From an uncultured Ignavibacteriota bacterium (GTDB taxonomy: Bacteria > Bacteroidota > Ignavibacteria > UBA10030 > UBA8401): 64,000 nucleotides of DNA. Under the pieces are notes generated by a model. That model had not been told where the DNA came from and did no database searches. It worked only from the letters and a program-made list of their open reading frames with translations. Below, piece after piece: positions 1-64,000 of the stretch. Each line of letters opens with the position of its first letter. The stretch's first letter is position 1. The position numbers and the translations under genes were made by a program. Location: positions 310,001 through 374,000 of the forward strand of contig CAIOTF010000017.1 of the NCBI GenBank assembly GCA_903861125.1, in the 5' to 3' direction.

Positions 1-2
1 CC

Positions 3-557
3 GGAGCATTGGCTTTTGTAGGTTATTTTGGTCAAGCAAGCATCCATGCTATTAAAAGAGGGTCGAACGCTGCAGAAAATATAATCGTCTCATTGCACGG
101 AGTTGTTTTTTATCTTGAGAAGTTTCTGTTCCCGGTCCGCCTTTCTAATGTGTATCCGTATCCGTTAACACTGACACCGGTATTTTATCTCTATGCAGTA
201 TTATGCATTGCAGCAGCATTTATTTTATGGAGAATGCGGAAGAATGAATTGGTCCTCTTTGGTTCTCTCTTCTATTTAGTTTCACTACTTCCGGTACTTC
301 AATTCATCCGTTTCAGCAAAATATTTGCTGCTGATAGATTTACATACTTCGCCTATATAGGACTGTTCTATATCGTTGGCGTATATGCATCCGCTGCATT
401 CGGAAAATTGAATAAAAAGATCGTCTATACTGCATTAGCAGCCATCGTGTTTACACTTGCGATGATAACGCGGGACAGGTGCGGAGTGTGGGGTAATAAT
501 GAAACATTGTGGAAGGATATGCTCTCAAAATATCCGGAAGGGATGCAGAGTTTCTAA
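3..557 (+). CDS. C-terminal part of a polytopic membrane protein (glycosyltransferase/TPR-type), 5' partial and apparently 3' truncated
   Basis: The reading frame is open to the left edge of the window, so the start lies outside. The visible 185 or so residues contain several hydrophobic segments and the string FYLEKFLFPVRLSNVYPYP, followed near the end by WGNNETLWKDMLSKYPE. These resemble the membrane part of bacterial O-mannosyltransferase-like proteins (TMTC/PMT-like) that carry a TPR tail. In that family the LW..ML..YP string is normally followed by TPR repeats; here the protein ends five residues later. The stop overlaps the end of the convergent SulP gene. I infer that the TPR tail has been lost. 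Family assignment is from memory of the motif pattern, so it is moderate. Confidence 0.55.
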   Translation, partial: GALAFVGYFGQASIHAIKRGSNAAENIIVSLHGVVFYLEKFLFPVRLSNVYPYPLTLTPVFYLYAVLCIAAAFILWRMRKNELVLFGSLFYLVSLLPVLQFIRFSKIFAADRFTYFAYIGLFYIVGVYASAAFGKLNKKIVYTALAAIVFTLAMITRDRCGVWGNNETLWKDMLSKYPEGMQSF

Positions 558-2686
558 GCATTGCTGTTGATCTTGATCTCGGAAAAAATGTGATGCACTT
601 CGGACCGGTCAGCGGCATTCAGCACACGATCATAGATGGATTCATTTTTGATGTTTGTGGCGATCATGCGCAATGCATTGAGATATTGTTTTTCGTTCGT
701 ACCGGTTGATACCAGGAAGATTAATTTAACTTTTTCCCCGGTTTGTTCGTTGTAGGTGATTTCATCTTTCAGCCGCGCAAAAATCACAACAATTTTTTCC
801 TTTTCGCTTGGCACCCTGCCGTGAGGAACCGCAACACCTTTGCCGATGCTTGTCGGCATCAGCAATTCTCGTTCAACTACACTTTGTAAAAATTCCGATT
901 TATTTTTGATCAGACCTGTCTTTGCTGCTTGTGAGATCAAGGTCATAAAAAGTTCTTCTTTCGACTGTGCAACAACATCCAACAAGATTAGTTTTTCGGG
1001 AATGAATGAAGCAAGATGTTCGTGAACGGTGTTTTTGTTGACTATATCAAAAGAATATTGGATGGCTTCATTCATTGTCGGGATAAAGTTTCCGATTCCG
1101 ATCTTTTGCGTGACACCGAGATTATACAATACCTGCCGTACGGCAGGGCGTATCCCAACAATCAACAGGCGTTTGTGATCTGCATAGAGACGATGGACGA
1201 TATTTTCCATCGCAACGGCTCCGGTCGTATCAATGATCGGTACGTTTTCTACATCGAGGATGACCACATTCAAATCAAAATTCTTCTCTAAAATGTCCAC
1301 AAATGAACGTGCGGCGCCGAAAAACAGAGCACCTTCAATATCATATATCACAATTTTATTTTCTTCGAGTTTTTTCCTGGTCTCTTCGTCGAGATTAACG
1401 CGGGAATTTCCGTCCATATCATTCGCACTGACCATTCCAAGTTCGCTCATTCTATGCACGAAAAGGAACGCTGCCATGACCATTCCTACTTCAACAGCCG
1501 TAATAAGATCTACAAATACGGTTATGGCTATGGTGGTAAGCATAACAACAGAATCCGGAAGAGGAGATTTTGGTATAAGAACGATTGGTTCTGTCTCGAA
1601 CATCCCGACGGCTGTCATCATCAGCACTCCGGCCAGCGCGGCCAGCGGAATAGTTGCTGCTAATCCTCCAAGAAAAAGAACTACTATTATGAGTATCATT
1701 CCGTGGATGATACCGGATAATTTTGTTTTTGCTCCCGCTTTGATATTCACCATCGTCCGAACGATCGCTCCCGTTCCGGCAACTCCTCCGAAAAATGGGG
1801 CCGCGAAATTTGCAATTCCCTGACCGACAAGTTCTTTATTGCTGTTGTGCCGTGTATTTGTTGCGTTATCGGCTACAACGGATGCAAGCAATGTTTCAAT
1901 CGCACCAAGCAGGGATATCGTAAACCCGGCCGGTAAAACCTTTTGCCATGTGTCCCATGAAATGAGCGGTAATCGCGGAATTTGAAACGAAGAGGGAATA
2001 GTACCGATCGTTGCGATTGCATCTCGTACGGTGAATGTATGCAAAGCCGTATCATAATGCATGCGCAATACATCAAACGAAGAAAAGAAAAGTGCTACCA
2101 TTGATCCGACGAAGAGACCGATAAGCGACTTAGGAAGATTTTTATTGACACGAGGAACCAGATAAATTGTAGCCATCGTGATGATGGCAATAAGTGGAGC
2201 TGTGTTGAATGTTTTGAATTGCTGGGTAAAAATTAATATCGCAATACCGTTGGTGAATCCGACGATCACCGGATAAGGAACAAGTGAAACATACTTGCCG
2301 AATTTCAGAAGACCGAAACCGATCTGAAACAAACCGGCCAGAATACATGCTGCAAGAAGAGCTTCGATACCGCCGTACTGGATATACACGCTTGTTAAGA
2401 TGACAGTCATCCCGCCGGTAGGACCGGTGATCTGCTGTTTCGTCCCTCCAAAGAATGATGCGAGAATACCTGTGAAGATCGCTCCATACAATCCGGCTAC
2501 GGCACCCTTTGGATCTCCATTGAACGAAAGCAGACCAAATCCTAAAGCCAGGGGGAGTGCCACAATAGCCGACGTTAGACCGCCGATGAGATCTTCCTTA
2601 AAATGGGAGAAATCAAATTGAACAATCGAACGGAATTTAAATTCAGAAAAATATTCTTTGATTAACGAATAATTAAGGGTAGTCAT
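554..2686 (-). CDS. SulP-family anion transporter with STAS and PTS EIIA-like C-terminal domains
   Basis: 710 residues. Residues about 25-420 are a SulP/SLC26 membrane domain with ten or more hydrophobic segments and an early LPLALGFGLLSFNGDP stretch typical of the family. Residues about 435-545 form a STAS domain, with DTTG at the position where anti-sigma antagonists carry the phosphorylatable DSSG. Residues about 555-705 match a PTS EIIA type 2 (fructose/nitrogen type) domain: an ERELLMPTSIGKG string leads into VAVPHGR, whose His622 corresponds to the phosphorylated histidine of EIIA. SulP proteins carry sulfate, bicarbonate or other anions; the substrate cannot be read from sequence. The EIIA tail suggests control of transport by phosphorylation, which is inference. 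No carbonic anhydrase gene is adjacent. Confidence 0.9.
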   Translation of the reverse strand: MTTLNYSLIKEYFSEFKFRSIVQFDFSHFKEDLIGGLTSAIVALPLALGFGLLSFNGDPKGAVAGLYGAIFTGILASFFGGTKQQITGPTGGMTVILTSVYIQYGGIEALLAACILAGLFQIGFGLLKFGKYVSLVPYPVIVGFTNGIAILIFTQQFKTFNTAPLIAIITMATIYLVPRVNKNLPKSLIGLFVGSMVALFFSSFDVLRMHYDTALHTFTVRDAIATIGTIPSSFQIPRLPLISWDTWQKVLPAGFTISLLGAIETLLASVVADNATNTRHNSNKELVGQGIANFAAPFFGGVAGTGAIVRTMVNIKAGAKTKLSGIIHGMILIIVVLFLGGLAATIPLAALAGVLMMTAVGMFETEPIVLIPKSPLPDSVVMLTTIAITVFVDLITAVEVGMVMAAFLFVHRMSELGMVSANDMDGNSRVNLDEETRKKLEENKIVIYDIEGALFFGAARSFVDILEKNFDLNVVILDVENVPIIDTTGAVAMENIVHRLYADHKRLLIVGIRPAVRQVLYNLGVTQKIGIGNFIPTMNEAIQYSFDIVNKNTVHEHLASFIPEKLILLDVVAQSKEELFMTLISQAAKTGLIKNKSEFLQSVVERELLMPTSIGKGVAVPHGRVPSEKEKIVVIFARLKDEITYNEQTGEKVKLIFLVSTGTNEKQYLNALRMIATNIKNESIYDRVLNAADRSEVHHIFSEIKINSNA

Positions 2687-2996
2687 TCAACATTCAGAAG
2701 TTAAGGAATGGTGAAATATACGATTTTATGCATGATTTTATACCAATAATTCAGCATTTGATTGAGTACGACAACAATTTTCAGGCAAGGTATCAGACTG
2801 TTTTTCCGTGCAACTCTGCTTTTTTCCTTCTAAATTATCCCACATCAAATTCAGAATCAAACAAGTAAAACTACTAAGCCAATAACGTATGTTGCAATAC
2901 TCTATCTTCATTTGTTTCATGTTGCTTTGATCACCATTGCCGTATTTCTGCCGGCGGCGGCACAAAACTTATTTTTGTCATACTTAGAGAATCATT
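2687..2996. other. Intergenic region between divergent sulP and pccB
   Basis: 310 bp with no credible coding potential on either strand. It must hold the promoters of both divergent genes. The only motif I can point to is TATTTTTG at 2970-2977, which fits the TAnnTTTG box of Bacteroidota-type promoters and lies 19 nt before the pccB start; no clear TTG box is found at the right distance. Confidence 0.6.
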
Positions 2997-4538
2997 ATGA
3001 ATAAAATTGATCAACTCAAAAAGAAAAAAGATGAAGCATTGCTCGGCGGCGGCGTTGTGCGAATTGCGGATCAGCATAAAAAGGGGAAACTGACCGCACG
3101 TGAGCGGATAGATCTCATGATAGACGAAGGTACTTTTGAGGAGATTGGAATGCTTGTCACTCATCGTTCCACAGCATTCGGACTGGACAAACAAAAATAT
3201 CCTGGTGACGGCGTTGTTACCGGTCATGGAAAGATCAACGGCAGAGAAGTTTTTATTTTTAGTCAGGATTTTACGGTCTTTGGCGGCTCGCTTTCCGAAG
3301 CTCATGCAGAAAAGATTTGTAAAATTATGGATATGGCAATGAAGGTTGGTATTCCTGTCATAGGTCTCAATGATTCCGGCGGTGCCAGAATTCAGGAAGG
3401 AGTTGCTTCACTCGGAGGGTACGCCGATATTTTTCTCCGCAATACGCTGGCCTCGGGTGTTATTCCGCAGATCTCTGCAATTATGGGACCCTGTGCAGGC
3501 GGTGCTGTTTATTCTCCTGCGATTACGGACTTTGTGCTGATGGTAAAAAATACCAGTTATATGTTTGTTACCGGTCCGAATGTTGTTAAGACGGTGACAC
3601 ATGAAGAAGTTTCCAGCGAAGATCTGGGCGGTGCAATGACTCATGCGTCGAAAAGCGGTGTGGCACATTTTGCATGCGAATCGGAGATTGAATGTATTGA
3701 CCACATAAAAAAATTACTTTCTTTTCTTCCGCAAAATAACATTGATGATCCTCCAAGAGTGCAGTGCACCGATCCCATCGGCCGGAAAGAAACAATTTTG
3801 AATTCGATCATTCCTGATACCTCTTCTAAACCGTACGATATGAAAGAAGTGATCCACGCTGTCATCGATCAGGGCGATTTTCTGGAAGTTCACCAGGAAT
3901 ATGCACAGAATATCATTGTCGGTTTTGCGCGGATGAATGGAATGTCTGTCGGTATTGTGGCGAACCAACCTGCTGTGCTTGCCGGCGTGCTGGATATAGA
4001 GGCGTCGATCAAAGCTGCACGATTCATTCGTTTCTGCGATGCATTCAATATTCCGCTTATTACGTTTGAGGATGTTCCCGGATTTCTGCCTGGAACTGAT
4101 CAGGAATGGCATGGAATAATAAAACACGGTGCAAAATTATTGTATGCGTATTGCGAGGCAACCGTTCCCAGGATTACCGTAATTACCCGAAAAGCCTACG
4201 GCGGAGCATACGATGTGATGAACTCAAAACATATCAGAGGTGATATCAACTTTGCGTGGCCGACGGCTGAAATTGCTGTTATGGGACCGAAAGGCGCTGT
4301 TGAAATCATCTTTAAAAAAGAGATTGATAAGGCGGAGGATAAGGAAGCCGCACTTGCGCAAAAAGTACAAGAGTATACCGATAAATTTGCCAATCCGTAC
4401 AGTGCTGCTGAACGAGGATATATTGACGATGTTATTTTACCTGATGAAACACGTCCGCGCATCATTCGTGCCTTGGAAATGCTGGCAACCAAAGTGGACA
4501 GGAATCCGAAGAAGAAACACGGAAATATCCCACTTTAA
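2997..4538 (+). CDS. pccB: Acyl-CoA carboxylase beta subunit (propionyl-CoA carboxylase / methylmalonyl-CoA decarboxylase type)
   Basis: 513 residues, the usual length for biotin-dependent carboxyltransferase beta subunits. The N-terminal [16 protein letters not shown], the oxyanion-hole strings SGGARIQEG and [12 protein letters not shown], a C-terminal-half [11 protein letters not shown] and the terminal GNIPL are hallmarks of propionyl-CoA carboxylase beta and of the alpha subunit of methylmalonyl-CoA decarboxylase. These two cannot be separated without the partner subunits, and no biotin carboxylase or biotin carrier gene lies beside it. A methylmalonyl-CoA mutase B12 subunit is encoded at 22968, consistent with a propionyl-CoA to succinyl-CoA route. 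Monocistronic here. The ATG start has no strong ribosome-binding site, but the downstream sequence begins with the expected [10 protein letters not shown]. Confidence 0.93.
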
Positions 4539-4738
4539 AATTCATTGACAATTATCAATTGAAATCTCGTTTACCTTTTACTAAATACTCTTAAATACTA
4601 AGGGACAGAATTCATGTAATCCTTCGCTGTTTTTTAGAATGCAGGCAGAGAAATATATCTAACAGAAATAATGAGTTGGCACATACACTCGTCAGTATGC
4701 AGGATTGACCGAAATTGTTAAACAAAAAAAGGGACTAA

Positions 4739-6409
4739 ATGAAAAAAATTATTCTCACCATCCTTGTGATGTGCGTGCATCTTTTCCCGCAATACCACAC
4801 GCACAACGAACTGACCAGGAATCTTCAGCAATTATCAAAAAAATTTCCCGTTGTAACAGTAGAATCATTAATTAAAACGATTAAAGGGAACGATGTATGG
4901 GTTGCAACCATCGGTAAAGGTGAAACTCAAAATCGAAAAGCTATTCTTGTTGTTGGAGGAATTGAGGCCTCATCGTTGGTTGGTAGTGAACATGCCGTGC
5001 GGTTTATTCAGAACCTCGCTGAATCATATGGTAAGACGGACAGCATAACAAGATTGCTCGACAATACAACCGTGTATGTTATTCCAAGGGCCAATCCAGA
5101 TGCAAGCGAATCTTTTTTTACGAAACCGGTTGTAGAGCGCGAAACAAATTACAATCCTTTCGACAGTGACGGTGATGCATTAGTGGATGAAGATGATGTC
5201 GATGATGTGAATAAAGACGGAATTATTTCTTGGATGAGGATCAAAGATCCGCACGGAGAATGGATTGTGAATCCGGACGATCCGCGTGTGATGAAAAAAG
5301 CAGATGCAGGAAAAGGAGAAAAGGGAATATATCGGTTGTTAAGTGAAGGGATAGATAACGATCACGATGAAGAGTGGAATGAAGATCCGGCCGGTGGTGC
5401 AGACTTCAATCGTAACTTTACATACAATTATCAGTTCTTCGGAAAGAACAGTGGCGCTCATCAGATATCGGAGCAGGAAACAAAAGCGATTGCCGATTTT
5501 ATTTTTAATCATCAGAATATTTCATTGATCTTCACCTTTTCATCGAACGACAATCTCACCACCGCATGGAAGAATGAACCATCCAAAGGTGAGTCCCCCG
5601 TGATCTCATCCGTGATGAAAGAGGATGAGGATTATTTCGGATATATCAGCAAAAAATTTAACGAGATATCGAAACTGAAAGATGCTCCAAAGCCGGTCAA
5701 AGGAGAAGGATCGTTCAGCGAATGGGCATATTTCCATGCCGGACGCTGGTCGTTTGCGGCCAGGCCATGGTGGGCTAGTGAAATATCGAGGGTAAAAGAT
5801 TCAACGACAGTAAAAGATTCAACAAAAAAATCTTCTGAAACAAAAAAAGAAGACAAAGATAAATCTGAAGATCCGGTTATAAAAACATTAAAATGGTATG
5901 ATGCGACCGGTGCGAAAGAGATCGCTGTTCCTTGGTCCAAATTCGATCATCCTGATTTTCCTGGTCAGGAAGTTGAAATTGGCGGAGTGAAACCGTTCAT
6001 TTTTTCAAATCCTCCGGCGGAAAGTCTTGACGCATATTCAAAACCTTATACAAATTTTCTCACATTTCTCGCCGGACAACTTCCCTCAATTTCACTCTCT
6101 AATCAAAAAGTGGAAAAGGCCGGCGACAATGTATACCGTGTCTCGGTTGATGTAATTAATAACGGATTTCTCCCAACCAACAGCGCAATGGGTGCGAAAA
6201 CCCGATGGATTCGCAACGTGCGCATTGTTCTGGATCCTTCAAAAGGAAACTCATTATCCGGCGGCAAAGCCAAACAGATTCTTGAACCGATTAAAGGAAG
6301 CGGCGGGTATAAAACAATTTCATGGCTGGTTATTGGAAAAGGTTCGATAACGATCCATGCTGAAAGTCCGGTTGCAGGCAATGCAGAGTGTAAGATCGAA
6401 TTGAAATAA
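4739..6409 (+). CDS. Secreted M14 carboxypeptidase-like protein lacking all zinc ligands and the catalytic Glu
   Basis: 556 residues with an N-terminal signal peptide (MKKIILTILVMCVHLFP). The fold matches the downstream M14 metallocarboxypeptidase (6538-8406) along its length. The HxxE zinc motif, however, reads GGIEASSLVGSE (Glu76 and Ser79 in place of His and Glu), the third zinc His is Ser268 (FTFSSND against TFHNNG), and the catalytic Glu is replaced at Arg342 (FAARPWW against FTNELW). Acid-rich Ca-binding-like loops with D-x-D-x-D spacing are present (residues 142-161 and 206-216). Residues about 353-380 are a Lys/Ser/Asp-rich linker containing the repeat VKDST. I infer a non-enzymatic binding paralogue produced by tandem duplication. 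A SD-like AAAAAAGGGACTAA precedes the ATG. Confidence 0.85.
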   Translation: MKKIILTILVMCVHLFPQYHTHNELTRNLQQLSKKFPVVTVESLIKTIKGNDVWVATIGKGETQNRKAILVVGGIEASSLVGSEHAVRFIQNLAESYGKTDSITRLLDNTTVYVIPRANPDASESFFTKPVVERETNYNPFDSDGDALVDEDDVDDVNKDGIISWMRIKDPHGEWIVNPDDPRVMKKADAGKGEKGIYRLLSEGIDNDHDEEWNEDPAGGADFNRNFTYNYQFFGKNSGAHQISEQETKAIADFIFNHQNISLIFTFSSNDNLTTAWKNEPSKGESPVISSVMKEDEDYFGYISKKFNEISKLKDAPKPVKGEGSFSEWAYFHAGRWSFAARPWWASEISRVKDSTTVKDSTKKSSETKKEDKDKSEDPVIKTLKWYDATGAKEIAVPWSKFDHPDFPGQEVEIGGVKPFIFSNPPAESLDAYSKPYTNFLTFLAGQLPSISLSNQKVEKAGDNVYRVSVDVINNGFLPTNSAMGAKTRWIRNVRIVLDPSKGNSLSGGKAKQILEPIKGSGGYKTISWLVIGKGSITIHAESPVAGNAECKIELK

Positions 6410-6537
6410 TTGTTCCATTGTAACTCAAAGCGTTACACAATAAATGGTTTAACTGTATCCGCTTCCATCGGCAGTGTTATAAAATCAAGAGACTAATGAT
6501 ATTATCACGAATGCCGCAATCTGAAAATGGAGAACGA

Positions 6538-8406
6538 ATGGAAAATATAAGCAGTGTGTTTACAATTATAGAATCAAAACGACAATCAAATAAATGCATA
6601 GTAAATATAAATTCAATGATGAGATTTATCGGTTCGTTGTTATCCTCTTTCAATGAAAAAATTTCAATTTGTTTATTGATAATTTTCCTCTGCACTGTTT
6701 CATTATCTTCCGCACAGCAATCGAAGGAATTCACCTCAAGTGCGCTGAAAGCCATGGGCGCTCCGAATAATCCAAAAGTAGAGATTGCGTGGAACAGGTA
6801 TTACGATTCGGAACAGTTGCACGAAATAATGCAGCGGATCGAAAAAGCGTATCCGAATCTCGTAAAAATATCAAGTATTGGAAAGTCTGTTGAAGGGAAG
6901 GATATGTGGCAGATGACGATCTCTAATTTTAAGAACGGGGATCCCGACAAGAAACCGGCTATGTATATTGACGGCAACATCCATTCTAATGAAATTCAAG
7001 GGGCCGAAGTTGTTCTATATACAGCATGGTATGTCACAGAATTATACGATGAAATACCATGGATCAAAAATCTTCTAGACGAAAAGACCTTATATGTTGT
7101 CCCTACAATTAATCCGGATGCACGCGATAATTTCATCCATTCTCCTAATAATCCGCATTCTCCTCGCAGCGGTTTGGCTAAACGTGATGACGACGGCGAC
7201 GGCGAATACAACGAGGACGGTTACGACGATCTGGACGGTGACGGTAATATCACCTTCATGCGCATTAAAGATCCCAGCGGGCGTTATAAAGTGGATCCTT
7301 CGGACTCCCGATTGATGGTTCAGGCAAACGCAGATGAAAAAGGAGAATATACGCTATTGGGATGGGAGGGTATCGACAATGATGGTGACGGACAGGTGAA
7401 CGAGGATGGTCCGGGATCATATGATCCGAATCGCGACTGGGCATGGAATTGGGCTCCACGGTATATTCAATATGGTTCAGATCATTATCCTTTTACATTT
7501 CCGGAGAATCGTTCGGTAAAGAATTTTGTTATGGAGCATTCGAATATTGCAGCCGCACAGACTTTCCATAATAATGGAGGGATGATCCTTCGAGGACCCG
7601 GATCGAAATCCGACGAAGGAACATACAGTCGCCAGGATGTTCAGACGTATGATTTTCTCGGACAACTCGGCGAAGAACAACTGCCCGGTTACAAGTATAT
7701 GGTTCTTTGGAGGGACTTATATACAGTGTATGGCGGTGAGATTGAGTGGTTCTACGGCGGACGAGGAATTCTCTCCTTCACCAATGAGTTGTGGAGCGAA
7801 TTCGATTATTTTAGACGTGCAAAGGACTCAACACGTGATGTTTCGCAGCAAGACCTATATCGTTTCGATAAAATATTGTTGTTCAGCGAAGGCGTTGTTC
7901 CGTGGAAAAAATTCCAGCATCCGCAGTACGGCGAAATTGAGATCGGCGGAATAAAAAAAGCGTGGACTCGCACTGCGCCTTCGTTTATGATAGAGGATAT
8001 GTGCCACCGGAATATGGCGTTCACTCTCTTCCATCTATACCATACACCGAAAGTATCTGTCGATTCGATCGTTGTGAAAAATCTGACCGGAGGATTGAAA
8101 GAAGTTACTGCGATCATTTCCAATGAACGTGTCATACCGACACATACCTCTCAGGATGCTAAGAATAAGATCACTCGTCCCGATTGGATATCTCTAACCG
8201 GCGGAAAAATTGTTGCCGGAGGGATAATGGAGAATCGTTTTCTCGGAATCATGAAGGAACAAAAGAATAGACCGCAACGGTTGAATGTCGAGAATATTCA
8301 GGGAATGGGTTCAGTAGCCGTTCGGTGGATTGTTGAAGGGGGCAACGCGTTTACGGTAACGGTCGATTCAGAAAAAGGCGGAATTGCTGAACGACAATCC
8401 AAATAA
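6538..8406 (+). CDS. Secreted M14-family zinc carboxypeptidase
   Basis: The open frame extends up to 6496, but a GGAG at 6529-6532 sits 5 nt before the ATG at 6538, so that start (622 residues) is preferred. ATGs at 6616/6619 would give a shorter signal peptide (MRFIGSLL...SLSSAQQ) and remain possible. The catalytic set is intact: HxxE in GNIHSNEIQG (codons from 6982), the third zinc His in TFHNNGG (codon 7567) and the catalytic Glu in FTNELW (codon 7786). Two inserts rich in Asp/Gly (DDDGDGEYNEDG and DNDGDGQVNEDG) look like calcium-binding loops. It follows its inactive paralogue by 128 bp, and an S41 protease comes next, so this block seems devoted to extracytoplasmic peptide degradation. 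Confidence 0.9.
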   Translation: MENISSVFTIIESKRQSNKCIVNINSMMRFIGSLLSSFNEKISICLLIIFLCTVSLSSAQQSKEFTSSALKAMGAPNNPKVEIAWNRYYDSEQLHEIMQRIEKAYPNLVKISSIGKSVEGKDMWQMTISNFKNGDPDKKPAMYIDGNIHSNEIQGAEVVLYTAWYVTELYDEIPWIKNLLDEKTLYVVPTINPDARDNFIHSPNNPHSPRSGLAKRDDDGDGEYNEDGYDDLDGDGNITFMRIKDPSGRYKVDPSDSRLMVQANADEKGEYTLLGWEGIDNDGDGQVNEDGPGSYDPNRDWAWNWAPRYIQYGSDHYPFTFPENRSVKNFVMEHSNIAAAQTFHNNGGMILRGPGSKSDEGTYSRQDVQTYDFLGQLGEEQLPGYKYMVLWRDLYTVYGGEIEWFYGGRGILSFTNELWSEFDYFRRAKDSTRDVSQQDLYRFDKILLFSEGVVPWKKFQHPQYGEIEIGGIKKAWTRTAPSFMIEDMCHRNMAFTLFHLYHTPKVSVDSIVVKNLTGGLKEVTAIISNERVIPTHTSQDAKNKITRPDWISLTGGKIVAGGIMENRFLGIMKEQKNRPQRLNVENIQGMGSVAVRWIVEGGNAFTVTVDSEKGGIAERQSK

Positions 8407-8502
8407 CATGTCGGACCAAAAAAAATCGAAAAATATTTAAAATGTAATCGAGTGTTTTTATAAATAAATCAAACGAAGTCTAACTTTTAACATGAGGTCA
8501 TA

Positions 8503-11500
8503 ATGAAAAAAATATTTTTATTCTTCGCGCTCTTCTGCGGAATTACATTCGCCCAGAACGAATCTCGTCTGCTTCGATTTCCTGCAATCTACGGAGACAA
8601 GGTTGTCTTTACGTATGCAGGAGATCTGTACACTGCATCATCTAATGGTGGAATTGCACGTAAACTAACAAATGATGTCGGCATGGAACTTTTTCCGCAT
8701 TTTTCTCCTGACGGAAAAAATATTGCATTTACCGGACAGTATGACGGTAACACAGAAGTTTATGTCATCCCTGCAGAAGGCGGCACACCAAAACGTGTAA
8801 CGTACACGGCAACACTTGATCGCGATGACGTCTCCGACAGAATGGGACCGAATAATATCGTTATGTCATGGAAAGACAATACGACGATCGTTTATCGGTC
8901 GCGCAGGATTGAATTCAACGATTGGAAAGGACAATTGTTTACGGCCTCTATCGACGGCGGTATTCCGGAACAGCTTCCTTTACCGCGTGGCGGATGGAAT
9001 TCATTCTCTCCGGATGGAAATAAATTGGCATATAACCGCATCTTCCGTGAATTCCGTACGTGGAAACGGTATCGCGGTGGTCAGGCGGATGATATCTGGA
9101 TCTATGACTTTGCTACAAAAAAGATCGAGAATATTACGAACGATCCGGCTCAGGATATTTTCCCGATGTGGTCTGGTAACAAAATCTATTTCATTTCAGA
9201 CAGAGACGGCAGAGACAAAAACAAGCGGTTAAATCTTTATTCTTACAATCTGGAGTCCAAAGAAACAAAACAACATACATTCTTTAAGGATTTCGATGTC
9301 AAATTCCCGTCGTTAGGGAATGATGCCATTGTGTTCGAAAACGGAGGGTACATCTTCCGGTTTGATCTGGCGACGGAAAAAGAATCGATGATCAGCATTC
9401 AGATCAAGGACGATGGTGAGTCGGGTCGCGGTGGAATTATTGATGTCAGCAAAAATATAACGAATTATGATATTTCTCCCGATGGAAATCGAGCATTATT
9501 CGGTGCACGCGGTGAGATATTTACCGTGCCGGTAAAATACGGCAACACAAGAAATCTTACCAATACCTCTGGCGTTCATGAACGCAATTCAAAATGGTCG
9601 CCGGATGGCAAATGGATATCATATATTTCTGATGTCACAGGAGAAGATGAAATATGGATGCGGCCGCAGAACGGACTTGGAGAACCGGTTCAGATTACTA
9701 AAAATTCAAGCAATTACAAATATCAGCCCCTCTGGTCGCCGGACGGAAAGAAACTACTGTGGGCTGATAGAGCACAGCGCTTGCAATACGTCGATATCGA
9801 GTCGAAAATGATAACACAAGTTGCCGAATCGAAAGTATTTGAATACTCTGACTATGCCTGGTCGCCGGATTCAAAATGGATAACATTTGCAAATCCAGAA
9901 GCAGAGGTAATGACAAAAATAAAATTGTATTCGGTTGAATCAAAACAGATGATCGACGTGACCGATGGCTGGTATGATTCGGGCAATCCAATGTTCAGTT
10001 CAGACGGTAAATTTCTCTTCTTTGTCTCAAGCCGTTCATTCAGTCCTACGTATGGACAGACAGAGTGGAACCATATTTATCAAGATATGACAAAGATCTA
10101 TTTTGTAGCATTGGCAAAAGATACAAAATCTCCATTTGAACCGAAGAGTGATGAAGTGAAGGTCAAAGAAGAAGAAAAAAAATCAGACACAAAATCCAAG
10201 CAGGACGAAAAGAAAAAAGATGAACCAAAAACAGTAACTGTAAAGGTAGATCCGGATGGATTGCAACTGCGTATCTCTGTCCTTCCGGTCTCCGCTTCAA
10301 ATTACCACAACATCGGAAATGTCGGCGACAAGGTATATTATATTCGGCACGGGAGCAAAGACGCCAAAGCAAAAATGTTTTTGTATGAACTGGATAAGCA
10401 GAAAGAGACAGAACTTGGTGAAGTGAGCGGATACGAATTGTCATCCGACAACAAGAAAATGATCGTTGAGCAGGATGGTGCGTATGGAATCATTGAACTT
10501 CCTTCCGGCAAGATCGAAATGAAGGATAAGCTTTCTCTTTCCGATATGAAAATGAATCTGAACAAGCGCGAAGAATGGACACAGATTTTCAATGAATCGT
10601 GGCGACAAATGCGCGATTTCTTCTGGACTCCAAATATGCATGGAGTTGATTGGAAAAAAATGAAAGAAAATTATTCGCAGCTTCTTCCGTATGTAAATCA
10701 TCGTGTAGACCTTACGTATGTGATCGGCGAAATGATCTCCGAACTCAATATCGGTCATTCATATGTCGGCGGTGGTGATTATCCGAAAGCAGAACGTATC
10801 AAACTCGGTTTGCTTGGAGCTGCCATTGAACGCGATGCATCCTCAAAATATTATCGGATTACAAAAATACTGAAAGGTCAAAATTGGGAACCGAGCATGC
10901 GTTCACCGCTGACGGAGATCGGTGTAAACGTGAAAGAAGGGGATTTCATCATAGCGGTGAATGGCAGACCGACAAATACGATGAGTGATATTTTTGAATC
11001 GCTTGTTGGAACGGTAGGTAAACAAGTTAAGTTAAAAGTAAATTCATCGGCGAAAGAAGCAGGAAGCCGTGAGGTAACTGTCGTTCCTATCGGGAATGAA
11101 TCATCGCTGTATTATTACAATTGGGTTCAGAAAAATATTGAAACCGTGGACAAAGCGACCGACGGCAAGGTGGGTTATATTCATATCCCCGACATGGGTG
11201 CAAATGGTTTGAATGAGTTTGCAAAATATTTTTACCCGCAACTTCGTAAAGAAGCACTCATTATTGATGACCGCGGCAACGGTGGCGGCAACGTATCTCC
11301 AATGATAGCAGAACGGCTGAGCCGCCAATTGGCTATGATCGGATATTCGAGAAATGGCACACCATCCACAAATCCCGGTGAAATGCATCTCGGTCCCAAA
11401 GTTCTTCTAATGGATGAATTCTCCGCTTCGGATGGAGATATTTTCCCATATCGTTTCCGGAAATATAATCTTGGAAAGCTCATCGGTAAACGTACCTGGG

Positions 11501-11772
11501 GTGGTGTTGTAGGCATTCGAGGTTCGTTGCCGTTTGTGGACGGCGGATTCATGAACCGTCCGGAATTTTCACGTTATGATAACGAAGGAACAAATTGGAT
11601 TATGGAAGGGCATGGCGTCGATCCGGATATCGTTGTTGATAACGATCCCGCAAAAGAATACGAAGGAATGGATCAACAATTATTGAAAGCGATTGATGTG
11701 ATTAAAGAAGATATGAAAAACTATAATTACAGAATACCAAATCCGCCGCCATTCCCGGATAAGAGCAAATAG
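8503..11772 (+). CDS. Tricorn-like S41 protease with TolB/PD40 beta-propeller and PDZ domains
   Basis: 1089 residues. A signal peptide (MKKIFLFFALFCGITFAQ) sends it to the periplasm or beyond, unlike cytosolic archaeal Tricorn. Residues about 20-540 are repeated WD40-like PD40 units (SPDGKNIAFTG, SPDGNKLAYNR, SPDGKWISYIS, SPDGKKLLWAD). A charged Lys/Glu/Asp linker (about 548-585) leads to a second propeller-like stretch, a C1-type domain, a PDZ domain (about 790-860, GVNVKEGDFIIAVNGR) and the S41 core. Candidate catalytic residues by Tricorn logic are His752 (NIGHSY), Ser976 (SASDGD) and the Glu in IMEGHGVDPD. RGNGGGN is also present. It likely trims peptides made by other secreted proteases. 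It is closed by a strong terminator. Confidence 0.93.
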   Translation: MKKIFLFFALFCGITFAQNESRLLRFPAIYGDKVVFTYAGDLYTASSNGGIARKLTNDVGMELFPHFSPDGKNIAFTGQYDGNTEVYVIPAEGGTPKRVTYTATLDRDDVSDRMGPNNIVMSWKDNTTIVYRSRRIEFNDWKGQLFTASIDGGIPEQLPLPRGGWNSFSPDGNKLAYNRIFREFRTWKRYRGGQADDIWIYDFATKKIENITNDPAQDIFPMWSGNKIYFISDRDGRDKNKRLNLYSYNLESKETKQHTFFKDFDVKFPSLGNDAIVFENGGYIFRFDLATEKESMISIQIKDDGESGRGGIIDVSKNITNYDISPDGNRALFGARGEIFTVPVKYGNTRNLTNTSGVHERNSKWSPDGKWISYISDVTGEDEIWMRPQNGLGEPVQITKNSSNYKYQPLWSPDGKKLLWADRAQRLQYVDIESKMITQVAESKVFEYSDYAWSPDSKWITFANPEAEVMTKIKLYSVESKQMIDVTDGWYDSGNPMFSSDGKFLFFVSSRSFSPTYGQTEWNHIYQDMTKIYFVALAKDTKSPFEPKSDEVKVKEEEKKSDTKSKQDEKKKDEPKTVTVKVDPDGLQLRISVLPVSASNYHNIGNVGDKVYYIRHGSKDAKAKMFLYELDKQKETELGEVSGYELSSDNKKMIVEQDGAYGIIELPSGKIEMKDKLSLSDMKMNLNKREEWTQIFNESWRQMRDFFWTPNMHGVDWKKMKENYSQLLPYVNHRVDLTYVIGEMISELNIGHSYVGGGDYPKAERIKLGLLGAAIERDASSKYYRITKILKGQNWEPSMRSPLTEIGVNVKEGDFIIAVNGRPTNTMSDIFESLVGTVGKQVKLKVNSSAKEAGSREVTVVPIGNESSLYYYNWVQKNIETVDKATDGKVGYIHIPDMGANGLNEFAKYFYPQLRKEALIIDDRGNGGGNVSPMIAERLSRQLAMIGYSRNGTPSTNPGEMHLGPKVLLMDEFSASDGDIFPYRFRKYNLGKLIGKRTWGGVVGIRGSLPFVDGGFMNRPEFSRYDNEGTNWIMEGHGVDPDIVVDNDPAKEYEGMDQQLLKAIDVIKEDMKNYNYRIPNPPPFPDKSK

Positions 11773-11822
11773 TACAATACAAGGACTTCACTTTTTTAGT
11801 GGCGTCCGTAAATTCTATCATA

Positions 11823-11858
11823 AAAAATCCCTAAAGAATCTTTCCTTTAGGGATTTTT
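11823..11858 (+). terminator. Rho-independent terminator after the Tricorn-like gene
   Basis: A 14-bp perfect inverted repeat, AAAAATCCCTAAAG and CTTTAGGGATTTTT, with an 8-nt loop, continuing into a T-rich tail. It separates the protease gene from pdxH. Confidence 0.9.
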
Positions 11859-11887
11859 CTTTTCTTCTGTCCGATGCAATTTTTTGC

Positions 11888-11895
11888 TATATTTA
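11888..11895 (+). promoter_or_regulatory. Promoter -7 box TATATTTA abutting the pdxH start
   Basis: TATATTTA matches the TAnnTTTG-type box seen before the tRNA operons of this window except for the last base. It ends 6 nt before the preferred ATG at 11902, so a transcript starting at the usual distance would have little or no leader. No TTG box is visible at the right spacing. Confidence 0.45.
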
Positions 11896-11901
11896 ATGAT
11901 A

Positions 11902-12552
11902 ATGAACGACCATTTATCAATAGCAGATATTCGCACCGACTACAAAAAGGGAACCCTTGATGAAAACGAGGTTGATAAAAGCCCTTTTACTCAGTTCGAC
12001 ATATGGTTCAAAGAAGCGGTAAAGTCCCAGATTCCGGAAGTGAATGCCATGACCTTAGCGACCGCAAATAAACAAGGCCGCCCGTCCGCACGTATGGTTC
12101 TTCTGAAGCAGTTTGACGAAAAAGGATTTGTGTTCTTCTCAAATTATGAAAGTGCGAAAGCAAAAGATCTTGATATTAATCCGCATGCTGCATTACTGCT
12201 TTTTTGGGAACCGCTGGAACGTCAAGTGCGTATTTCCGGTACAGTGGAAAAAATTTCTGCTGCACAATCGTTCGAATATTTTCGTACTCGTCCTATCGAT
12301 TCGCAATTAGGAGCCTGGGCATCTCAGCAAAGCAGTGAAATATCTGCACGGTCGTTGCTGGAAAAAGCATTCGTAGAAATGCTGGAAAAATTTAAGGATG
12401 GACAGATTCCGCTGCCTCCGCAATGGGGCGGATATAGAGTGGTCCCAGATCAATTTGAATTTTGGCAAGGACGTACAAATCGGCTGCACGACAGGATTTC
12501 TTTCAAAAAGCAAACGGGTAATTCCTGGAAAATTGTTCGGTTATCACCTTAA
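11902..12552 (+). CDS. pdxH: Pyridoxamine 5'-phosphate oxidase
   Basis: 216 residues from this start. FMN enzyme that oxidises pyridoxamine/pyridoxine 5'-phosphate to pyridoxal 5'-phosphate. Supporting strings include the N-terminal IADIRTDYKKGTLDE, AMTLATANKQGRPSARMVLLK (FMN-binding strand region), FFSNYESAKAKDL, RQVRISGTVEKI, RPIDSQLGAWASQQS and the C-terminal FWQGRTNRLHDR, all typical of PdxH. In-frame ATGs lie at 11896 and 11902, and a TTG further up at 11884. I chose 11902 because a promoter-like box ends at 11895. A cNMP-binding protein gene begins 16 bp downstream. Confidence 0.93.
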   Translation: MNDHLSIADIRTDYKKGTLDENEVDKSPFTQFDIWFKEAVKSQIPEVNAMTLATANKQGRPSARMVLLKQFDEKGFVFFSNYESAKAKDLDINPHAALLLFWEPLERQVRISGTVEKISAAQSFEYFRTRPIDSQLGAWASQQSSEISARSLLEKAFVEMLEKFKDGQIPLPPQWGGYRVVPDQFEFWQGRTNRLHDRISFKKQTGNSWKIVRLSP

Positions 12553-12568
12553 GACGTACGGAGCAATT

Positions 12569-12940
12569 ATGGCATTACAACAGATGAAAAAGATCTTTAG
12601 AAAAAATGAGATTATCACTAGTGAAGGTGATCTTTCATTTGAATGGTACATATTGATCAGCGGATGTGTGGGAGTTTATAAAGGAGATGTCAAGATGAAT
12701 GAATTCTCCGAACGCGGCGTTATCTTCGGAGAATTAAGCGGACTTCTTGCACGTCCGCGAACGGCAACAATGATTGCGTTGGAAGATACCGAAGTGATGG
12801 TGGTTGAAAGCAGTGTTGATGAAGTGATCCGTAATCAACCTGAAATCGCAAACAAGATTCTAATCAGTCTGGCAGAACGGTTGGCAAAAACAACGGATGA
12901 GATGTGGGCAGTCATTGGTGAGAAAGAACAGAAAAAATAA
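12569..12940 (+). CDS. Small cyclic-nucleotide-binding-domain protein
   Basis: 123 residues. The frame is open upstream into pdxH, but the ATG at 12569 has GGAG at 12560-12563 with 5-nt spacing and starts the domain cleanly. The sequence follows a CRP/cNMP-binding fold: FRKNEIITSEGDLSFEWYILISGCVGVYKG, then ERGVIFGELSGLLARPRTATMIALEDTEVMVV, which occupies the phosphate-binding cassette (GE-L-----R-A). No helix-turn-helix or effector domain follows, so it probably works as a stand-alone sensor or through a partner. Co-directional with pdxH and tgt; function in the cell is unknown. Confidence 0.8.
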   Translation: MALQQMKKIFRKNEIITSEGDLSFEWYILISGCVGVYKGDVKMNEFSERGVIFGELSGLLARPRTATMIALEDTEVMVVESSVDEVIRNQPEIANKILISLAERLAKTTDEMWAVIGEKEQKK

Positions 12941-12980
12941 TGTACATTGAAATAGCAGTCATATTTTGTAAAAAGGTATA

Positions 12981-14102
12981 GTGAAGTTTAACCTCGTTCA
13001 TACAGATGCAACTGCACGCGCAGGTACCGTGGAAACAGACCACGGCGTTATTGAAACGCCGATTTTTATGCCTGTCGGTACGCAGGGGACAGTAAAAGCA
13101 GTGGAGCAGCGCGAGCTAATCGAATTGGGTGCACAGATCATACTTGGCAATACATATCACTTATATCTTCGTCCCGGCATGGAGGTAATGCAAGCCATGG
13201 GCGGACTGCACAAGTTTATGAATTGGCATAGACCGATCCTTACAGACAGCGGCGGATACCAGGTGTTCAGTATGTCGGATCTGCGCAAGATCACTCAGGA
13301 TGGTGTAACGTTCAAATCGCATCTGGACGGTTCTTCTCATTTTTTTACGCCTCAAAAAGTTGTCGAAATACAGCGGGCCATCGGTTCAGATATCATGATG
13401 GTGTTGGACGAGTGTCCTCCGTTCCCATGTGACGAGGAATATGCCCGCACATCGAATACATTGACAGTGAAGTGGGCAAAACTGTGTCAGCAAGCGATGA
13501 ATAATTCTTTGCCGCTCTATGGACATCAGCAGTCACTTTTTGCTATAGTTCAAGGCAGCATCTTTAAACATTTACGTGCCGATAGTGCCAAAGCATTGGT
13601 TGATCTGAATTTTGACGGATATGCTATTGGCGGACTTGCTGTAGGTGAACCTGCAGAAATAATGTACGAGTTAACCGAATTTACAAACCAATTCCTTCCC
13701 AAAGAGAAGCCGCGGTATTTAATGGGGGTCGGAACGCCGGAAAACCTGCTTGAAAGTATAGAACGCGGCGTGGATATGTTCGATTGTGTCATGCCGACAC
13801 GCAATGGCAGAAATGGTATGCTTTTTACGCGGAATGGCCGTATCAATATCCGCAATGCCAAATGGAAAATGGATGATTCACCGGTTGACGAAGGTTTTGA
13901 TAGTTATACCAACAAAAATTTTTCAAGGGGATATATCAGGCATCTCTTCCAGGTTGACGAGATATTGGGATTACAATTGGCGTCAATCCATAACCTTTCT
14001 TTCTATCTTTGGCTTGTCCGGGAAGCAAGAAAACAGATTTTGGCAAATAATTTTACCGTTTGGAAAAGGGAAATACTGGAGCAGTTAGCCGCTCAAATTT
14101 AG
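12981..14102 (+). CDS. tgt: tRNA-guanine transglycosylase (queuine/preQ1 transfer) without the zinc cysteines
   Basis: 373 residues from a GTG start preceded by AAAAGG. Tgt exchanges guanine for preQ1 at the wobble position of GUN-anticodon tRNAs. The barrel is well conserved: LTDSGGYQVFSM (Asp89, general acid/base), FKSHLDGS, DECPPFPC, GYAIGGLAVGEP and MFDCVMPTRNGR (nucleophile Asp268). The structural zinc site, usually C-x-C-x-x-C plus His, reads FDSYTNKNFSRGYIRHL: Phe306, Ser308 and Asn311 stand where the three cysteines belong, while His337 (SIHNL) is kept. I read the codons directly, so this is not a frameshift. I have a recollection that other Bacteroidota Tgt proteins also lack these cysteines, which I cannot confirm here. 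Heads a tgt-yajC-ribBA group. Confidence 0.95.
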   Translation: MKFNLVHTDATARAGTVETDHGVIETPIFMPVGTQGTVKAVEQRELIELGAQIILGNTYHLYLRPGMEVMQAMGGLHKFMNWHRPILTDSGGYQVFSMSDLRKITQDGVTFKSHLDGSSHFFTPQKVVEIQRAIGSDIMMVLDECPPFPCDEEYARTSNTLTVKWAKLCQQAMNNSLPLYGHQQSLFAIVQGSIFKHLRADSAKALVDLNFDGYAIGGLAVGEPAEIMYELTEFTNQFLPKEKPRYLMGVGTPENLLESIERGVDMFDCVMPTRNGRNGMLFTRNGRINIRNAKWKMDDSPVDEGFDSYTNKNFSRGYIRHLFQVDEILGLQLASIHNLSFYLWLVREARKQILANNFTVWKREILEQLAAQI

Positions 14103-14144
14103 TTTCAATTCAATTCATAAACCATTAAGTAAAAGGGAGTTATA

Positions 14145-14480
14145 ATGTTTAATTCAATCATTGCAATGACACCTCCACCAGGCGGTCAAGGTGGAGGCGA
14201 AATCTACAGTACGTTGATCATGTTCGCGCTGATAATTGGTATTTTTTATTTGATGATCATACGACCGCAACAAAAAAGAGCAAAAGAGCGTGAAGCACTG
14301 CTTGGTCAGATTAAAAAAGGCGATAAGATCATCACGGCCGGTGGAATACACGGTGAAATCGTTGGCGTTGATGAAAAGACTTTATTGATCGAAATTGCAG
14401 ACAAAGTGAAAGTTAAGATCGAACGTAATTCGATCTCCGTTGTGAACAAACAAGGTGAAGTGGAAAGTTTAGCAAAATAA
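14145..14480 (+). CDS. yajC: Preprotein translocase accessory subunit YajC
   Basis: 111 residues. One transmembrane helix near residues 22-41 (IYSTLIMFALIIGIFYLMIIRPQQKR, the RPQQK string being the YajC signature) and a small soluble domain with GDKIITAGGIHGEIVGVDEKTLLIEI. It associates with SecDF at the inner membrane; no secD/secF is seen in the window. A strong AAAAGGGAG lies just before the ATG. tgt-yajC linkage is common in bacteria, which supports the assignment. Its stop overlaps the ribBA start (TAATG). Confidence 0.95.
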   Translation: MFNSIIAMTPPPGGQGGGEIYSTLIMFALIIGIFYLMIIRPQQKRAKEREALLGQIKKGDKIITAGGIHGEIVGVDEKTLLIEIADKVKVKIERNSISVVNKQGEVESLAK

Positions 14481-15694
14481 TGTCGTTTACATTCAATACA
14501 ATCGACGAAGCAGTTGCCGATCTTCGTTCCGGTAAGTTCATTATTGTTGTTGATAATGAAGATCGTGAGAATGAAGGGGATTTTGTTGCCGCAGCCGAAT
14601 CAATAACGCCGGAAACGGTAAATTTTTTCGTAAAGCAGGGGCGGGGTATCCTTTGTGTATCGATCACGGCTCAACGTGCCGAAGAACTGCATCTTGAACA
14701 GATTGTTGAAAATAATACATCGCTTCATGAAACACCGTTCACTGTTCCGGTCGATTTTTTGCATGGAACGTCGACCGGCGTTTCTGCTTCCGACCGCACG
14801 AAAACGATAAAGGCACTTACGGATCCCGAAACCAAAGCAAATGATTTCGGCCGGCCCGGACATGTTTTTCCTCTGCGTGCCGTTGATGGCGGGGTACTCC
14901 ACCGTGCAGGACATACCGAAGCAGTGGTCGATCTGTGTAAACTTGCCGGCGTATATCCCGCCGGCGTGCTCATCGAAATCATGAACGAGGATGGCACGAT
15001 GGCGCGGCTTCCCGAATTGATGCGGATCGCAAAGCAATTCGATCTGAAGATTGTTTCGATCGAAGATCTTGTTGAATACCGTCGTCATAAAGAGAAATTG
15101 GTTGAAAAAATTGTCTCAACACATCTTCCTACCAAAAACGGTAAATTCGATGTTCACTTGTATAAGTCATCAGTAGATACAAAGGAACATATTGCGTTGG
15201 TCAAAGGAAAGATTGATCCTTCAACGCCCGTTCTTGTCCGTGTCCATTCAGAATGTATGACCGGAGATGTGTTTGGTTCTCAGCGCTGTGACTGTAACGA
15301 ACAGCTTCACACGTCGATGTCGATCATCGAAAAAGAAGGAAATGGAATTGTTCTTTACATGCGCCAGGAAGGAAGAGGGATTGGCCTCCTGAATAAATTG
15401 AAAGCATATAATTTGCAGGATCTGGGAAAAGACACTGTTGAAGCAAATGAAGCACTTGGTTTTCATGCCGATGTTCGTAACTACAGTCTGGCCGCGCAGA
15501 TTCTTCTTGATCTCGGTGCTAAAAAAGTTCGACTGCTTACTAATAATCCAAAAAAAATTGTAGGATTAAAAGGATTCGGTATTGAAGTAGTAGAACGTAT
15601 TTCAATTGAAGTGAAAGCAACAATTACAAACGAAAAATATTTGAAGACAAAACGTGACAAACTTGGTCACATGATAATGGCAGAAACGAAATAA
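14480..15694 (+). CDS. ribBA: Bifunctional 3,4-dihydroxy-2-butanone 4-phosphate synthase / GTP cyclohydrolase II
   Basis: 404 residues covering both branches of the first steps of riboflavin synthesis. The RibB half (about 1-205) has VVDNEDRENEGDF, GTSTGVSASDR and GRPGHVFPL; the RibA half (about 210-400) has VRVHSECMTGDVFGSQRCDC (zinc cysteines), YMRQEGRGIGL and RLLTNNPKK. Both active sites look complete. Translationally coupled to yajC by the TAATG overlap. No FMN riboswitch is seen upstream. A terminator follows at 15745. Confidence 0.96.
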   Translation: MSFTFNTIDEAVADLRSGKFIIVVDNEDRENEGDFVAAAESITPETVNFFVKQGRGILCVSITAQRAEELHLEQIVENNTSLHETPFTVPVDFLHGTSTGVSASDRTKTIKALTDPETKANDFGRPGHVFPLRAVDGGVLHRAGHTEAVVDLCKLAGVYPAGVLIEIMNEDGTMARLPELMRIAKQFDLKIVSIEDLVEYRRHKEKLVEKIVSTHLPTKNGKFDVHLYKSSVDTKEHIALVKGKIDPSTPVLVRVHSECMTGDVFGSQRCDCNEQLHTSMSIIEKEGNGIVLYMRQEGRGIGLLNKLKAYNLQDLGKDTVEANEALGFHADVRNYSLAAQILLDLGAKKVRLLTNNPKKIVGLKGFGIEVVERISIEVKATITNEKYLKTKRDKLGHMIMAETK

Positions 15695-15744
15695 ATCTTC
15701 TTGCTTCTGCGGATAAATTACTATAAATTCTAAATAATAAAATC

Positions 15745-15780
15745 AGCCATTGTCCTCAACGGACGATGGCTTTTGTTTTT
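15745..15780 (+). terminator. Rho-independent terminator after ribBA
   Basis: AGCCATTGTCC / GGACGATGGCT form an 11-bp stem (one G-T pair) with a 5-nt loop, followed by TTTTGTTTTT. An upstream in-frame ATG of greA at 15766 lies inside this stem, which argues against that start. Confidence 0.92.
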
Positions 15781-15810
15781 CATGTCCATAAACAAAGTTG
15801 CAGATGTCTT

Positions 15811-16284
15811 ATGAGTGATGTTGTTTACCTAACGAAAGAAAAATTCATTGAACTCGAAGCCGATCTTCGAGAGATGAAGATTAACGGGCGCAAACAGGTG
15901 GCATCAAAAATTGCTGAGGCGCGCGGTCATGGAGATTTGAGCGAGAATGCGGAATATGATGCTGCTCGCGAAGAACAGCGTCATCTTGAATATCGTATCT
16001 CAAAACTGGAAGATACGCTTTCCAAATCACGAGTTATCGACAGTAAAGATCTTCCGAATGATAAAGTATATATCCTCACAAAAGTGACCGTGAAAGAACA
16101 GAAGACAGGAAAAAAGATAGAGTATCAGCTTGTCTCTCCGGAAGAAGCCAATTTCGAACAGAATAAAATTTCCACAACTTCGCCTATCGGCAAAGGCTTG
16201 ATGGGAAAAAAGGTTGGAGAAATTGCTGAAATTAAAGTGCCTGCAGGAACTCTCAAATACGAAATAGTGGAAATTTCACGCTAA
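15811..16284 (+). CDS. greA: Transcription elongation factor GreA
   Basis: 157 residues, the normal GreA length, when started at the ATG 15811 (MSDVVYLTKEKFIELEADL). The earlier in-frame ATG at 15766 falls within the ribBA terminator and is rejected. The N-terminal coiled coil carries the acidic DLSENAEYDAAREEQ tip that reaches into the RNA polymerase secondary channel and stimulates cleavage of backtracked RNA. The C-terminal FKBP-like domain ends with SPIGKGLMGKKVGEIAEIKVPAG. Confidence 0.96.
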   Translation: MSDVVYLTKEKFIELEADLREMKINGRKQVASKIAEARGHGDLSENAEYDAAREEQRHLEYRISKLEDTLSKSRVIDSKDLPNDKVYILTKVTVKEQKTGKKIEYQLVSPEEANFEQNKISTTSPIGKGLMGKKVGEIAEIKVPAGTLKYEIVEISR

Positions 16285-16298
16285 CGTTATAGAAAATC

Positions 16299-16329
16299 TT
16301 GACTTGAGAGGAACAGTTCACTATATTTG
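16299..16329 (+). promoter_or_regulatory. Promoter of the tRNA cluster (TTG-N20-TATATTTG)
   Basis: TTG at 16299-16301 and TATATTTG at 16322-16329, 20 nt apart, fit the Bacteroidota-type TTG / TAnnTTTG pattern. The tRNA-like relic begins 13 nt downstream and tRNA-Gly 98 nt downstream. Confidence 0.65.
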
Positions 16330-16341
16330 TAGAAGATTTTT

Positions 16342-16396
16342 GAGGGAATAGCCCAGTTGGCAGAGCGTCCCGATGTGAAACATCGGGAATGTCGAT
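16342..16396 (+). pseudogene. tRNA-like relic lacking the T arm and 3' acceptor half
   Basis: GAGGGAATAGCCCAGTTGGC aligns with the acceptor 5' half and D arm of the downstream tRNA-Gly (GCGGGAGTAGCTCAGTTGGT), and GAGCG and ATGTCG are also shared. The anticodon arm is replaced by a perfect 8-bp hairpin (TCCCGATG / CATCGGGA, loop TGAAA), 4 nt longer than in the Gly gene. After ATGTCG there is no TTCGA-type T loop and no sequence complementary to the acceptor. It sits directly behind a good promoter, so it is probably transcribed as the leader of the tRNA operon. Confidence 0.6.
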
Positions 16397-16426
16397 AAAA
16401 GTAAGCGCCAAACAAGTATGTAATTT

Positions 16427-16499
<73 letters not shown>

Positions 16500-16546
16500 C
16501 AAACTAAAGAACCCGTCCAGTTGCTTCGAGACGGGATTTTAGTTTG
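16500..16546 (+). repeat. Inverted repeat in the Gly-Cys tRNA spacer
   Basis: AAACTAAA and TTTAGTTT flank an inner pair CCCGTC / GACGGG, forming one extended hairpin that fills the whole spacer. It may guide tRNA processing or attenuate transcription; no long T run follows. Confidence 0.55.
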
Positions 16547-16617
16547 GCGCCGTACCCAAGTGGTAAGGGAGAGGTCTGCAAAACCTTTATGCATCAGTTC
16601 GAATCTGATCGGCGCCT
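16546..16617 (+). tRNA. tRNA-Cys (anticodon GCA)
   Basis: 72 nt. Acceptor GGCGCCG / CGGCGCC is fully paired. Anticodon loop CTGCAAA gives GCA. T arm ATCAG TTCGAAT CTGAT. Confidence 0.94.
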
Positions 16618-16725
16618 CTAAGAACTGTAAATTTTGGAACGTGAAACTGGCAGTTTGTTAGACGAAAACGATATATTTTGAGTGCTTACGGTTGCCATAT
16701 TAAAATTGAAGATTACTCATTTATT

Positions 16726-16811
16726 GCCGGGATGGTGGAATTGGTAGACACACAGGACTTAAAATCCTGAGGGGTGCAAACTCCGTGCCGGTTCAAGTCC
16801 GGCTCTCGGTA
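16726..16811 (+). tRNA. tRNA-Leu (anticodon TAA)
   Basis: 86 nt with a long variable arm as expected for leucine. Acceptor GCCGGGA / TCTCGGT with wobbles; anticodon stem CAGGA/TCCTG with loop CTTAAAA; T arm GCCGG TTCAAGT CCGGC. Confidence 0.93.
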
Positions 16812-16850
16812 CAAAATACTTGACGATTGTCAGGTAGATTTTAAAAAATT

Positions 16851-16933
16851 GCGGAAGTGGTGGAATTGGCAGACACACCATCTTGAGGGGGTGGCGTCCA
16901 AAAGGCGTGCGGGTTCAAGTCCCGCCTTCCGCA
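16851..16933 (+). tRNA. tRNA-Leu (anticodon GAG)
   Basis: 83 nt, long variable arm. Acceptor GCGGAAG / CTTCCGC is fully paired; anticodon stem CCATC/GGTGG with loop TTGAGGG; T arm GCGGG TTCAAGT CCCGC. Confidence 0.93.
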
Positions 16934-17986
16934 CAAGTTTTACAATGTAATTTAACCAAATTATCCTCTCTCTGTTTAGACCGAAATATTGCTAATGCGA
17001 GTGCAATTTTTTTATGCCTGCATTCGTTATTTGCGGCAAATTCAACACCTTCGTCACAATTTATCCTAACAGCAAGCGTCAGCAGGTATCCTCGATACGT
17101 TACACAAAGTATTCCTTCATCTATATCTGCATCTCATCTTTCTAATCTCATAATTCAGGATTAGCATTTTCTGCAGTACACATTCAGTGAAATCACCATC
17201 TGTTGCCAGCAGTTGGCAAACGGTTTTTAACTCCAAAGATCAATGATGCTATCGGCAGCGGGAATATTTTTAGGGCAATTCGACGGAAAAACAAAGTCGA
17301 GCGGGATATATTACGCTCTACTTCTATCGGATGGGAAATCGCCGTTACAAATTTTTCGATATTTTTCCATTTGTTATGTTGTTGTTTCCCCGTGCCGGGG
17401 AAACAACAACATTGAATACCGTTGCAATTTCAGAAACGAAATCATATCTTTTAACGGGAGCATATTTATAACCAAGGCATGGTTAAGTAATGTTATTGTT
17501 AATTTTTTTGATTACACATACGTGAGAGCAGTGAATTATACGAGAAAGTATGAGAAAAATATCCACAACAAAGGGAAAAAACTTTTTCACAATAATCGCT
17601 AATCTGATTTATGTGGTTGTACGAAGATTGTCCCGCTTCTTGTATTCCACATTGTGCGGGTTCAAAGAGATGAACATCGTCGATACCTACCCGACTGACA
17701 ACGGTCATGCGGGCATACCACGCAATTACTTTCTCAAAAGTTTTAATACATAAATGATTGCACTCCACAAATTATATGTTATAGTTTAAGATATCCAACC
17801 TCATTGAGGTATCATCGTGGCAAATTATCCCTTCCTATATATTTCGCTACAGTACAGTTCACCGGTAAAATATGTCATAGAAGTTCTCAAATCCCCATAA
17901 TAACTCCGCCGCAATTCAATCAGCAGATATTTTGTATTTCTGCGTGGTTGATGTTCTATAAATAGGTCATAAAAAAAGGAGTTGTA
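16934..17986. other. Gene-free region of about 1.05 kb between the tRNA cluster and the hybrid kinase
   Basis: Several short open frames exist on both strands, but none has a convincing ribosome-binding site, domain or codon pattern like the neighbours, and I call no gene. The region holds a perfect 16-bp inverted repeat (17376-17412) and a smaller one, TTGCCA / TGGCAA, at 17203-17219. The minus-strand frame 17499-17768 has some globular-looking composition and could be a decayed gene, but I do not recognise it. No tmRNA, SRP RNA, 6S or RNase P signature was seen. Confidence 0.55.
17376..17412. repeat. Perfect 16-bp inverted repeat with 5-nt loop
   Basis: ATGTTGTTGTTTCCCC, loop GTGCC, then GGGGAAACAACAACAT. 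The arms are fully complementary. No gene ends just before it on either strand and no T run follows, so it is not an obvious terminator. Confidence 0.9.
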
Positions 17987-20900
17987 ATGAAAAATTCCGA
18001 TAAGAAACTCGACGCAGTACTCCTCCGCCAAAAAGCAGAAGAGTTGCTGACAGTGAAACCAACGAAAACCAGTGCGAAATTATCCGAAAGCGAAACGCAG
18101 AAGCTTGTTCACGAATTACAAGGGCACCAGATAGAACTGGAACTGCAGAACGAAGAACTGACGAAAGCAAAAGAAAAATCAGAAATCGATGGAGAAAAGT
18201 ATGCTGAATTGTACGATTTTGCTCCGGCGGGATATTTTACCCTCTCCAAAGACAGTGAAATACTCCAACTGAACCTTACCGGTGCAACAATGATTGGCAA
18301 GGTACGGTCTCAATTATTGAAAGCACAATTCAGTTATTATATTTCCGTTGAAACAAAACCAGCGTTCAATGCATTCCTGGAAAAAATATTTGCCGGCACT
18401 TCAAAAGAAAGCTGTGAAGTGAATCTCGAAACAAATAACAATGAACCAATGTATGTTCATCTTTCTGGAATTGCAGTTGAAAGTGGAAAAACTTGTTTTG
18501 TCACGATGGTTGACATCAATGAACGTAAGCGAGGAGAGGAATCACTAAAAGCAAGTGAGGAAAAGTTCCGTAATTTATTCCAAACAATGATACAGGGGGT
18601 GGTTTATCAGGACGCCGATGGCAGGATCATCTCTGCTAACCCGGCGGCAGAACGCATACTGGGTCTTTCGCTTGACCAGATGCAGGGTCGTTCCTCGCTG
18701 GATCCGCGCTGGCACGCAATTCACGAAGATGGTTCCGATTTCCCCGGCGAGACACATCCCGCGATAGTGGCACTCCGCAGCGGACAACCTGTGCTTAATA
18801 TTGTTATGGGGGTGTTCCATCCGCAGACCGGAAATTACATCTGGATCAATGTCAATGCAATGCCATTATTCAAACCGAATGAAACCGCTCCCTATCAGGT
18901 TCATGCGACATTTGATGATATTACCGTGCGCAAGCATGCCGAGGAAGCACTGAGTGAGAGCAACGTAAGGTTCAATGCGCTATTCTTCAATGTGCCCCTT
19001 CAATGCGTTATCTATCGTTTCATTCGTGACGAGCACGGAGAAATTGTGGATTGGGAGTTCAGCGACATCAATCCACTTGGTGCGGCGAGTATCGGCAAAG
19101 ACGCCGCTGACGTGATCGGAAAACGGGCAACTGATGTGTTCGGAAGCGAAGCGATGGCTCCTTACATTAAAATCTCCAGACAGATTGCGAAAACCAGCCA
19201 GTCCCAACAATTTGAAACTCAGTTTGCTGCAAACGGACGCAACTACCTCTCTTCGGTGTTTCTGGTCGGGACCGAACATTACGCCAATGTCAGTGTGGAT
19301 ATCACAAAACACACACAAACGGAAATCGCACTACGGGAAAGCAAGGATCAAATAAATCAATTGCTTCAGACCACAGATCAGTGTATCTACGGCATCGATT
19401 TAAATGGATGTTGCACTTTCATCAACAAGACGGGCTTGAATACGTTAGGCTATAAAATTGAGGATTGCGTGGGGAAAAACATGCACAATCTTATCCACCA
19501 TAGCTATTCCGATGGAACACATTATCCAGTTGAAGATTGTCCCATTTTTCAGGCCAAGCTGACTGGGGTAGGTCACAAACTGGATAGTGAGGTGATGTGG
19601 CGGAAAGATGGGACGTCATTCCCAGCAGAATACTCATCGTATCCCATCATTCAAAACGGAAATATCAGCGGGGCTGTCGTTACTTTCTCAGACATCCCCG
19701 AACGCAAGCGGGCGGAAGAATCTATAAAAGAAAGTGAAGATAAGTACAGATTACTCTATGAGTCTAACCAGATGCCAATAGCAATTTTTGGTACCGAAAC
19801 ATTAAAATTCCTTTCTGTGAACAATGCTTTTGTAGATAAATATGGCTACACGAGAGAGGAATTCTTAACGATGACTATTTTGGATATCAGGCCTGAATCA
19901 GAAAAAGAAAGAGTAAAACAGTCAATCAAAATCTTTGATAAAGGACTTGTAAATTTAGGAGAATATCTTCATAAAAAGAAAAACGGAGAAATCATACATG
20001 TAGAAATTATCAGGAACGATTTAGTCTTTGAAGGGAAAAATGCAAAATTAGTTTTTGCCAATGACATTACCGAGCGCAAAAACACCGAACAAGCATTACG
20101 TCAAGCACAGAAACTTGAAAGTATTGGAACACTTGCAGGAGGAATCGCACACGATTTTAACAATCTGATGAACGCAGTACTGGGACAATCTGCCTTAGCG
20201 CTAAAAAAACTTCCTAAAGAAAGTCCGGTCGTGGACCACATCACAAAAGCCATAAAAGCTTCGGAACGTGTTGCCGACCTTACAAAACAGCTTCTTGCGT
20301 ATTCCGGTAGAGGGAAATTTGTAATTGATGAGATCGATCTGAATAAATTGGTAAAAGAAAATATCGCAATGCTCGAAGTATCAATTCCAAAGACGACACA
20401 ATTACAATTTGATCTGGGCTCTCCGTCCCCCCATATCATTGGAGACATCGGTCAGATCCAACAGGTAATTATGAACCTTATTATAAATGCCGGCGAGGCA
20501 ATGGGTTCAAATCCGGGATATATTACCGTTCGAACAAATAGCATTGTGCTATCGGAAAATATCAGTGAGTATTCAAAATATACCGCAACATCGATAGCGG
20601 CAGGCAATTACGCAATGCTGCAAATTAAAGACAACGGCTGTGGTATTAGTGCAGAAACACTCATTAGTATCTTCGACCCATTCTTCACAACAAAATTTAC
20701 CGGAAGAGGACTCGGTCTTGCAGCAGTTCTTGGCATTATCAAAGGACATAAGGGAGGATTACGCATCGAGAGTGAAGTTGGGAAAGGGACAATGTTCGAG
20801 ATTGTTTGGCCATTAATTGAGCCATCAAAGATATCAAAAATTACGGAGATGACGACAACAACTATTAATGGAGAAGGGAATACAATATTAATCATTGATG

Positions 20901-21247
20901 ACGAAGCATCGGTCATCGAATTACTTGAAGATGTTTTAACTGAGGTCAATTTCAAAGTGATCAGCGCCTTAGATCCGTTAAAAGGAATCGAACTCTATCG
21001 CAATCAACAACAGAACATTTCAATGGTCATACTGGATTATTCGATGCCGCATATGGACGGCAAGGTGGCGTTTGATAAGCTATTGCAGATCAACAATAAG
21101 GTTAAAGTTGTTCTCTGTTCGGGATATACCGAAGAAGAAACGTTGTCGGTGTTCGGTATAGACCGTCCGACAGCCTATTTCCAGAAGCCTTACGATACGG
21201 GAACACTTGTGAAGCGCGTGGCGCAGATTGTTTCAAACAAGAGTTGA
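17987..21247 (+). CDS. Soluble multi-PAS hybrid histidine kinase with C-terminal receiver domain
   Basis: 1086 residues; AAAAAAGGAGTTGTA just before the ATG fixes the start. An N-terminal coiled region (ELQGHQIELELQNEELTKA) is followed by about five PAS domains (roughly 60-180, 190-315, 325-440, 450-575, 585-700), several ending in the PAC-type D-I-(T/S)-E-R-K. The kinase core has the H-box GGIAHDFNNL with His722, then an ATPase domain with DNGCGIS and GRGLGLAAVLGI. The receiver domain (about 960-1083) has IIDDE and the phosphoacceptor Asp1017 in ILDYSMPHMDG. No transmembrane segment is evident, so it senses something cytoplasmic. Flanked by long gene-free DNA with no response regulator nearby; the signal and output are unknown. 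Confidence 0.93.
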   Translation: MKNSDKKLDAVLLRQKAEELLTVKPTKTSAKLSESETQKLVHELQGHQIELELQNEELTKAKEKSEIDGEKYAELYDFAPAGYFTLSKDSEILQLNLTGATMIGKVRSQLLKAQFSYYISVETKPAFNAFLEKIFAGTSKESCEVNLETNNNEPMYVHLSGIAVESGKTCFVTMVDINERKRGEESLKASEEKFRNLFQTMIQGVVYQDADGRIISANPAAERILGLSLDQMQGRSSLDPRWHAIHEDGSDFPGETHPAIVALRSGQPVLNIVMGVFHPQTGNYIWINVNAMPLFKPNETAPYQVHATFDDITVRKHAEEALSESNVRFNALFFNVPLQCVIYRFIRDEHGEIVDWEFSDINPLGAASIGKDAADVIGKRATDVFGSEAMAPYIKISRQIAKTSQSQQFETQFAANGRNYLSSVFLVGTEHYANVSVDITKHTQTEIALRESKDQINQLLQTTDQCIYGIDLNGCCTFINKTGLNTLGYKIEDCVGKNMHNLIHHSYSDGTHYPVEDCPIFQAKLTGVGHKLDSEVMWRKDGTSFPAEYSSYPIIQNGNISGAVVTFSDIPERKRAEESIKESEDKYRLLYESNQMPIAIFGTETLKFLSVNNAFVDKYGYTREEFLTMTILDIRPESEKERVKQSIKIFDKGLVNLGEYLHKKKNGEIIHVEIIRNDLVFEGKNAKLVFANDITERKNTEQALRQAQKLESIGTLAGGIAHDFNNLMNAVLGQSALALKKLPKESPVVDHITKAIKASERVADLTKQLLAYSGRGKFVIDEIDLNKLVKENIAMLEVSIPKTTQLQFDLGSPSPHIIGDIGQIQQVIMNLIINAGEAMGSNPGYITVRTNSIVLSENISEYSKYTATSIAAGNYAMLQIKDNGCGISAETLISIFDPFFTTKFTGRGLGLAAVLGIIKGHKGGLRIESEVGKGTMFEIVWPLIEPSKISKITEMTTTTINGEGNTILIIDDEASVIELLEDVLTEVNFKVISALDPLKGIELYRNQQQNISMVILDYSMPHMDGKVAFDKLLQINNKVKVVLCSGYTEEETLSVFGIDRPTAYFQKPYDTGTLVKRVAQIVSNKS

Positions 21248-21905
21248 ATAAAAGCATGCTGAGGAAATTAAGGACTATGGTATAGTGCCGTTTTATTTAA
21301 ATTAATCTCAAAATGAATATCCGGTATGTTTATCCCGACGATGCTTCTTCTTCGATGTAAAGACTGAGTGGCATACCGAATTCCGGATCAGCGAAGTTTT
21401 TTAGATGCTAATTTATAATTGAGTAGCAGCCTGATCAATCTGTTGTTTTGTTGTTAGTACAATTACAAACAGAATGTTAAAGACAAATCAATAATTCGGT
21501 TTTTATTTCCTCTACTTTGGGACCGTATTTTTCTATTAAACACTTTCAATACAACCTTTACCGGCTTGCCGGGTGGGGTGCGAAAAACGACGATTGCGAT
21601 GCAATCTAAAGCTCTATAAATACGAAAAGCTTCAAATCTAGTGCATAGGAGTGCAATTACATCCATTCCGAGCAATGTTAAAGCCGAAATATCACTGAAA
21701 ATACTTAAGGATATTATAGTTCATCGTTGACGCCTCAGAAGAATAAATATGACAATGTGATTTACGATAAACAAAAAACTTTTTAAGGAATTAGTATTGA
21801 CAATGAATCATTACTCCATTAACTTACGGCAGTTAGTTTAAGTGTTAGAAGAACAATATCTGTTAACGATTTTTCTAATCGCAGCTCGAAAATAAAATAA
21901 ATCGA
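21248..21905. other. Gene-free region of about 0.66 kb after the hybrid kinase
   Basis: No supported gene. A 70-codon minus-strand frame (21463-21675) lacks a recognisable domain and I do not call it. A short palindromic stretch GATTGC GAT GCAATC occurs around 21590-21605. No terminator with a clear T run is seen directly after the kinase. Confidence 0.5.
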
Positions 21906-22304
21906 ATGATGAAACTATCTCTGACATTGACAGTGTTATTTGCTTCCGTGATGTTTGCAGGCGTTATCCGTGAAGGTTCGATGCAGGCGCGAAGCGATGG
22001 AAGCAATGTTACCATTCAGTGGGGAACGACAGACGAATCAGGTATAAAAGAATTCGTTATCGAACGTCGCAGCGGATCGGTTGGAGATTTTATTACGATT
22101 GCAGTTGTTGCTAAAAAAGGATCGAATTCATTTTACGAGTATATTGATAAATCAGCATTCAAAACAACAGGTTCAATTTACCAATATCGAATAAAATCGG
22201 TAACCAGTTCCGGCGGTGTTGAATATTCTGCCGTGGTTACAATCTCGCATAATGTGTCGGGTGTAAAACGGACGTGGGGAAGTTTGAAAGCGATGTTCCG
22301 CTAA
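21906..22304 (+). CDS. Small secreted fibronectin type III-like protein
   Basis: 132 residues (a second ATG follows immediately at 21909). Signal peptide MMKLSLTLTVLFASVMFAG, then one beta-rich domain: VTIQWGTTDESGIKEFVIERRSG, followed by YQYRIKSVTSSGGVEYSAVVTI, which is the strand pattern of an Fn3 domain (W in strand B, Y-x-Y-x-I in strand F). The tail KRTWGSLKAMFR is basic with aromatics and may be a short anchoring or sorting tail. Monocistronic, with its own terminator 20 bp downstream. Role unknown. Confidence 0.75.
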   Translation: MMKLSLTLTVLFASVMFAGVIREGSMQARSDGSNVTIQWGTTDESGIKEFVIERRSGSVGDFITIAVVAKKGSNSFYEYIDKSAFKTTGSIYQYRIKSVTSSGGVEYSAVVTISHNVSGVKRTWGSLKAMFR

Positions 22305-22322
22305 AAAATTTGATTGGTGTAT

Positions 22323-22354
22323 AAAAAGCGATTCAGATGAATCGCTTTTTTTTT
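22323..22354 (+). terminator. Rho-independent terminator after the Fn3 protein
   Basis: AAAAAGCGATTC / GAATCGCTTTTT, 12-bp stem with a 4-nt loop and a run of nine T. Confidence 0.95.
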
Positions 22355-22362
22355 GTACGATT

Positions 22363-22971
22363 ATGATTATAACAACTGTCCCTATCATTCTTGCCTCACA
22401 GTCGCCGCGCCGGGCCCATCTGTTGCGTCAGATTGGTTTGACGTTCACTATCCAGCCGAGTTCTGTCGCTGAAGAAATAAATTCTATCCACACATCGGAA
22501 GAAAATGTCAGACGATTGTCCCTGCACAAAGCCGAAGATATTGCACAATGGCATGAACAGGGAATTGTGATCGGCTCCGACACGATTGTTGTCATAGACG
22601 GGAAAGTACTTGGAAAACCTTCGTCAAGGAATGAGGCTGAGCAGATGCTCGGGATGCTCAGTGGACGAACACATACAGTCTTTACCGGATTTGCGCTGGT
22701 TGATGTGAAAACGAAAAAATCCTATATTGATTGTGAACATACCGATGTTTCATTTCGTGTGTTATCTGAAAAAGAGATTAGCGATTATGTCGCAACTGGT
22801 TCTCCTATGGACAAAGCGGGATCATACGGCATTCAGGATGATTTCGGTGCGGTGTTCGTTGAAAAGATTGTTGGGGACTATTATACGGTTGTTGGATTTC
22901 CTCTTTCGAAATTCTATCTTGCATTTACGAAGTTTGCCGGACAACTCGGTTATTTGAAAGGATCGTTATGA
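22363..22971 (+). CDS. maf: Maf-family nucleoside triphosphate pyrophosphatase
   Basis: 202 residues. Maf proteins hydrolyse dTTP/UTP and modified NTPs to monophosphates. The N-terminal [19 protein letters not shown] is the Maf signature, followed by [16 protein letters not shown] and [14 protein letters not shown], which together form the active site. Starts 9 nt after the preceding terminator, so its promoter must lie close to or inside that hairpin. Its last codons overlap the next gene (ATGA). Confidence 0.94.
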
Positions 22972-23369
22972 ATCAGAAAATTCGTGTGTTGATCGCAAAA
23001 GCCGGTCTTGATGGTCACGACCGCGGAGCGAAAGTGATTGCAGCCGCACTGCGCGATGCAGGAATGGAAGTGATCTATACAGGTCTGCGTAAAACGCCGG
23101 AAGCGATCGTCGAAGCGGCACTGCAGGAAGATGTGAATGCGATCGGCATCAGTTCGCTCAGCGGTGCACACATGACAATATTTCCGAAAGTAAAGAATTT
23201 GATGAAAGAAAAAGGGATGGATGATGTGCTGCTGTTTGGAGGAGGCATCGTGCCTCAAGAGGATATTGTGCGTTTAAAAGAACTGGGTATCGGAGAGATA
23301 TTTACACCGGGTGCTTCTACATTTGTTATCGTCGATTATATCAAAAACATGTTTAAGTTACCCGTTTAA
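22968..23369 (+). CDS. Cobalamin-binding subunit of methylmalonyl-CoA-type mutase
   Basis: 133 residues, a free-standing B12-binding domain. It has the DxHxxG motif in [14 protein letters not shown] (His ligand to cobalt), the SxL motif in GISSLSGAH and the GGG in [12 protein letters not shown]. In many bacteria the mutase is split into a large catalytic subunit and this small subunit; the large partner is not in the window. It is linked in function to the carboxylase at 2997. Overlaps maf by 4 bp and converges on polB, sharing 4 bp at the stops. Confidence 0.93.
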
Positions 23370-25726
23370 TTTTCGGTATCGTCGAATTCTATGGAATAAC
23401 TTTCGTCCTTTAACGTCTCATCACGTTCTACGGACTTCTCTTTACGGTTGACAATGACGATCGCCGTGGGATCGAAACCGAAGAGATCTTCAGTGGCAAA
23501 AATCGTCTCGAAACCGCGTTCATCAAAGAAAATTTCGAATTTCTTCGAGAACTCTTCCAGCCTCTTCAAATAATATTCAGTATTTTCATCCGGAAAATTT
23601 GCATCCCATTCATGCGCCTCTTTTGCGTTCTCAAATCCTTTTACGTTCGCATCGCTGCCGGTAATATAATACCGGATGCGGCTTCCTTGTTTGTACTTTC
23701 TGGAGGATCGCAGGGCAAGTTCGTAGGCAGCAGAGCGGTTCCTTTTGCCCTCCTTGATATCGTTCTTATACTCTTCAAGCGATTCCTTGATCATATCGGT
23801 TTTGGCAAAATCACTGATATCTATTCCGTGCTCTCTGATTGTTTTCTCAAGTTCAATATAAAGTCCGTGCAGATCTTGTATACGGTCGTTTAGCAGACAA
23901 TCGACACATTGCTGAATATAGCTTCGCCCGAACCGTTCGATCGCACGTGAAATCAATGATGATCCCTTGATAGAGACGCGGTTATTATAGTCCAGTAGAG
24001 CATAGTTTTTCTTTTTGTAACTCATTATTTTCTTGAACCGTCCGCTGAATCCCAGATTAATTCCTTCCGGCAGCGTTTCGGAAAGATGCTCGACAAATTT
24101 CCGTTCAGATTCTTCACCGGAGACATTGTCCGGAGGGATGAAAAATATTCCATCGGTGTCTACTTCAATCACTGTTCCGTTATGGATCTCTATTTCCCGG
24201 ATAAGTGTCCGCAATAATTCCTGCCCGGTGCTTGTTATGACATCGGCCTGGCGGTAATCGTTGAACAATCCTTTTCCGTATCCCAAATAACCGTAAAATG
24301 AATTGATGAGTATTTTGAAAGATGATTGCATTGCATCTATCGTCGAATATTCCTTGCTGCCGACTGCTAATGCCAAAGTACGCTTTGCCTCAAGCCGCTG
24401 CGTTGTCAGATATTTCAAAGCAGAAGGGAAGACATCAAGATCATCGGTGATAGGCTTGATGTTTTTGGACAGCATGATAGACGGATATAGAGATTCAACA
24501 TCCGCGTGGACAATGGGGCTGAAGACGCCGGTGTAGAATATATCGGTATATCCTCCGGATGTCTGCGAACCTTTTTGCGGTTTCGGTATTGAGTGACGCT
24601 GTTTAATGTACTCACGCAGGAAGAGTGATTCAATTTTGGCAGCCGAACCGAGTTTTGCCACTGTTCCATAATTGAACGGCAGCATCTGGGTAAGATAAAA
24701 AGTACTGCCCGACAATTTATCACTCAGCCCTCTTGTTTCAACAACATCATCCAATGCATATTTTTTCAGTGTTTCAACCTCGTTATCCCAGTACCACGAA
24801 ATCTTATCGCCCGGAATATATGTGCGGTCTGCAGTCGATAATCCGAAATATTTTGCTGCATATTTCAGTCCGTGGTTTTCCATGTTCCGTTTTGTCATAT
24901 CGTAGGATTGGACGAGCAGCCACGTATCGATGAAATGTCTGCCGTCAACCTCGTAACTTGTATATTCTACGGAATTTTCCGCAAAAGATGTCCGTGAACG
25001 GAACCCGCTCGGCACGGATCCGTCACGCCCTATCGTGAATTCAATTTCATGTAAGGCGCACCGCTGAAGAATGTAAGGAAGATCGAAATTGAAAATGTTG
25101 TGGCCTTCGATGATATCAGGATCTTTTTCGATGATGATCTTAATGCATTGCTGAAGGAGTTTTTTCTCTCCTATGTGTTTTCCGCCAATTACGGTCTCGA
25201 ATCCCCGGTTATCAGAAAGCGATATAAGAATAATGCGGTCATCTTTTTTGTCCGCACGGCTGAAGCGGTAATCCTTAGAATAGGTCTCGATATCTATTTG
25301 GAGCCTGTGTAGGTCATTGAATTGCATTCCCTTGAACAACGTCTTACCGCTTTGCATAAGATACTGTGTGTTCATGTCGGGGCGGAGAAAGATATGCTCC
25401 GTGTCAAGATGGGAATTATAATTGGTCTTGAATTCTTTTGTGATTTTTCGAAGGGCGTAATTTACGGCATCCCATAATATCGGTACGGAAGGGAATGCGC
25501 AGATATACTGATAAAAATTCGAACCTTCGAGTTTTTTTTGCCAAAACTTTTCGGGAAAATTTTCGAGGAACCGTTTATCGGAGATATGGAAAAAAGGAAA
25601 AAATTCTTCATCGCGATGCTCGATGACATCGCCGGCACGCTTATATATTCGCACGAGTGATTCACCGTGCGCATTTACTGCAACGATATTCGCTTCGTCA
25701 TCATGTCCGAAAAGGATAGGGTTCAT
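23366..25726 (-). CDS. Family B DNA polymerase with 3'-5' exonuclease domain
   Basis: 786 residues. Exonuclease motifs: ExoI IDIET (Asp145, Glu147), Exo[13 protein letters not shown] (Asp215), ExoIII YALDD (Tyr323, Asp327). Polymerase motifs: [13 protein letters not shown] (Asp409), [14 protein letters not shown] (Lys471), [10 protein letters not shown] (Asp523, Asp525). Exonuclease and polymerase sites are thus both complete. It is shorter and more archaeal-like than E. coli Pol II and I do not assign polB with certainty; repair or translesion synthesis is the likely role. The start ATG lies 6 nt from a TATATTTC box on the same strand (25733-25740), suggesting a very short leader. Confidence 0.92.
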
Positions 25727-25732
25727 ACGACT

Positions 25733-25740
25733 GAAATATA
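25733..25740 (-). promoter_or_regulatory. Promoter -7 box TATATTTC next to the DNA polymerase start
   Basis: Reading on the minus strand, TATATTTC is followed by 6 nt and then the ATG. It resembles the TATATTTG/A boxes elsewhere in the window. No TTG box at the correct spacing was found. Confidence 0.35.
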
Positions 25741-25755
25741 ATCATCTTACAAAAG

Positions 25756-25788
25756 AAAAAGGATTGAAAAAATATTTCAATCCTTTTT
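25756..25788 (-). terminator. Rho-independent terminator after the DUF4249 lipoprotein
   Basis: AAAAAGGATTGAAA / TTTCAATCCTTTTT, a 14-bp stem with a 5-nt loop. On the minus strand it is followed by a T-rich run and ends the receptor-lipoprotein transcript before the polymerase gene. Confidence 0.85.
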
Positions 25789-25810
25789 TCAACTATCGAT
25801 AAAAAATAGT

Positions 25811-26644
25811 TTACGGTGTAATTTTCACCGTTATTCCACCTTTTGCCTGGGTTCTGGCCCAAAAAACTCCTATTCCGCCTTGAATTGTATAGCGGATTTC
25901 CTTCAATTCGCCTCCCTGAGCCGCAAAATATTGATTGAGAAATGCGTTGTAATTCTCATCTACGGCATAGACGTCAAAACGCGTTGTACCGTAATAATTC
26001 AAAACGAACCAGGGTACTTCTGTAAAAGTTTGTTCCTTCGGCAATCCAACCCGATAACCGATTTTGTCCGGCGGCGGATCCATGGTAGTATCCCGCATAA
26101 ATGATTTCAGGATTCTCGGTGCATTCAAATCCAAGCTGGAAATAGTGGGTAAATAGGTACCGTGAAATCGGCTTGCAGTCCATGCAAAAAAGTTAACGGG
26201 ATTTAGCGGGCTATATTTTACAACACTATTGTTAACCAGAGATGAGTGCACAAGACTGAATGTATCGGGAACAGTGGTGACCGCAGAAACCGATTTGCCG
26301 TCCTGCGTCTTAATATCAAGCCGATACGTTTTTGTCGGTAGAATGATTTTCAACGGATTGGCAGAGTGATATCGTCCGGGATTCAGCGGATCGTACACAA
26401 GTGAATCTTCAAAGAATACGTCAACGCCGATAACCTTTACGACTGCGTTAGTGATAGCATAATTTGCCGGCGACACAAGTTTGTCCACTTCACCGGTGTA
26501 TAATAGTTTCACTGTATCGATGGTTCTGCCCGATTCTAACATTCCGGTCACAACGATCTGTTTATTGTAATCGAACGGCGATGCGGATTCATCACAACCC
26601 GTAAAGTACAGTAATGGTAAAACAAGAAGAAGAAGGTATCTCAT
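25811..26644 (-). CDS. DUF4249-type lipoprotein partner of the TonB receptor
   Basis: 277 residues. Lipoprotein signal peptide with lipobox YFTGC (Cys17). The following KQIVVTGMLESGRTIDTVKLLYTGEV and the beta-rich Ig-like region PLKIILPTKTYRLDIKTQDGKSVSAVTTVP follow the layout of DUF4249 proteins, which in Bacteroidota are encoded directly after TonB-dependent receptors. It lies 5 bp behind the receptor gene. Presumed surface or periplasmic component of an uptake system; the ligand is unknown. Confidence 0.82.
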   Translation of the reverse strand: MRYLLLLVLPLLYFTGCDESASPFDYNKQIVVTGMLESGRTIDTVKLLYTGEVDKLVSPANYAITNAVVKVIGVDVFFEDSLVYDPLNPGRYHSANPLKIILPTKTYRLDIKTQDGKSVSAVTTVPDTFSLVHSSLVNNSVVKYSPLNPVNFFAWTASRFHGTYLPTISSLDLNAPRILKSFMRDTTMDPPPDKIGYRVGLPKEQTFTEVPWFVLNYYGTTRFDVYAVDENYNAFLNQYFAAQGGELKEIRYTIQGGIGVFWARTQAKGGITVKITP

Positions 26645-26649
26645 AATAT

Positions 26650-28881
26650 TTAGAATTTAAATTCGACGCCAAATGAAGGAATTATCGGAAGCAGTTTTAC
26701 ATTGGTTACTTCCACTGGATTTTTTGAATAATCGAAATTCTTGAACCAGATGTTTCTGTGCCAGATTCCGTACACATTGAAAATTTGAAAATACCAGCTT
26801 CCGTCAAGATTGAACATAGTGATTTTTTTATTGATGCTTAAATCCCACCGGTGATAGGGAAGCAGACGCTTGCTGTACAGCGGACCGGGTTCAATCCTTG
26901 TGTTTGAAGTTCCCGAAGAATAGTCGTTCCACATCCCGGCTGCCGGTGTATATGATTGTCCGGTGGCAAAGGTGAAGATATTGCTGATCTTCCAAAGCTC
27001 ATTAAATTGATAGTTTGTCGAAAGTGTAAGATCATGGCGACGGTCAAATTTCGGCATAAATTCTTTCCCGCCGTTCAAATCGTCGAACGTTCTATGTGTC
27101 CATGCAAGAGTATACCCGATCATACCGGTGAATTGACCGGCTTCTTTCTGGAGAAAGAATTCAACGCCGTATGATCTGCCTCTACCAACATAAAACAGCT
27201 GACTTACATCAAGCGTTTGGGTGATCTCACGTTTAAAAAGTAAAACTTCTTTATACATCTTGTAATACGTCTCAAGGGAGATTTTAAAATCCTCAAAGTA
27301 TTTTGTCTCATAGCCTAGTACAAAGTCAACGGAGCGGCTTGGATTCATCTTATCATTGATCGGCACCCAAATGTCGAATGGCGAAAATCCGTTATCGCTT
27401 CCGGCTGGCACTGCGTTCAAATACTGATAATACATGCCGGCTGCAAATTTTGCCATTGAATATTCGTCAATATTGTAGCGAGCATTAAAGCGCGGACCAA
27501 GAGTGATGTGTTTAGAAAGATCCTGATATTCCACACGCAGTCCGAATTGCGTCTTCCATCGTTCGTTGAATGTCCATTCATCCTGTCCGTAAAATGAGAT
27601 TTGTGCTGGCCGTTCCTTGAATTCATACGGCAATCCATCACCGCGTTGTATGTAGCGGATGTCATATTGCGACCACCATACGCCAAGTTTCAGCAAGTGA
27701 TCATTTGAGAGGAAAAAATCAACATCGCCACGCAGAGAATAGTCGTATACGCCGTTCTCCTGAGAAATTTCAACTCCGCCAAACTCTGCACCGATCTTTG
27801 CTTTATATTGACTATAGGATGCAGTGAAATTTGAAAAGAGGGTCTGGCTGAAAACATGGGTCCATTTCATCGCGCCGGTTCTGTTGCCCCAAAGCATATT
27901 CAATTGCAATTCATTATTCCCGATAGAATATGTAAGATCGTCATCACCGAAATATCCGACGAAGGATATTTTATCATCGGTACCAAAATCCTGATTCAAT
28001 TTTGCATTGGCATCATAAAAAAAATAGAGCGGAATTGCATTGTCTCCGGTATTAAGTCCGGCAAGCTTTACAAACTGATCAAAATAGGTTCTCCTGCCGG
28101 AGAGGAACCATGATCCATTGCCGATCGGTCCTTCACCGGTTACCCGCGTACTCAGCAGACTGATCGATGCTTTTCCATGCGTGGAAACACGGTCGCCGTC
28201 AATATTCGTCACATTCAATACTGAAGAAAGTCTTCCGCCGTATTCAGCAGGGAAGCCCCCTTTCATCAGGTCGATATCTTTGATCGCGTCGTTATTAAAT
28301 GTTGAAAATAATCCGAAAAGATGTGAAGGATTATATACAACTGTGCCGTCGAGCAGAATAAGATTCTGATCTGTACTCCCTCCGCGTATATTCAGCCCGC
28401 TGGATATTTCGGAAGTTGCTTTTACGCCGGGCATCATTTGCAGTGCACGAAAGACATCTGCTTCACCGATGGTCGGCATTTGAGCAATATCTTTTGCCTG
28501 CATTCTGATTCTTCCGGTCTGTGTGGATCGTTTTTCTTCATCCTTTTGAGCGTCGATAAGAACTTCCGATACTTGAACAGCCTTGTCGGTTAAATACACA
28601 TCATGAACAATTCCGGGATGATCAACGGTGCTTATCACAAAAGTGGTAGCCTGGTAACCCAGAAGCGATACCGAAACTTCAAATTCTCCTTCGGGGATAT
28701 AGGGAATGGCAAAGTATCCTTCAATGTTTGTTGCTGTACCTATTTTCAAATCTTTGATAGAAACGGTGGCATAGGGGAGTGATTCCTTATTAGTTTTGTC
28801 ACGGACAAAACCGCTAAGGGTTGCCTTTTGCTGGGACTGTGAGAATGCAACGATGAGAAAAATAAAAGAAAAGATTTTCAT
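26650..28881 (-). CDS. TonB-dependent outer membrane receptor with carboxypeptidase-regulatory-like N-domain
   Basis: 743 residues. Signal peptide (MKIFSFIFLIVAFSQSQ), a CarboxypepD_reg-like beta-sandwich (about 20-105, SGFVRDKTNKESLPYATVSI ... GYFAIPYIPEGEF), a plug domain (about 120-230) with LNIRGGSTDQNLILLDGTVVYNPSHLFG, then a beta-barrel ending in the aromatic FGVEFKF. This is the FecA/CirA-like class common in Bacteroidota, with a DUF4249 lipoprotein as partner. Substrate unknown; no neighbouring enzyme hints at it. A TATATTTA box lies at 28895-28902 on the minus strand, 13 nt before the start. Confidence 0.92.
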   Translation of the reverse strand: MKIFSFIFLIVAFSQSQQKATLSGFVRDKTNKESLPYATVSIKDLKIGTATNIEGYFAIPYIPEGEFEVSVSLLGYQATTFVISTVDHPGIVHDVYLTDKAVQVSEVLIDAQKDEEKRSTQTGRIRMQAKDIAQMPTIGEADVFRALQMMPGVKATSEISSGLNIRGGSTDQNLILLDGTVVYNPSHLFGLFSTFNNDAIKDIDLMKGGFPAEYGGRLSSVLNVTNIDGDRVSTHGKASISLLSTRVTGEGPIGNGSWFLSGRRTYFDQFVKLAGLNTGDNAIPLYFFYDANAKLNQDFGTDDKISFVGYFGDDDLTYSIGNNELQLNMLWGNRTGAMKWTHVFSQTLFSNFTASYSQYKAKIGAEFGGVEISQENGVYDYSLRGDVDFFLSNDHLLKLGVWWSQYDIRYIQRGDGLPYEFKERPAQISFYGQDEWTFNERWKTQFGLRVEYQDLSKHITLGPRFNARYNIDEYSMAKFAAGMYYQYLNAVPAGSDNGFSPFDIWVPINDKMNPSRSVDFVLGYETKYFEDFKISLETYYKMYKEVLLFKREITQTLDVSQLFYVGRGRSYGVEFFLQKEAGQFTGMIGYTLAWTHRTFDDLNGGKEFMPKFDRRHDLTLSTNYQFNELWKISNIFTFATGQSYTPAAGMWNDYSSGTSNTRIEPGPLYSKRLLPYHRWDLSINKKITMFNLDGSWYFQIFNVYGIWHRNIWFKNFDYSKNPVEVTNVKLLPIIPSFGVEFKF

Positions 28882-28894
28882 GGACTTTTTTTAA

Positions 28895-28902
28895 TAAATA
28901 TA
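28895..28902 (-). promoter_or_regulatory. Promoter -7 box TATATTTA for the TonB receptor operon
   Basis: On the minus strand the box is followed by 13 nt and the ATG. Its sequence is identical to the boxes of pdxH and xseA. Confidence 0.4.
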
Positions 28903-28987
28903 GATAAAAATTGAATAAGTATACGGCCCGATTGCCGGTGTAGTTACATGCAATCACTGTAACACCAAAACTTTATAAAAAGTGCAA

Positions 28988-29017
28988 TTGTAATTCGATC
29001 TTTTTTTCGTATATTTG
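28988..29017 (+). promoter_or_regulatory. Promoter of the tRNA-Ser genes (TTG-N19-TATATTTG)
   Basis: TTG at 28988-28990 and TATATTTG at 29010-29017 with 19 nt between, the canonical Bacteroidota arrangement. The tRNA starts 16 nt downstream. Confidence 0.7.
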
Positions 29018-29032
29018 CATCGTTATTCGACT

Positions 29033-29120
<88 letters not shown>

Positions 29121-29142
29121 AGTTCGATGCAGTATTTTCACC

Positions 29143-29173
29143 AAAACCTGAATCCACGATGATTCGGGTTTTT
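29143..29173 (+). terminator. Hairpin with T run between the two tRNA-Ser genes
   Basis: AAAACCTGAATC / GATTCGGGTTTT, 12-bp stem (one T-G pair), 6-nt loop, ending in five T. It may end part of the transcripts or serve tRNA processing, since the second tRNA-Ser has no separate promoter that I can see. Confidence 0.65.
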
Positions 29174-29188
29174 AAGTTTTCAAAAATA

Positions 29189-29275
29189 GGAGAGGTGTCT
29201 GAGTGGTTGAAAGAGCCAGTCTCGAAAACTGGAGTAGTCGCAAGGCTATCGAGGGTTCGAATCCCTCCCTCTCCG
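29189..29275 (+). tRNA. tRNA-Ser (anticodon CGA)
   Basis: 87 nt with a long variable arm. Acceptor identical to the neighbouring tRNA-Ser (GGAGAGG / CCTCTCC); anticodon stem CCAGT/ACTGG with loop CTCGAAA; T arm GAGGG TTCGAAT CCCTC. Confidence 0.94.
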
Positions 29276-29421
29276 CATGATTTTTTTGATCACTACTTCC
29301 GACCGGTAGAATCTCCGTTTTTCAATTCTTTGTTTTTGCATATATTTCGTATGAGGGGAACAATCACCAGTCGTCCTGCGTTACAAACACCAGTTCATTT
29401 ATACCATTAAGGAGAAAACAC

Positions 29422-29886
29422 ATGGCAATTACCGTAGGTCAAAAAGCACCGGACTTTACATTAGCAGATGCATTTCGTAAACCGGTAACATTATCAGATT
29501 TTGCAGGAAAAAAAGTTGTCGTATTTTTCTATCCCGGCGCATTCACGGCGGTGTGTGAAAAAGAAATGTGCACGATCCGTGACGCTATGGCGGACTTTGA
29601 TTCCGGTGGAGTACAAGTGTTGGGAATTAGCGTTGACGCACCGGCCGCTAACAAGGCGTTTGCAGATAAAAACGGTCTGAAGTTTCCACTACTAAGCGAT
29701 TATACCCGGTATGTTTCAGCGCAATACTGCGGATTAGTGAATAACTTTGGAGGACTTATCGGCCTTACTACGTCGAATCGTGCGGCATACGTGATCGATG
29801 GATCGGGAACTGTTATGTTTGCATGGGTTTCGGAAAATCCGGGTATCGAACCTCCATACGACGAAGTTAAAAAAGCACTCGCATAG
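29422..29886 (+). CDS. Peroxiredoxin (AhpC/TSA, Prx5/AhpE-like)
   Basis: 154 residues. Reduces hydroperoxides through a peroxidatic cysteine in VFFYPGAFTAVCEKEMC, matching P-x-x-x-T-x-x-C; a second cysteine follows five residues later and one more sits at QYCGLV. N-terminal GQKAPDFTLADAF is the usual redoxin start. AAGGAG lies 10 nt upstream of the ATG. First gene of a tight run continuing through a second peroxiredoxin, pterin genes and two dehydrogenases. Confidence 0.92.
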   Translation: MAITVGQKAPDFTLADAFRKPVTLSDFAGKKVVVFFYPGAFTAVCEKEMCTIRDAMADFDSGGVQVLGISVDAPAANKAFADKNGLKFPLLSDYTRYVSAQYCGLVNNFGGLIGLTTSNRAAYVIDGSGTVMFAWVSENPGIEPPYDEVKKALA

Positions 29887-29902
29887 TCAGGGAAATATTT
29901 TT

Positions 29903-30367
29903 ATGACGCAATTAGTAATTGGTGTGAAGGCACCGAATTTTTCTCTTCTTGCACAAGACGGTAAGAAATATTCTTTGAAAGATTTCAAAGGAAAGAAAAT
30001 TGTTTTGTATTTCTACCCTAAAGATGATACCTCCGGCTGCACGAAAGAAGCATGTTCTTTTAGGGATAATCTTTCTGCAATAAAGAAAAAAGGGGCCATT
30101 GTTCTTGGTGTGAGTCCCGATGCCGTAAAATCTCACGAAAAATTTTCAACCAAGTACGATCTTAATTTTTCCATCTTGTCCGACGAAAGTAAAATAATGC
30201 TGACGGAGTACGGAGTGTGGCAGGAAAAAAGTATGTACGGCAGGAAATACATGGGGGTAGTACGGACAACATTCATTATTGATGAAAAAGGGAAAATCAC
30301 GCACGTATTTTCCAAAGTGAAAGTAGACGGCCACACCGAAGAAATATTAACGGCATTGTCGGAATAA
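29903..30367 (+). CDS. bcp: Thioredoxin-dependent thiol peroxidase (Bcp/PrxQ)
   Basis: 154 residues. The frame is open further upstream, but the ATG at 29903 gives the standard Bcp N-terminus (MTQLVIGVKAPNFSLLAQDG) and avoids overlap with the preceding gene. The active site YFYPKDDTSGCTKEACSFRD has both cysteines of the PrxQ C-x4-C pair, and WQEKSMYGRKYMGVVRTTFIID is diagnostic of Bcp. Its stop overlaps the next start (TAATG), so it is translationally coupled to the pterin synthase. Confidence 0.95.
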   Translation: MTQLVIGVKAPNFSLLAQDGKKYSLKDFKGKKIVLYFYPKDDTSGCTKEACSFRDNLSAIKKKGAIVLGVSPDAVKSHEKFSTKYDLNFSILSDESKIMLTEYGVWQEKSMYGRKYMGVVRTTFIIDEKGKITHVFSKVKVDGHTEEILTALSE

Positions 30368-30780
30368 TGGGAATAGTGTATGTATATCGCAGGGCTCATT
30401 TCAGTGCATCCCATCGGCTGTTTGATCAGGCGTTAAGTGATGAACAGAACGCGGAGATATTCGGAGCATGTTCAAATCCTAACGGACACGGACACAACTA
30501 TTACATAGAGGTATGCGTTGCTGGAATGCCGGCTGCAAAAACGGGATTTGTTATAGACCTGAAGAAAGTGAAAAAGATTCTCGAAGAAAAATTTTTAGAC
30601 AAGGTGGACCACAAAAACCTTAATGTCGATGTCGATTTTATGAAGGGAATCAATCCGACAACGGAAAATATTGCTGTTGCTGCCTGGAAACAGATTGCAT
30701 CACACATTTCGGAAGGGAAGTTGTACTCGGTGCGAATCTATGAAACAGAGAATAATTTTGTGGAATACAGAGGAGATTGA
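30367..30780 (+). CDS. 6-pyruvoyl-tetrahydropterin synthase-like enzyme (PTPS/QueD superfamily)
   Basis: 137 residues. Zinc ligands are His16 (FSASHR), His41 and His43 (NGHGHNY). The segment [14 protein letters not shown], with Cys35, and [10 protein letters not shown], with the Asp81-His82 pair, closely follow animal 6-pyruvoyl-tetrahydropterin synthase ([20 protein letters not shown]) rather than the shorter QueD pattern C-x-x-x-HGH. [11 protein letters not shown] and the terminal [10 protein letters not shown] also fit. It converts dihydroneopterin triphosphate to 6-pyruvoyl-tetrahydropterin in tetrahydrobiopterin synthesis; QueD activity cannot be excluded. Followed directly by folE and two SDR genes, which supply the preceding and possibly the following steps. 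Confidence 0.85.
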
Positions 30781-30782
30781 TT

Positions 30783-31373
30783 TTGGCCAAAGATAAATCG
30801 TCAAGCGCTGCAACTGTCCGATTGGAAAATCTGGTATTGGAACAGTTGAAACTGATCGGCGAAGATACGAAGAGGGAGGGGTTGATCAAAACTCCTCACC
30901 GTGTAGCAAAATCTTTGCAGTTCCTTACTAAAGGGTACACCGAAAATGTGAAGACAATATTAAACGGAGCCATCTTCAAAGAGGATTACAAAGAGATGGT
31001 AATTGTTAAGGACATTGATTATTTTTCAATGTGTGAACATCATCTGCTGCCGTTTTATGGAAAAATTCACATCGCATATATACCGAACGGTAAAATTGTC
31101 GGTTTAAGCAAAATTCCCCGTCTTGTGGATATGTTCGCACGACGGCTGCAGGTGCAAGAGAGAATGACCCGGCAAATTGCAAACACACTTTATGAAGTTC
31201 TGGAGCCCGAAGGAGTTGCTGTTGTGTGCGAAGGAAAGCATATGTGTATGATGATGCGCGGGGTGGAGAAACAGCATTCATTGGCAACCACCAGCGCCAT
31301 GCTTGGTGTTTTTCAGAATAATATCAAGACAAGAACAGAATTTTTAACTCTGATTACAAATAAACTTTCGTAA
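30783..31373 (+). CDS. folE: GTP cyclohydrolase I
   Basis: 196 residues from a TTG start. AGGAG at 30771-30775 lies 7 nt before the TTG at 30783, but only 1 nt before the alternative TTG at 30777, so 30783 is preferred. It makes dihydroneopterin triphosphate from GTP. Signatures: [20 protein letters not shown] (zinc Cys and His), [22 protein letters not shown], and [13 protein letters not shown] with the second zinc Cys. Placement after PTPS links it to biopterin-type as well as folate synthesis. Confidence 0.95.
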
Positions 31374-31376
31374 CGC

Positions 31377-32105
31377 ATGATCGAATTAGAAAAAAATTAT
31401 GTGCCGGTTGTTTGGGTTACCGGTGCTACTAAAGGAATCGGACTTGCGATCGCCAATGCGTTTGCGGTTATCGGTTGCAAGATAATTCTAAGCGGCAGAA
31501 ATAAATCCCAGTTGGAAATTAATGCCGGTAAGATCATCGATCAGGGCGGATATGCGCTTCCGTTGGCATGTGATATCACATCTGAAATCAGCGTACGCTC
31601 TGCAATGGCCACAATCACAAAAAAAGTAGGTGGTGTTGATATTCTGGTGAATAACGCCGGTGTTACAGTGTTCGAATCGTTTGAAAAAACGACCGTAAAA
31701 GAGTTCGACCAGATTGTTGATACCAATCTCCGCGGCTATTTTTTGTGTACGAAAGCTGTCCTTACATCTATGCTGAAACAGAAGAAAGGATATATTTTCA
31801 ACATTCATTCTGTTGCGGCAATAACAACGTTTAATAATTCCTCTGTCTATTCAGCCTCTAAAGCAGGTGCTTTAGCGCTTTCCAAATGTCTTAGAGCTGA
31901 AGTGCGAAAAAAAGGGATCCGTGTCATCGACATTCTTCCCGGTGCAGTTGAGACCGACATGTGGGATAAGCCGACACGCCGTAAATTTCATGCGAAAATG
32001 ATTCAGCCGGAAGATGTTGCCGATGCCGTTGTTTCAATCTTCTGCCAACCGCAGCGGATGACTACTGATGAAATTGTTTTGCGTCCCGTAGAAGGCGATC
32101 TGTAA
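31377..32105 (+). CDS. Short-chain dehydrogenase/reductase (first of a tandem pair)
   Basis: 242 residues. Classical SDR: cofactor loop TGATKGIG, NNAG in VDILVNNAG, catalytic Ser region NIHSVAA, and YSASK (Tyr and Lys). The N-terminal GRN after the second strand suggests NADP preference. Function cannot be read from the sequence alone; the position after PTPS and folE makes a sepiapterin-reductase-like role in pterin reduction plausible. It resembles the next gene and the two probably arose by duplication. Begins 3 bp after folE and its stop overlaps the next start. Confidence 0.85.
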   Translation: MIELEKNYVPVVWVTGATKGIGLAIANAFAVIGCKIILSGRNKSQLEINAGKIIDQGGYALPLACDITSEISVRSAMATITKKVGGVDILVNNAGVTVFESFEKTTVKEFDQIVDTNLRGYFLCTKAVLTSMLKQKKGYIFNIHSVAAITTFNNSSVYSASKAGALALSKCLRAEVRKKGIRVIDILPGAVETDMWDKPTRRKFHAKMIQPEDVADAVVSIFCQPQRMTTDEIVLRPVEGDL

Positions 32106-32812
32106 TGGAGTTAAAAGGTCTGACAGCGATAGTCACCGGTGCAAGCAAGGGAATAGGAAGAGCCATCGCGTTAACCCTTTCCACGCACGGTGTGAATGTA
32201 GTACTTGCTGCGCGATCAGCTGACATGTTAGCCGGAATTCAAAAACAAATTTCAAATTCCGGCGGTTCTTCAATTGCTATCCCGACGGATGTTACTTCCG
32301 AAAGTTCTGTACAAAACCTTATTAATGAAACGATCGTAAAATTCGGTACTGTAGACATTCTTATCAACAATGCCGGTGTAGGCAAGTTTTCCAACGTTGT
32401 TGATATGAAAACAGAAGAGTACGATAGAATGATGGATGTAAACCTGAAGGGGGTCTTTTTGTGCAGCCGAGCTGTTCTTCCCGCGATGATCAAGCAGCAA
32501 AAAGGAGAGATCATCAATATAGCTTCATTGGCCGGAAAGAATTCATTCGCAGGAGGTTCTGTGTATTCTGCATCAAAATGGGGATTGATCGGATTTGCAC
32601 GGTCGCTGATGCTGGAAGTTCGCGACCATAATATCCGCGTAGTTACAATTTCACCCGGATCGGTGAATACACATTTTGCCGATAAGGAAACTAATGAACC
32701 ACAGATTATTCAGCCGCAGGATGTAGCTGATACCGTTTTGTTTGCCCTGAATATGCCATCGCGGGTGAATGTCAGTGAAATTGATATTCGTCCTGCTAAA
32801 AAGCCGAGATAA
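32105..32812 (+). CDS. Short-chain dehydrogenase/reductase (second of a tandem pair)
   Basis: 235 residues. TGASKGIGRA cofactor loop, NNAGVGKF, NIASLAGKN with the catalytic Ser, and YSASK. AARS after strand two fits NADP binding. FabG- or sepiapterin-reductase-like by general pattern; no specific substrate signature is recognised. Coupled to the previous SDR by a TAATG overlap and last in the peroxiredoxin-pterin operon. Confidence 0.85.
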   Translation: MELKGLTAIVTGASKGIGRAIALTLSTHGVNVVLAARSADMLAGIQKQISNSGGSSIAIPTDVTSESSVQNLINETIVKFGTVDILINNAGVGKFSNVVDMKTEEYDRMMDVNLKGVFLCSRAVLPAMIKQQKGEIINIASLAGKNSFAGGSVYSASKWGLIGFARSLMLEVRDHNIRVVTISPGSVNTHFADKETNEPQIIQPQDVADTVLFALNMPSRVNVSEIDIRPAKKPR

Positions 32813-32844
32813 TATTCCACTCTTGATACTGCTTTAAAATAAAA

Positions 32845-32880
32845 ATAGGCCAATCATCGTTTACACGACGTTTGGCCTAT
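32845..32880 (-). terminator. Hairpin between convergent SDR and Spy-like genes
   Basis: ATAGGCCAA / TTGGCCTAT outer stem (9 bp) plus an inner CGT/ACG pair. An A-rich run on the plus-strand left side gives a T-rich tail on the minus strand, so it best serves the minus-strand gene, while it may also slow plus-strand transcription. Confidence 0.6.
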
Positions 32881-32894
32881 CATACAAATCGATA

Positions 32895-33422
32895 TTACTC
32901 TTTGTTAATTTTCTTTTCGATCTTGATTTCCATTTGCTGTGGCATATCGTCGTCACCTTGCAATCCATGCATCATTGGTCTCTGCATGCGTCCGCGTTTC
33001 GGTTCTGGCATGCAACCGGGCATATCGCCTTTGCTGTTTTGCATATGCCGCAACATCATGCCTTTCCAGATTTTTTGCTGGTCAGCATTCAGGACCTTGT
33101 TCTTTTCTGACCATGCATTGAGATGATTCATGCGAAGAGCAATTTGCTGTGTGGCGATTTCTTTCATTTTATTTTCGATCGCAGCTTTATCAAGTGTTTC
33201 TGCGGTCATTAATCGGTGCATTTCTAGTTTCAGCGTTGCAAGTTTTGCACCCAGTTCGATCTGTTTCTTTTTCATATCGAACGTGCTCTTTTCGAACTGT
33301 TCCTGCTGTGTGTCTGTCAGATTGAGTTTCTTTAGCATCATTCGTTGTGGATCAGGCTGACTGAACAGCGATGAAGCGGCAAAGAAAACGAGAACTGCAA
33401 ATATCGACAATGTGTTCTTCAT
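32895..33422 (-). CDS. Spy/CpxP-like periplasmic protein with LTxxQ-type motif
   Basis: 175 residues from the ATG at 33422, which begins a clean signal peptide (MKNTLSIFAVLVFFAASSLFSQ); a longer open frame upstream is unlikely because it overlaps the divergent gene. The mature part is helical: LNLTDTQQEQFEKSTFDMKKKQIELGAKLATLKLEM, then LNADQQKIW near the end of the domain, the two LTxxQ-like repeats of Spy/CpxP/heavy-metal-resistance proteins. The C-terminus is rich in Met, His and Cys (GCMPEPKRGRMQRPMMHG), which could bind metal. A chaperone or metal-sensing role is inferred. Confidence 0.8.
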   Translation of the reverse strand: MKNTLSIFAVLVFFAASSLFSQPDPQRMMLKKLNLTDTQQEQFEKSTFDMKKKQIELGAKLATLKLEMHRLMTAETLDKAAIENKMKEIATQQIALRMNHLNAWSEKNKVLNADQQKIWKGMMLRHMQNSKGDMPGCMPEPKRGRMQRPMMHGLQGDDDMPQQMEIKIEKKINKE

Positions 33423-33546
33423 AACGGCCTCTTGGTTAATTGTGAAAGTGTTTTGGGTCAATGTTTTCATGGATTTGGACACAATGGACGAAAGAAAGTT
33501 TAACATTGAATTGCATGCAACCTTTTTTTATTATAGAGGCATACAC

Positions 33547-35676
33547 GTGACAAACAAAAAACTCTACATATATACCGCCGTCATCATAGCATTTACCCAT
33601 TCCGGATGTGCTGTTTACGAGCCTTTTGCTGATTTTACAAAACAGCGATACACGAACGCAATATCCTATTTTAATACCTTTTACAACGCACAACGTCAAT
33701 TCAACGAAGCAGAAGATGAAGTGCTGAAAGCACGAAGGGATTATTTGGAGAAGGGTGCAGTAAATCTTACATTTGCCATTCCTGCATCTGCCCGCCAAAA
33801 ATTTCAAACGTCCATAGAAAAGAACTCAAAAGTTCTGACATTCTATTCGGATTCAAAATGGGTTGACGATGCGCTGATGATGATCGGCAAAGCATATTTT
33901 TATATGGAGGATGATGTGCGTGCGGAACGAAAGTTCCAGGAATTGGCAGTGCAGTTTCCTCACAGTGACCTGTTCTTTGAATCACAATTATGGCTCGGAA
34001 AAAGTTTTATGCGTCAGAAAAAAACGGAGCAGGGGATTAAGCAGCTGGAAGATGTTTTTGTGAAAACGGTCGATCTGGATAATACCATCGCAGGGCAATC
34101 GGCATTTGAATTAGCTCAGTACTATTTTGCACAAGGCGATTTTACTCTTGCTGAACAGCATTATTCGCAGGCCGTGAAGCTTTTAAGAGATGATGAAATT
34201 AAGACGCAGTTGTACTTTCAGATCGGGAAATGCTTCAGCGAATTACAACAGATAGAAAAGGCGCAACAGGCATATACCAACGCTGCAGATATTTCTCCGA
34301 TCTATACATTTAAGTTTCAGGCTATTCTGCAGTTGTATAAATCGTATACCTTTGAAAAAAAATATGATGAAGCATTAAACGGATTGAACGAAATGCTTTC
34401 CGATACAAAGAACAAGGAATTTTTCGGAATCATTCATTTTGAAATTGCAAACGTGCTAATGATACAGGGAAACACGAAAGAGGCGGTGCTGAAATACACC
34501 TATGTCGATACGGCATTTGCCCGATCCGAAGAGGCGGCGAGGTCATATTTTATTCTCGGCAAATATTTTGAGAATAAGGAATTGAATTATGATTCTGCAC
34601 GCGTTCTGTATGGTAAAGCACGGACAGAATATGCGGCATCCGAAATCACCAAAGATGCTGCAGAGCGGTCCGACATTTTCAATAAATATGATCTTTTGAA
34701 AAAAGATCTCATTCGTTTTGATTCGCTGTATTCTAACGCAATTGCCGCAAAAGCTCAGTTGGACTCATCGAGTGTGACGAGTCCGCAGGATTCTATTACT
34801 GTAAAAGATACGTTGACCGTCAAAGAAGATACAAAAGCAAAAAAAATGACGAAAACCGGCAAACCGGAAATTAAGAAAGATTCTATTATTGCTATCGATT
34901 CAACGAAGATAAAAGAACGGATCACCCGCATTCTTGCTCAGAAGGTATTGATTGATTCGCTTCAGCGTTCAATCATTAGAACTAAGTTTGAACTTGGCGG
35001 ATTATTTTATCTTGAAATTCAACAGCCTGATTCCGCTCTTTCATGGTTCACTCATGTTGTTGAGATATATCCAAAAAGCCAATTCGCTCCTCGTGCTCTC
35101 TACTCTATCGCAGAAATATTCCGAAGCGTAAAGAAAAAACAGCGCTCGGAACTGGATTCGCTGTATCAAAAAATTATTACTACGTATCCGGAATCTCCCT
35201 ATGCCAACGAAGCGCGGAAAAACGTAGGATTACCGGTTATTGTAGCTGAAAAAGATTCTGCACAGGACCTGTTCGAAATTGCCGAAAAGTTGTCCGAAAA
35301 CAAAAAATATGAAGCGGCAATTACTGCGTATAAACAAATTGAAATAAAACATCCTGCCTCGCCGTTTTCAGCAAAAGCATTATACAGTGCCGGCTGGCAT
35401 TATGAGAACTCACTTCTAAGAAATGACAGTGCTGTTGCTGTCTACAAGCGTCTGATTGCCAAATATCCCGTTTCTCAGTATGCAGCTGCGGCCCGTCCTA
35501 AAGTCCTTGAATATGACAACGAAGCGAAGAGAATTGAGCAGGAAAAACAGCAGGCGCTTGAAGCACAAAAACTAAAAGAACAGCAGGAAAAAGATGCTAA
35601 AGCTGCAAAAGAAAAAATTCAGGAGCAGGCTCCCGCTGCAACCGATTCACTTTCTACTCCGAAAAATAAATTATGA
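33547..35676 (+). CDS. Large TPR-repeat lipoprotein (PorW/SprE- or BamD-like)
   Basis: 709 residues from a GTG start at 33547, chosen because it opens a lipoprotein signal (MTNKKLYIYTAVIIAFTHSGC, lipid Cys21). The frame is open to 33412, but that part overlaps the divergent gene and has no signal-peptide character. The body is mostly TPR helices, e.g. ALMMIGKAYFYMEDDVRAERKFQELAVQFP and ELAQYYFAQGDFTLAEQHYSQAVKLL. A Lys/Asp/Thr-rich linker lies near 34790-34880, with further TPRs after it and a charged coiled tail (EQEKQQALEAQKLKEQQEKD). The N-terminal YFNTFYNAQRQFNEAE recalls type IX secretion lipoproteins PorW/SprE; this is tentative. Overlaps pyrK by 4 bp. Confidence 0.75.
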   Translation: MTNKKLYIYTAVIIAFTHSGCAVYEPFADFTKQRYTNAISYFNTFYNAQRQFNEAEDEVLKARRDYLEKGAVNLTFAIPASARQKFQTSIEKNSKVLTFYSDSKWVDDALMMIGKAYFYMEDDVRAERKFQELAVQFPHSDLFFESQLWLGKSFMRQKKTEQGIKQLEDVFVKTVDLDNTIAGQSAFELAQYYFAQGDFTLAEQHYSQAVKLLRDDEIKTQLYFQIGKCFSELQQIEKAQQAYTNAADISPIYTFKFQAILQLYKSYTFEKKYDEALNGLNEMLSDTKNKEFFGIIHFEIANVLMIQGNTKEAVLKYTYVDTAFARSEEAARSYFILGKYFENKELNYDSARVLYGKARTEYAASEITKDAAERSDIFNKYDLLKKDLIRFDSLYSNAIAAKAQLDSSSVTSPQDSITVKDTLTVKEDTKAKKMTKTGKPEIKKDSIIAIDSTKIKERITRILAQKVLIDSLQRSIIRTKFELGGLFYLEIQQPDSALSWFTHVVEIYPKSQFAPRALYSIAEIFRSVKKKQRSELDSLYQKIITTYPESPYANEARKNVGLPVIVAEKDSAQDLFEIAEKLSENKKYEAAITAYKQIEIKHPASPFSAKALYSAGWHYENSLLRNDSAVAVYKRLIAKYPVSQYAAAARPKVLEYDNEAKRIEQEKQQALEAQKLKEQQEKDAKAAKEKIQEQAPAATDSLSTPKNKL

Positions 35677-36437
35677 AGCAGGAAATTGTTCCGATTCATT
35701 CGTTGGAATTCCTATCCAAAGAGATCTTAGAACTTACATTCATTTCTGAATATCTTGCTTCAACTGCAAAGCCGGGTCAGTTTATCAATATACGGGTGGG
35801 GGACAATTTCCCGCTGCTCAGAAGGCCTTTTTCCATTTTCAATGTTGATGAAAACAGAGTATCGATCGTTTTTAATGTCATTGGTACTGGTACAAAAGTA
35901 CTTGCCCGCAAACAAAAGGGAGAGACCATTGATGTTCTCGGACCGTGCGGCAATGACTTCCTATCATTTGTTGATGATTCATTCGATACGGCTGTGTTCG
36001 TGGCTGGAGGAATCGGTGTTGCACCGTTTCGTTTTTTGACTAAAAAACTATACAACAATAAACAAATAGTCACCTTCCTCGGCGGAAGGCATAAGGAACA
36101 GATCATCGCCAGTGGATTACAGAACATCAAGATCGCAACGGATGACGGGAGTCAGGGATTCAAAGGGACAGTTCTTGATCTAATAAAAGATGATTTTTCG
36201 AAGAACATGTACAAAAGACCGCGATTCTTTCTGTGCGGACCAACACGGATGATGAAGGCAGTCTCCGAATTCGCAACCGGGATCGGTGCAGACTGCTGCG
36301 CATCGATGGAATGCGATATGGCGTGCGGAATCGGACTCTGTCAGGGTTGCAACATTGAAATGAACGGCGGAGATAAAAAATACAGGCTGGTATGTAAAGA
36401 AGGTACGATTTTCGAAACAAAAAATTTGAAATTCTGA
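35673..36437 (+). CDS. pyrK: Dihydroorotate dehydrogenase electron transfer subunit
   Basis: 254 residues. FAD and 2Fe-2S protein passing electrons from dihydroorotate oxidation to NAD. RRPFSIFNVD is the FAD-binding string, VFVAGGIGVAPFRFLTKKL and FLCGPTRMMKAV form the NAD-binding part, and ECDMACGIGLCQGCNIE plus LVCKEG supply the four iron-sulfur cysteines. Overlaps the TPR gene (ATGA) and is followed by pyrD with a 1-bp overlap, so the heterotetrameric DHOD-B is encoded as a unit. Confidence 0.95.
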   Translation: MKQEIVPIHSLEFLSKEILELTFISEYLASTAKPGQFINIRVGDNFPLLRRPFSIFNVDENRVSIVFNVIGTGTKVLARKQKGETIDVLGPCGNDFLSFVDDSFDTAVFVAGGIGVAPFRFLTKKLYNNKQIVTFLGGRHKEQIIASGLQNIKIATDDGSQGFKGTVLDLIKDDFSKNMYKRPRFFLCGPTRMMKAVSEFATGIGADCCASMECDMACGIGLCQGCNIEMNGGDKKYRLVCKEGTIFETKNLKF

Positions 36438-37378
36438 TGATTGAATCTTTTAAAATTGGTGATGTTGAATTTAAGAACCGAATTCTTGTAGCGTCCGGTA
36501 CATTTGGCTACGGCGATGAAGTGCCCGACCTTGTCGATATTTCAAAACTCGGGGGAGTTGTTACAAAATCCCTATCCATGAAACCTCGCGACGGCAATCC
36601 GAATCCGAGGATCACCGAAACAGCAAGCGGTATGCTGAACTCGATCGGACTTGCGAACATCGGCGTGCAAAAATATATTTCCGATAAACTTCCCGTTTTG
36701 AAAAAGTATGATACAAAGATTGTCGCCAATATCGCAGCAAGCAGTGTTGATGAATATTGCAAAGTCCTTGAATTGCTCGATGCTCAGCAGAGAGTGCACG
36801 GATTTGAAATCAATGTCTCCTGTCCGAATGTGAAAGAGGGTGGATTGAGTTTCGGAACAGATGTGAAACTTGTTTCACTCATCACCAAAGAACTTCGTCA
36901 GCGAACGCGAAAACCGCTCATAATCAAATTGACGCCGAATGTCACTCATATATCCGAGTTTGCACGTGCGTGTGAAGCAGAAGGAGCCGATGCTGTTTCA
37001 CTTATCAATACTGTTATCGGCATGGCGGTCAATATCCATAAGCGTACGCCGAAAATTGCAACTACCACCGGCGGACTTTCCGGTCCGGCAATTAAACCGA
37101 TAGCACTTGCTAAAGTATATGAAACTGTCAATGCAGTAAAGATTCCCGTTATTGGAATTGGCGGCATCGTAAGTTGGGAAGATGCGGTGGAATTTTTTAT
37201 TGTTGGCGCTTCAATGGTCCAGATAGGCACGGCAAATTTCATTAATCCTGCAACAGGAATCACTGTTGCCGAAGGTGTGAAAAAATATTGTGAGAACAAC
37301 GGATTTGATGATGTTGGCAGATTAGTACGGACTCTGCAAACCAATAAGACGATATCAATTGTTGATTCGTGGTTATAA
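36437..37378 (+). CDS. pyrD: Dihydroorotate dehydrogenase, class 1B catalytic subunit
   Basis: 313 residues. FMN enzyme oxidising dihydroorotate to orotate. ILVASGTFGYGDEV, TKSLSMKPRDGNPNPR, and NVSCPNVKEGG with the catalytic cysteine that marks class 1; LINTVIGMAVNIHKR and GIGGIVSWEDAVEF are the phosphate and FMN sites. The adjacent pyrK confirms the NAD-dependent 1B type. Confidence 0.95.
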   Translation: MIESFKIGDVEFKNRILVASGTFGYGDEVPDLVDISKLGGVVTKSLSMKPRDGNPNPRITETASGMLNSIGLANIGVQKYISDKLPVLKKYDTKIVANIAASSVDEYCKVLELLDAQQRVHGFEINVSCPNVKEGGLSFGTDVKLVSLITKELRQRTRKPLIIKLTPNVTHISEFARACEAEGADAVSLINTVIGMAVNIHKRTPKIATTTGGLSGPAIKPIALAKVYETVNAVKIPVIGIGGIVSWEDAVEFFIVGASMVQIGTANFINPATGITVAEGVKKYCENNGFDDVGRLVRTLQTNKTISIVDSWL

Positions 37379-37402
37379 TATCCTTTCGATTAGAAATTCA
37401 CT

Positions 37403-38617
37403 ATGACTTCCGCTGTAAAGTATCTTTTCTCTCTAGAAAAATTTGGAATGAAGTTCGGCCTGCGCAACATTCAAATGTTGCTACATAATCTCGGTGATCC
37501 CCAGAAAAAAATTCGAACCGTCCACGTAGCCGGAACCAACGGTAAAGGTTCAACCAGTTCGATGGTAGCGGCAATATTGACCGCGGCCGGATACAACGTC
37601 GGCTTGTATACATCTCCTCATCTTGTCCGGTTTAATGAACGGATACGTATCAATGGGACGATGATCTCCGATGCCGATATTTCCCGCTACATCAGGAAAA
37701 TAAAACATCATGCAAACACGATCAATGCAACTTTCTTCGAAACAACCACAGCTTTAGCGTTTCAATATTTCGCCGACCGTAAAGTTGACATTGCAGTGAT
37801 CGAAACCGGTTTGGGAGGTAGACTGGATTCGACGAATGTTCTTCATCCTTTAGTCTCCGTCATCACCTCTATTGGCAAAGATCATACAGAACTTTTAGGT
37901 AAAACTGTCCGTTCCATTGCCTTTGAAAAAGCCGGTATTATAAAACGGAAGGTTCCTGTTGTTATAGGTTCGATCAAAGGTCAGGCAAAAACTGTGATAT
38001 TGGATGTCGCGAAACAAAAAAGATCGATTGTGATCGATTCGTCAAAAATAATGTTGCCGCACAACATCAAGATAGAGTTACAGGGAAACCATCAGACAGG
38101 GAATGCCAGAGCTGCGGTCAGTGCAATCAATATAGTTTGCCGGCATTTTCTTATTGGTGATCAGGCGATACGTGAAGGTTTGGAGAATACTACGAAATTG
38201 ACCGGACTGAGTGGACGATTTGAATTGAGAAAAGGAAAACCGGAAATACTTTTGGATGTAGCACACAATCCGGACGGCATTAAGACTCTTATCTCCGGTA
38301 TTCAAAGGCTACATTATTCAAAATTGGTGATAATATTCGGTGTAATGAAGGATAAAGATTATCGTAAAATGCTTGTGCAATTCAAAAAAATTAAACCAAT
38401 TATTATTGCAACTCAGCCAAAAATTGACAGAGCATTGGCGTCAGAGCAGTTGTATTCTGTCTGCAAAGAAATGGATATTCGCTGTTTTCATGCAGTCAAT
38501 ACGCGTAAAGCATTGGATCTCGCTAAGGCCAAAACAGGAAAATCAGGTTTATTGATAATTGCCGGATCGCATTTTTTAGTTGGCGAGATTATACCCCTGC
38601 TTGAAAAAAAGCCTTGA
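37403..38617 (+). CDS. folC: Folylpolyglutamate synthase / dihydrofolate synthase
   Basis: 404 residues. Mur-ligase-like ATP enzyme adding glutamate to folates. The P-loop is in HVAGTNGKGSTSSMVAAIL, followed by GLYTSPHLVRFNERIRING (omega loop region), IETGLGGRLDSTNV, and in the C-terminal domain LDVAHNPDGIK. 24 bp after pyrD and in the same direction. Its last codons overlap a candidate promoter for rho. Confidence 0.94.
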   Translation: MTSAVKYLFSLEKFGMKFGLRNIQMLLHNLGDPQKKIRTVHVAGTNGKGSTSSMVAAILTAAGYNVGLYTSPHLVRFNERIRINGTMISDADISRYIRKIKHHANTINATFFETTTALAFQYFADRKVDIAVIETGLGGRLDSTNVLHPLVSVITSIGKDHTELLGKTVRSIAFEKAGIIKRKVPVVIGSIKGQAKTVILDVAKQKRSIVIDSSKIMLPHNIKIELQGNHQTGNARAAVSAINIVCRHFLIGDQAIREGLENTTKLTGLSGRFELRKGKPEILLDVAHNPDGIKTLISGIQRLHYSKLVIIFGVMKDKDYRKMLVQFKKIKPIIIATQPKIDRALASEQLYSVCKEMDIRCFHAVNTRKALDLAKAKTGKSGLLIIAGSHFLVGEIIPLLEKKP

Positions 38618-38640
38618 CAATAAACTTGATTTCATATAAT
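38614..38640 (+). promoter_or_regulatory. Candidate promoter for rho (TTGACA-N15-TATAAT)
   Basis: TTGACA at 38614-38619 and TATAAT at 38635-38640. The hexamers are perfect sigma70 consensus, though the 15-nt spacing is shorter than the usual 17. It would give a leader of roughly 150 nt before rho; such a leader could allow autoregulation, as known for rho in other bacteria. Confidence 0.4.
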
Positions 38641-38800
38641 TTGACTATAGAAATTTAGACACATTCCTTATCGTTTATCCACGCACAGAATCGTCTCAAT
38701 CAATAATTCATACTAACTCCAACGCTAATTAACAGTTGTCTCGCATTATCTTGTCTTTCATCAATATTTATTTTCAACTCTAAGGGGGTAGCCTTCGCCT

Positions 38801-40054
38801 ATGCCAATGGACATTTCTGAACTCAAGTCCAAAAAAATCTCCGATCTGAATAAGATCGCCAAAGACCTGAATCTGATAGGTTACAGCGATCTCCGCAAAC
38901 AAGAACTTATCTTTAAGATTCTCGAAGCACAAAGCCAAAAAGATGGACAGACATTCAGCAAAGGTGTGCTGGAAGTGTTGCCAGATGGATATGGCTTCCT
39001 TAGATCGGTTGATTATAACTATTTACCGTCGCCGGACGATATCTATGTATCTCCGTCGCAAATAAAAAAATTTGCATTACGGACTGGCGATACGGTGAGC
39101 GGTCAGGTGCGGCCTCCGAAAGATGGAGAACGTTTCTTTGCCTTACTGCGCGTTGAAGCAGTGAATGAAGATGAACCGGAAAAAATCCGCGATCGTATTC
39201 TTTTTGATAATCTGACGCCGTTATATCCCGACGAACGATTAAAACTGGAAACAGCTCCCGGCGAACATGCAATGCGTGTTTTGGATATGCTGTCACCGAT
39301 AGGAAAAGGACAGCGTGGAATGATCGTTTCGCCTCCGAAAGCAGGAAAGACGATTATGCTCCAAAAGATCGCAAACAGCATTGCCCGCAATCATCCTGAA
39401 GTGAAATTGCTGATGCTGCTGATCGACGAACGCCCCGAAGAAGTGACAGACATGGAACGAAGCGTCAGTGCTGAAGTTGTTGCTTCCACGTTTGATGAAC
39501 CGCCCGAAAGACACGTTCAGGTGGCCGACATGGTGATAGAAAAAGCAAAACGGTTAGTCGAATCGAAACACGATGTTGTTATTCTTCTTGATAGTATCAC
39601 CCGTCTTGCACGGGCTCATAACACTGTCACTCCACACTCGGGTAAGATCCTTTCAGGCGGCGTTGATGCGATGGCATTGCATCGTCCGAAGCGATTTTTT
39701 GGTGCTGCCCGGAATATTGAAGATGGCGGAAGTTTAACAATTATTGCAACTGCTCTTGTAGAAACGGGGAGCAGGATGGACGAAGTTATCTTTGAAGAAT
39801 TTAAAGGTACCGGAAACAGCGAAATTGTTCTGGACAGAAAACTTGCTGACCGAAGAATATTCCCTGCAGTTGACGTCAACCGTTCGGGAACCAGACGCGA
39901 AGAAATTCTCTTGGAACCGGATGAGTTGAACAGGATTTGGATCCTGCGAAAGTTCATGAGTGATTTCAATCCGGTTGAAGCAATGGAATTTCTGCTCGAG
40001 CGATTGAAAGGAACGAAATCGAATAAAGAGTTCCTGAAATCAATGAATAGTTGA
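38801..40054 (+). CDS. rho: Transcription termination factor Rho
   Basis: 417 residues (a second ATG at 38807 gives [10 protein letters not shown], equally plausible). Hexameric RNA-dependent ATPase helicase. N-terminal Rho-N helix domain ([29 protein letters not shown]), an OB fold with [15 protein letters not shown], Walker A in [14 protein letters not shown], Walker B in [15 protein letters not shown], and the Q/R-loop regions [11 protein letters not shown]. No N-terminal insertion. Followed by a strong intrinsic terminator. Confidence 0.97.
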
Positions 40055-40056
40055 AC

Positions 40057-40088
40057 AAAAAGCCGTCTTAATGACGGCTTTTTTATTT
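40057..40088 (+). terminator. Rho-independent terminator after rho
   Basis: AAAAAGCCGTC / GACGGCTTTTT, 11-bp stem, 5-nt loop, T-rich tail. Its stem sequence is nearly identical to that of the terminator at 59339. Confidence 0.95.
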
Positions 40089-40118
40089 TGGAACTTCACC
40101 TTTTTCGGCGTAAATTTA
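40088..40118 (+). promoter_or_regulatory. Promoter of the thiolase operon (TTG-N20-TAAATTTA)
   Basis: TTG at 40088-40090 and TAAATTTA at 40111-40118, 20 nt apart, resemble the promoters before the tRNA clusters apart from the last base. Confidence 0.45.
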
Positions 40119-40142
40119 ACAACTTAATGAAGGAATATGAAA

Positions 40143-41321
40143 ATGAAAGAAGTTGTTATTGTCAGTGCATGTAGAACACCCATAGGATCGTTCGGCGGAA
40201 CGTTGAGTTCGGTTACTGCTCCAAAACTTGGTGCGATCGTTATTGATGAAGCAATCAAACGCGCAGGAATTTCCAAAGAGATGGTCAACGAAGTAATTAT
40301 GGGAAATGTTATACAAGCTGGGGTGGGTCAAGCACCTGCTCGGCAGGCCGCACTTGCAGCGGGACTCCCTTCATCTGTTGAAACGTTCACCGTTAACAAA
40401 GTATGCGGTTCGGGTTTAAAAGCGATCATGCTTGCATCGCAATCCATTGCACTTGGTGATGCCGAAGTGATTGTTGCAGGCGGTATGGAAAGTATGTCGA
40501 ACGCACCGTATTTAATTCCGCAAGCACGGTACGGTTACCGTTACGGAAATGGTGAACTGCAGGATTCATTGATGCGCGACGGACTTCAGGATGTGTACCA
40601 GGGAGTGCCAATGGGAAATTTTGCGGAACAGTGTGCTAAGGAATGCAGCATTCCACGCGAAGCACAAGACGAATTTTCCATTCTCAGTTACAAACGTGCT
40701 CAGGAATCTCTCAACACAGGACGGTTCACCGATGAAATAGTGAAAGTTCCCATCGCAGGGAAGAAAGGTGAGACGACGTATGTAGAGGTCGATGAAGAAC
40801 CTTTCAAAACAAATTTTGATAAGATCCCCGCGTTGCGTCCTGCATTTCAAAAAGATGGAACAGTAACAGCAGCAAATTCATCAAAGATCAATGACGGAGC
40901 TGCTGCATTAATATTGATGTCTGCAGAAAAAGCAAAATCTCTTGGGCTGAAACCTATAGCGAGGATCATCGCATCCGGCTCGGTTGCGAAAGATCCCAAT
41001 TGGTTCACAACTGCTCCCGCAGATGTTATTCCCAAAGTATTAGGAAAAGCAAATCTCAAAATTAATGATATCGATCTATTTGAAATCAACGAAGCGTTTG
41101 CAGTTGTTGCCCTCGCAGTAAAAAAGATTGTTGGGATTGACGTTAATAAAGTGAATGTAAATGGCGGAGCAGTTGCGCTTGGCCATCCTATCGGTGCAAG
41201 CGGAGCAAGGATCATGGTTACGTTGTTGAATGCTTTGAAACAAAGAAACATGAAGCGCGGTATGGCAGCCATCTGCATCGGCGGCGGTGAAGCAAGCGGA
41301 ATGATCGTTGAATTGATCTAA
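40143..41321 (+). CDS. Acetyl-CoA acetyltransferase (thiolase)
   Basis: 392 residues. AAGGA at 40130-40134 is 8 nt from the ATG at 40143 but only 2 nt from the one at 40137, so 40143 is used. Active-site cysteines are in [11 protein letters not shown] (Cys88, acylated) and CIGGGEASG, and the catalytic His is in [11 protein letters not shown]. It condenses two acetyl-CoA or cleaves 3-ketoacyl-CoA. First gene of a thiolase, hydroxyacyl-CoA dehydrogenase, acyl-CoA dehydrogenase set. Confidence 0.95.
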
Positions 41322-41347
41322 AATTATTAGCGTATCGGAGAAATACA

Positions 41348-42211
41348 ATGGCCATGAAAAATGTTACCGTGATCGGTTCCGGAACTATGGGAAACGGCAT
41401 CGCACATGTGTTTGCTCAAAGCGGCTATGCTGTAACCATGAACGATATAAAACAGGAATTTCTTGATCGCGGTTTAAAAACAATTACATCCAATCTTGAC
41501 CGTCAAATAAAAAAAGGGGCGCTGACAGACGAACAGAAAATAAAGACTCTTGCAAACATCAAGACGTCTTTAGTTCTTTCCGATGCGGTGAAAGATTCCG
41601 ATATCGTCATCGAAGCTGCAACGGAAAATCAATCCGTGAAATTCGATATTTTTAAGACGATCGATGCGAACGCACCAGCTCATGCAATACTTGCAACAAA
41701 CACTTCATCGATTTCGATCACCGAAATTGGTGCAGTAACGAAGCGTCCGGCCCAGGTCATAGGAATGCATTTCATGAATCCTGTTCCCGTGATGAAACTT
41801 GTCGAAGTGATCCGGGGTCTTTCCACATCCAATGAAACATTTGCTTCCGTTAAGCAATTATCCGAATCAGTGGATAAAGTGGCAGTGGAAGTGAATGATT
41901 TTCCCGGATTTGTTTCGAACAGAATTTTGCTTCCGATGCTGAATGAAGCAATGTACTGCGTCATGGAAGGCGTTGCAACTCCGGAATCCATTGATACGGT
42001 GATGAAACTTGGTATGGCTCATCCAATGGGCCCGTTAACGCTGGCTGATTTTATTGGCCTTGATGTATGCCTTTCAATCATGAATGTGTTACATGACGGA
42101 CTGGGTGATTCAAAATACCGTCCTTGTCCGTTATTAAAGAAGATGGTTGCGGCCGGCCATCTTGGAAAGAAGAGTGGGAAAGGATTTTACGATTACACAA
42201 CCCAGAAATAA
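41348..42211 (+). CDS. 3-hydroxybutyryl-CoA dehydrogenase
   Basis: 287 residues, the length of the free-standing short-chain type (Hbd/PaaH). NAD-binding [20 protein letters not shown], catalytic His region [20 protein letters not shown], and C-domain [23 protein letters not shown] lies 7 nt before the ATG. It interconverts acetoacetyl-CoA and 3-hydroxybutyryl-CoA between the flanking thiolase and acyl-CoA dehydrogenase. Confidence 0.95.
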
Positions 42212-42295
42212 CAATCTTCACTATAAATAATGGCGTGATTTTAAACAAAAATTACGTTCCCCAATATCGCGTTACTTAAAACATAAGAAAGTGAT

Positions 42296-43438
42296 ATGAA
42301 CTTCGAACTGAACGAAACCCATAAAATGATCAGGGAAACAGCGCGACAATTTGCGCATGATGAACTGGCATCCTCCGCCGATGAACGCGATGAAAAAGAA
42401 ATTTTCCCCCATGCACAGATACAGAAACTTGGCGAGCTGGGTTTTATGGGGATGATGGTCCCCGAAGAGAACGGAGGCGCCGGTCTCGACACATTAAGTT
42501 ATGTCATTGCGATTGAAGAGATATCAAAGGTTGATGCATCATGCGGTGTAATCATGTCGGTCAACAATTCTCTCGTCTGCTATGGCTTGACGAAACATGG
42601 AACTGATGAACAGAAACAAAAGTATCTGATGCCATTAGCGATGGGAAAAAAACTGGGAGCATTTGCTCTTTCAGAACCAGAAGCAGGCAGTGATGCTACG
42701 AACCAGCACACAATCGCAACGCGTGACGGTGACTATTTTGTATTGAATGGAATCAAGAATTGGATCACCAACGGTGTAAATGCCGATTATGTAATCGTCA
42801 TTGCTCAGACCGATCCATCAAAAGGCCATAAAGGGATATCAGCGTTCATCGTTGAAAAAGGAATGCCCGGATTTTTGCATGGGAAAAAAGAACGTAAACT
42901 TGGTATCCGCAGTTCCGATACTGTTTCGCTGACGTTTGAAAATGTCCGTGTTCCTAAAGAGAATATGATCGGCGAAGAAGGATTTGGTTTTAAATTTGCC
43001 ATGATGACATTGGAAGGTGGACGGATTGGAATCGCCGCTCAGGCGCTTGGTATCGCACAAGGATGTTTGGATGCATCGGTGAATTATTCAAAACAGAGGA
43101 AAGCATTCGGAAAACCGATCTCTGAATTGCAAACGATCCAGTTTAAATTGGCTGATATGGCAACGGATATTGAGGCTGCCCGGTTGCTGACGTATCAGGC
43201 GGCTGTTTTAAAGGAATCGGGAAAACCATTCGCGAAAGAAGCAGCGATGGCAAAACTCTGGGCTTCAAAAACTGCCGTAAAAAGTGCTCTTGAAGCAATT
43301 CAGATTCACGGAGGATACGGCTATGTGCGTGAATATAATGTTGAACGTTATCTGCGCGATGCTAAGATCACGGAGATTTATGAAGGAACTTCCGAGATCC
43401 AGCATATTGTTATATCTCGTACGTTGCTGAAAGATTAA
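42296..43438 (+). CDS. Short-chain acyl-CoA dehydrogenase
   Basis: 380 residues. FAD enzyme oxidising acyl-CoA to 2-enoyl-CoA. Family signatures: GAFALSEPEAGSDA (FAD/substrate), NGIKNWITNG, LQTIQFKLADMATDIEAARLL, and the catalytic Glu in ITEIYEGTSEIQHIVI near the C-terminus. It is butyryl-CoA dehydrogenase-like in length and context. Electron transfer flavoprotein and crotonase genes are not adjacent. Confidence 0.94.
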   Translation: MNFELNETHKMIRETARQFAHDELASSADERDEKEIFPHAQIQKLGELGFMGMMVPEENGGAGLDTLSYVIAIEEISKVDASCGVIMSVNNSLVCYGLTKHGTDEQKQKYLMPLAMGKKLGAFALSEPEAGSDATNQHTIATRDGDYFVLNGIKNWITNGVNADYVIVIAQTDPSKGHKGISAFIVEKGMPGFLHGKKERKLGIRSSDTVSLTFENVRVPKENMIGEEGFGFKFAMMTLEGGRIGIAAQALGIAQGCLDASVNYSKQRKAFGKPISELQTIQFKLADMATDIEAARLLTYQAAVLKESGKPFAKEAAMAKLWASKTAVKSALEAIQIHGGYGYVREYNVERYLRDAKITEIYEGTSEIQHIVISRTLLKD

Positions 43439-43499
43439 TGCGTCGAGTATCTGAAGCTATTTTCAACTATATTATTTCAGAATAAAATGGAGAAATAAA

Positions 43500-44093
43500 A
43501 TGAAAAAAGGTTTAATTGTTCTTTTGGCCGTTCTTGGAGTTATCTTACTTGTTGTTATGTGGGGTGTGGGAAAATATAACAGCATAGTAAAACTGGACGA
43601 AGGTGTGAACGAAGGTTGGGCACAGGTCCAGAATCAATATCAACGCAGGATGGATCTTATACCTAACCTTGTTGCTACGGTTCAGGGTGTCGCTAATTTT
43701 GAAAAATCAACGCTTACGGCAGTTATTGAAGCACGGGCAAAAGCAACCCAGGTGACATTATCACCGCAGTTATTGAACGATCCTCAGGCATTCCAAAAAT
43801 TTGAACAATCGCAAGGTCAGCTTTCATCGGCATTATCGAGACTGCTTGTCACTGTTGAGCAATATCCGAACTTAAAGGCGAACGAAAATTTCTTGCAGTT
43901 GCAGTCGCAATTAGAAGGGACAGAAAATAGAATTTCTGTTGAACGAAAACGGTTCAACGAAGTTGTATTGTTCTATAATTCGCATATCCGGCAAATCCCA
44001 AATAATATCATCGCCTCGTTCGGCGGATTCCAACAGAAACAATATTTCCAGGCTCAGGCAGGTGCTGAAACCGCTCCGAAAGTGCAGTTCTGA
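43500..44093 (+). CDS. LemA family membrane protein
   Basis: 197 residues. One N-terminal transmembrane helix (LIVLLAVLGVILLVVMWGVG) followed by YNSIVKLDEGVNEGWAQVQNQYQRRMDLIPNLV, the LemA signature, and a long helical bundle with FLQLQSQLEGTENRISVERKRFNEVV. A perfect GGAG precedes the start. LemA proteins commonly sit beside TPM-domain proteins, as here; their biochemical role is unknown. Confidence 0.93.
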   Translation: MKKGLIVLLAVLGVILLVVMWGVGKYNSIVKLDEGVNEGWAQVQNQYQRRMDLIPNLVATVQGVANFEKSTLTAVIEARAKATQVTLSPQLLNDPQAFQKFEQSQGQLSSALSRLLVTVEQYPNLKANENFLQLQSQLEGTENRISVERKRFNEVVLFYNSHIRQIPNNIIASFGGFQQKQYFQAQAGAETAPKVQF

Positions 44094-44098
44094 TCCCT

Positions 44099-44869
44099 AT
44101 GATCAATTCTCTTAAAATGCATAGAAACAAACGCCTGGTGTTCATAACGCTTCTTTGCATTTTTCTTTTTGGTCAGGCTTTTTCTCAGATTGAAATTCCG
44201 GTTTTTTCGGACCCCGTTTCCGATCTTACAAACACTCTTGATCAAACCGAATATGTTAATCTAAGAAAACAGATCATTCAATTTCAGGACAGCACATCCA
44301 ATCAAATAGTTGTGCTAATGATGCCGTCCCTTGGAGAAAACGAGATCCGTGATTTTGGAATAAAAGTTCTGGAAAAAAATAAGATCGGTCAAAAAGGAAA
44401 AGACAACGGCATTCTTGTTTTAATTGCCAAAGATGATAGAAAAGTCTCCATCGAAGTCGGGTACGGCCTTGAGGGTGTATTGACCGATGCAGTGTGCGAT
44501 CAGATCATTCGAAACGAAATGAAACCTCAGTTTCGTGAAGGAAACTATTACAAAGGAATTTCAGTCGCAATAGAATCGATCATGCTCGTAACGAAAGGTG
44601 AATACACCGGAGAGAAGAAAAAACAAAAGAACGACGGCGGATGGTTCGGCGTTGTGATTATTGCTCTCGTTATCATCATTTCTTTCTTCTCAAACTTTCG
44701 AAGACGGCGCTATGGAATTTCCTCCGGTGGAAGCAGCAATATTTGGTGGGGCGGCGGCGGATTTGGCTCAGGTGGAGGATTCGGATCATTCGGCGGCGGC
44801 AGTGGCGGAGGTGGTTGGTCTGCTGGCGGTGGAAGTTTCGGCGGCGGCGGAGCAAGCGGTTCGTGGTAA
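44099..44869 (+). CDS. TPM-domain (YgcG-type) membrane protein with Gly-rich tail
   Basis: 256 residues (an alternative ATG at 44117). Signal peptide ending near FGQAFSQ, then the TPM domain VSDLTNTLDQTEYVNLRKQI ... VLMMPSLGENEIRDFGIKVLEKNKIGQKGKDNGILVLI ... GYGLEGVLTD. A transmembrane helix (VVIIALVIIISFFSNF) lies near residues 183-200, followed by RRRR and a tail made almost only of Gly, Ser, Phe and Trp. The domain faces the periplasm and the tail the cytoplasm. Encoded with lemA and a second TPM protein. Gly-rich tails of this type are known in the family. Confidence 0.9.
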   Translation: MINSLKMHRNKRLVFITLLCIFLFGQAFSQIEIPVFSDPVSDLTNTLDQTEYVNLRKQIIQFQDSTSNQIVVLMMPSLGENEIRDFGIKVLEKNKIGQKGKDNGILVLIAKDDRKVSIEVGYGLEGVLTDAVCDQIIRNEMKPQFREGNYYKGISVAIESIMLVTKGEYTGEKKKQKNDGGWFGVVIIALVIIISFFSNFRRRRYGISSGGSSNIWWGGGGFGSGGGFGSFGGGSGGGGWSAGGGSFGGGGASGSW

Positions 44870-45003
44870 TACGGTTTTGAGATGAAATAAATTGAACCGA
44901 GGATATTAAGATAATTGTAGTTTGGCGTCAACGACGTATAAATGAAGAAGCAACTGAACTAATCAAACCGATACTAGAACCTACGATTTGTTAGGAGATG
45001 TCT

Positions 45004-45459
45004 ATGAGTTTCTTCACGAAAAATATTCTCACAAAGGATGAGATGGATCGGGTCGCCGCAACAATCGGCGAGGTTGAAAAAGATACTATCGGTGAAATAC
45101 GGGTTAGTATTCATAAATCCCGTTCACTGAAAAACAGGCATCTTTCGATCTATGAGCTTGCCGTGCAGAATTTTTATGAACTCGGCATGGAGAAGACGAA
45201 GGATAAGACCGGAGTGTTGATCTATCTTTTAATGAGCGATAAAAAATTTCAGATTATCGGTGATGAAGGGATAAATAAAAAGGTATCAAAAGAATTTTGG
45301 GATATTCTGGCAATGAAAGTTGCCGACTATTTCCGGGAGAACAAATTTGTTGAAGGAATCTGCCATGCAGTTGCCGAGGTGGGGAAAGTACTGAAAAAGG
45401 AATTTCCGATGAAAGCCGGAGACACAAACGAACTGTCCAATGATGTTGTGGTGTCCTGA
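45004..45459 (+). CDS. Second TPM-domain protein, without membrane anchor
   Basis: 151 residues. AGGAG at 44993-44997 touches the ATG at 44998 but is 6 nt from the ATG at 45004, so the latter is chosen. TPM-type pattern: IGEVEKDTIGEIRVSIHKSR, YELGMEKTKDKTGVLIYLLMSDKKFQIIGDEGINKKV, then EGICHAVAEVGKVLKKEFP. No signal peptide or transmembrane helix, so it may be cytosolic or peripheral. The conserved pairing with LemA and the membrane TPM protein suggests one shared process. Confidence 0.85.
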   Translation: MSFFTKNILTKDEMDRVAATIGEVEKDTIGEIRVSIHKSRSLKNRHLSIYELAVQNFYELGMEKTKDKTGVLIYLLMSDKKFQIIGDEGINKKVSKEFWDILAMKVADYFRENKFVEGICHAVAEVGKVLKKEFPMKAGDTNELSNDVVVS

Positions 45460-45460
45460 T

Positions 45461-46315
45461 ATGAACTATAAAATTGCAGTAGCGCAGATAGATTCAACAG
45501 TCGGTAATCTTAAGAAAAATGTTGAACATCATATTGAGTTTGTACTAAAAGCGCTTGCCAAAAAAGTAGATATCGTTGTCTTCCCCGAATTAAGTCTTAC
45601 CGGATATTCAGTCAAAGATCTGAATTGGGATCTGGCCTTGCGGGCCGAACCGAACAAACATTTTACCGAACTGCTGAAACTTTCAAAACAGATTACAATT
45701 ATTGCGGGAGTTGTTGAAGAATCCCGTAATTATGGTATATACAATTCGGCATTTGTTTTTGAGGATGGCAGAGTTCATTCGGCACATCGGAAAAATTACC
45801 CTCCAACGTACGGTATGTTTGAAGAGATGCGATATTTCAGTCAAGGGAAAGATGTGAGGGTGTTTAATTCGAAATACGGGAAGCTTGGTATTCTGATCTG
45901 TGAAGACATGTGGCATATGGCGCTGCCGTATGTTCTTGCTCATGATGGTGCTGATGTTATCATCAGTTTAACCGCAAGTCCCACGAGGTTATCGGGTTCA
46001 TCTGAAGAACTGGCCGCTGCGAGCGTCAATCATGAACAGCATCGTGCGTACGCGCGATTGCTCTCAACATATGTCGTTTTTGCCAACCGCGTTGGTATTG
46101 AAGATGGTGTCAATTTCTGGGGCGGATCGCAGATCGTCGGACCAAATGGAGAATCTGTAGCAGAAGCTAAATTGTTTGAAGAAGATTTAATCGTTACAAA
46201 CATCGATGATAATGAAATTAGAAGAGCACGCCGCTTTTCGCGTCATTTTATTGATGATTCACCGGATTTCACAATCCAGCAGCTAAAAAACACTTTGAAA
46301 CGCAATTCAAAGTGA
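45461..46315 (+). CDS. Carbon-nitrogen hydrolase (nitrilase superfamily, NadE-glutaminase-like)
   Basis: 284 residues from the ATG at 45461, two bases after the previous stop; the start at 45440 would overlap and adds a non-homologous stretch. The Glu-Lys-Cys triad is visible: Glu in VVFPELSLTGY, Lys in HRKNYPPTYGMFEE, Cys in LGILICEDMWH. The pattern is closest to the glutaminase half of glutamine-dependent NAD synthetase, but no synthetase domain follows. An amidase delivering ammonia or carboxylic acid is likely; substrate unknown. Glutamate dehydrogenase follows. Confidence 0.88.
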   Translation: MNYKIAVAQIDSTVGNLKKNVEHHIEFVLKALAKKVDIVVFPELSLTGYSVKDLNWDLALRAEPNKHFTELLKLSKQITIIAGVVEESRNYGIYNSAFVFEDGRVHSAHRKNYPPTYGMFEEMRYFSQGKDVRVFNSKYGKLGILICEDMWHMALPYVLAHDGADVIISLTASPTRLSGSSEELAAASVNHEQHRAYARLLSTYVVFANRVGIEDGVNFWGGSQIVGPNGESVAEAKLFEEDLIVTNIDDNEIRRARRFSRHFIDDSPDFTIQQLKNTLKRNSK

Positions 46316-46355
46316 GTATTTTTGCATTCATTAACCTATTAACGAGGAAAATTGT

Positions 46356-47636
46356 ATGACGACAGAATATAAAGAACCGGGACCGGTTCTTGACCAGGAT
46401 AATCCATTTGAATCAATGATGCAGCGTTTTGATAAAGCTGCTGAGATTCTCCAATTAGAAAAAGGTGTTTATGAGTATCTCAAAACACCCGTAAAGCAAG
46501 TAACAGTCTCCATACCGATTCAAATGGATAGCGGACAAGTGGAGATCTTTGAAGGACACAGAGTGGTTCACAACGATATTCTTGGTCCGTCTAAAGGTGG
46601 TATCCGATATGCTCCCGATGTTAACATTGATGAAGTGAAGGCACTGGCCGCATGGATGACATGGAAATGCGCTTTGCTGAATGTTCCGTTCGGCGGAGCA
46701 AAAGGCGGTGTGAGATGCGATCCTACACTTCTTACCCAGGTTGAACTGGAAAAAATTACACGTCGTTATACTGCAAACATGATGGAAGTGTTTGGCGACG
46801 ATAAGGATATACCCGCACCTGATATGGGAACTAATGAGCAGACGATGGCATGGATGATGGACACGTATTCTATGCACATGCGAAAAACGGTCAGCGGTGT
46901 TGTGACCGGAAAACCACTCCTCATCGGTGGGTCACTTGGTCGTCGTGAAGCAACAGGGCGCGGTGTTATGATTGTTACGCTTGGCGCAATGGAAAAATTG
47001 GGGATGAAACCAAAAGAGACGTCCATTGTTGTTCAGGGATTCGGCAATGTCGGATCTATCTCAGCGCAGTTAATGAAAATGCAGGGATGCAAAGTTGTCG
47101 GCATATCGGATGTGACCGGCGGTTATTTCAATAAGCGTGGAATTGATATTGAAAAAGCTCTTGCGCATGTTGCAAAAAATAAAACTCTTGGCGGATTTGA
47201 CGGTGCAGATAAGATCACTCAGTCAGAATTGCTTGAATTAGAATGCGATGTTCTGATTCCCGCAGCAAAAGAGGATCAAATTACTCCGAAGAATGCCGGC
47301 AAGATCAAAGCAAAGATTATCTCTGAAGGAGCGAACGGACCGACAACGGCAAAAGCAGATCCTATCCTGAACGATCGCGGCATCATCGTCATTCCGGACA
47401 TTCTTGCAAATGCCGGTGGTGTAACGGTATCGTATTTCGAATGGGTGCAGGACCGTGTTGGGTATTTCTGGTCTTTAGACAGAGTAAACAGACGTCTGGA
47501 ACGAATGATGAAAGCTTCATTTGACAATGTGTATGAAACTGCGGCAAAGCATAAAGTGCCGTTGCGTATCGGAGCTTACATTGTGGCAATTGATAAGGTT
47601 GCACGCACGTTAAAGATCCGCGGAATTTACGCGTAA
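46356..47636 (+). CDS. gdhA: Glutamate dehydrogenase
   Basis: 426 residues, the hexameric small-GDH length. Reversible oxidative deamination of glutamate. GHRVVHNDILGPSKGGIRY, the substrate Lys in MTWKCALLNVPFGGAKGG, AWMMDTYSMH, and the Rossmann segment IVVQGFGNVGSISAQLM. The Rossmann loop with an Asp soon after the last strand (VVGISDVTGGYF) gives no decisive NAD/NADP choice. A good fit with peptide and amino-acid use implied by the secreted peptidases. Its stop overlaps the next gene (TAATG). Confidence 0.95.
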   Translation: MTTEYKEPGPVLDQDNPFESMMQRFDKAAEILQLEKGVYEYLKTPVKQVTVSIPIQMDSGQVEIFEGHRVVHNDILGPSKGGIRYAPDVNIDEVKALAAWMTWKCALLNVPFGGAKGGVRCDPTLLTQVELEKITRRYTANMMEVFGDDKDIPAPDMGTNEQTMAWMMDTYSMHMRKTVSGVVTGKPLLIGGSLGRREATGRGVMIVTLGAMEKLGMKPKETSIVVQGFGNVGSISAQLMKMQGCKVVGISDVTGGYFNKRGIDIEKALAHVAKNKTLGGFDGADKITQSELLELECDVLIPAAKEDQITPKNAGKIKAKIISEGANGPTTAKADPILNDRGIIVIPDILANAGGVTVSYFEWVQDRVGYFWSLDRVNRRLERMMKASFDNVYETAAKHKVPLRIGAYIVAIDKVARTLKIRGIYA

Positions 47637-48250
47637 TGGGATATGTCATGCGGAACATAGCGGCAGTTCTTTTTTTTGTTTCCGTATGTTTTGCAGTTGA
47701 ACGGCAACCGCAGCCAACGAATCGGGAAATATTTTTTCGATTGTGCGACTCAGCGGTGACTGAAATTGCATCGAACGGATTGATGCAGTTTCAGTCGGTG
47801 GCACTTCAAACCGGCCGTGATGTTATATCTTCATTTTTTCATCAGCGGTTCATACAGGGATTAGTGTTAAAAAATATTCCTGTGTTTGTAAAAACAGATT
47901 CAACTATGACGACTCTCGAACTGACCGTTCGTGAGTCGTCGGTTTTTTACGGGGAAGTGTTTAACGAATCTTTTTTCGGCGAACGCAGAACAGAACGAAA
48001 GATCAAGCTGAGCATCCTCGCCACACTCATTTCAAACAACGACGGAAAAGTTATCACTGTAATCCAGGTTTCAAGAATGTTTGTCGATACGGTAGCGTAT
48101 TCAACTATCGACCAATTAAATGATTCGGCGCCTCCTATGTCCGGTTATGTAAAACCTGAACTGAGTTTTTTTGACTCAATTATAGAACCTGCAATTGTGA
48201 CGGTCGCATCCGGTGTTGCTATTTACCTTTTCTTTACCATTCGAAGTTGA
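47636..48250 (+). CDS. Hypothetical membrane-anchored periplasmic protein
   Basis: 204 residues; ATG 47636 overlaps the gdh stop, and an internal ATG at 47648 begins the signal-like MRNIAAVLFFVSVCFAVERQ. The middle is a mixed alpha/beta domain (LRLCDSAV-like helix, then KNIPVFVKTD, TTLELTVRESSVFYGEVF and KIKLSILATLIS strands). A hydrophobic C-terminal segment, IVTVASGVAIYLFFTI, ends in RS and looks like an anchor. I recognise no family. It lies between gdh and a CapA-like gene with overlaps on both sides, so it is translated as part of that chain. Confidence 0.7.
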   Translation: MGYVMRNIAAVLFFVSVCFAVERQPQPTNREIFFRLCDSAVTEIASNGLMQFQSVALQTGRDVISSFFHQRFIQGLVLKNIPVFVKTDSTMTTLELTVRESSVFYGEVFNESFFGERRTERKIKLSILATLISNNDGKVITVIQVSRMFVDTVAYSTIDQLNDSAPPMSGYVKPELSFFDSIIEPAIVTVASGVAIYLFFTIRS

Positions 48251-49332
48251 TCGGTACGAATACTCCATTGAATAACACATTGACAAAAGCAATATTTGCG
48301 GTTTTTGCGGTTACACTACTAATTATCGCTGAATTACTTCTGCTCTTTTTCGAGCGTATCCATACGGTAACTCCATTACCAATGGAAAAAAACATCGGTC
48401 ATACCGTCCAGTTTCTTGCATTTGGAGATGTAAATCTTGGTAGAACCGTCGGTCAAAAGATACTTAAAATCAGTGCCAGTTATCCATTCGAAAAATACGA
48501 TGTAAAGCAGGATTCGGCAGACATTGTCTTTGCTAATTTGGAAAGTCAGGTTTCGGATCAGCACGGTGAAACGGGTCATCCAAAATATAATTTGATATTT
48601 ACCGCGCCACCGGAAGCGATTACTGCACTGAAAATGTCTGGTATTAATCTGTTTTCAACAGCAAACAATCATGCATTCGATTATGGCATTGCGGCACTGA
48701 AAGAGACTATCGATCGACTTCAACAAGCGAACATTCGCTTCGTTGGCACGTCTAAAGAGAGTGCAAATACATTTAATCCGCTAATCATCGAGAAAAATAG
48801 CATAAAATTTGCTATCTTTAGTGTAACATCGTTCGTTAACATCACCGTGAACGGGTGGCAGCGATATATAGCAACACCGGATACGGCGCAATTAGCGAAA
48901 AAGATAAGAATGGTTAGAGATTCCGTAGATGTTGTAGTAATGAGTTATCACGGAGGCATTGAATACACAGATGAACCTGCGAAGAAAGTCAGAGATTTTG
49001 CAGATTGGTGCGTAAACAATGGGGTTGATATTTTTCTTGGTCACCATCCGCATGTGCCGTTTGGGATCGAAAAAAAAGGTAAAAGTTTCATTGTTCACTC
49101 TTTAGGAAATTTTATTTTTTATCAGCCTCAGCATTATTGGACGCAACGAAGTTACGGCGTGAAATTTCTGATAGAGAAGAACGATACGGCTGCCACCGTG
49201 ATGTTATCACAGCTTTATCCCGTTAATGTTTCTATGCAGACGAAACGATTGACGGATTCATTGGAATACAGCAAACTGATCCGTAGAACACAGCAACTAT
49301 CAAACATCGATCTTTCACATTACTGGAATTAA
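48247..49332 (+). CDS. CapA-like (PGA_cap) metallophosphatase-fold membrane protein
   Basis: 361 residues from a TTG that overlaps the previous stop. N-terminal transmembrane helix (AIFAVFAVTLLIIAELLLLFF), then the CapA domain: FLAFGDVNLGR, IVFANLESQVSD, STANNHAFDYG, VVVMSYHGGIEY, DIFLGHHPHVPFGIE and IVHSLGNFIF, which supply the metal ligands of the calcineurin-like fold. Poly-gamma-glutamate synthesis proteins gave the family its name, but no other capsule gene is present here. A cell-envelope role is likely, with substrate unknown. Confidence 0.88.
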   Translation: MIGTNTPLNNTLTKAIFAVFAVTLLIIAELLLLFFERIHTVTPLPMEKNIGHTVQFLAFGDVNLGRTVGQKILKISASYPFEKYDVKQDSADIVFANLESQVSDQHGETGHPKYNLIFTAPPEAITALKMSGINLFSTANNHAFDYGIAALKETIDRLQQANIRFVGTSKESANTFNPLIIEKNSIKFAIFSVTSFVNITVNGWQRYIATPDTAQLAKKIRMVRDSVDVVVMSYHGGIEYTDEPAKKVRDFADWCVNNGVDIFLGHHPHVPFGIEKKGKSFIVHSLGNFIFYQPQHYWTQRSYGVKFLIEKNDTAATVMLSQLYPVNVSMQTKRLTDSLEYSKLIRRTQQLSNIDLSHYWN

Positions 49333-49333
49333 C

Positions 49334-50137
49334 GTGATCAAAGCTTTTCCTTACATTGTTGCACTTAGCATCTCTATACTTTTCATATCCTGTTCAACGA
49401 CGGAAGAAACTATTTCATTGCCAGTGGAAGAACGCTTCGCAAAAGCGAAAGCCTTGTTTGATAATGGAGACTATCTCGAAGCGATTGAAGATTTTAAGTC
49501 CATTACTGTTCAGTACCAGGGAAGTGAATTTGGCGACGATGCACAGTACTATCTTGCAGAATGCAGATTCATCAGAGGTGAATTTATTCTTGCATCGGCG
49601 GAATATGACAATCTTGTTCGATTGATGCCTGGAAGCCCTTTTGTTCCAATTGCACGCTACAAACGGGCCGAGGCCTATTATCAGTTGTCGCCTAAGCCGC
49701 AATTGGATCAAAAATATACGCGTTATGCACTTGATAATTTCCAGACCTACATTGAGTTCTCGCCGACCGATACGCTGGTAAAGGATGCTGAACGGAAGAT
49801 CGAAGAATTGACATTGAAACTATCCAAAAAGATGTTCGATGGCGGCGTATTATACTACAAATTGGAATATTATAAAGCTGCCGTTTCGTATTTTGATAAG
49901 TTGATACAGGAATACCACGATTCTCCCTACGTGGATGATGGTATGTTCTGGAAAGCGAAAAGCCAGGCTGAACGGAAAGATTTTTCAGGTGCTGAACAGA
50001 CGCTGAATGAATTACTCATGAAATTTCCGGACACTGAGTATCAACAGGAGATCACTGAACTGCAAAAGAAAATAACCGATGATAGAATTGAATTTCTTGA
50101 AGTTCAGCAGAAACGGCAAGCGATCAAATTACAATGA
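49334..50137 (+). CDS. bamD: Outer membrane assembly lipoprotein BamD
   Basis: 267 residues, GTG start. Lipoprotein signal with lipobox LFISC (Cys20). Five TPR-like helix pairs: FAKAKALFDNGDYLEAIEDFKSI, DAQYYLAECRFIRGEFILASAEYDNLV, IARYKRAEAYYQLSPKPQLDQKYTR, and later FDGGVLYYKLEYYKAAVSYFDKLI. The arrangement and length match BamD/YfiO, the TPR partner of the BamA beta-barrel insertase. It follows the CapA gene by 1 bp and overlaps the thioesterase gene. Confidence 0.9.
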   Translation: MIKAFPYIVALSISILFISCSTTEETISLPVEERFAKAKALFDNGDYLEAIEDFKSITVQYQGSEFGDDAQYYLAECRFIRGEFILASAEYDNLVRLMPGSPFVPIARYKRAEAYYQLSPKPQLDQKYTRYALDNFQTYIEFSPTDTLVKDAERKIEELTLKLSKKMFDGGVLYYKLEYYKAAVSYFDKLIQEYHDSPYVDDGMFWKAKSQAERKDFSGAEQTLNELLMKFPDTEYQQEITELQKKITDDRIEFLEVQQKRQAIKLQ

Positions 50138-50613
50138 AAAATGTACTTCCTTTACAATCGCATCAAGCCAGCATGACGCAGTTGGTTCTGCCCAACGATA
50201 CCAATCAACTGGGGAATCTACTCGGCGGACAATTGATGCATTGGATAGATCTTGTCGCTGCGATCGCTTCTGCCCGTCATTCACACAGAATTTGTGTCAC
50301 AGCATCCGTTGATGACCTTAATTTTCTTCATCCGATCAAAACCGGTGAAGTGGTGACGATGTATGCATCCGTCAATCGGGTTTTTCGAACGTCTATGGAA
50401 GTAGGAGTGAAGGTCCTTTCCGAGAACCTTTTGACCGGAACGTTGAAACACGCGAATACTGCATATCTAACATTTGTTGCACTTGATGATAACGGTTCTC
50501 CGATGCAAGTGCCTCAAGTAACGGTTATTACAGAAGAAGAACAACGCCGGTTTGACGATGCACTGCATCGCAGGGAACTTCGATTGTCACGCAGAAAAAA
50601 ATTACTTCATTAA
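50134..50613 (+). CDS. Acyl-CoA thioesterase (hotdog fold, YciA/BACH type)
   Basis: 159 residues. LPNDTNQLGNLLGGQLMHWIDLVAAIAS is the acyl-CoA hydrolase signature with catalytic Asn/Asp region and the long hotdog helix; VDDLNFLHPIKTGEVV follows. The C-terminal ERRFDDAL-like helix with RRELRLSRRK is basic. Cleaves acyl-CoA to free acid and CoA. Overlaps bamD by 4 bp. Confidence 0.92.
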   Translation: MKNVLPLQSHQASMTQLVLPNDTNQLGNLLGGQLMHWIDLVAAIASARHSHRICVTASVDDLNFLHPIKTGEVVTMYASVNRVFRTSMEVGVKVLSENLLTGTLKHANTAYLTFVALDDNGSPMQVPQVTVITEEEQRRFDDALHRRELRLSRRKKLLH

Positions 50614-50624
50614 CTCTGAACCAT

Positions 50625-52856
50625 GTGACTGCAAAAAAGGGGAACTTTTGCTTACAAACTGATTTATGCATTGAAATTCTGTTTGTGCTGAACTTTCTTC
50701 TTCCCGTGGTATCGACTGCACAGATACAAGCCGTACATTCCATCAGCGTTGTTCAGAAATTTGAACTTCCTTCCGTGGTACTGAAACCGTCATTCATTCA
50801 TTTTTTTTCTTCAAAATATCCTGATCTGTTGTACTTCAACAGCGATTCGTCCGTTCTTTCTGTTATGAAAAATAACGGAATGGGAATATTTAAAGGAGAG
50901 CGAACTGTTGGTCGTACTTCGAACGTAACTTCGATTACTGTGGGTAATATTAACGATGACGGGATTGATGATATTATCATTGTCCATCGCGAACAGAATA
51001 ATGTTGAAGTTCTGGTCAGCAAACGGTCGGATTCAACGTATGAACAAGCATCATATTCTGTAAATTTTTATCCGGAGAATGTTACTATTGGCGATCTCAA
51101 TAATGATAAGATCCCCGATATTATGAGTTATGGGAAACTGTCATCCGGAATTAGTTTTCTTCAGGGGAAAGGGAAAGGAAAATTTAAGACCAGCAGAACG
51201 CTTTTTGAGAATATTCCTGTCAGTGATTTGTCATTGATTGCGTTAAATGGAGATAATATCGTTGACGTTGCATTGCACAACTGGCTGATCAACGAAACTA
51301 TTTTATATTTGGGATTGGGGAAATTGAAATTTTCGGAACAAACAGTCCTATCGTTCTCAGAGGACAGCGTACGGACATTGTTTGAAGACTTTAATGGAGA
51401 TAAACTGGCCGATGTTGCTGTGTCGTCTGCAAAAGACAGGACTATACAGATACTTGAAGGCGATGGTCTGGGGAATTTTTCATTTTCGCAGGCATTGCCG
51501 ATTTATAGTATCTCTTCGAAATTGTTAAAGGGATCTTTTCAAGGATTTGATTCTAAAGATATCGTTCTTGTTGACGGGAGTTCAAATACATTTTCATTAT
51601 TCCTTAATAAGAATAATGGCAAGTTCTATGATGAAATTGTTTATGGAATTGATCCCGAACCATCGGAAATATTAGTCGGTGATGTGAATAGCGACGGATT
51701 ATCCGATATAGTGCGGTTTGGTAAGCGTCGTAGTGAATATTGCGTTACGTGGAATTCGAGCACGGAATTTTCCTCCAAAAGTGAGGAAACGTCATTTGCT
51801 GTCGGTCTAAAACCGAATAATCTTTTTGTTTTAGACCTGAATGGTGACGGAAAAGATGATATTGTAGTGAGTAATCTTGAATCATCAACATTGTCAGTAT
51901 TAATGTCGAATACTCGTAATTTTTCCGGTCAGATTTCACTTGAAACGCCTGAAAAACCAGTATCAGTTTCGTTGTATGCAAAGACCGACTCTACTGTAAC
52001 ACTCTATACAGTTCACCAGGAAAATCCTAAAATATCGCTGATTACACTCCGGAAAGAAAAAGATTCATTATCCGCACGGATGGGGGATGTTGAACAGTTT
52101 TCCATCTCACTACCGGAAAAACCTATTACTGTATTACCCGACGTCTCGTATATGGAAAAAGGTATCTCGTTGTATGCGTTTATGTCTTCGGCAACGAATT
52201 CAATTATCTTTTATCAGCAGGTAAAAGGGACCCGTTTCATTACCAAAAGTCTGATGCCAGTTATACCTTCAAAAATAGTATTTTCAACGATCAACGATCT
52301 TAATAATGACGGGAAGACAGATCTTCTGTATGTTTACAGCGATATTAACTCCCAGAATAATTTATTGGGTGTGACATTGAACGATTCAACCGGAAATTTC
52401 AAAGGTAAGGTCTATTCAACAATCCTTCCCGATTCAACAATTAAAAGAGCAATGATTTTCATCGATGATTTTAATGGCGATCAAAATAAGGATTGCTTAC
52501 TGTACACCGAACCAGATAATTCACTGCGTTTGTCCCTTGGCAATAAAGAAAACCAATTTGAACGATTTGAATCTGTTGAAGAATCTCTTGCGGTTAAATC
52601 ACCGGATCAGATACAAACCTACGATTTTGATAATGACGGTATTCTTGATATTTTATTTGCCGATAGGACAACAGATGGCTTGATGTTTTTCCGGGGGAAA
52701 GGGAACGGAAAATTTTATCATCGAGTTCGTTTAGCCGATCTGCCAAAAGAGTCTATTTTCCGCTGCGGAGATTTTAATGGAGACAGTGCAGTTGATATTG
52801 CATATACAAATCCAACCGGTCATACCATCACAGTGATCTATGGTATTCAAAAATAA
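50625..52856 (+). CDS. Secreted FG-GAP/VCBS-repeat beta-propeller protein
   Basis: 743 residues from a GTG at 50625 (no better in-frame start; the signal-like CIEILFVLNFLLPVVSTAQ follows). At least eight repeats carry the calcium-type D-x-N-x-D-G-x-x-D core: GNINDDGIDDIII, GDLNNDKIPDIM, FNGDKLADVAV, GDVNSDGLSDIV, LDLNGDGKDDIVV, NDLNNDGKTDLL, FDNDGILDILF, GDFNGDSAVDIAY. These are integrin-alpha-like propeller blades. No T9SS tail is obvious at its end, since it finishes with the last blade. Overlaps the following secreted protease by 17 bp, so the two are likely made together. Confidence 0.88.
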   Translation: MTAKKGNFCLQTDLCIEILFVLNFLLPVVSTAQIQAVHSISVVQKFELPSVVLKPSFIHFFSSKYPDLLYFNSDSSVLSVMKNNGMGIFKGERTVGRTSNVTSITVGNINDDGIDDIIIVHREQNNVEVLVSKRSDSTYEQASYSVNFYPENVTIGDLNNDKIPDIMSYGKLSSGISFLQGKGKGKFKTSRTLFENIPVSDLSLIALNGDNIVDVALHNWLINETILYLGLGKLKFSEQTVLSFSEDSVRTLFEDFNGDKLADVAVSSAKDRTIQILEGDGLGNFSFSQALPIYSISSKLLKGSFQGFDSKDIVLVDGSSNTFSLFLNKNNGKFYDEIVYGIDPEPSEILVGDVNSDGLSDIVRFGKRRSEYCVTWNSSTEFSSKSEETSFAVGLKPNNLFVLDLNGDGKDDIVVSNLESSTLSVLMSNTRNFSGQISLETPEKPVSVSLYAKTDSTVTLYTVHQENPKISLITLRKEKDSLSARMGDVEQFSISLPEKPITVLPDVSYMEKGISLYAFMSSATNSIIFYQQVKGTRFITKSLMPVIPSKIVFSTINDLNNDGKTDLLYVYSDINSQNNLLGVTLNDSTGNFKGKVYSTILPDSTIKRAMIFIDDFNGDQNKDCLLYTEPDNSLRLSLGNKENQFERFESVEESLAVKSPDQIQTYDFDNDGILDILFADRTTDGLMFFRGKGNGKFYHRVRLADLPKESIFRCGDFNGDSAVDIAYTNPTGHTITVIYGIQK

Positions 52857-54423
52857 ATTTATCGTCTTAATGTTCTTTGTTGCGATGCTGAGTGCTCAGG
52901 AACAATCGGAAAAATGCGGAACATTCCGTCATGTGCGTTCATTGAATCAGGCAAAGAAATTGCATCTGAAACTTCCGGCGGTTACACGTCCGGAACTTCA
53001 GAAATCGGTGCTGACACGCAATCAAAAGTTTAGAATACATTTCGATACATCTGGAGTCAATACGCCGGCCATGGTTGACGTTGCCGGAAACCGTGTGCCG
53101 AATTCAATGCAGAAATATTTGGATACGCTCAGCGTTATTCTCGATTCAGTATGGAATGCCGAAATCGTAACGTATGGTTTCAGCGAACCCCCGGCTGACG
53201 AAAATAGAGGTGGAGGGAACGAATACGATTTTTATGTTCTCAATCTTGGTGCCGGTTTGTTTGGAGAAACTGTTATCGAATATGATATTCCTGTCGGAAC
53301 ATCAAAAATAAATCAGCAGTATGCATCTTTTATCCGGATTGAAAATGATTTCGGCTTAGGTTACCGGACAAAAGGTATTCTTGCGGTTCTTGCCACAACG
53401 GCACATGAATTTCATCATGCTGTTCAAGTGGGCGGTTCGGGAGTATGGGAAGATGACCAGTTCTATTTTTATGAAATGTGTGCGGAGTCAATGGAGAATA
53501 CAGTTTTTAAAGATGCAAAAGATTATATCTATGATGTACAGACATATTTTAAGAATCTATCCTCAATTCCTCTTTTTGCACTACGTTCACAGACAAGTTT
53601 TGCAGGATACGAAAGGGCAATTTGGGGAATGTTTCTGATGAAAAAATACAGCGCTTCGGTCATGAAGGATATTTGGGATGAAATGAAACAGATACGCCCT
53701 GTCCCGGCATTGACTAATTCACTCAACAAACATTCCACATCAATACAGCGGGAATATGTAGATTTCTCATTTTTCAATTTTTATACTGCGCATCGTGCCG
53801 ATTCCGTACACGGTTACACTGATGCAAAAATATTCCCGTCCGTTGTGCTTTCTGGTTCAGCAGTTGCTAGTCCGGTTATTCAGGAAATATCTGTAGAGTC
53901 AAAAAGTTTTGTATCAAATTATTATAAGGTGAGTCAATCTTCTGATTCGGCGTTTATTATTGTTTCCAACACAAATTACGATGATCTGGTCAGTGACGGA
54001 CAAAAAACGCTTATGTCAAAGATTGCATACACATCATCGTCTACTTCCGGTTTTCCGTCAATAGCAAATTCCATCTATGCATCGTTTTCGGCAACGGAAC
54101 CGCAGCATTGGTCCTATATTCCTTTAGGTAAAAAATCACTTCCGTCATGCTTCCCAAATCCTCTAAAACCTTCTACTTCTTCATTACTTATTTCGCTGGA
54201 AGGCTTTGGTGCACCAAATGACGCAATTCTTACGATTGTATCTGCCATCGACCTCGATCTCGTTTATACACATTCCATTGAATATACAACGTTTTCTGGC
54301 ATACAATATGCAGAATGGAAAGGGAGGGATAATAAAGGGGAAATAGTGCCATCGGGGATATATTTGTATATTTTGTCAAAGGGATCAAATAGTATCAAGG
54401 GAAAATTTGCAGTAATTAGATGA
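52840..54423 (+). CDS. Secreted HExxH metallopeptidase-like protein with type IX sorting domain
   Basis: 527 residues. Signal peptide (NKFIVLMFFVAMLSAQ), a protease domain with zinc motif in TTAHEFHHAVQ and a likely third ligand in MCAESMEN, resembling MXAN_6640-type putative metalloproteases, and a beta-rich spacer. The last 85 or so residues fit a type IX (Por) C-terminal sorting domain: CFPNPLKPSTSSLLISLEG, then WKGRDNKGEIVPSGIYLYIL and KGKFAVIR. It therefore predicts a working type IX secretion system in this organism. Overlaps ccmA by 4 bp. Confidence 0.85.
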   Translation: MVFKNKFIVLMFFVAMLSAQEQSEKCGTFRHVRSLNQAKKLHLKLPAVTRPELQKSVLTRNQKFRIHFDTSGVNTPAMVDVAGNRVPNSMQKYLDTLSVILDSVWNAEIVTYGFSEPPADENRGGGNEYDFYVLNLGAGLFGETVIEYDIPVGTSKINQQYASFIRIENDFGLGYRTKGILAVLATTAHEFHHAVQVGGSGVWEDDQFYFYEMCAESMENTVFKDAKDYIYDVQTYFKNLSSIPLFALRSQTSFAGYERAIWGMFLMKKYSASVMKDIWDEMKQIRPVPALTNSLNKHSTSIQREYVDFSFFNFYTAHRADSVHGYTDAKIFPSVVLSGSAVASPVIQEISVESKSFVSNYYKVSQSSDSAFIIVSNTNYDDLVSDGQKTLMSKIAYTSSSTSGFPSIANSIYASFSATEPQHWSYIPLGKKSLPSCFPNPLKPSTSSLLISLEGFGAPNDAILTIVSAIDLDLVYTHSIEYTTFSGIQYAEWKGRDNKGEIVPSGIYLYILSKGSNSIKGKFAVIR

Positions 54424-55055
54424 AAAAACTGACCTTTAAGTCCGAAAATATTAGTAAATTATACAACAGAAAGATCATATTTGAAAAAATATCATTTTTG
54501 CTGAATGAAGGGACCGCATTTGCAGTAACAGGAAAGAATGGGTCCGGAAAATCAACATTGGTAAAAATTCTATGTGGTGTACTGACTCCGACAAAAGGTT
54601 TGATCGAATTTACGGTTGATGGAAAGCTGGTACCGTATCCTGATTATTATCCACACATTGGTTTGGTTTCTCCATATTTGAATTTATACGAAGAGTTTTC
54701 TGCTGAAGAAAATTTATCCTTCATTATGAAAGTTAGAAGTCTTGGGAGTGAAAGTGTGCAACGTGCTGAAATGCTGCTGCATGAGTTCGGTATATACGAC
54801 CACCGGAAGAAGGAAGTAAAATATTATTCCTCCGGGATGAAACAACGTCTTAAGTATTGTGCTGCGTTGCTGCACGAACCTTCGGTACTTGTTTTGGATG
54901 AACCTTCGTCGAATTTAGATCAGTATGGAATCGAAGCTGTAAGGAAGTTCATGAAAATACAAAAACAAAACGGCATTCTGATTTTTGCAACCAATGATAA
55001 AGATGATCTCGAATTTGCCGACACGGTATATTCTGTTGAAAACGGGAAGCGTTAA
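54420..55055 (+). CDS. ccmA: Cytochrome c maturation ABC transporter ATPase CcmA
   Basis: 211 residues. Walker A GKNGSGKST, ABC signature YSSGMKQRLKY, Walker B VLVLDEPSSNLD. Short single-domain ATPase followed by ccmB and ccmC, which identifies it as CcmA; its ATP hydrolysis frees holo-CcmE from CcmC/D. First of six ccm genes in order A-B-C-D-E-F. Confidence 0.92.
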   Translation: MKKLTFKSENISKLYNRKIIFEKISFLLNEGTAFAVTGKNGSGKSTLVKILCGVLTPTKGLIEFTVDGKLVPYPDYYPHIGLVSPYLNLYEEFSAEENLSFIMKVRSLGSESVQRAEMLLHEFGIYDHRKKEVKYYSSGMKQRLKYCAALLHEPSVLVLDEPSSNLDQYGIEAVRKFMKIQKQNGILIFATNDKDDLEFADTVYSVENGKR

Positions 55056-55080
55056 AAATTAATATTACGTATTCACTGCT

Positions 55081-55749
55081 ATGACATTTATTACATCGTA
55101 TCATATTTTCATAAAAGAATTTGTTTCTGAATTCCGGACACGGTATGCGTTAAATGCATTGTTGATGTTCGTTGTTACAACTCTCTCGATCATCCTTTTT
55201 TCAATCGGTAAAGAATCTCCTACTCAGGATATTCTTTCCGGCACATTATGGATTGTTATTTTTTTTAGTGCTATGTCCGGTTTGTCGCGGACGTTTGTTG
55301 CGGAAGAAGAACGGGGGACATCGATGACGCTGAGACTTCTTGTCAATTCAAGTTCTGTGTATATCGGCAAGTTGTTCTATAACTTCATCCTCATCCTTGT
55401 CTTGTCGGTAATCATCGGTATTTCGTATCTTCTTTTTATTAAGGAATTTACCGTGAAGTCGTTCGATATTTTCTGGATGACGATCTTTCTCGGAAGCGCA
55501 GGTTTGGCGAGTGCGTCTACTATACTTGCTGCGATTATCGCAAAAGCGAACACGAAGGGAACATTATTTCCGGTACTCGCGTTTCCAATATTGCTCCCGC
55601 TTTTGCTGACATGCATCAATGCTACAAAACTTTCAACGGAAGGAGCTTTCATGTCAGAAGCAGTGAAAGAATTTCAGATATTGATATCATTCACCGTTGT
55701 CATGGTTGCAACATCATTTTTAGTTTTTGACTTTGTTTGGAAGGATTGA
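55081..55749 (+). CDS. ccmB: Cytochrome c maturation ABC transporter permease CcmB
   Basis: 222 residues with six hydrophobic segments. FIKEFVSEFRTRYALNALLMFVVTTLSIILF at the start, SGLSRTFVAEEERGT after the second segment, and PVLAFPILLPLLL in the middle match CcmB. Lies 25 bp after ccmA and just before ccmC. Confidence 0.9.
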   Translation: MTFITSYHIFIKEFVSEFRTRYALNALLMFVVTTLSIILFSIGKESPTQDILSGTLWIVIFFSAMSGLSRTFVAEEERGTSMTLRLLVNSSSVYIGKLFYNFILILVLSVIIGISYLLFIKEFTVKSFDIFWMTIFLGSAGLASASTILAAIIAKANTKGTLFPVLAFPILLPLLLTCINATKLSTEGAFMSEAVKEFQILISFTVVMVATSFLVFDFVWKD

Positions 55750-55753
55750 TTGT

Positions 55754-56467
55754 ATGAAAATGTGGTTAAAAATTTCTGTCTCTGTATGGATCACAGGAAT
55801 TATTATTGCAGGTATTGCGTTTCCAATGGTGCGAGGGCCGCATACTTGGTATGAATTTCCGTTCATTCCCGGTCTTGAGGAAAAAGCCCGTAACATTATT
55901 TTCCATGTCCCTATTTCATGGGCTACCGTGGTGGCATTTATAATGTCAATGTACTACGGTTCAATGTATCTTCGCAAAAAGGATATGGACTACGACCTCC
56001 GTTCCGTCTCGTCCGCCAGTTTAGGATTGTTGCTCTGCGTATTGGCGACATTGACCGGCGCCGTATGGGCAAAGTTCAACTGGGGTTCATTTTGGAACTG
56101 GGATCCGCGCCAGACATCGATTTTTATTTTACTTCTGATTTACGGCGCATATTTTGTCCTTCGTTCAGCAATTGACGAAGAAGAACGCAGAGCTACACTG
56201 TCGTCAGTATATTCGATCATAGCAGGTGTTACAGTGCCGTTCTTTATTTTTGTTATGCCGAGGATCATGTCCGGCCTACATCCAGGATCACTTGGTGACG
56301 AACAGGGGAAAGGTCCTGTGCTTGAATTTAAGATGGCTACCAATATGCTCATGGTGTTTTTCGCATCACTGATAGGCTTTACCGTATTGTATTTTTGGAT
56401 GTATACGCTCAAAGTACGGTTAATGCGTATTGAACGGCATGTTCAACAAATAACTGAAACTGAATAG
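55754..56467 (+). CDS. ccmC: Haem handling protein CcmC
   Basis: 237 residues from the ATG at 55754 (the open frame reaches into ccmB, but MKMWLKISVSVW is the natural start). Six transmembrane helices, the tryptophan-rich WGSFWNWDPRQT (WWD domain) in a periplasmic loop, and flanking His in IFHVPISWA and SGLHPGSL, which would bind haem. It attaches haem to CcmE together with CcmD. Confidence 0.94.
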   Translation: MKMWLKISVSVWITGIIIAGIAFPMVRGPHTWYEFPFIPGLEEKARNIIFHVPISWATVVAFIMSMYYGSMYLRKKDMDYDLRSVSSASLGLLLCVLATLTGAVWAKFNWGSFWNWDPRQTSIFILLLIYGAYFVLRSAIDEEERRATLSSVYSIIAGVTVPFFIFVMPRIMSGLHPGSLGDEQGKGPVLEFKMATNMLMVFFASLIGFTVLYFWMYTLKVRLMRIERHVQQITETE

Positions 56468-56478
56468 AAGAGGAATCC

Positions 56479-56610
56479 ATGGAATTTTTTGAAAATAACC
56501 AAATGTACGTTGTTCTGGTCGTCGTCCTGGCGATCTGGTTCGGCTTTTTAGGCTACATGTTCACGCTTGATCTGAAGATAAAGAAACTTGAAGAACAAAT
56601 AAAAAAATAA
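56479..56610 (+). CDS. ccmD: CcmD-like small membrane protein
   Basis: 43 residues, too short for ordinary ORF filters. It begins MEFFENNQMY, has one transmembrane helix (VVLVVVLAIWFGFLGYMF), and ends with a charged helix (DLKIKKLEEQIKK). AGAGGA lies just upstream of the ATG. The place between ccmC and ccmE, the single helix and the basic tail are what is expected of CcmD, which helps release holo-CcmE. Confidence 0.82.
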   Translation: MEFFENNQMYVVLVVVLAIWFGFLGYMFTLDLKIKKLEEQIKK

Positions 56611-56623
56611 AAGGGGATCTGTT

Positions 56624-57013
56624 ATGAATTTAAAAGTGGTTGTTGCCGGTATTATCATTGTCGGTGCATTGATATTCGGTGCGTCAACATTTATTGAAAG
56701 CAATATTGAATACATGGATTTTTCAAAAGCACAATCTGTCAACAAAAAAGTGCAAGTAAAAGGGAAATGGGTCAAGGAAAAAGATTCACAGTTTGATGCG
56801 CAAAAATCCCAGTTTACGTTTTATATGGTTGACGATAATCAGCAGGAAGTAAAGGTTATTCTTGACGGTGCAAAGCCTAATAATTTTGAAATGGCAACTG
56901 AAGTTGTTGCAAAAGGGAGATTCAAGGATGGATATTTCCATGCCAATGAACTTCTGACCAAATGTCCTTCAAAATATGAAGGCACCGGAGAAGCTGTAAA
57001 GAAAACTTTATGA
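56624..57013 (+). CDS. ccmE: Haem chaperone CcmE, CxxxY type
   Basis: 129 residues. N-terminal membrane anchor (VVVAGIIIVGALIFGAS) and an OB-fold domain (VQVKGKWV, FTFYMVDDNQQEVKVILDG, ATEVVAKGRFKDGYFHANELL). The haem-binding site usually reads HxxxY; here it is LLTKCPSKYEG, with Cys114 in place of His and Tyr118 conserved. A CxxxY CcmE is known from archaea and some bacteria as a variant of System I. AAGGGGA lies before the ATG. Confidence 0.93.
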   Translation: MNLKVVVAGIIIVGALIFGASTFIESNIEYMDFSKAQSVNKKVQVKGKWVKEKDSQFDAQKSQFTFYMVDDNQQEVKVILDGAKPNNFEMATEVVAKGRFKDGYFHANELLTKCPSKYEGTGEAVKKTL

Positions 57014-57019
57014 GGTATT

Positions 57020-59320
57020 ATGTTCGGTGCTGCAATAATTAAGATTGCCTTTGCCGCTTCACTTCTCGCCACAGTTCTGTATTTTATCGTCCATAAGAAT
57101 CCGTCAGAACAGGTCAAACGGTTTGCCCGTCTGTTCTATGAGATTGCTGTTGCAGGCGTTATATCTGCTTCGGTGCTGATGATCTATTTTATTCTGAATC
57201 ATCAGTTCCAATACTACTATGTATGGAATTATAGTTCTACTGATCTACCGCTGCCGCTGCTTATCTCAACATTCTATGCAGGTCAGGAAGGAAGTTTCAT
57301 GTTATGGGCACTTTACACCGGTATCATCGGTTTGGTGCTGCTCCGCTACACATCAAAGCGCGGGTACGAAGCTGAATTCATGGCGGTGTTCTCGGCAATA
57401 TTTTCATTTCTGCTCCTGATGCTGCTGGTAAAAAATCCATTCAAACCTATCTGGGAACAATTTTCTTCCGAACTTCTTCATGTTGGTGCTATACCAAGTA
57501 CGGTAACGAATTTTATTTGGGTGGATCAGGCCCGGAGTCTGTGGGCGCAAATTCCGACCGAAGGAAAGGGATTGAATGCTCTGCTGCAGAATTACTGGAT
57601 GGTTATTCATCCGCAGATACTGTTTAGCGGATTTACATCAATGTCCATTCCTTTTGCGTATGCCGTGTCGGCGATGCTAAAAAAAGATTATGTAAGCTGG
57701 ATAAAAGTTGCAACACCATGGTCTGTGTTCGGTGCAATGATGCTGGGAACCGGGATCATCCTGGGCGGTTATTGGGCATACGAAACACTCGGTTGGGGCG
57801 GTTACTGGGGATGGGACCCGGTGGAGAACTCTTCACTCGTTCCATGGCTTGTGTGTCTCGCATCGATTCACACTATGTTGGCTCAGCGAAAGAATGGGAC
57901 ATATATTAAAACAAATTTCGTCTTGAGTATGTTCTGTTTTATTCTTGTTCTCTATTCAACGTTCCTGACCCGTAGCGGTGTACTGGGTGATACATCGGTA
58001 CATTCTTTTGTTGATCCCGGTATGTGGGTCTATTGGTTACTTCTCTTTGTGATCGCACTCTTTACAACCATGGGTTTTGGTCTGCTGTTTTCACGATGGA
58101 AAGAAATGCCTGTTGTGCCGGTTCGGCATTCACTGATCTCGCGGGAATTTGCATTATTCCTTGGAGCTTCGTCTCTTGTTTTTGCCTCAATATTTATCGT
58201 AATCGGAACATCATCACCGATTATAACCAATATCCTTAAAGGAAAAATATCGGCTGTCGATCCGTCATTTTATGTAACAACAACTCTTCCGCTCGGCATC
58301 GCTATTGCGCTGCTGTCCGGTCTTGGTCAGTTATTGTGGTGGCAGAATTCTAAAACCGAAACACTTCTCAGACAATTGCTTCTTCCCGTGATTCTTTCAG
58401 CTTCATTCACGGTGGTCACATTCTTTATGGGTGCAATACATCCGATGATGCTCATCTTCATCTTTGCTTCCTCGTTTGCACTCTTCACAAATGTGATTGT
58501 CGGGTATAAGATTATCCAGGGCAATCCGAAAATGGCAGGGGGTTCGCTTGCCCATATCGGAATTGCAATCATGTTTTTGGGATTTGTAGCCTCCTCAAAA
58601 TATGATACCGTTAAGACGTTAAATCTTGAACAGGGGAAAAAGGTAGAAGCGCTCGGGTATACAATGACCTATGTCGGCTATCAACCGATGGAACGGGGAC
58701 GTTTTGCTTTTAATGTTGAAGTAGAAAAGGACGGGCAAAAATTTATCGTTACTCCGGTTATGTTCAAAGAAGGAGAAGAAGGTTCTCTTATCCGGAACCC
58801 GGATATCATCAATTTGATCACGAAAGACTTCTATGTATCTCCATTATCACTTGAAGTCCCCGAAGCAAACGAAGTGACAATCTTCAAAGGGAAAACTGAG
58901 ACGTATGAAGGAATGCAGATAAAATATCTGGATTACACTTTCACACAAACGAAGGAACAGGGAAATTATCTGGTCATGGATATTGAAGTTACAAAAGACG
59001 GGAAGAAAGAAATTATTCACCCGACCATGTCCAATAAAGGAGGGCAACCGGTCTATAAAGAGGCAGTGCTGCCTAATTCCGGTATTTCCTTCGTTATAAA
59101 AGGGATGAGTCCAAGCAAGAACGAGGATGAGGCAAAAGTTACTTTGACGGTTAACGGAGTAAACAATTCTTCAGTGTCTCAAGATTCTAAGAAAGAAACC
59201 TTGGTCGTTGAAGCAAGCGTGAAACCATTCATCAATTTGGTATGGATCGGTACCGTTGCATTAATTGGCGGATTTTTAATTACGATTATTCGCAGAATCA
59301 AGGAAGTATCAAAGAAATAA
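57020..59320 (+). CDS. ccmF: Cytochrome c haem lyase subunit CcmF
   Basis: 766 residues with about 14 transmembrane helices. The WWD motif WGGYWGWDPVENSSLVPWLV is present, as are flanking His candidates (MVIHPQILFSGF, ASIHTML, GDTSVHSF). A large C-terminal soluble part (about 545-730) precedes the last helix. CcmF transfers haem from CcmE to apocytochrome, normally with CcmH. Last gene of the set; a terminator follows 19 bp later. No ccmG/ccmH is seen. Confidence 0.95.
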   Translation: MFGAAIIKIAFAASLLATVLYFIVHKNPSEQVKRFARLFYEIAVAGVISASVLMIYFILNHQFQYYYVWNYSSTDLPLPLLISTFYAGQEGSFMLWALYTGIIGLVLLRYTSKRGYEAEFMAVFSAIFSFLLLMLLVKNPFKPIWEQFSSELLHVGAIPSTVTNFIWVDQARSLWAQIPTEGKGLNALLQNYWMVIHPQILFSGFTSMSIPFAYAVSAMLKKDYVSWIKVATPWSVFGAMMLGTGIILGGYWAYETLGWGGYWGWDPVENSSLVPWLVCLASIHTMLAQRKNGTYIKTNFVLSMFCFILVLYSTFLTRSGVLGDTSVHSFVDPGMWVYWLLLFVIALFTTMGFGLLFSRWKEMPVVPVRHSLISREFALFLGASSLVFASIFIVIGTSSPIITNILKGKISAVDPSFYVTTTLPLGIAIALLSGLGQLLWWQNSKTETLLRQLLLPVILSASFTVVTFFMGAIHPMMLIFIFASSFALFTNVIVGYKIIQGNPKMAGGSLAHIGIAIMFLGFVASSKYDTVKTLNLEQGKKVEALGYTMTYVGYQPMERGRFAFNVEVEKDGQKFIVTPVMFKEGEEGSLIRNPDIINLITKDFYVSPLSLEVPEANEVTIFKGKTETYEGMQIKYLDYTFTQTKEQGNYLVMDIEVTKDGKKEIIHPTMSNKGGQPVYKEAVLPNSGISFVIKGMSPSKNEDEAKVTLTVNGVNNSSVSQDSKKETLVVEASVKPFINLVWIGTVALIGGFLITIIRRIKEVSKK

Positions 59321-59338
59321 AGATCAATTTCCTAAGAA

Positions 59339-59374
59339 ACAAAAAGCCGTCCTCTGCGACGGCTTTTTGTTTTT
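59339..59374. terminator. Bidirectional terminator between ccmF and the zinc-ribbon gene
   Basis: ACAAAAAGCCGTC / GACGGCTTTTTGT, 13-bp stem, 6-nt loop, with T runs on both strands. It lies between convergent genes and overlaps the last codon of the minus-strand gene. Confidence 0.93.
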
Positions 59375-59996
59375 AAAGTCTCGTTCTCCATTGCCGAACG
59401 ATATTTTTATCAATTCTGATTTGACCTGCAGCAACAATGCTTGGTATTGGGTCGGGATAATATTTTTGGCAACAGGCATATGCTTCTAAACTTTCCATAT
59501 TCCAGTACGAAGGACAATGAGCGCAATGGATGTCATTCCCTTCCAAATAAAAATCATCCGATCTGCACGATTCACTGATGCTCATGGCAGTAACAATTTT
59601 ACCGTGTGGCGTAACATAGATAAGTATCGGTACGTTTTGTATTCCTTCAGGATCATTCACACGTATGATCCTGAAGTTTTTTAAGACCTCTGTTGATACG
59701 ACAATATCGTTTCCATCGATCGTTGCCGTTGCTGCGGTACTCATTATCTTAACCGAAGAAGGAGAAACTTCATATTTCACTGCAGGCTGCTGATCTATGA
59801 TGGGATGATATGTCCGGCTGATCGTTTCGAAGAAATATCCTATTCCTGAAATGAGAACGGCGGCAAGAATAATTAGAGATGCTCTTTTGATGTTTCTTTG
59901 CTGCTTAGTTTGTAGAATATCATCCAATGTTTTCCCGCATTGAATGCATACAGCAGCATTGTTTATTTGTACAGAACCACAATGTGGACACGTCAT
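59373..59996 (-). CDS. Zinc-ribbon membrane protein with cysteine-rich DUF2318-like C-terminus
   Basis: 207 residues. N-terminal zinc ribbon (CPHCGSVQINNAAVCIQCGK), a transmembrane helix (ASLIILAAVLISGIGYFF, about 39-56), a beta-rich middle, then a cysteine-rich end: SCRSDDFYLEGNDIHCAHC followed by AYACCQKYYPDP. This C-x..C-x-x-C..CC spacing resembles DUF2318 domains found on iron-sulfur membrane proteins. The C-terminal part would be outside the cytoplasm. It converges on the ccm operon, so a link to haem or metal handling is tempting but unproven. Followed by bshB1 upstream on the same strand with an 8-bp gap. Confidence 0.7.
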   Translation of the reverse strand: MTCPHCGSVQINNAAVCIQCGKTLDDILQTKQQRNIKRASLIILAAVLISGIGYFFETISRTYHPIIDQQPAVKYEVSPSSVKIMSTAATATIDGNDIVVSTEVLKNFRIIRVNDPEGIQNVPILIYVTPHGKIVTAMSISESCRSDDFYLEGNDIHCAHCPSYWNMESLEAYACCQKYYPDPIPSIVAAGQIRIDKNIVRQWRTRL

Positions 59997-60004
59997 GCAT
60001 TCTC

Positions 60005-60724
60005 CTACATCAATATTTCAAAAAATGAATTAAGACCTAGTGGTTCAAGGCTGTAAAATGGCTCACCATATTCTACATTAATCAGACTTCCAAAATGCCT
60101 GTCGCGGGCATAGACCGACTCTAGAAATATGCGTGATGAAAGAATAGTCTCACGTTCTTTGCTTTTTGGATCATAGAATTGTGATCGGAACGCCAACAGA
60201 GATTCCTTTTTCGTTTCATAAACATCTGAAACATCCACGATGAATGATGGTTGGAATTCATATTTTTGCATGAAATGAAAATATTTTTTGGGACGGTGCG
60301 GATCTTGAAGTTTTCCACGATACTTGGTCCGTATCTTCTCTAATCCGCTATAAAACCATGCTTCACGGCACAATTGATGGGCATGTTCGTGATCCGGGTG
60401 GCGTTCAAGCCAATGAGGGAAAAGAAGCACGGCCGGCTGAAATAGGCGTATCATTTGGATGACTTTCGTAACATTTGACTGACTGACTTCAATATTGCCG
60501 TCAGACAATCCCAAACTTACTCTTGTTTGTATGCCAAGTATTTTTGCAGCGGCATCCGCTTCTTTCTTTCGTATCGAGCGGCTTCCACGGGTACCAAGTT
60601 CACCTTCAGTGAGGTCTAAAATTCCAACGTTTTTTCCCTGCCGCACTAACTTAGAGACTGTTGCCGCACAAGATAATTCTATATCGTCCGGATGCGCACC
60701 AATAGCGAGGATATCTAATTTCAT
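60005..60724 (-). CDS. bshB1: Bacillithiol biosynthesis N-acetylglucosaminyl-malate deacetylase
   Basis: 239 residues. LmbE/PIG-L zinc deacetylase fold: GAHPDDIELSCAATV (zinc His and Asp), DLTEGELGTRGSRSIRKKEADAAAKILG, HWLERHPDHEHAH, and GEPFYSLEPLGL at the C-terminus. The TEGE..TRG string and the terminal GEPF are typical of BshB1. It indicates bacillithiol as the low-molecular-weight thiol, together with BshA and BshC elsewhere. Divergent from xseA across 63 bp. Confidence 0.92.
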   Translation of the reverse strand: MKLDILAIGAHPDDIELSCAATVSKLVRQGKNVGILDLTEGELGTRGSRSIRKKEADAAAKILGIQTRVSLGLSDGNIEVSQSNVTKVIQMIRLFQPAVLLFPHWLERHPDHEHAHQLCREAWFYSGLEKIRTKYRGKLQDPHRPKKYFHFMQKYEFQPSFIVDVSDVYETKKESLLAFRSQFYDPKSKERETILSSRIFLESVYARDRHFGSLINVEYGEPFYSLEPLGLNSFFEILM

Positions 60725-60776
60725 AGTTTTTTTTCATTTAATATAAGGAAGGTTTTTCTTATTCGCACTCTTTCGC

Positions 60777-60784
60777 TATATTTA
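60777..60784 (+). promoter_or_regulatory. Promoter -7 box TATATTTA abutting the xseA start
   Basis: The box ends 3 nt before the xseA ATG at 60788. No ribosome-binding site lies between, so a leaderless transcript is likely if this box is used. Confidence 0.45.
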
Positions 60785-60787
60785 TCT

Positions 60788-61984
60788 ATGAAAGAAGGCA
60801 AAATACTTACAGTATCTGAGCTAACCCGGCAAATAAAAGGTGCATTGGAAAACGGTTTTTCCGACGTATGGATACAAGGTGAAATTTCTAATTTCAAGCT
60901 GCATACATCCGGTCATCTCTATTTTACCTTAAAGGATGAGCAATCGCAAATTTCAGCGGTGATGTGGAGAAGCAGAGCAGGGCAATTGATGTTCCGTCCA
61001 AATGACGGGATGAAAGTATTGCTGCATGGAAAAATTACCGTATATGAACCACGCGGCAATTATCAAATAGATTGTGCACAAATTCAGCCGCTTGGAAAAG
61101 GTGAACTTCAGATTGCATTTGAACAATTAAAACAAAAATTGCTTGATGAAGGGTTGTTTGACAAAGAAAGCAAGAAACAGCTTCCGGAATATCCGCGCCG
61201 TATTGGCATTGTAACTTCTCCAACCGGTGCTGCAATACGTGATATTATTTCAGTTTTACAACGAAGGTTTCCGGCAATTGAAATTGTTCTTGTTCCGGTG
61301 AAAGTGCAAGGGATCGGAGCTTCTGCAGAGATAGCCGCAGCGATCAAAGATCTCAATACCCAGAATCTTGTTGATGTTATGATTATCGGCCGCGGTGGAG
61401 GATCGTTGGAAGATCTTTGGGCATTTAACGAAGAGATTGTCGCACGTGCGATCTTTTCCTCGAAAATCCCTGTTATCAGTGCCGTGGGTCATGAGATTGA
61501 TTTCAGCATTAGCGATTTTGCAGCCGATTTACGTGCTCCGACACCATCCGCTGCTGCTGAACTTGTTGTTAAGGACAAGAGTGAAGTCGTTGAACTTATT
61601 CGCAATTATTGCTATACTATGAGCAGTTCAATGAACAATTCTATTGATTCATACCGGCAAACGATTGCACATCTCACACAAAGTTATTCGTTTAATAAGC
61701 CGCACGATATGCTTCGCCAGCGTAGTCAGATGATTGATGAACTTCACCGCCGCCTTGAACAGAATCTTGTGCATAATTTCAAATTGGCAAAACAGCAGTC
61801 ACAATCACTCACTGCCCGGATCAATTCTTTGAATCCGCGATCAGTGCTTAAACGCGGGTATGCAATCATCAAACAGGAAAACAGAATAATTTCATCATTG
61901 AAAAATGTAAAAGCAGCAAAACCGGCAGCCATTGAATTTTATGACGGCATAGCCGATGCAGAAATAATTGGGAAGAGAAAATAA
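60788..61984 (+). CDS. xseA: Exodeoxyribonuclease VII large subunit
   Basis: 398 residues. N-terminal OB fold (LTVSELTRQIKGALENGFSDVWIQGEISNF, HTSGHLYFTLKDEQSQISAVMW), then the catalytic core: RIGIVTSPTGAAIRDI, VMIIGRGGGSLEDLWAFNEE and VGHEIDFSISDFAADLRAPTPSAAAE. A coiled-coil tail follows and the C-terminus has LNPRSVLKRGYAII. Single-strand exonuclease for DNA repair, with XseB. The first gene of xseA-xseB-dxs. Confidence 0.97.
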   Translation: MKEGKILTVSELTRQIKGALENGFSDVWIQGEISNFKLHTSGHLYFTLKDEQSQISAVMWRSRAGQLMFRPNDGMKVLLHGKITVYEPRGNYQIDCAQIQPLGKGELQIAFEQLKQKLLDEGLFDKESKKQLPEYPRRIGIVTSPTGAAIRDIISVLQRRFPAIEIVLVPVKVQGIGASAEIAAAIKDLNTQNLVDVMIIGRGGGSLEDLWAFNEEIVARAIFSSKIPVISAVGHEIDFSISDFAADLRAPTPSAAAELVVKDKSEVVELIRNYCYTMSSSMNNSIDSYRQTIAHLTQSYSFNKPHDMLRQRSQMIDELHRRLEQNLVHNFKLAKQQSQSLTARINSLNPRSVLKRGYAIIKQENRIISSLKNVKAAKPAAIEFYDGIADAEIIGKRK

Positions 61985-62217
61985 TGCCAAAAAAAGAATC
62001 AAAGAACTCATTTGAACAATCGCTGACACGCCTTGAAAAGATTGTTAATTTGCTCGAACAAGGGGACGTTCCGCTGGATGAGTCGTTGAAAATGTTCGAA
62101 GAGGGAGTTCTGCTTTCGAAAGAATGCATGGAAGCACTCAATAAAGCAGAGGTCAAGATCAAACAGTTAACGAAGGATCTGAATGGGAAATTACAGTTGA
62201 CGGACTTTGAAGAATAA
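61984..62217 (+). CDS. xseB: Exodeoxyribonuclease VII small subunit
   Basis: 77 residues. SFEQSLTRLEKIVNLLEQGDVPLDESLKMFEEGVLL is the XseB signature, followed by a short helical tail. Overlaps both xseA (TAATG) and dxs (TAATG), so all three are translationally coupled. Confidence 0.96.
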   Translation: MPKKESKNSFEQSLTRLEKIVNLLEQGDVPLDESLKMFEEGVLLSKECMEALNKAEVKIKQLTKDLNGKLQLTDFEE

Positions 62218-64000
62218 TGGAAAAATCAGGATCGAAATTTTTACAGTTCATTGACACTCCGGTTGATCTAAGGAAACTGGATGTTTCGTCGTTACGCACA
62301 GTATGTTCTGAGGTGCGCGATTTTCTGGTGGACTCTGTTTCAAAAACAGGCGGTCATCTTGGGGCTGGTTTAGGAGCAGTTGAATTGACAGTAGCGTTGC
62401 ATTATGTATTTAACACTCCCGACGATAAACTTGTCTGGGACACAGGACATCAGGCATATCCTCATAAAATTCTTACAGGACGGAAAAACCGGCTTCACAC
62501 CATCCGCCAGAAAGACGGCTTGAGTGGGTTTCTTCGCCGTGACGAAAGCGAATACGATACATTCGGTGCCGGACATGCCAATACAGCAATTTCCGCTGCA
62601 TTAGGAATTGCCACCGCACGAGATTTTGCTCATAAAGATTTCAAAGTTGTCGCAATTGTCGGTGACGGTTCATTGACTGGTGGCATGGCATACGAAGGAT
62701 TGAACAATGCAGGGGTCCTGAAAAAGGATATGATTGTTGTTCTGAGTGATAATAAAATGGTATCGCTATCTGCGAACAATCCGACACTGTGGTCGCTTCA
62801 CAATTATTTTTCTGAAGCGCTGACACACCCTACGTATAATAAGTTCAAGGCGAATGTCTGGGATCTTACGGGAAAACTGGACACATTCGGCGACCGCTTG
62901 CGAAGCGTTGCAGGAAAACTTGAACGAGGCGTTAAAGCAGTGGTTACACCCGGAATGATGTTTGAAGCGATGGGATTCCGTTATTTTGGGCCGTTTAACG
63001 GACACAATGTTGTGAAACTGGTTGAAGTCCTTCAGCACGTAAAAGAATTAAAAGGGCCTATACTCCTGCATATCAATACGGAAAAAGGGAAAGGATATGA
63101 ACCGGCCGAAAGGGATGCTGCCAAACTGCATGGAGTATCTCCATTCGATAAATCAACTGGAGTATCGCCTAAATCTACTGCCCCGGCCGCGTATACAAAG
63201 ATCTTCGGCAATGCTCTCGTTGAAATTTGCAAGGAGAATCCAAAGGTAGTCGGTATTACTGCGGCCATGCCCGATGGGACCGGCCTGGATATTTTACAGC
63301 AAGCGATGCCGAACCGATTTTTTGATGTTGGTATTGCCGAACAGCATGCGGTAACATTTGCGGCGGGGTTAGCAACGGAAGGTTATATTCCGGTTGTTGC
63401 GATCTATTCTACTTTCTTACAGCGTGCATTCGATCAGATCATCCATGACGTTTCACTGCAGGATCTGCATGTTGTATTCGTAATGGATCGTGCGGGACTT
63501 GTTGGCGCAGACGGACCGACGCACCATGGAACACTGGATCTTTCCTTCTTACGCTGTATCCCGAACATGGTGATCATGGCGCCTAAAGATGAAAATGAAT
63601 TACGCGACATGCTGTATACAGCGGTACAGAAAAGAAATTGCCCGGTTGCAATACGGTATCCCAGAGGGAACTCGCTCGGTATTCCATTACGTCCAGTATT
63701 TCAGCAACTTCAAATTGGAAAATCGGAAACAGTACGCACCGGTAAAGACATAGCGATTCTTGCCATTGGAACAATGGTAACACAATCTTTGCAGGCGGCT
63801 GATATCTTAGAGAAAGAAGGAATTCTTGCTGAAGTTGTGAATATGCGTTTTGTAAAACCACTGGACAATGAATTGCTTGCGAACATTTCTAAGAGATTTT
63901 CAAGAATCATTACAGTGGAAGAAAATAGTGTTGTTGGCGGATTTGGTTCTGCAATCGTTGAAGCTTATGCCGCTATGAATACATCAAATCTCAATATTAA
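62217..64000 (+). CDS. dxs: 1-deoxy-D-xylulose-5-phosphate synthase (3' end outside the window)
   Basis: 594 codons visible with no stop before the window edge; Dxs is usually about 620-640 residues, so only the last few dozen are missing. The TPP enzyme makes DXP from pyruvate and glyceraldehyde 3-phosphate for the MEP isoprenoid pathway. Visible motifs: GGHLGAGLGAVELTVALHYV, the TPP/Mg site VGDGSLTGGMAYEGLNNAG, the transketolase-like VFVMDRAGLVGADGPTHHG, and AIRYPRGN. The start ATG overlaps the xseB stop. xseAB-dxs linkage is common in bacteria. Confidence 0.95.
   Translation, partial: MEKSGSKFLQFIDTPVDLRKLDVSSLRTVCSEVRDFLVDSVSKTGGHLGAGLGAVELTVALHYVFNTPDDKLVWDTGHQAYPHKILTGRKNRLHTIRQKDGLSGFLRRDESEYDTFGAGHANTAISAALGIATARDFAHKDFKVVAIVGDGSLTGGMAYEGLNNAGVLKKDMIVVLSDNKMVSLSANNPTLWSLHNYFSEALTHPTYNKFKANVWDLTGKLDTFGDRLRSVAGKLERGVKAVVTPGMMFEAMGFRYFGPFNGHNVVKLVEVLQHVKELKGPILLHINTEKGKGYEPAERDAAKLHGVSPFDKSTGVSPKSTAPAAYTKIFGNALVEICKENPKVVGITAAMPDGTGLDILQQAMPNRFFDVGIAEQHAVTFAAGLATEGYIPVVAIYSTFLQRAFDQIIHDVSLQDLHVVFVMDRAGLVGADGPTHHGTLDLSFLRCIPNMVIMAPKDENELRDMLYTAVQKRNCPVAIRYPRGNSLGIPLRPVFQQLQIGKSETVRTGKDIAILAIGTMVTQSLQAADILEKEGILAEVVNMRFVKPLDNELLANISKRFSRIITVEENSVVGGFGSAIVEAYAAMNTSNLNI

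Follow-up and report, generated by a model that had tools for sequence, protein, structure and literature searches.

A predicted tetrahydrobiopterin operon with two peroxiredoxin genes in an uncultured member of the Ignavibacteria

Tetrahydrobiopterin (BH4) is a cofactor that has been described in animals and in green sulfur bacteria. The biopterin pathway of Chlorobium tepidum consists of 6-pyruvoyltetrahydropterin synthase (PTPS), the GTP cyclohydrolase I FolE, a sepiapterin reductase (2bd0) and a pteridine glycosyltransferase. In this reductase Phe99 and Trp196 clamp sepiapterin (excerpt of PMC7520308), and CxxxxxHGH and ExxHGH are given as the signatures of PTPS-II and PTPS-III (excerpt of PMC5041015). 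The use of biopterin in bacteria without aromatic amino acid hydroxylases (AAAHs) was called an open question in 2012 (excerpt of PMC3546692). We analysed a gene row from an Ignavibacteria genome and propose, with a probability of about 0.85, that it makes BH4 by a route through PTPS-II and a first short-chain reductase (SDR1), with the L-threo isomer as predicted product and with a connection to peroxide defence through the neighbouring peroxiredoxins.

The window, as we call the whole stretch of 64,000 nucleotides analysed, holds six co-directional operon genes at 29422-32812, with two tRNA genes before them:

29033..29276, + strand: two tRNA-Ser genes (GGA, CGA), directly upstream and outside the operon
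29422..29886, + strand: prx1, AhpC-TSA peroxiredoxin of 154 aa, at the head of the operon (PF00578, 2e-35)
29903..30367, + strand: prxQ/Bcp-type thioredoxin-dependent thiol peroxidase, 154 aa (AhpC-TSA; NF006960, 168 bits, cut-off 140)
30367..30780, + strand: PTPS, predicted 6-pyruvoyltetrahydropterin synthase of type PTPS-II (PF01242, 4.8e-35)
30777..31373, + strand: folE, GTP cyclohydrolase I (PF01227, 1.7e-75; TIGR00063, 261.6 bits, cut-off 181.6)
31377..32105, + strand: SDR1, predicted sepiapterin reductase of the C. tepidum type (adh_short; Ser-Tyr-Lys, Phe99 and Trp196 equivalents)
32105..32812, + strand: SDR2, second short-chain reductase, of a separate clade and without the Trp (adh_short)

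The first-pass annotation had described a pterin operon of two peroxiredoxins, PTPS, folE and two SDRs, and all six genes were confirmed at their coordinates, on one strand and with agreeing family matches. The prxQ and PTPS genes overlap by 1 nt (TAATG), as do SDR1 and SDR2 (1 nt), and PTPS and folE overlap by 4 nt (TTGA) provided that TTG, the predicted start codon of folE, is correct. Gaps of 16 nt and 3 nt separate prx1 from prxQ and folE from SDR1, respectively, and the six genes are probably co-transcribed. A mechanical open reading frame start for prxQ at 29798, overlapping prx1, was judged unlikely. A scan for promoters and terminators showed nothing above shuffled sequences.

Several families of Ignavibacteria share the order prx-prxQ-PTPS-folE-SDR, and relatives of prx1 lie upstream of PTPS in related genomes too. 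Since the order is found in other families at 53-62% PTPS identity, it is more than chance. Across 75 scored loci, which are mutually related and were chosen by similarity, a downstream SDR was present in 39 of the 40 with an upstream peroxiredoxin, compared with 9 of the 35 without one. Two relatives of the same family carry a flavoprotein reductase as a seventh gene.

In the proposed pathway, FolE would convert GTP to 7,8-dihydroneopterin triphosphate, and PTPS-II would remove the triphosphate to yield 6-pyruvoyltetrahydropterin. With NADPH, SDR1 would then reduce the ketones of the side chain, giving BH4 whose predicted configuration is L-threo as in C. tepidum, and SDR2 probably assists one of the two carbonyl reductions. 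FolE should supply folate as well, because no second GTP cyclohydrolase I gene was detected in the genome and FolB was found elsewhere in it (G000:C14). The full tetrahydrobiopterin gene set claimed earlier, GTP cyclohydrolase I included, was supported by a FolE score over the curated cut-off, a PTPS of type II and an SDR1 in the reductase clade. None of the three contrary outcomes named in the first-pass annotation was found, namely a PTPS grouping with QueD, a queuosine operon lacking any other QueD, or SDRs of a different pathway.

The closest solved relative of SDR1 was the C. tepidum sepiapterin reductase 2bd0 (2.6e-42), which is 38-40% identical to it and also ranked first in Foldseek, with a narrow lead (TM 0.90 versus up to 0.88 for others). 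When the C. tepidum reductase was compared with its 15 matches in the window's own genome, SDR1 scored best at 148 bits, followed by SDR2 at 134 and the next protein at 86. In a tree that held no row for animal sepiapterin reductase or FolM, SDR1 fell in a clade with 2bd0 (support 98/99) and SDR2 in a separate clade (99/98). SDR1 has the Ser-Tyr-Lys triad and equivalents of both Phe99 and Trp196, and SDR2 has just the Phe. With the SDR1 and SDR2 labels of relatives assigned by similarity to the window proteins, Trp196 was present in 56/56 SDR1 rows (the window and 46 other distinct loci) and in 0/16 SDR2 rows and 0/12 other SDRs of the genome. Phe99, kept in 51/56 SDR1 rows, was not specific, as SDR2 and three other SDRs of the genome also have Phe there. 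These sequence features predict that SDR1 is a sepiapterin reductase of the C. tepidum type, and its clade together with both clamp residues points to L-threo-tetrahydrobiopterin as the product. The proposal that the two SDRs could act as sepiapterin/6-pyruvoyl-pterin reductases was supported for SDR1, which lies in the sepiapterin-reductase clade, and not for SDR2, which lies outside it.

The two divergent SDR clades kept side by side could instead mean that SDR2 rather than SDR1 sets the product, and that this is a reduced pterin of another kind, such as one of the sepiapterin or lactoyl type or a glycosylated biopterin. In three genomes of the same taxonomic order (G014, G055 and G210) the SDR after folE was SDR2-like, with no SDR1 in the approximately 1.5 kb read, and C. 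tepidum glycosylates its L-threo-BH4 (PMC5683033). However, the residues by which the C. tepidum enzyme positions sepiapterin are conserved in SDR1, and there was no glycosyltransferase among the six operon genes, which were the genes covered. We consider a different pterin unlikely.

Residues 35-43 of the window PTPS read CSNPNGHGH and match the PTPS-II signature, which was also present in 29/29 loci of one compared set. Both the animal-type motif and the DHKNL reported earlier were present in the protein. Its best solved relatives were 3i2b (1e-39) and 1b66 (1.3e-36), both named PTPS, while PDB entries named 6-carboxytetrahydropterin synthase matched at just 6e-5 to 1e-4. In a tree of 141 columns, a 50-row clade with support of 100/99 and an unresolved interior held the window protein, human PTPS and C. 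tepidum PTPS, which answers with PTPS-II the earlier question of PTPS or QueD. All 23 rows outside this clade had CxxxHGH, and 12 of them lay within approximately 1.5 kb of QueC. Against this, the protein scored below the cut-off of TIGR00039 (97.7 versus 125.5 bits). Signature and tree support its assignment to PTPS-II, with the characterised PTPS and apart from QueD, and 6-pyruvoyltetrahydropterin synthesis is predicted from the sequence.

The description of this PTPS as eukaryote-like held for its PTPS-II subfamily and not beyond, a subfamily common in the sampled phylum. The window PTPS had a match in 147/148 sampled genomes of the phylum, and by a reading of the match table 142 of the 148 matched at E < 1e-30, a level not attained by the QueD-type paralogs. 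Since such proteins are common there, the term should not imply transfer. Transfer from eukaryotes found no support, as eukaryotic rows did not stand beside the window protein in the tree, within whose PTPS-II clade the branching is not resolved.

If the PTPS were a QueD, it would make 6-carboxytetrahydropterin for queuosine from substrate supplied by folE, with the SDRs as unrelated passengers. PTPS-family enzymes can be promiscuous, and the NCBIfam QueD model does match the protein. Five sampled genomes of the same taxonomic order (G014, G055, G186, G210 and G215) have QueC over the cut-off and a single gene of the PTPS family. Where read, that gene is of type PTPS-II, so the enzyme may have a queuosine role in them too. 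However, the match to the QueD model TIGR03367 was 65.3 bits against a cut-off of 89.25, the motif is Cx5HGH and not Cx3HGH, the protein is separate from QueC-adjacent proteins in the tree, and a gene of the sepiapterin-reductase clade stands in the same row. No QueC was found in the window's genome, where two weak matches were NadE and MnmA, and the operon PTPS was the one PTPS/QueD-family gene found. Signature, tree and missing QueC led us to reject a QueD function in this genome as very improbable. A folate branch would have a PTPS-III-type enzyme in place of dihydroneopterin aldolase and SDRs with the function of FolM, a dihydromonapterin/dihydrofolate reductase and itself an SDR. It would fit the position, in the operon, of the only folE found in the genome but was rejected for this genome as very unlikely, as the ExxHGH motif is missing, FolB is present and SDR1 groups with sepiapterin reductase in the tree without a FolM row.

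By family search, the window's genome had no AAAH, which was found in 9/99 genomes of the class, all of one family (f35), and no NO synthase, which was found in 0/99. Pterin-carbinolamine dehydratase was likewise absent from it by family search, though present in 83/99 genomes of the class. The BH4 of the proposed pathway would most likely be linked, through its synthesis or its use, to conditions of oxidation or electron transfer rather than to any known BH4-dependent hydroxylase; the gene order suggests a redox role. Overlapping stop and start codons had been read in the first-pass annotation as coupling to the peroxiredoxins and hence a redox link; the recurring order supports such a link at the level of gene arrangement, and not in biochemical terms. 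A more specific proposal, that Ignavibacteria BH4 is a redox compound of peroxide defence and no hydroxylase cofactor, which donates electrons to the two peroxiredoxins or is protected by them and is recharged by the flavoprotein reductase, seems quite improbable. The compact gene row, kept beside peroxiredoxins across families of the class, is a concrete and testable hint at electron transfer or oxidative stress. Ignavibacteria are not known to be phototrophic, and a role of biopterin in photosynthesis alone would fit them poorly.

Searches of the open-licence literature found nothing joining Ignavibacterium with biopterin or Ignavibacteria with tetrahydrobiopterin. Matches for an operon of peroxiredoxin and 6-pyruvoyl tetrahydropterin synthase were judged unrelated from their listing, and "sepiapterin reductase" was not among the matches listed for that term with four genus names. 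In the Melioribacter genome paper (PMC3534657), pterin, peroxiredoxin, phenylalanine hydroxylase and queuosine were all absent as word starts.

Compared with known systems, the locus is like that of C. tepidum in its PTPS-II motif (CSGKYGHGH there), in a PTPS adjoining folE and in a reductase with Phe99 and Trp196. However, approximately 143 kb separate the reductase from PTPS-folE in the genome taken as C. tepidum, and the 9 kb read around each held no relative of the two window peroxiredoxins. In the window, a single gene row unites these genes with SDR2 and the peroxiredoxins. The same three reactions as in the animal pathway (GTPCH I, PTPS and sepiapterin reductase) are expected, and the window PTPS is nearest in the PDB to mammalian PTPS (3i2b/1b66), but no AAAH or NO synthase was found in the genome; in the comparison made with the C. 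tepidum enzyme, SDR1 carries its clamp residues. With QueD (PTPS-I) the window PTPS shares the superfamily PF01242 and differs in motif, tree position and the genome's lack of a detected QueC. The PTPS-folE pairs of Pedobacter and other Bacteroidota have PTPS then folE as in the window, with PTPS 46-54% identical, but unlike the window no SDR1 or SDR2 relative and no peroxiredoxin was found beside them. The pathway itself is known, and the operon arrangement is a new version of it.

The peroxiredoxin, pterin and reductase genes of the window form one row in which neighbouring genes overlap or are separated by gaps of at most 16 nt, in agreement with the overlapping arrangement described in the first-pass annotation.

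29422-32812, + strand: prx1-prxQ-PTPS-folE-SDR1-SDR2, six genes (two peroxiredoxins, PTPS, GTP cyclohydrolase I and two short-chain reductases)

Two tRNA-Ser genes lie upstream and an opposite-strand gene downstream, whose homolog in locus L036 matched Metal_resist/LTXXQ (Pfam). The window covers positions 310001-374000 of G000:C17, in a genome that measures 4.19 Mb, with completeness rated 100%. Its closest named PTPS relatives, at 91% and 83% identity, came from MAGs labelled uncultured Ignavibacteriae or Ignavibacteriales, and the class is taken to be Ignavibacteria. PTPS-II, folE and a Chlorobium tepidum-type SDR1 all occur in the row, and its earlier reading as a tetrahydrobiopterin (BH4) operon is well supported.

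Judged by sequence, the window PTPS is assigned to the BH4-type PTPS-II and not to QueD. Its nearest solved structures were 3i2b (1e-39) and 1b66 (1.3e-36), both named PTPS, followed by 2g64 (5e-29), 2dj6 (1.6e-9) and 2oba (5.5e-9); PDB entries named 6-carboxytetrahydropterin synthase matched more weakly (6e-5 to 1e-4). The protein scored below the cut-off of both TIGR00039 and the QueD model TIGR03367. It carries CxxxxxHGH, the signature given for PTPS-II, those for QueD and folate-type PTPS-III being CxxxHGH and ExxHGH (PMC5041015), and CxxxxxHGH was present in 29/29 loci of one PTPS set. BH4 synthesis is predicted in that source for only about 50 bacteria, from literature and co-occurrence with a reductase, and PMC5445326 gives PTPS-II two neighbour families, one of them PF01227, at a low coverage of 0.13. 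The PTPS tree (73 rows, 141 columns) grouped the window protein with human, C. elegans and C. tepidum PTPS in a 50-row clade (100/99), within which the order is unsettled. All 23 rows outside this clade carried CxxxHGH, and 12 of them adjoin QueC. The exception inside the clade was four family f37 proteins (L142, L144, L145 and L146) with the QueD motif CxxxHGH. Of six f37 genomes sampled, five had no folE match, and the f37 PTPS is possibly a biopterin enzyme converted into QueD.

The presence of queC elsewhere in the genome was also checked. No true QueC was found in the window's genome, where the sole QueC-like matches were NadE and MnmA and the operon PTPS was the only PTPS-family gene. 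One of these matches reached 26 bits over 63/210 positions, above the formal Pfam cut-off of 22, and was rejected as QueC because it is NAD+ synthase. In a hand count over 99 Ignavibacteria genomes, QueC exceeded the cut-off in 84, with two PTPS-family genes in 64, one in 15 and none in 5 (G158, G165, G182, G188 and G197, all family f7). The 15 genomes lacking QueC had two such genes in 3, one in 10, including the window's genome, and none in 2. A strict division of labour between PTPS-II and QueD is disfavoured, since five genomes of the same order as the window's genome (G014, G055, G186, G210 and G215) combine QueC with a single PTPS-family gene.

SDR1 is a predicted C. tepidum-type sepiapterin reductase, as indicated by sequence and a modelled fold. 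Its best PDB match by sequence was the C. tepidum enzyme (2bd0), which also ranked first in Foldseek (TM 0.90) with the AlphaFold model (pLDDT 86; below 50 at residues 147-150); other SDRs reached up to 0.88 on the query among the 50 matches listed. Searched against the window's own genome, the C. tepidum reductase matched SDR1 best of 15 proteins (148 bits), then SDR2 (134) and a third protein (86). The 59-row SDR tree took in 20 SDR1 and 10 SDR2 loci besides the window's from the residue-scored set. Of the Chlorobi-type proteins L222-L251, 30 in number, 21 were left out, and the own-genome match L216 yielded no row. SDR1 proteins and C. tepidum-type reductases formed one clade (98/99, 36 rows), and SDR2 proteins a separate one (99/98, 11 rows). 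Substrate binding by the C. tepidum enzyme reportedly requires Phe99 and Trp196 (PMC7520308), and both residues were present in 30/30 Chlorobi-type proteins. With SDR1 and SDR2 labels assigned by similarity to the window proteins, Trp196 occurred in 56/56 SDR1 rows (the window gene twice and eight loci doubled, hence 46 distinct loci besides the window) and Phe99 in 51/56, the other five having Pro and all lying outside the class. Trp196 was found in 0/16 SDR2 rows and in none of the 12 other SDRs of the genome (one with a gap there), three of which have Phe at 99; Trp therefore discriminates and Phe does not. The earlier suggestion that both SDRs could act as sepiapterin/6-pyruvoyl-pterin reductases is supported for SDR1, the only one of the two in the reductase clade. 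The best PDB matches of SDR2 were SDRs without a named substrate (2bd0 ranked 12). In three family f3 genomes the SDR after folE was SDR2-like, and SDR1 was not seen in the approximately 1.5 kb read after folE. Our guess is that SDR2 does a second carbonyl-reduction step.

FolB is present on another contig (G000:C14), and the genome search turned up no GTP cyclohydrolase I besides the operon folE; from established pathways, folE should therefore serve both folate and the operon's pterin. Among possible users of the product, aromatic amino acid hydroxylase was not found in the window's genome (present in 9/99 class genomes, all family f35), nor was pterin-carbinolamine dehydratase (PF01329; 83/99), and NO synthase was found in 0/99. 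Most of the dehydratases in the class are thus without their classical partner.

Gene order was counted in 80 loci (13 from a set of 80 PTPS relatives, plus further locus sets and most PTPS stretches), with duplicates merged and with the QueD-type loci L131-L135 and L254, a contig end lacking PTPS, skipped. The bulk of the Pedobacter loci, where just PTPS-folE is seen, did not enter the count. Five loci with short flanks were dropped (n = 75). folE followed PTPS in 69/75. A same-strand upstream peroxiredoxin occurred in 40/75, with an SDR downstream in 39 of these 40 (exception L167); the other 35 had an SDR in 9, 8 of them outside the class. With many flanks of just 1.5 kb, and with related loci that were picked by similarity, this association is a pattern and not a test. 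Two genomes from the same family as the window's carry a seventh gene directly after SDR2; the window has no such gene.

L185:7534-8532: Pyr_redox_2 flavoprotein
L254:3242-4279: Pyr_redox_2 flavoprotein

This flavoprotein resembles ferredoxin-NADP reductase type 2. An additional AhpC was found in L172 (Pfam), with similar genes in L171 and L186 (clustering), and a DUF3501 gene lies just upstream of PTPS in L173 (Pfam), with similar genes in L174, L178 and L184 (clustering). These additions fit a redox theme. A possible role of the operon's pterin in peroxide defence is an attractive idea.

C. tepidum contains L-threo-BH4 and its N-acetylglucosamine glycoside, according to PMC5683033, and L-threo-BH4 is the likely predicted product of SDR1. 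The reductase of the genome taken as C. tepidum (G106) was 100% identical to 2bd0. No relative of the window peroxiredoxins was found in the 9 kb around its PTPS-folE pair or the 9 kb around its reductase. In G106 this pair lies approximately 143 kb from the reductase, whereas in the window they stand in one gene row.
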